From positions 3,954-15,939 of the forward strand of contig JAPLVQ010000075.1 of assembly GCA_026397035.1 (NCBI GenBank): a DNA stretch of 11,986 bases. Reading direction: 5' to 3'. The number at the start of each line of letters is the position of its first letter. Position 1 is the stretch's first letter. Below are positions 1-11,986 of the stretch, in pieces. A model generated the notes under the pieces. That model had not been told where the DNA came from, made no database searches, and saw only the letters and a program-made list of their open reading frames with translations. This DNA comes from Candidatus Iainarchaeum sp. GTDB taxonomy: Archaea; Iainarchaeota; Iainarchaeia; Iainarchaeales; JAAZKV01. Position numbers and translations under genes: made by a program.

Positions 1-188
1 TTTTTTGACTCAGTTCCCCAATTTGCGGCGTCTCCAGTGAGCGGTCCCTCCCAGACAATAGTAATAGTGTCATCTTTTTGCATTCCAAATAAGGCGTTTT
101 GCGTGTTTGGGTTAATTCCAGTAATTATTGCCGCAACAACGAGAATTATTACAATTCCGTTAATCAAGAGTTTCTTTTTGTTCATCAT
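1..188 (-). CDS. ABC transporter substrate-binding protein, branched-chain amino-acid (LivK) type, N-terminal part only
   Basis: An open frame starts with ATG ATG at 188/185 on the minus strand and runs off the left edge after 62 codons. The product begins with basic residues (MMNKKK), then a hydrophobic segment at about residues 8-25 that would act as an uncleaved membrane anchor or signal. After a short linker (residues 26-40) comes ITIVWEGPLTGDAANWGTE, which matches the first strand and ligand loop (IGxxxPLTGxxAxxG) of type I periplasmic binding proteins for Leu/Ile/Val and related ligands. Its partners would be membrane and ATPase subunits beyond the window. A GAGGCGGG Shine-Dalgarno-like stretch lies just upstream of the ATG, and a small hairpin (202-217) precedes it. 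The gene diverges from an Lrp-type regulator. The substrate cannot be told from this fragment. Confidence 0.75.
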   Translation of the reverse strand, partial: MMNKKKLLINGIVIILVVAAIITGINPNTQNALFGMQKDDTITIVWEGPLTGDAANWGTESK

Positions 189-201
189 TGTTCCCGCCTC
201 G

Positions 202-217
202 CTGGCTTACTCGCCAG
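202..217 (-). other. small hairpin in the 5' leader of the substrate-binding protein gene
   Basis: CTGGC (202-206) and GCCAG (213-217) pair around a 6-nt loop. In the minus-strand transcript the hairpin ends about 14 nt upstream of the start codon, directly before the GAGGCGGG ribosome-binding stretch. It could modulate ribosome access, or it could be chance. Confidence 0.3.
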
Positions 218-247
218 TTTTCTAAAGTATTTCCGGCTTGCGGACCA

Positions 248-261
248 TAATAAACTTATTA
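248..261. promoter_or_regulatory. palindrome TAATAA-AC-TTATTA in the divergent lrp / substrate-binding protein promoter
   Basis: Six-base arms (248-253 and 256-261) are perfect inverted repeats around AC. The minus-strand reading of the same stretch (TTTATTATGG) is also the best TATA box candidate for the divergent substrate-binding protein gene. Lrp/AsnC regulators typically bind short AT-rich palindromes, so this is a plausible operator for the adjacent regulator. The high AT content makes chance palindromes common, hence the modest confidence. Confidence 0.35.
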
Positions 262-317
262 AGTGTTTTTAATCAATTAGTGTCATTTTTTATTGTTTTT
301 GGTTAATAATTTCTATT

Positions 318-1259
318 ATGGAAGCCAAAACTATCCCTGTATTTGATTCTCTTGATTTAAAGCTTCTTTGGGAGCTTGATACAAATAGCCGCCAATCCTT
401 CAACGGCTTGGCAAAGAAATTGAAAGTGAATAAGGGCACCGTAAAGTACCGTGTCCAGTCTTTTTTAAACTCAGGTATAATAAAATCCTTTAATGCAATT
501 CTTGACTCGGGTAAATTAGGTTATATGAGTATTCGTCTTGGAGTAAAGCTCTACCAAGCTACCCCTGAGAAAGAGAATGAAATAATTGATTTTCTCCTCG
601 CGCATAAACAGCTTACCTGGCTAGTGCGTGTTACAGGGGATTGGGATTTTAACACTTGTTTTGTTTTCAAGGATCTTCAGGGAATGAATGCTTTTCTTAA
701 TGTATTAAATATAAAATATGGCACATTTATTCTCACAAAGCAAATAGCAATTTTCACAAACATATCTTATTTTGGAAGAGCATTTCTTGCGGGAAAGAAA
801 AGTAATGATTTTGTTTTCAATGCTTATTCGCTTCCTTCCCCTGTTAAAACTGACCAAGTGGATCAAAAGATTCTTTATCTTCTTTCGGAGAACGCAAGAA
901 CTCCTGTTGTGGAACTGGCGCAGAAGTGCAAAGTTACTCCAAAAACAATTATTTCAAAAATCAAAAGGCTTGAGAATGAAAAAGTAATTCTTGGTTATCG
1001 TTCAGAATTTGACCTAGCTAAGCTTGGGTACAACTATTACAAAATTCACATGAATACTATGAATATGACTCCACAGAAGTACGAAAGGATAAAGCAGTTT
1101 CTTTTTGAGCATCCTTCAGTGGTTTATCATGATGAGGGGATTGGTTGTTTTGATTTGGAGTTTGAAGTTCAAGTGAGGAATGAATTACAAAGAGTACAAA
1201 TTGAGATTCTTGCCAGGAATCATTTGAACTTTATTGAGTTTAGTCGAAGCCCCTGCTAA
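318..1259 (+). CDS. tandem Lrp/AsnC-family transcriptional regulator
   Basis: The 313-aa product is two Lrp-like units in series, about twice the usual length of about 150 aa. Residues 12-60 form an AsnC-type winged helix (DLKLLWELDTNSR, then LAKKLKVNKGTVKYRVQ) and residues 68-150 a RAM/AsnC ligand-binding fold with VTGDWDFNTCFVF. Residues 180-228 form a second AsnC-type helix-turn-helix (VDQKILYLLSENART, then LAQKCKVTPKTIISKIKRLE), and residues 235-305 a weaker second ligand-like domain. Such regulators act as DNA-binding oligomers that sense amino acids. A TATA-like TTTTTATTG lies about 28 bp before the ATG with no Shine-Dalgarno site, which suggests a leaderless mRNA. The divergent neighbour is an amino-acid-type binding protein, a natural target. 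The family is certain; the effector is unknown. Confidence 0.9.
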   Translation: MEAKTIPVFDSLDLKLLWELDTNSRQSFNGLAKKLKVNKGTVKYRVQSFLNSGIIKSFNAILDSGKLGYMSIRLGVKLYQATPEKENEIIDFLLAHKQLTWLVRVTGDWDFNTCFVFKDLQGMNAFLNVLNIKYGTFILTKQIAIFTNISYFGRAFLAGKKSNDFVFNAYSLPSPVKTDQVDQKILYLLSENARTPVVELAQKCKVTPKTIISKIKRLENEKVILGYRSEFDLAKLGYNYYKIHMNTMNMTPQKYERIKQFLFEHPSVVYHDEGIGCFDLEFEVQVRNELQRVQIEILARNHLNFIEFSRSPC

Positions 1260-1279
1260 GATTTAATTTAAAAAATCTT

Positions 1280-1310
1280 ATTGGCGAGCGAATTAAATCG
1301 CTCATCCAAT
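1280..1310. terminator. hairpin between convergent lrp-type and rpl10e genes
   Basis: GAGCGA (1286-1291) and TCGCTC (1298-1303) pair around ATTAAA. The stem extends outward as ATTGG (1280-1284) with CCAAT (1306-1310) across a small internal loop. It begins 20 bp after the lrp stop and ends 15 bp before the rpl10e stop, so it could stabilise or end both transcripts. No long U-tract follows directly, so it may protect 3' ends rather than act as a strict terminator. Confidence 0.5.
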
Positions 1311-1325
1311 TTAAGTAGCTTAATT

Positions 1326-2153
1326 TTAGTTCCCTTTCTTTCCAGGGTTTTTTGCTGGAGCCTTTGCGTCTGTTTTTCCAGCTGGTGCTGCAGCTGGTGT
1401 TTTTGCTCCTGCTGCTGTGCCTTTTGTATCTGTTGCAGCCGGTGCGCCTGTTTTTGCTCCTGCTGTCCCTTCTGCTGTTGGTGTTGTTCCTTCTGTTCCT
1501 GGTGCTGCTTCCGTTTTCTTTACTTCGATTATTAGTTCTTCAATTGCTTTTGTTGGCAGTGTGCCTAAACTTTTAATATCATTATGAAATTTTGAATGTA
1601 CTTTACAAGGGAATTTTGCTTTTGCTCTGTGTAATGCTTTTTTTACAATATCCATTTGTTCTTTCATGCATAATATACTAAAAACTACTTGTCCTTTTCT
1701 TACTCTTGCTGCTCTCCCAATTGGTATTCCAAATGCTAGTGACATTCCTTGTGATACACGATCAGCTCCGGCTCCTTGTGCTTGTTTATTTTCTCTCATT
1801 ATGTTTGAAGGGAATACTCTTACTTTCATGAAGTATCCATCTTTTCCAAGGTCTTTAACGAGTTTTCTGTTTACTGTAGCTCTAACGCTTTCAATCGCGT
1901 TGTCTCTAATATCAAGTGCTTCTTCAACAATTAAATCAGCAACAGTGTCATATTTTAGTGTTGGGTTTCCCATGTTAAATTGTCTTACTTTTATTTGCGG
2001 TGCTGCTCCAATATAGTTTCTGTCAGGCACTTTGATTGCAATTCTTGAGTATGCTCTTTGTTGTCTTAATTTTCTCGCGTGTCCGCTACAGCCTTTAGTT
2101 ATTCTGTTTAATTTCTTCGGGCTCCTGTAACAGTGTGCTGGTCTTATACTCAT
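1326..2153 (-). CDS. rpl10e: 50S ribosomal protein L10e (uL16) with long C-terminal low-complexity tail
   Basis: This is a core component of the large ribosomal subunit, close to the peptidyl-transferase centre and the A-site tRNA. The archaeal L10e core is evident: RQFNMGN (58-64), RDNAIESVRATVNRKL (83-98), ENKQAQGAGADRVSQGM (121-137), FGIPIGRAARVRKGQVVFSI (141-160) and the ALHRAKAKFPCKV end (173-185). The start is supported by GGTGA four bases before the ATG. Two things are odd. A basic stretch at about residues 13-35 looks like an insertion relative to most archaeal homologues. Residues 211-275 form a tail of almost only A, P, T, G, K, D and E, whereas the family normally ends near 170-180 aa. 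The tail DNA is strikingly GC-richer than its surroundings. Confidence 0.95.
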   Translation of the reverse strand: MSIRPAHCYRSPKKLNRITKGCSGHARKLRQQRAYSRIAIKVPDRNYIGAAPQIKVRQFNMGNPTLKYDTVADLIVEEALDIRDNAIESVRATVNRKLVKDLGKDGYFMKVRVFPSNIMRENKQAQGAGADRVSQGMSLAFGIPIGRAARVRKGQVVFSILCMKEQMDIVKKALHRAKAKFPCKVHSKFHNDIKSLGTLPTKAIEELIIEVKKTEAAPGTEGTTPTAEGTAGAKTGAPAATDTKGTAAGAKTPAAAPAGKTDAKAPAKNPGKKGN

Positions 2154-2225
2154 TTATTCACCAAGGGTTTATTTTTCTCAAGAAATTATCTCTTTTCTCA
2201 CCAGTTATTTAGATAGTTGCCCACT

Positions 2226-2249
2226 GAAACCTTTAAAAAGCTTGGTTTC
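2226..2249. promoter_or_regulatory. inverted repeat GAAACC...GGTTTC around a TATA-like core
   Basis: GAAACC (2226-2231) and GGTTTC (2244-2249) flank TTTAAAAAGCTT, which contains a TATA-like TTTAAAAAG. It lies in the 203-bp gap between the divergent rpl10e and transporter genes. It could be an operator covering a core promoter. No regulator can be assigned. Confidence 0.3.
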
Positions 2250-2326
2250 GGGGTGGACTTTTTTTAGCCTCAAAATAGCTCTTTTGATAGTTTCATTTTT
2301 TTAGATTATTCTTTAGGGATAGTAGT

Positions 2327-2333
2327 TTTTTAT
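2327..2333 (+). promoter_or_regulatory. TATA box of the transporter gene (leaderless promoter)
   Basis: TTTTATA is centred about 27 bp upstream of the ATG at 2357, and no Shine-Dalgarno site is present (GTTTGA precedes the ATG). This spacing matches archaeal promoters whose transcripts begin at or next to the start codon. Confidence 0.45.
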
Positions 2334-2356
2334 ACTCTTAAATTCTTATTGTTTGA

Positions 2357-3229
2357 ATGGGTCTTGAGATATTTATTCTGGCGGCTTTTTTGGCTATGCT
2401 TTGCTGGGGTTTTGCGGATTTTTTTATTCAGCGTTCTGTGCGCAAGATTGGGGATGTTGAGGCACTGGCTTTTATCGGGCTAATTGGTTTTTTAGTGCTT
2501 ACTCCTTTTGTTCTTCCTGATTTGGCTTTGCTTTTTATTCCGGAGAATTTGTTTATTGTAGTTGGTTTTGGGTTATTTGCTTTTGTAGTCGCAATGTTTA
2601 ATTTTGAAGCACTAAAAGAGGGGAAGCTTTCAGTTATTGATGTAGTGCTTGAGATTGAACTTCCAATTGCGATAATAATTGGTTTTTTTCTTTTCATTGA
2701 GTTTCCTTCTGTGTTACAGCTTTTCTTAATAATCCCTATTTTTGTAGGAATTATTTTGATTTCATTTAAGAAAAGTTTTTCTTTTAAGAAGAGTCATTTG
2801 CTTGAAAAGGGGGTTTTGTTTGCTTTTGCTGCAGGTATTGGGCTTGGTTTTATAGATTCTTTTACTGGACTAGCTGCTCGTAGTCTTTCCCCGTTGCTTG
2901 CGATTTGGGTTCCTTGGGCAGTTATATTTTTTGTTTCAATGCTAGTTGTTTTCACAAGAAAGGATTTCAAAAAAATAGTTTTTAATGCTAAAAAGTTTAA
3001 GTGGCTTATTATTGCGATGGGTTTGATTGATACTATTGCTTGGGTTTGTTATGCATATTCTATGGCAGAAATTAATATTGGTATCGCTACTGCGATTACT
3101 GAAAGTTATCCTGTTATAGGTATTATTCTTGGAGTAATAATTAATCGTGAAAAAATAACTAAGTTTCAGATAGTTGGGGCGGTATTGACTATAGTAGCGA
3201 GTATTTTGCTTGCAATTACTTTGCTTTAA
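2357..3229 (+). CDS. EamA/DMT-superfamily transporter
   Basis: The 290-aa product is hydrophobic throughout, with about ten predicted membrane segments arranged as two repeats of five, the layout of drug/metabolite (EamA) exporters. The first half begins with FILAAFLAMLCWGFADFFIQ and continues through a segment ending in IVVGFGLFAFVVAMFNFEALK. The second half contains AYSMAEINIGIATAITESYP followed by a glycine-rich helix (VIGIILGVII) and a final helix ending in LLAITLL. This N/E-rich loop followed by P and G residues is typical of the family. Substrates of EamA proteins are rarely predictable and include amino acids, nucleotide sugars and drugs. It stands alone between divergent rpl10e and the convergent surface-protein genes. 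Confidence 0.85.
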   Translation: MGLEIFILAAFLAMLCWGFADFFIQRSVRKIGDVEALAFIGLIGFLVLTPFVLPDLALLFIPENLFIVVGFGLFAFVVAMFNFEALKEGKLSVIDVVLEIELPIAIIIGFFLFIEFPSVLQLFLIIPIFVGIILISFKKSFSFKKSHLLEKGVLFAFAAGIGLGFIDSFTGLAARSLSPLLAIWVPWAVIFFVSMLVVFTRKDFKKIVFNAKKFKWLIIAMGLIDTIAWVCYAYSMAEINIGIATAITESYPVIGIILGVIINREKITKFQIVGAVLTIVASILLAITLL

Positions 3230-3267
3230 TCTTGCTATTATTATGAGTGTTTTGTTAATACCCTAGT

Positions 3268-3627
3268 TTAAATTTTATTTCTTTTAGAGAAATTTAGAAA
3301 AAAGCTATTCTTTTTTAATATGTTTCCATCTTGGCAGGTTGGTGGGGGAGTTCCGCTGGTTGAAAGTGTTGTTCCTCCGCACAACCACTTATTCTGTGCG
3401 CTGCTCCATTTCAAAACATTTCCGTCAGCGCATGTTGCGATTCCTGTGCCCCCGTATTTTGGAAGGAGTATGCCAGTTGGGTCAGTTACTGATTCAATAC
3501 CTATTGCGATTTGGGTGAAATCAGGGTATGGTCTGGTAGTATTTACGTTTGTTGCAGAAACAAATATTATGGCAAAAACGATTACAAAGAATAATACAAC
3601 TAGTTTGTCAAATTTGCTAAATAACAT
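3268..3627 (-). CDS. short secreted/surface protein, probably C-terminally truncated
   Basis: The 119-aa product has an N-terminal hydrophobic segment (about residues 9-25, signal or anchor) followed by an extracellular-type region with the motif YGGTGIATCADGNVLKW (58-74) closing at WLCGG (81-85). A second copy of the motif begins at TCQDGNILK (97-105), but its expected Trp is absent. The last 14 residues (KNSFFLNFSKRNKI) look unrelated and overlap an A/T-rich hairpin. Repeats of this C-x-DG-x-(V/I)-LKW type occur in long tail-fibre-like and surface proteins, so I infer loss of the 3' part of a longer gene. The next upstream gene in the same direction also encodes a surface protein. Function is unknown, and a small intact protein cannot be excluded. 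Confidence 0.5.
   Translation of the reverse strand: MLFSKFDKLVVLFFVIVFAIIFVSATNVNTTRPYPDFTQIAIGIESVTDPTGILLPKYGGTGIATCADGNVLKWSSAQNKWLCGGTTLSTSGTPPPTCQDGNILKKNSFFLNFSKRNKI
3298..3316 (-). terminator. A/T hairpin ending in a U-run inside the 3' end of the truncated surface gene
   Basis: AAAAAAG (3298-3304) and CTTTTTT (3310-3316) pair around CTATT. In the minus-strand transcript this gives a 7-bp stem whose 3' arm is CUUUUUU, resembling an intrinsic or poly-U archaeal terminator. It lies within the last codons of the frame ending at 3268. Confidence 0.4.
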
Positions 3628-3760
3628 AACAATTACTAAACTAACAATAACCAGATGCGTTTATCAAGTATAAATCTACTCCAAGCTTTGAAATTCACAA
3701 ACAAAATTCTAAATTACTTTATTTTAGCGTCATCGCAAAGATTTGAAAAAGAGTGTGTAA

Positions 3761-4948
3761 TCAGTTTTTCTTTTTTGTTGTGATAATAAACACGGCAGAG
3801 ATGGCAACAATAATTACAAGAGTAATATTGGAATCAGGGATAGGGGTATTGTTTGGATTAGCTTTGGCTACTAAAAATGAATTATCTTTAGTACAACTGC
3901 CAACTTCAAGTCGTGCGAGATATATTCCGTTTAAACCGGAAGGGATTGAATAATTTGTAAAAGTTCCTTCAACAGTACCGCATCGTTGCGTGTCGTCTTC
4001 ATGGATGAGATTTCCAAGGGGATCAAAAATATATAATTTCATGGCAAGGTTATCAAACGCGCATGAATAATGAATAGAGACTTTTGCGCCAGAATAAGCT
4101 TTATCTGCTTTGATTTTTGAAATATTGCATTCTAATTCATAGCCGGTCGGGGGATTACTTGTGCCGTATAAACTTGAATTGTAATCTATAAAACTAATTG
4201 TGTCGGACTGGCACAAATTGTCTTTAGTGCTAAGAATTGCGGTAAATGTTTTACTTGTTGTGGTAGGACTCATGTTTAGTCTGGAGTCACTTGCCTTTAT
4301 TGAGAATACTTTTTGGGAACTAGTGCAGGCGTTTCCTCCGTTTAATTCAAAGTTCAAATTTTCGGGTGTGGCTAAAATATTTACTTCGTAAGAAGAATCT
4401 GTGCCTTGGCAGGAATATGTAAAATCAATATTTTCATTAACTTGTGCGTCGTAGGCTGTTTTATTTGTTGAGATATTTAGTGTTGGGCAAGTTGGTAGCA
4501 CTGACTTGCAGCAGAAATTAATTTGGTTTGCGCCAAAAATATTTCCGGTGCATGTTGAAAGGTGTGCATTAGTTAAATCGCTTAAAGCAAAAATACAATT
4601 ATATCCTGCATTGCATGCAGTTCCCGGGGAGGAGTAATTGCATATGTTTGAGATAAAAATATCGCTTTTCATGCAAATATTGTAATTATTATAATTTGTT
4701 TGAGTGTTAGTTTCCGCGTGTGCATTAGTCGCGTCACTTAAGCCTAGAACTTTAATTCCCCCAAACAAGCAACTCCTTAGTATTGATGAATTAACAGTAA
4801 TATCTCTTGTGTAAGCGCAAAGTGCTTCTTGCGGTTTGCATGAGTGGGATTCAGCGGTGTTATCAGAATATTTAACTAAAGTCGTATCCGTGGCAAGCAT
4901 CCAGGAGCAAAGAATAATAATAGCAAAAAAAATATATAACTTTCTCAT
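3761..4948 (-). CDS. Cys-rich surface protein with TNAH repeats, Ig-like regions and C-terminal membrane anchor
   Basis: The 395-aa product begins with a signal peptide (residues 1-19, RKLYIFFAIIILCSWMLA). The N-terminal third (35-154) is rich in cysteine and holds two copies of a motif: LSDATNAHAE (70-79) followed by YNICM, and LSDLTNAHLS (122-131) followed by INFCC. Residues 155-262 and 270-360 look like two Ig-like beta-sandwich regions with many Thr/Asn/Ser and paired cysteines. The C terminus has a Pro/Asn linker (363-372), a hydrophobic helix (375-390) and KKKN, so it is anchored with most of the chain outside. This tripartite end also resembles archaeosortase signals, although no PGF or PEF box is present. 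A TATATAAT element lies about 29 bp before the ATG. Likely an adhesin or envelope protein; the ligand is unknown. Confidence 0.7.
   Translation of the reverse strand: MRKLYIFFAIIILCSWMLATDTTLVKYSDNTAESHSCKPQEALCAYTRDITVNSSILRSCLFGGIKVLGLSDATNAHAETNTQTNYNNYNICMKSDIFISNICNYSSPGTACNAGYNCIFALSDLTNAHLSTCTGNIFGANQINFCCKSVLPTCPTLNISTNKTAYDAQVNENIDFTYSCQGTDSSYEVNILATPENLNFELNGGNACTSSQKVFSIKASDSRLNMSPTTTSKTFTAILSTKDNLCQSDTISFIDYNSSLYGTSNPPTGYELECNISKIKADKAYSGAKVSIHYSCAFDNLAMKLYIFDPLGNLIHEDDTQRCGTVEGTFTNYSIPSGLNGIYLARLEVGSCTKDNSFLVAKANPNNTPIPDSNITLVIIVAISAVFIITTKKKN
4508..4753 (-). repeat. two TNAH repeats in the surface protein gene
   Basis: Codons 66-93 and 118-147 of the surface protein encode related units: hydrophobic-LSD-x-TNAH-x-(E/S)-T, a spacer of 10-15 residues, then a Tyr/Asn-rich or Phe-containing stretch ending in cysteine. 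The core ACTAATGCACAC is identical in both at DNA level on the minus strand. Confidence 0.55.
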
Positions 4949-5091
4949 TTCAATCAGTACTTACAAGAGGTTTATTATATAAAAATATGACGGAATAATG
5001 GGTGCAGTTAAAATCTCGCGTGAGTTTAGTTTGTGGGAAGTCTCTAAATCTTTAGACTTTATTTAAAGACTAGTTTTATTTACGCTAGTGC

Positions 5092-5124
5092 ATTCTAATA
5101 TGAATTATATTAATCATTTAGAAT
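5092..5124. terminator. hairpin just downstream of the HIT gene
   Basis: ATTCTAA (5092-5098) pairs with TTAGAAT (5118-5124). After a one-base bulge, ATGA (5100-5103) pairs with TCAT (5114-5117), leaving a 10-nt loop. The hairpin begins two bases beyond the HIT stop codon on the minus strand, at the end of the whole minus-strand gene run, so it is a likely transcript 3'-end element. Confidence 0.45.
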
Positions 5125-5126
5125 TC

Positions 5127-5546
5127 CTAAAAACATTTTTTGGAATAGGCTTCTTTCTTTGCTTCATAAACATAGTTGCCGTTTGGCAAAATATTTCTTA
5201 CTCCTCCAACCGGATTTTTTATATCGCCAAAGTAACGCGGAATCAAGTGGCAATGAAAGTGGTCAATTGAACGGCCAGCAGCATTTCCTTCATTAATTCC
5301 TATGTTAAATCCGTCAGGTGAAAATTGTTTTTGGACAACTTCTTTTGTTTTTCCCAATATTTCAAAGAACTCTTTTTGCTCAATAGCAGTTAAATCAAAA
5401 AATGAAAGAATATGTTTTTTTGGGAAAACCTCGCAATGTCCTTTAGAAACAGGGAAATCATCAAATCGAGAAAAAAATAGATCATTTTCAAGAATTACTT
5501 GTGAATCTTTTTTAATTGACGCATCACAAAAGAAACATGGTCTCAT
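5127..5546 (-). CDS. HIT-family nucleotide hydrolase
   Basis: A histidine-triad protein of 139 aa, normal for the family. It carries the catalytic H-x-H-x-H at His96, His98 and His100 (DHFHCHLIPRY) and the upstream NIGINEGNAAGRS loop that contacts the nucleotide. The PVSKGHCEVFPKKHI strand (32-46) and the NPVGGVR tail motif (111-117) are seen in Ap4A and AMP-lysine/AMP-X hydrolases. Cys4 and Cys7 (CFFC) could hold zinc with a later histidine, as in many HIT proteins. Such enzymes cleave nucleoside phosphoramidates or dinucleoside polyphosphates in the cytoplasm. AGGTGA lies four bases before the ATG and overlaps the stop codon of the preceding micro-ORF, so translation is probably coupled to it. 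The exact substrate is not predictable. Confidence 0.92.
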   Translation of the reverse strand: MRPCFFCDASIKKDSQVILENDLFFSRFDDFPVSKGHCEVFPKKHILSFFDLTAIEQKEFFEILGKTKEVVQKQFSPDGFNIGINEGNAAGRSIDHFHCHLIPRYFGDIKNPVGGVRNILPNGNYVYEAKKEAYSKKCF

Positions 5547-5550
5547 ATAA

Positions 5551-5661
5551 TCACCTTAAAATCAAATATGTATCTCGGTCAATAATTTCTCCAGTGTTAA
5601 AAGCTATTTCAGCTTTATCGCATTTGCGAGGGTGCGTTCGAATAGGTTTAGTTGATTTCAT
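5551..5661 (-). CDS. micro-ORF A (36 aa), member of a repeated small-protein family
   Basis: Its ATG overlaps the stop of the Bro-N gene (ATGA), and its TGA lies in the AGGTGA ribosome-binding site of the HIT gene, four bases before that start. The core, residues 7-26, reads IRTHPRKCDKAEIAFNTGEI and aligns without gaps to micro-ORFs B and C and, over the first 11 positions, to D. The GCA-TGA that ends B and C is changed here to ACA-TAT, so the frame runs six codons longer. There is no signal peptide or membrane segment, one cysteine, and a basic N-terminal half. I do not recognise the family. It could be a small cytoplasmic protein, a leader peptide used for translational coupling, or a non-coding repeat that happens to stay open. 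Confidence 0.5.
   Translation of the reverse strand: MKSTKPIRTHPRKCDKAEIAFNTGEIIDRDTYLILR
5584..5643 (-). repeat. 60-bp element shared with 8035-8094
   Basis: Reading the minus strand, this stretch matches 8035-8094 at 51 of 60 positions without gaps, including 34 of 35 in the block that contains the hairpin AAAGCT-GAAAT-AGCTTT. Seven of the eight changed codons alter the amino acid. The segment lies inside micro-ORF A. Confidence 0.75.
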
Positions 5662-6545
5662 TTTATCATCTTTTTCCTTTTATCTTTTTCCGGCTCGGTT
5701 AAGTAATTTTCTCCAGTGGTTACTTTTCGTCCAATTTCCATTTCCAAATTATTTCTGGCATCTCCTGCAATTTTTCCGCCTTTTTGTGCAGCAACTGTAT
5801 TTTCATCAAATCCTTGCGCTTCTTTTACTCTTGCGATTTCAGTTGTTGCCCGTTCTCCAAGCATTGAAAAGATAAGTTCCAAATCATTCATGTGGTCCCT
5901 AAGGTTTTCTTTTTTTAGTTGTTTGAGTTCTTTATATTCTTGCACGGTTTTGCCAAAAGTTGCTTTGCTTATTTCGTTTGTTAAAATAGCATATTCTTTA
6001 TCTTCTTTTACTCCTCTTTTATTCCATTCATCTGTTAGTTCTTGTCTTATTATAATCCCTCTCACTCTTTTCTCAATCCAATCCTCAGAATATCCTTTTG
6101 CCTTGTAAATCTCTCTCATTCTCTTTTGGGCAAGCTCAGGGTCCTGTATCTCTTGCACTCTTTCATATCCTACTTGTGCGAGCCATTGTTTGAATGGTTC
6201 TGCTTTTGGTGAAGGTATTGATTGGATTATTCTAAACATATTTTTGGCGTTCGCACAGTCAGTTTCATAGTATTTGCCGTCTGCGGAGGGTAATTTCAGT
6301 TGTACACAAAGTGTGTACAACTCAATTCCAGATTCTTTTTCCCTTATTTTAAGCATGTTCCAATAGTTTCTGGGATTATCGCTTTCAGTCAACGCAGTAA
6401 CAACATCAATAACGCTAAAATACCATTCTTCATCGTGCCATAATCGCCTTATTTTCTTGTCCTGAAAAACGACCAATGCTTTGTTCTCGTCCAAAAAACC
6501 ACCGCTATAATACGCTCTGTTTAATACTGATTTCTTTAGATTCAT
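5658..6545 (-). CDS. Bro-N / DinD-like DNA-damage or antirepressor-type protein
   Basis: The 295-aa protein has two parts. Residues 22-125 resemble the Bro-N domain of phage and virus antirepressors: DKKIRRLWHDEEWYFSVIDV, then LTESDNPRNYWNMLKIRE, and later the helix FKQWLAQVGYERVQ. Residues 135-283 resemble E. coli DinD, with DHMNDLELIFSMLGERATTE (217-236) followed by NNLEMEIGRKV and LTEP near the end. DinD is damage-inducible and interferes with RecA filaments, while Bro-N proteins bind DNA. The role in an archaeon is unknown; control of a mobile element or of a recombinase is plausible. The gene follows a 163-bp gap with its own probable promoter (TTATAA at 6605-6610) and overlaps micro-ORF A by four bases at its end. 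Confidence 0.8.
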   Translation of the reverse strand: MNLKKSVLNRAYYSGGFLDENKALVVFQDKKIRRLWHDEEWYFSVIDVVTALTESDNPRNYWNMLKIREKESGIELYTLCVQLKLPSADGKYYETDCANAKNMFRIIQSIPSPKAEPFKQWLAQVGYERVQEIQDPELAQKRMREIYKAKGYSEDWIEKRVRGIIIRQELTDEWNKRGVKEDKEYAILTNEISKATFGKTVQEYKELKQLKKENLRDHMNDLELIFSMLGERATTEIARVKEAQGFDENTVAAQKGGKIAGDARNNLEMEIGRKVTTGENYLTEPEKDKRKKMIK

Positions 6546-6602
6546 AATTTAAGCTTTCCATAACCATTTTGCCGGTGGTATGGGGGTATTAAGCTGAATT
6601 AG

Positions 6603-6612
6603 GGTTATAACC
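6603..6612. promoter_or_regulatory. palindrome GGTTATAACC containing a probable TATA box for the Bro-N gene
   Basis: This is a perfect 10-bp palindrome whose TTATAA centre would be a TATA box for the minus-strand Bro-N gene, giving a leader of roughly 35 nt. A factor binding the palindrome would block the core promoter, and self-repression by the Bro-N protein is one possibility. The rest of the 163-bp gap shows only A/T-rich runs. Confidence 0.4.
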
Positions 6613-6708
6613 AAAAATGAAGAAATGATTGTTTTTGATAAAAACGAGGTCAATTAGGATTTTTTGAAAGAATGGGTATTTTTTTTATTAAAATATTTAA
6701 TTTTAAAT

Positions 6709-7458
6709 TTAGTCATGTCCGCCGTCAATAACAATGTTGCTGCCCGTCAAATAAGCGGCATCATCTGAAGCCAAGAATAATATTAATTTTGCAATTTCTT
6801 CCGGGGTCGCGAATCTTTTGAGGTATATTTTATTTGTTTCTTCTTTGATAAACTCTTTTGAAAGGTTTTTGTTCATGTCGGTATCTACCCAGCCAGGGGC
6901 AACAGAGTTGACTCTAATTGTTGGGGCTAATTCTTTTGCCAAGTTTTTTGTTAGAGTTAATATTCCTGCTTTTGCTGCATCATAATCCATTGATTCTGGG
7001 TTAAAGCTATTTATTGCATTAGTTGATGCAATGTTAATAATTGAGCCAGTTTTCATTACTTTTGCGACTTGTTTTGAACACAAAAACAGTCCAATAAGGT
7101 TTACTTCAAGAGTCCTTTTCCAGTGCTCGGCACTTTTTTTATCAAATGGTTCATCATAAACTATTCCTGCATTATTCACAAGGACATCAATCTTGCCAAA
7201 TTCTTTAACTGCTTTGTTAAACAGTTGTTTGACTTCATCTTCACTTGAAACATCACATTCTATAGCAACTGCTTTGCCGCCCGATTTTTGTATTTCACTA
7301 ACCACTGTCGCTGCATTTTCTTTAGCATTTAACTCAAATTCAGAAACGTGGTAGTCCACAACAATACTGGCGCCTTCTTTAGCAAAAAGCAACGCCGTTG
7401 CTTTCCCGATTCCTCTCGAAGCACCGGTTACTAAAACAACTTTTCCTTTAAATTTCAT
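6709..7458 (-). CDS. short-chain dehydrogenase/reductase (FabG-like SDR)
   Basis: This 249-aa classical SDR has a complete active site. The cofactor loop is TGASRGIG (11-18), the structural motif NNAG (95-98), and the catalytic tetrad Asn120, Ser145 (INIAST), Tyr159 and Lys163 (YDAAK). The PGWVDTDM (188-195) and DGG (245-247) segments are also typical. Cofactor choice is ambiguous: Arg15 in the glycine loop favours NADP(H), while Asp35 after the second strand favours NAD(H). It closely resembles 3-oxoacyl-ACP reductases, but archaea usually lack the ACP pathway, so a sugar, alcohol or polyol oxidoreductase role is as likely. GAAGGTAAG precedes the ATG by a few bases. It is the last gene before the Bro-N promoter gap. 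Confidence 0.93.
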   Translation of the reverse strand: MKFKGKVVLVTGASRGIGKATALLFAKEGASIVVDYHVSEFELNAKENAATVVSEIQKSGGKAVAIECDVSSEDEVKQLFNKAVKEFGKIDVLVNNAGIVYDEPFDKKSAEHWKRTLEVNLIGLFLCSKQVAKVMKTGSIINIASTNAINSFNPESMDYDAAKAGILTLTKNLAKELAPTIRVNSVAPGWVDTDMNKNLSKEFIKEETNKIYLKRFATPEEIAKLILFLASDDAAYLTGSNIVIDGGHD

Positions 7459-7515
7459 AATACTTACCTTCTTAATAAATCCTTATAAAATCGATTAATC
7501 TTTTCATTTTATCAA

Positions 7516-7605
7516 TCATGCAACTCGGTTTGAAATTTCTCTCGTTTCATCCAGTTTGGGGGGCTTCCCACACACCGTGTTGCACATTCGAACCGGTTTA
7601 TTCAT
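7516..7605 (-). CDS. micro-ORF C (29 aa), member of a repeated small-protein family
   Basis: Its ATG overlaps the stop of the DUF523 gene (ATGA) and is preceded by GAGGCGA, a usable Shine-Dalgarno site. The core, residues 5-24, reads VRMCNTVCGKPPKLDETREI. It shares GTTCGAATG at the head, GAGAAATT near the end, and CCRAG-N-TGCATGAT over the stop with micro-ORF B, at exactly the same 78-nt spacing (head to stop); the centre is much diverged. It has two cysteines (C8, C12). It lies 57 bp upstream of the SDR start. The family is not recognised. Confidence 0.45.
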   Translation of the reverse strand: MNKPVRMCNTVCGKPPKLDETREISNRVA

Positions 7606-8000
7606 TTTGTCGCCTCGAGTATTTCTTTTAAATTTGTCTCAATTTCTTTTTCTGTGAAAACTTTTATACCATTTTGTTTCAATTCTTTTGTTAATATGCC
7701 GTCTCCAGAAATTAACTTCTCTGTAAAAGTGCCGTCATATATTTGCCCGCTGCCGCAAGAAGGCGATTTTGCTTTTAAAATAGCAAACTTGCAATTACTC
7801 ATTTTTGCAATTTTCAAAACTTCTTTTGCGCCATTAACAAAATTGGGTGTTACATCCACACCATTTTTTGTGAATACGTTGCCTTCTTTTATTTCAGCAG
7901 GCGTTCTCGGGGTTGGTAGCCCGCCAAGTTGTTCGGGACAAATAGGGTCGCCTTTGTAATTGCAATTTATTCCTGCCAAACAACCGCTCACAATAATCAT
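7602..8000 (-). CDS. DUF523 protein, TudS-like putative [4Fe-4S] desulfidase
   Basis: The 132-aa protein matches DUF523 along its length: SGCLAGINCNYKG (5-17), CPEQLGGLPTPRTPAEI (21-37), and KAKSPSCGSGQIYDGTF (76-92). The three cysteines conserved in the family, here Cys7, Cys13 and Cys82, hold a [4Fe-4S] cluster in TudS, the characterised DUF523 enzyme that removes sulfur from 2-thiouracil. I infer a similar thio-base desulfidase or cluster-dependent enzyme. Length is normal for stand-alone DUF523. GGTGA lies a few bases before the ATG, 16 bp after the stop of micro-ORF B, and the gene's own stop overlaps micro-ORF C. No obvious pathway partner is nearby. Confidence 0.85.
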   Translation of the reverse strand: MIIVSGCLAGINCNYKGDPICPEQLGGLPTPRTPAEIKEGNVFTKNGVDVTPNFVNGAKEVLKIAKMSNCKFAILKAKSPSCGSGQIYDGTFTEKLISGDGILTKELKQNGIKVFTEKEIETNLKEILEATK

Positions 8001-8016
8001 TTCTTCACCTTCAATA

Positions 8017-8112
8017 TCATGCAGCTTGGCCGGGAATTTCTCCGGTGTTAAAAGCTATTTCAGCTTTATCGTTTTCGCAAGCGCGCATTCGAACCTGTTT
8101 GTTTGAGTCCAT
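8017..8112 (-). CDS. micro-ORF B (31 aa), member of a repeated small-protein family
   Basis: This micro-ORF has the clearest ribosome-binding site of the family: GGTGAT four bases before the ATG, 12 bp after the lipoprotein stop. The core, residues 7-26, reads VRMRACENDKAEIAFNTGEI; the last 12 residues of that core are identical to micro-ORF A. It ends in AA-stop with the same GCA-TGA as micro-ORF C. The DUF523 start follows 16 bp later with its own GGTGA. There is no membrane segment. The family is not recognised. Confidence 0.5.
   Translation of the reverse strand: MDSNKQVRMRACENDKAEIAFNTGEIPGQAA
8035..8094 (-). repeat. 60-bp element shared with 5584-5643
   Basis: This is the second copy of the element in micro-ORF A, in the same orientation, 2451 bp away. 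51 of 60 positions are identical with no gaps. Confidence 0.75.
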
Positions 8113-8124
8113 AGTATCACCAAA

Positions 8125-8703
8125 CTACTTTTTGACAAGAACTTCTTTTGCTATATTCAAAGAATAAGATCTAATTCTGTATTCAAGATTGCTGTCTGAA
8201 AAAAAATTTATTGGCAAGTTAACATCTACTGAAAGTTTTTTTGATATTTGCGAACTTTCCTTCATGCACCACCAACCAATTGATTCTGTGTAAACACAAT
8301 TCTTGTCTTGGGAGCCACAAGTCATTTTGAATGGGTCATAAACTATTTCCCACCCACTTGGCTTGGCGGAAGCATCAACCTTTTTTTCTACTACAAAACT
8401 ATTTATGGAATATTTACAGACTTTAACTTCTTCCGCTGAAGTCAGTGTTACGTTAACAAAATTAGTGTCAATTTGATTAACACACAATTTTAGTCCATTT
8501 TCATTAACACACTCAAAATTATTACTTAAATTTACATCAATCACTGGGCATTGAGCAAATTCACAATTGGGGAGAGTTCTTCCAACTGCGGAACCATCCG
8601 GACAAAGCTTAGCTTCTTTCGTACACGCTTTAGGTGAATCAGTACAACCAAAAAGAATTGTTAAAACAAGCAATAAACCTAAAATAATAATAATTTTTTT
8701 CAT
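8125..8703 (-). CDS. small membrane lipoprotein of unknown function
   Basis: The 192-aa product starts MKKIIIILGLLLVLTILFGC, a signal peptide ending in a lipobox with Cys20 as the lipid site, so it is exported and tethered to the outer face of the membrane. After a short linker comes a Cys-rich motif, CTKEAKLCPDGSAVGR (27-42) continuing to C47 and C52, which recurs in many secreted archaeal and bacterial proteins and probably forms two disulfides. Residues 60-190 are beta-rich and contain five further cysteines. I do not recognise this domain. It begins 14 bp after micro-ORF D and is followed after 12 bp by micro-ORF B, so it is part of the operon. Confidence 0.8.
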   Translation of the reverse strand: MKKIIIILGLLLVLTILFGCTDSPKACTKEAKLCPDGSAVGRTLPNCEFAQCPVIDVNLSNNFECVNENGLKLCVNQIDTNFVNVTLTSAEEVKVCKYSINSFVVEKKVDASAKPSGWEIVYDPFKMTCGSQDKNCVYTESIGWWCMKESSQISKKLSVDVNLPINFFSDSNLEYRIRSYSLNIAKEVLVKK

Positions 8704-8717
8704 TTTAATCTACCAAT

Positions 8718-8918
8718 TTATCCAAGTACATAAAAGTTTGAAGTAGTATAAAAAATGTGCTGCCCAATAGTTGCTCCCATTCCAGGCATCTTGTTGCCAG
8801 CTAAAGCAATGCAGCCGCCGGTTTTGGCTGGGGAATCGAGGCCATTTGAAGCTTTTTCGCATTCCACGGGATGCATTTGAACCGGCTGAGCCTTAATTAT
8901 CTTATCTTTGTTATCCAT
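8718..8918 (-). CDS. micro-ORF D (66 aa), longest member of the repeated small-protein family
   Basis: I place the start at 8918, not at the upstream ATG at 8933, because GAGGTGGAT sits five bases before the inner ATG. Residues 13-32 read VQMHPVECEKASNGLDSPAK. Their first 11 positions match micro-ORF A as (V/I)x(M/T)HPxxC(D/E)KA, and the Val-x-Met head also matches B and C. The extra C-terminal part (33-66) is Gly-rich (TGGCIALAGNKMPGMGATIG) and ends with an aromatic stretch. It lies 30 bp after the CpXC stop and 14 bp before the lipoprotein start. The length and the strong ribosome-binding site make real translation most credible for this copy. Function is unknown. Confidence 0.6.
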   Translation of the reverse strand: MDNKDKIIKAQPVQMHPVECEKASNGLDSPAKTGGCIALAGNKMPGMGATIGQHIFYTTSNFYVLG

Positions 8919-8948
8919 TTTAATCCACCTCATCTCAATAAATTAATA

Positions 8949-9242
8949 TTAATTCTTCTTAACATCTTTGTAAAGTCCTCTATTCTCTAAGTCTTTAATT
9001 AAATTTTCCATGTTGCCATCTTTTGATACAAGCATTAAATCTATATCCATATCATGGAACACCAAAGGATTTTTTACTTGCGACTCTACTTTACATTTTG
9101 GACACTTAACTTTGTTTATCTCTCTGGCAAATAGCATCGTTAATAATTTAGGATCAAGAGTGACATTAATGCTATCGTAAAGATTGGCTTTGAATACTTG
9201 TCCGCATCTGCATTCAAGTTCACATTCATGCTTTGATGTCAT
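8949..9242 (-). CDS. CpXC-domain zinc-ribbon protein
   Basis: The 97-aa protein has two cysteine pairs, ECRCG (Cys11, Cys13) and CPKC (Cys47, Cys50), flanking the segment ANLYDSINVTLDPKLL, followed by PLVFHDMDIDLML. This order (two zinc-binding pairs around a YDSINVTLDP strand-helix and a YHDM-like end) is that of the CpXC domain, whose role is not established. It is probably a zinc-stabilised adaptor. I prefer the ATG at 9242; a TTG at 9248 in the same frame is an alternative. The gene overlaps the end of the M16 peptidase gene by 17 bp, so the two are co-transcribed and probably translationally coupled. Confidence 0.75.
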   Translation of the reverse strand: MTSKHECELECRCGQVFKANLYDSINVTLDPKLLTMLFAREINKVKCPKCKVESQVKNPLVFHDMDIDLMLVSKDGNMENLIKDLENRGLYKDVKKN

Positions 9243-10482
9243 TAGCAACAGCCCCGTTTTCTTTTTGTTCTATTGTTACCAAAGCATAATTCTGTTTTAG
9301 GTACTTCTTAGCTGTTTTCTGAACATCTTTTGCAGTTACTTCATTTATGTTCTTTTTGTAGTCATTAAAATATTTCCAAGCTTTTTGTTGTTCACAGCTA
9401 ATTAGTGAACTTGTATAGGGGTGCCGAAGCATTGGGTTTGTCTTTAATTCATTAGCTCGTTTTAATATTTTCTTTTTAGCTTTTTTTACTTCTTTTTCAC
9501 TTACAATATCCATTTTTCTTATTTGATCATGAATTATTTGAGTAACTAAAGGGATTTCTTTTCTGTCTGTGCTTACATGAACTGCTAGTTCACTGTAACT
9601 TTTTGTTGAACCCGTATTTGTTTGAACTGAGTAAGTCAAACCTCTTTTTTGCCGAATTTCTTCCATCAAACTTAGTTCTGGGCTTTCATCAAGAATGTTC
9701 TCAATGATTCCTAACGCTCTGGCACTTTTTCCTAGCTTGAGGGGAATCATGTAATTTATTCCAACGTAGGATGTTTGGACTGGTTTTTCTATTTTGATTA
9801 TTTTTGGTCCTTTAAACGTGTGGGGGTTAAAAGGAGTCGCCTTTGGTACTTTTCCTTTCTTGAGTACAAAGTGTTTCTTAACTAAAGGCAAAGGATTGTT
9901 GATGTTTCCATTTATTGCAAGAATTAAGTTGTTGGAAACAAAATACTTTTTCCAATGTTCTTCAAGCATTTTTTTGGTTATTCTTGTAATGCTTTCTTTG
10001 TTGCCAATTACTTCTAATGCGTTGGGGTGTTTGCCGTACAATGTTTCATCAAGTGTTATCATTAACTCGGATTGAACATAATCTTTATCCTGGTTCATTT
10101 CGTTTATTATTATCTTTTTTTCTTTCTCTACTTCTTGTTCATCAAAAACTGGCTTTTGAATAACATCAGCAAGAATTTCTAAAGCTCTTTGAAAATGTCT
10201 TTTTGGAACATCTATATAAAATTCAGTCGATCGAGGCCCAGTGTAAGCGTTAAAACTTCCGTTGATTTCATCAATTTCTTTTCTGATTTTTTGTGCAGAA
10301 CGAGTGGTAGAGCCTTCCCAAAGAATGTGTTCAACAAAATGACTTATTCCAGTGTTTCCTTTATTCTCATTAGAAGAACCAACATGAACACTTAACATAA
10401 TCAAAATCTTGTTTGACTTATTCTTCAGCAATAATATCTTTAACCCGCTTTTCAGCTTTTTTTTAATAATCTTTGTTTTCAC
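9226..10482 (-). CDS. M16-family zinc metallopeptidase (insulinase / processing-peptidase type)
   Basis: The 418-aa product is a single M16B-type chain with two halves. The inverted zinc site HFVEH has His48, Glu51 (catalytic) and His52. The distal ligand Glu128 (INEMNQDKD) lies 75 residues after His52, the spacing expected for the family. The second half keeps the Arg-Tyr pair region RGLTYSVQT. GSFNAYTGPRSTEFYI (75-90) is also typical of the first domain. No signal peptide is seen, so it is cytoplasmic and probably degrades or trims small peptides. The start codon is GTG. The gene heads the long minus-strand operon, and its promoter region is shared with the divergent CARF regulator, whose probable operator overlaps it. 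Confidence 0.93.
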   Translation of the reverse strand: MKTKIIKKKLKSGLKILLLKNKSNKILIMLSVHVGSSNENKGNTGISHFVEHILWEGSTTRSAQKIRKEIDEINGSFNAYTGPRSTEFYIDVPKRHFQRALEILADVIQKPVFDEQEVEKEKKIIINEMNQDKDYVQSELMITLDETLYGKHPNALEVIGNKESITRITKKMLEEHWKKYFVSNNLILAINGNINNPLPLVKKHFVLKKGKVPKATPFNPHTFKGPKIIKIEKPVQTSYVGINYMIPLKLGKSARALGIIENILDESPELSLMEEIRQKRGLTYSVQTNTGSTKSYSELAVHVSTDRKEIPLVTQIIHDQIRKMDIVSEKEVKKAKKKILKRANELKTNPMLRHPYTSSLISCEQQKAWKYFNDYKKNINEVTAKDVQKTAKKYLKQNYALVTIEQKENGAVANDIKA

Positions 10483-10505
10483 TCTTTATTACCATTGTAA
10501 TACTC

Positions 10506-10523
10506 GTATACATATTAGTATAC
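10506..10523. promoter_or_regulatory. operator-like repeat O1: GTATAC-N6-GTATAC
   Basis: Two GTATAC hexamers, each itself palindromic, stand 12 bp apart (10506-10511 and 10518-10523) around ATATTA. The site lies 24-41 bp upstream of the GTG start of the M16 gene, where its core promoter should be. ATGTATAC on the minus strand is the best TATA candidate at about -27. The same architecture recurs at 10556. Confidence 0.55.
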
Positions 10524-10555
10524 TATACTCATATTTAATACAACTGCTTTTAAAT

Positions 10556-10573
10556 GTATACTAAACAGTAGAC
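10556..10573. promoter_or_regulatory. operator-like repeat O2: GTATAC-N6-GTAGAC
   Basis: GTATAC (10556-10561), a 6-bp spacer, then GTAGAC (10568-10573) repeats the O1 design with one changed base, exactly 50 bp away. It ends 21 bp before the TATA box of the CARF regulator gene, a position suited to an activator or autoregulator. Confidence 0.55.
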
Positions 10574-10594
10574 TTTTTGCACTTAGGATATAAC

Positions 10595-10602
10595 TTTAAA
10601 TA
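10595..10602 (+). promoter_or_regulatory. TATA box of the CARF regulator gene (leaderless promoter)
   Basis: TTTAAATA is centred about 26 bp before the ATG at 10624, and there is no Shine-Dalgarno site. This fits a leaderless transcript that starts at the initiation codon and continues into hsdM. Confidence 0.55.
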
Positions 10603-10623
10603 CTAGCTTTACCAACTTTAAAC

Positions 10624-11217
10624 ATGGCAAGAGTACTGATAACCCCTATTTATGAGACTGGCTCAATATCCTTGGCAGTAAACAGATTTTCGATTGAAAG
10701 AGTATTTTTGTTAGTTTCAAAAAAGACTGATGATACCCAACAAGCGGCTGTCAAATACATAAAAGACCATTATGAAAAAATAATTGAAATTAAAGAGAAA
10801 AAAATTGAACTTTATGATCTGGTTGAAACTGCCCATCAAGTCAAAGACGTAATCGATGATTTGTCAAATACTGATGAGATTTACTTAAATATTTCCACTG
10901 GCCGAAGAACACAAGTATTGGGTATTTTATTTGCGGCTTACAAAAGACCAGATCGAATAAAAAAGATTTTCTATGTGGCGTCCGAAAATAACGAAATTAT
11001 CACAATCCCAATTTTAAGTCTAGATGTGACCCCAGCACAACAAAAGATATTGGAGAACATTGAAGAAATTGATAAAATCAGTGAGATGTCGACTGAAATT
11101 GAAGTAAGCAAAGCAATGGTTTACAGGGCAATAAAAGAACTCAAAGATAAAGGTCTAATTGAAGAAAGCGACAAAGGATACAAACTAACCGAAGCTGGGC
11201 GAATAGCAAAAATGTGA
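10624..11217 (+). CDS. CARF-winged-helix transcriptional regulator (Csa3-like)
   Basis: The 197-aa protein has a Rossmann-like N-terminal half starting MARVLITPIYETGSISLAVN, then IERVFLLVSKKTDD, and the ligand-site motif LNISTGRRTQ (88-97) followed by a helix. This is the CARF layout, in which the S/T-G-x-R segment contacts cyclic oligoadenylate or related nucleotides. Residues 134-195 form a winged helix-turn-helix: TPAQQKILENIEEIDKISEM, then EIEVSKAMVYRAIKELKDKG and a GYKLTEAGR wing. This domain order is that of Csa3 regulators of CRISPR loci. Here the next gene is hsdM, 27 bp downstream in the same direction, so it probably regulates restriction-modification. Two GTATAC-type repeats upstream are its likely operators. 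No cas gene is visible in the window. Confidence 0.85.
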   Translation: MARVLITPIYETGSISLAVNRFSIERVFLLVSKKTDDTQQAAVKYIKDHYEKIIEIKEKKIELYDLVETAHQVKDVIDDLSNTDEIYLNISTGRRTQVLGILFAAYKRPDRIKKIFYVASENNEIITIPILSLDVTPAQQKILENIEEIDKISEMSTEIEVSKAMVYRAIKELKDKGLIEESDKGYKLTEAGRIAKM

Positions 11218-11244
11218 TTGTTACAATTATACTGGTGCTGCACT

Positions 11245-11986
11245 ATGTTAGACATTAAAACTCTTGAATCTTGGCTCTGGGAAGCCGCTTGTAAAATAAG
11301 AGGCCCTGTGGACGCCCCAAAATATAAAGATTATATTCTGCCATTAATTTTTTTAAAGAGACTTTCAGATGTCTTTGACGAAGAAATTGAAAAACTAGTA
11401 AAAGAATATGGTGATAAAAAAACTGTTGAAGAATTAGTTGAAGAAGATCATTCCCTTGTTTGGTTTTATATTCCAAAAAATTCTCGCTGGTCAGAAATAT
11501 TCAAAAAAAGCACAAAAATTGGGGAATTTCTAACAGATGCTGTTAGAGCAATTGCAAGAGAGAATCCAAAACTTCAAGGAGTAATAGATATACGTGATTT
11601 CAACGAAACAGCGGCAGGACAAAGAACAATTAGCGATGATTCACTCAAGGCATTGATTGATGTTTTGAATAGACACAAACTTGGGCTAGGCGATGCAGAA
11701 CCAGATATTTTAGGAAGAGCATATGAATATTTGCTAAGAAAGTTTGCTGAAGGATCTGGACAAAGTGCAGGGGAATTCTACACTCCAAAAGAAGTTGCCA
11801 TACTAATGGCAAAAATAGTTGATCCCAGTGAAGGGGAGGAAGTCTATGACCCTTGTTTAGGCTCTGGGGGGCTTATCATAAAAACATATTTGCGCTTCAA
11901 AGAGAAATATGGGGATGATGCAAAAATAAAACCCTTACAATTTTTTGGGCAAGAATTACTACATGGAACTTATGCAATGGCCCGAA
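11245..11986 (+). CDS. hsdM: type I restriction-modification methyltransferase subunit HsdM, N-terminal part
   Basis: The frame begins at the ATG at 11245 with GGTG eight bases upstream and is cut by the right edge after 247 codons. It opens with the HsdM N-terminal helical domain (LESWLWEAACKIRGPVDAPK, then YILPLIFLKRLSDVFDEE). The AdoMet domain follows: YEYLLRKFAEGSGQSAGEFY, TPKEVAILMAKIV, and motif I DPCLGSGGLI. The catalytic NPPF motif would lie just beyond the window. HsdM methylates adenine in the site chosen by HsdS and forms a complex with HsdS and HsdR, whose genes should follow. It lies 27 bp after the CARF regulator and is almost certainly in its operon. Confidence 0.95.
   Translation, partial: MLDIKTLESWLWEAACKIRGPVDAPKYKDYILPLIFLKRLSDVFDEEIEKLVKEYGDKKTVEELVEEDHSLVWFYIPKNSRWSEIFKKSTKIGEFLTDAVRAIARENPKLQGVIDIRDFNETAAGQRTISDDSLKALIDVLNRHKLGLGDAEPDILGRAYEYLLRKFAEGSGQSAGEFYTPKEVAILMAKIVDPSEGEEVYDPCLGSGGLIIKTYLRFKEKYGDDAKIKPLQFFGQELLHGTYAMAR

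Follow-up and report, generated by a model that had tools for sequence, protein, structure and literature searches.

Why do four gaps of a single archaeal gene run each hold a small open reading frame, and why do these frames resemble each other? The question is raised by the 11,986-nt stretch of DNA analysed here (the window), for which an initial annotation had proposed a new small-protein family, a set of leader peptides coupling translation or a repeat inserting between cistrons. The four frames of 36, 29, 31 and 66 codons are all present on the minus strand, occupy four gaps of one gene run and are mutually related. Each resembles the front part of an integrase gene, Int(N). Micro-ORF A (36 aa, 5661-5551) starts in an ATGA overlap with the stop of a Bro-N gene, and micro-ORF B (29 aa, 7516..7605) in an ATGA overlap with the stop of a DUF523-type gene, with GAGGCG upstream. 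Micro-ORF C (31 aa, 8017..8112) and micro-ORF D (66 aa, 8718..8918, or 71 aa if started from the ATG at 8933) are preceded by the Shine-Dalgarno (SD) sites GGTGAT and GAGGTG, respectively, so that every frame has the SD site or ATGA overlap initially described. The frames also end close to the next gene, as had been noted, at 4 nt (A, HIT gene), 57 nt (B, SDR gene), 16 nt (C, DUF523-type gene) and 14 nt (D, lipoprotein-like gene) from its start, and by Pfam these downstream genes are indeed unrelated to one another.

All genes of the array point in one orientation. The HIT-domain gene (PF01230, 5127..5546) lies downstream of A, the Bro-N gene (PF02498, 5658..6545) and the SDR gene (PF13561/PF00106, 6709..7458) between B and A, and the DUF523-type gene (PF04463, 7602..8000) between C and B, all on the minus strand and assigned by Pfam. 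The lipoprotein-like gene between D and C (8125..8703, minus strand) was assigned by eye; neither this gene nor micro-ORF D has a Pfam match. CpXC (PF14353) and M16 (PF00675) are also among the Pfam matches of the window genes. For a comparison with an empty (syntenic) site, the M16 gene lying upstream of D was looked for in 10 other near genomes; 3 of them have matches at E <= 1e-20, with 26-31% identity. The window contains no tRNA gene and no known RNA family at E <= 1, and the contig carrying the array has neither a tRNA nor an integrase.

Further copies were searched for with a profile of A to D. A fifth copy, named E, was detected on another contig (C55) of the same genome at E = 6.9e-7, with copy E itself absent from the profile, and a sixth is the environmental protein P0002, matched by D at E = 1.2e-7. 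Since the A-D profile recovers copy E and D recovers P0002, the relatedness of A to D goes beyond chance. Among 193 genomes (own and relatives) the best match outside the own genome reached E = 0.09. Among 87 genomes of the phylum, two other genomes gave weak matches (E 0.0098 and 0.011). No more copies were found in viral contigs, no copy in the genome contigs searched with P0002, and an alignment of three copies used as query yielded nothing new.

Copy E links the micro-ORFs to an integrase. Starting in the micro-ORF, its frame crosses the tRNA-Gly(CCC) 3' end and goes on through the initial 42 codons of a tyrosine recombinase gene, so that N-part, core and 42 C-part codons are continuous. 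It consists of 73 nt identical to D and 138 nt identical to the start of an integrase on contig C61, and both blocks overlap in the tRNA-Gly 3' end CCGGCGGCTGCAT. P0002 has the same order and ends 3 residues after the corresponding point; both copies retain part of the integrase C-part. On C61 the tyrosine recombinase gene whose start recurs in copy E adjoins tRNA-Gly(CCC), and this is the one integrase that the search found in the own genome. Start signals are retained in A to E.

Within the micro-ORFs two DNA motifs recur on the minus strand. A motif scan of both strands of the 15.9-kb contig gives three occurrences of the putative arm site GGTTCRAAT, one each within B (GGTTCGAAT, 7586..7594), C (GGTTCGAAT, 8087..8095) and D (GGTTCAAAT, 8875..8883); A has a degenerate form (TATTCGAAC, 5636..5644), placed by sequence and alignment. 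In the frames the motif reads V-R/Q-M. The core of D (8809..8821) is CCGGCGGCTGCAT, identical to the tRNA-Gly(CCC) 3' end on C61, and the frame of D crosses it. The core of C (8016..8041) comprises two pieces, AATTCCCGGC and GCTGCATGATA, which together give 21 nt of the tRNA-Gly(CCC) 3' end with its flank and are separated by two extra bases. For B a diverged core-like end (TTCAAACCGAGTTGCATGAT, 7515..7534) is indicated by a loose pattern, which matches B and C and also 7 control places without a tRNA end, and for A the strongly diverged ATTATTGACCGAGATACAT (5568..5586) may tentatively be assigned. Counter-points belonging to these cores are the strong divergence of those of A and B and the frames of A, B and C, which stop at the core with no read-on. 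To the left of the core, 60/75 nt are identical between A and C, and 35/75 nt each for A-B and C-B, a value reached by 1 of 2000 shuffles. The few copies A, D, E and P0002 have HP..C[DE]KA in common. The alignment of the cores described initially thus reflects a real relatedness, but it rests mainly on the two DNA motifs, GGTTCRAAT and the core resembling a tRNA 3' end.

The layout of C61 recurs in related integrase loci, mostly of Micrarchaeota. A tRNA lies just upstream in 63 of 80 loci, and the integrase frame stays open across the 3' end of this tRNA in 55 of these 63 and not in the other 8. An earlier hand selection of loci with a repeat covering the tRNA end (24/80) was later replaced by a rule, which gave distal core sites in 29 loci at E <= 0.05 and 33 sites of at least 16 nt in 27 loci. 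At 16 of the 33 distal tRNA-end copies a ribosome-binding motif closely precedes an ATG in frame, compared to 1/33 and 3/33 in the other frames and 112/1320 random positions (binomial P 2e-9). The start test failed at the other 17 sites; for three of these, all in L067, part of the reason is that the wrong one of two core copies had defined the frame. Short extra core matches in L079, L085, L133 and L136 and a second match in L072 were taken as chance or unclear. In L120 and L128 the '93 nt' of similarity to the right of the core derive from the second core of these loci and were not counted as an integrase start. Starts of the type M-K/E-L-E are shared by 11 of the 27 loci that have distal sites; the tRNAs next to them carry the labels Val, Pro, Glu, Asn, Gln and Tyr. 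Related elements of other genomes carry their own short N-parts at the corresponding place. A window profile run over the 80 loci and two stretches gave a best E = 1.2 and did not recover the micro-ORFs of genome G068, whose arm likeness to the window is weak (26-29/75 nt; 2-11% of shuffles as good).

Taken at their most likely meaning, A to D are front ends of integrase genes cut by insertion at a tRNA gene and not a small-protein family. In terms of parts, they are probably the Int(N) ends of self-splitting tyrosine-recombinase genes, each with an arm-like site and a core derived from tRNA-Gly(CCC); for A to C this origin would follow from homology. Before integration, the element would carry an integrase gene made up of an SD site, an ATG, a short N-part, the tRNA-derived core and the catalytic C-part. 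This gene would be split on recombination with the tRNA gene, leaving the C-part beside the tRNA, as on C61, and the N-part with a copy of the core at the far end (attR). Each micro-ORF, with its start signals and tRNA-derived attachment core, would then mark one end of a site-specific integration event. The proposed repeat inserting between cistrons therefore comes nearest among the three initial options, as each element resembles one integration end.

How the one- or two-gene segments between A and D arose can be read in different ways. We infer that they may be small elements stacked at shared cores and moved by an integrase acting in trans, and from the gene layout the window would be a mobile cassette array. 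Extended to a DPANN cassette system unrelated to integrons, in which single genes end in an integrase 5' end as attachment site and are stacked behind tRNA genes by a full integrase in trans, the idea is a tentative one, and we regard it as rather doubtful. A cassette end would comprise start signals, a short N-part, an arm site, a tRNA-derived core and sometimes a piece of the C-part. If a unit landed between the tRNA and an Int(C) already in place, this Int(C) would regain a translated Int(N) and the integrase could be switched on again, which could be why start signals are kept in units lacking the rest of the gene. The array may also, with a chance not far below even, be the relic of larger elements integrated in tandem that have decayed or recombined to attR ends and a few genes, so that single-gene units never moved. 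The diverged cores of A and B fit such decay, as do the C-part pieces in copy E and P0002 and the at least 199 nt of integrase C-part retained after the distal core in L069; the available text of a review (PMC8371274) reports that archaeal elements integrate in tandem and that Int(N)/Int(C) halves are exchanged. Against it stand the genes of the window array, which all point one way, and short tandem segments elsewhere: identical cores on contig C88 of G068 and similar cores in L086 are arranged in tandem with one or two genes between them, all in the integrase's orientation. As relics, the micro-ORFs would still be Int(N) remnants.

Explanations without an integrase fare worse. Leader peptides coupling translation to the next gene are improbable: the SD sites or ATGA overlaps and the short distances to the next start in A to D would suit them, but B lies 57 nt away, the next genes are unrelated, and core and arm motif account for the shared sequence. 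Coupling could be a side effect. Slightly less probable still is a family of small proteins that have a function of their own and whose genes occupy the gaps of operons. The start signals in A to E and the profile relatedness are in line with it, but copy E and P0002 have a frame that forms the front of an integrase and continues into it, elements of other genomes have their own N-parts, and no significant copies were found in the other genomes searched (193; 87 of the phylum). In addition, A and C differ at 7/20 nt after the CGA of the V-R-M motif, none of them at a third codon position; over these 20 nt, such a pattern without third-position bias is not what protein conservation would be expected to leave. 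These data do not support a new small-protein family. An integron with attC sites is highly improbable, although single genes lie in one orientation and the ends of B, C, D and E are able to pair. The RYYYAAC...GTTRRRY pair is absent from the window at 30-150 nt spacing, the fold signal against shuffles is weak (z -0.3 to -2.8, one positive value), the consensus structure is poor, and the integrase scores 51 bits against a cut-off of 265 for the IntI model TIGR02249. The attC/hairpin reading was rejected on consensus folding, shuffles and the missing boxes.

Integrase splitting on integration is itself known. According to the available text of PMC8371274, the att site of SSV-type integrases lies inside the integrase gene and is translated, and the split gene leaves Int(C) next to the tRNA and Int(N) at the distal end; these 'suicidal' (type I) archaeal integrases include the SSV, pTN3-like and pT26-2-like families, belong to PF16795 with a K/YxxR box, and their strategy is traced there to this single lineage. 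The system described here is similar in its attachment core within the integrase frame (copy E, P0002 and the 55/63 loci), the Int(C) beside tRNA-Gly on C61 and the start signals at 16/33 far cores. It differs in its integrases, which are PF00589 with an HxxR box, in the single-gene segments between cores and in its DPANN hosts, which are not named in that text. All ten integrase proteins tested match PF00589 and none PF16795 at E <= 0.1; therefore the system would work like the SSV type, outside that protein lineage. A further feature of SSV-type systems is that the enzyme is inactivated on integration and that excision depends on an intact integrase supplied from another place. The nearest solved structure is 5hxy (E 3.6e-7) and the nearest curated model NF040815, both pointing to XerA/XerC-type recombinases; different from these are the score, far under the cut-off (62.8 bits vs 220), and the location next to tRNA genes, through which the integrase frame extends. 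Integrons, including archaeal ones as presented in the accessible part of PMC9668308, are alike in that single genes point the same way, that a recombination site follows each of them and that one integrase could act on many units, whereas the site here consists of a tRNA end within the 5' end of an integrase gene, without attC boxes and without IntI. Genomic islands arranged in tandem in tRNA genes (Islander, PMC4383910, in the part available) are likewise bounded by repeated tRNA 3' ends, but each segment here contains one or two genes and lacks the catalytic part of an integrase. No intact, unsplit integrase gene came to light, which counts against the self-splitting reading; the scanned viral contigs contain no integrase relative. 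A search of the open-access literature gave no account of self-splitting in PF00589 integrases of this kind or of single-gene arrays of such sites. That no family like this had been described would thus hold for this integrase family, but not for the splitting itself.

The self-splitting strategy would accordingly extend beyond the PF16795 lineage, to which the available review text (PMC8371274) confines it, to PF00589 recombinases of a kind common in Micrarchaeota and their relatives, and gene splitting in PF00589 would point to an origin separate from the first. Were the cassettes real, archaea with small genomes would have a means of acquiring single genes without integrons. The case is also a caution that recurring micro-ORFs in the operon gaps of archaea can be remnants of attachment sites and not new small proteins.

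The four short minus-strand frames in the window, of 36, 29, 31 and 66 codons (A to D, running downwards from 5661, 7605, 8112 and 8918), lie where the initial annotation had placed them, and according to Pfam their downstream neighbours belong to different gene families, as it had proposed. The relatedness that it claimed also exceeds chance: a profile built from all four copies detects a fifth, E, on another contig of this genome, C55 (E = 6.9e-7), and D matches P0002, an 81-aa environmental protein (E = 1.2e-7). The likeness among the copies is a mosaic. A and C have 60 of 75 nt in common left of the putative attachment core, and D and E share 73 identical nt and diverge on either side. On both strands of the whole 15.9-kb contig, GGTTCRAAT is confined to B, C and D, and TGCATGAT to the ends of B and C. 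The four sites have a single orientation throughout, with one, one and two genes in the successive gaps. An imperfect hairpin-like inverted repeat, seen by eye in the SDR/Bro-N gap (6546-6653, minus strand), is unlike the four elements.

Elsewhere in the window a regulator with HFX_2341/Csa3-like N-terminal and winged-helix domains (Pfam) is encoded at 10624-11217 (plus strand), followed at the right end by a frame that by eye resembles a type I restriction-modification methylase subunit (HsdM; 11247-11986, plus strand). Left of the window (record L023), a phosphoenolpyruvate-synthase-like frame (1-2259, minus strand) is broken by an intein-like stretch, again judged by eye. At the left edge (L023, ~3911-4041) an N/X run, probably an assembly gap, falls inside two frames that overlap each other, and a short peptide recurs on either side of it.

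The right half of E has 138 nt in exact agreement with the beginning of a gene on contig C61 that encodes a tyrosine recombinase (273 aa, a Phage_integrase protein). The ATG of this gene overlaps with the 3' end of a tRNA-Gly(CCC) gene that contains an intron. The overlap of the two exact blocks of E is CCGGCGGCTGCAT, the 3' end of this tRNA, and E therefore consists of start signals, a short N-part, the tRNA-derived core and 42 in-frame integrase codons. P0002 has the same order of elements and terminates three residues beyond the end point of E. At E <= 1e-10 one integrase gene was found in the genome, that on C61, plus the piece in E, and 9 of 192 other relatives have a match. The tRNA-Cys and tRNA-Gly(CCC) genes of record L034 (1436-1559, minus strand, and 1716-1903, plus strand) carry introns, and both were missed by the default tRNA scan. 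Contig C55 (L022) also encodes a primase-polymerase-like protein (1603-3969, minus strand; PF09250 and PF01807), given which the contig could belong to a replicating mobile element, and a type I R-subunit domain (PF22679; 7062-8591, minus strand) beside a YgjP-like gene.

We searched with an alignment of 12 related integrases and obtained 155 loci in named genomes; the best 80 of these were analysed further, about 71 of them titled Micrarchaeota or Micrarchaeaceae (counted by eye). Among these best 80 of 155, 63 have a same-strand tRNA gene that ends at most 400 nt upstream, and 55 of the 63 have an integrase frame that stays open across the tRNA 3' end. Downstream copies of the tRNA end of at least 16 nt were found at 33 distal sites in 27 loci. 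An ATG with an SD-like motif lies within 60 codons upstream of the core in the integrase frame at 16 of the 33 sites, compared with 1 and 3 in the other two frames and 112 of 1320 random positions; starts reading M-K/E-L-E occur in 11 of the 27 loci (L088, L089, L098, L103, L110, L120, L123, L128, L130, L133, L136). Of the 33 distal cores, 5 are followed by an integrase start; they belong to 4 of the 27 loci (L069, L082, L086, L124). Short direct repeats flank the core on both sides in L120, L128, L131 and L133, which suggests arm sites. L120 (13285-13409) and L128 (15276-15404) each have two tRNA-end cores within a single frame, separated by ~93-103 nt, and the intervening peptides of the two genomes are similar. 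No unsplit gene was seen, and scans of viral contigs turned up no integrase relative. A distal core with an in-frame start and an integrase by the tRNA correspond to the way in which SSV-type integrases are split into Int(N) and Int(C), as described in PMC8371274.

Cassette-like arrays are found in two of these records. Contig G068:C88 has five exact copies of ATTCCCGGCGGGGGCA on one strand: the first in the tRNA-Arg end, the second directly behind it and the others at 10889, 11401 and 12182. Of the latter three cores, two form the end of a micro-ORF that has an SD site; the 75-nt stretches to the left of these two agree at 58 positions. The genes between cores are a HicA-like one accompanied by a HicB-like remnant (identified by eye) and a single gene of 199 aa. 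The record of this contig, L067, is titled Chloroflexi bacterium/MAG, probably wrongly; genome search places the contig in the order of the window genome. In L086 a single ATPase-like gene (by eye) lies between two cores, the N-part is repeated, and each core is followed by 59-61 nt resembling an integrase start.

There is good support for reading D and E as Int(N)-core remnants; the 13-nt core of E is also present in D. C contains AATTCCCGGC and GCTGCATGATA of the tRNA-Gly(CCC) end and flank with two additional bases, and the cores of B and A are more diverged from this end. Among the genome's own tRNA genes and flanks (26 tRNA matches in a 77% complete genome), tRNA-Gly(CCC) is the sole exact match above 10 nt for C, D and E; B has 11 nt of T-arm in common with a tRNA-Ser. 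A, B and C may likewise be Int(N)-core remnants, judged from their likeness to D and E, their position and the motif spacing (element length 81 versus 79 nt). Against this, none of the three frames reads past the core, A and B have decayed cores, and a loose core pattern also matches control sequence. In addition, the G068 micro-ORFs are not found by the window profile, and their arm likeness to the window elements is weak. By analogy with the direct repeats that flank the core in related loci, the two arms may be GGTTCRAAT in the window copies and GGTTCGAATACCGG to the right of the core on C61. The array may have formed either by small units moving or by larger tandem elements decaying.

The invariant columns among the 12 integrase sequences include R, K, HxxR, H and Y, which we take to be the catalytic residues, and 10 of 10 proteins belong to PF00589. 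At the level of paper listings, literature searches in an open-access library gave no study of this PF00589 split-integrase/array arrangement. The archaeal integron paper deals with attC sites and IntI (PMC9668308), and the words 'Micrarchaeota' and 'DPANN' are absent from the text of the review PMC8371274. According to that review, suicidal integrases form a PF16795 lineage with a single origin, whereas the integrases described here are of the PF00589 type.
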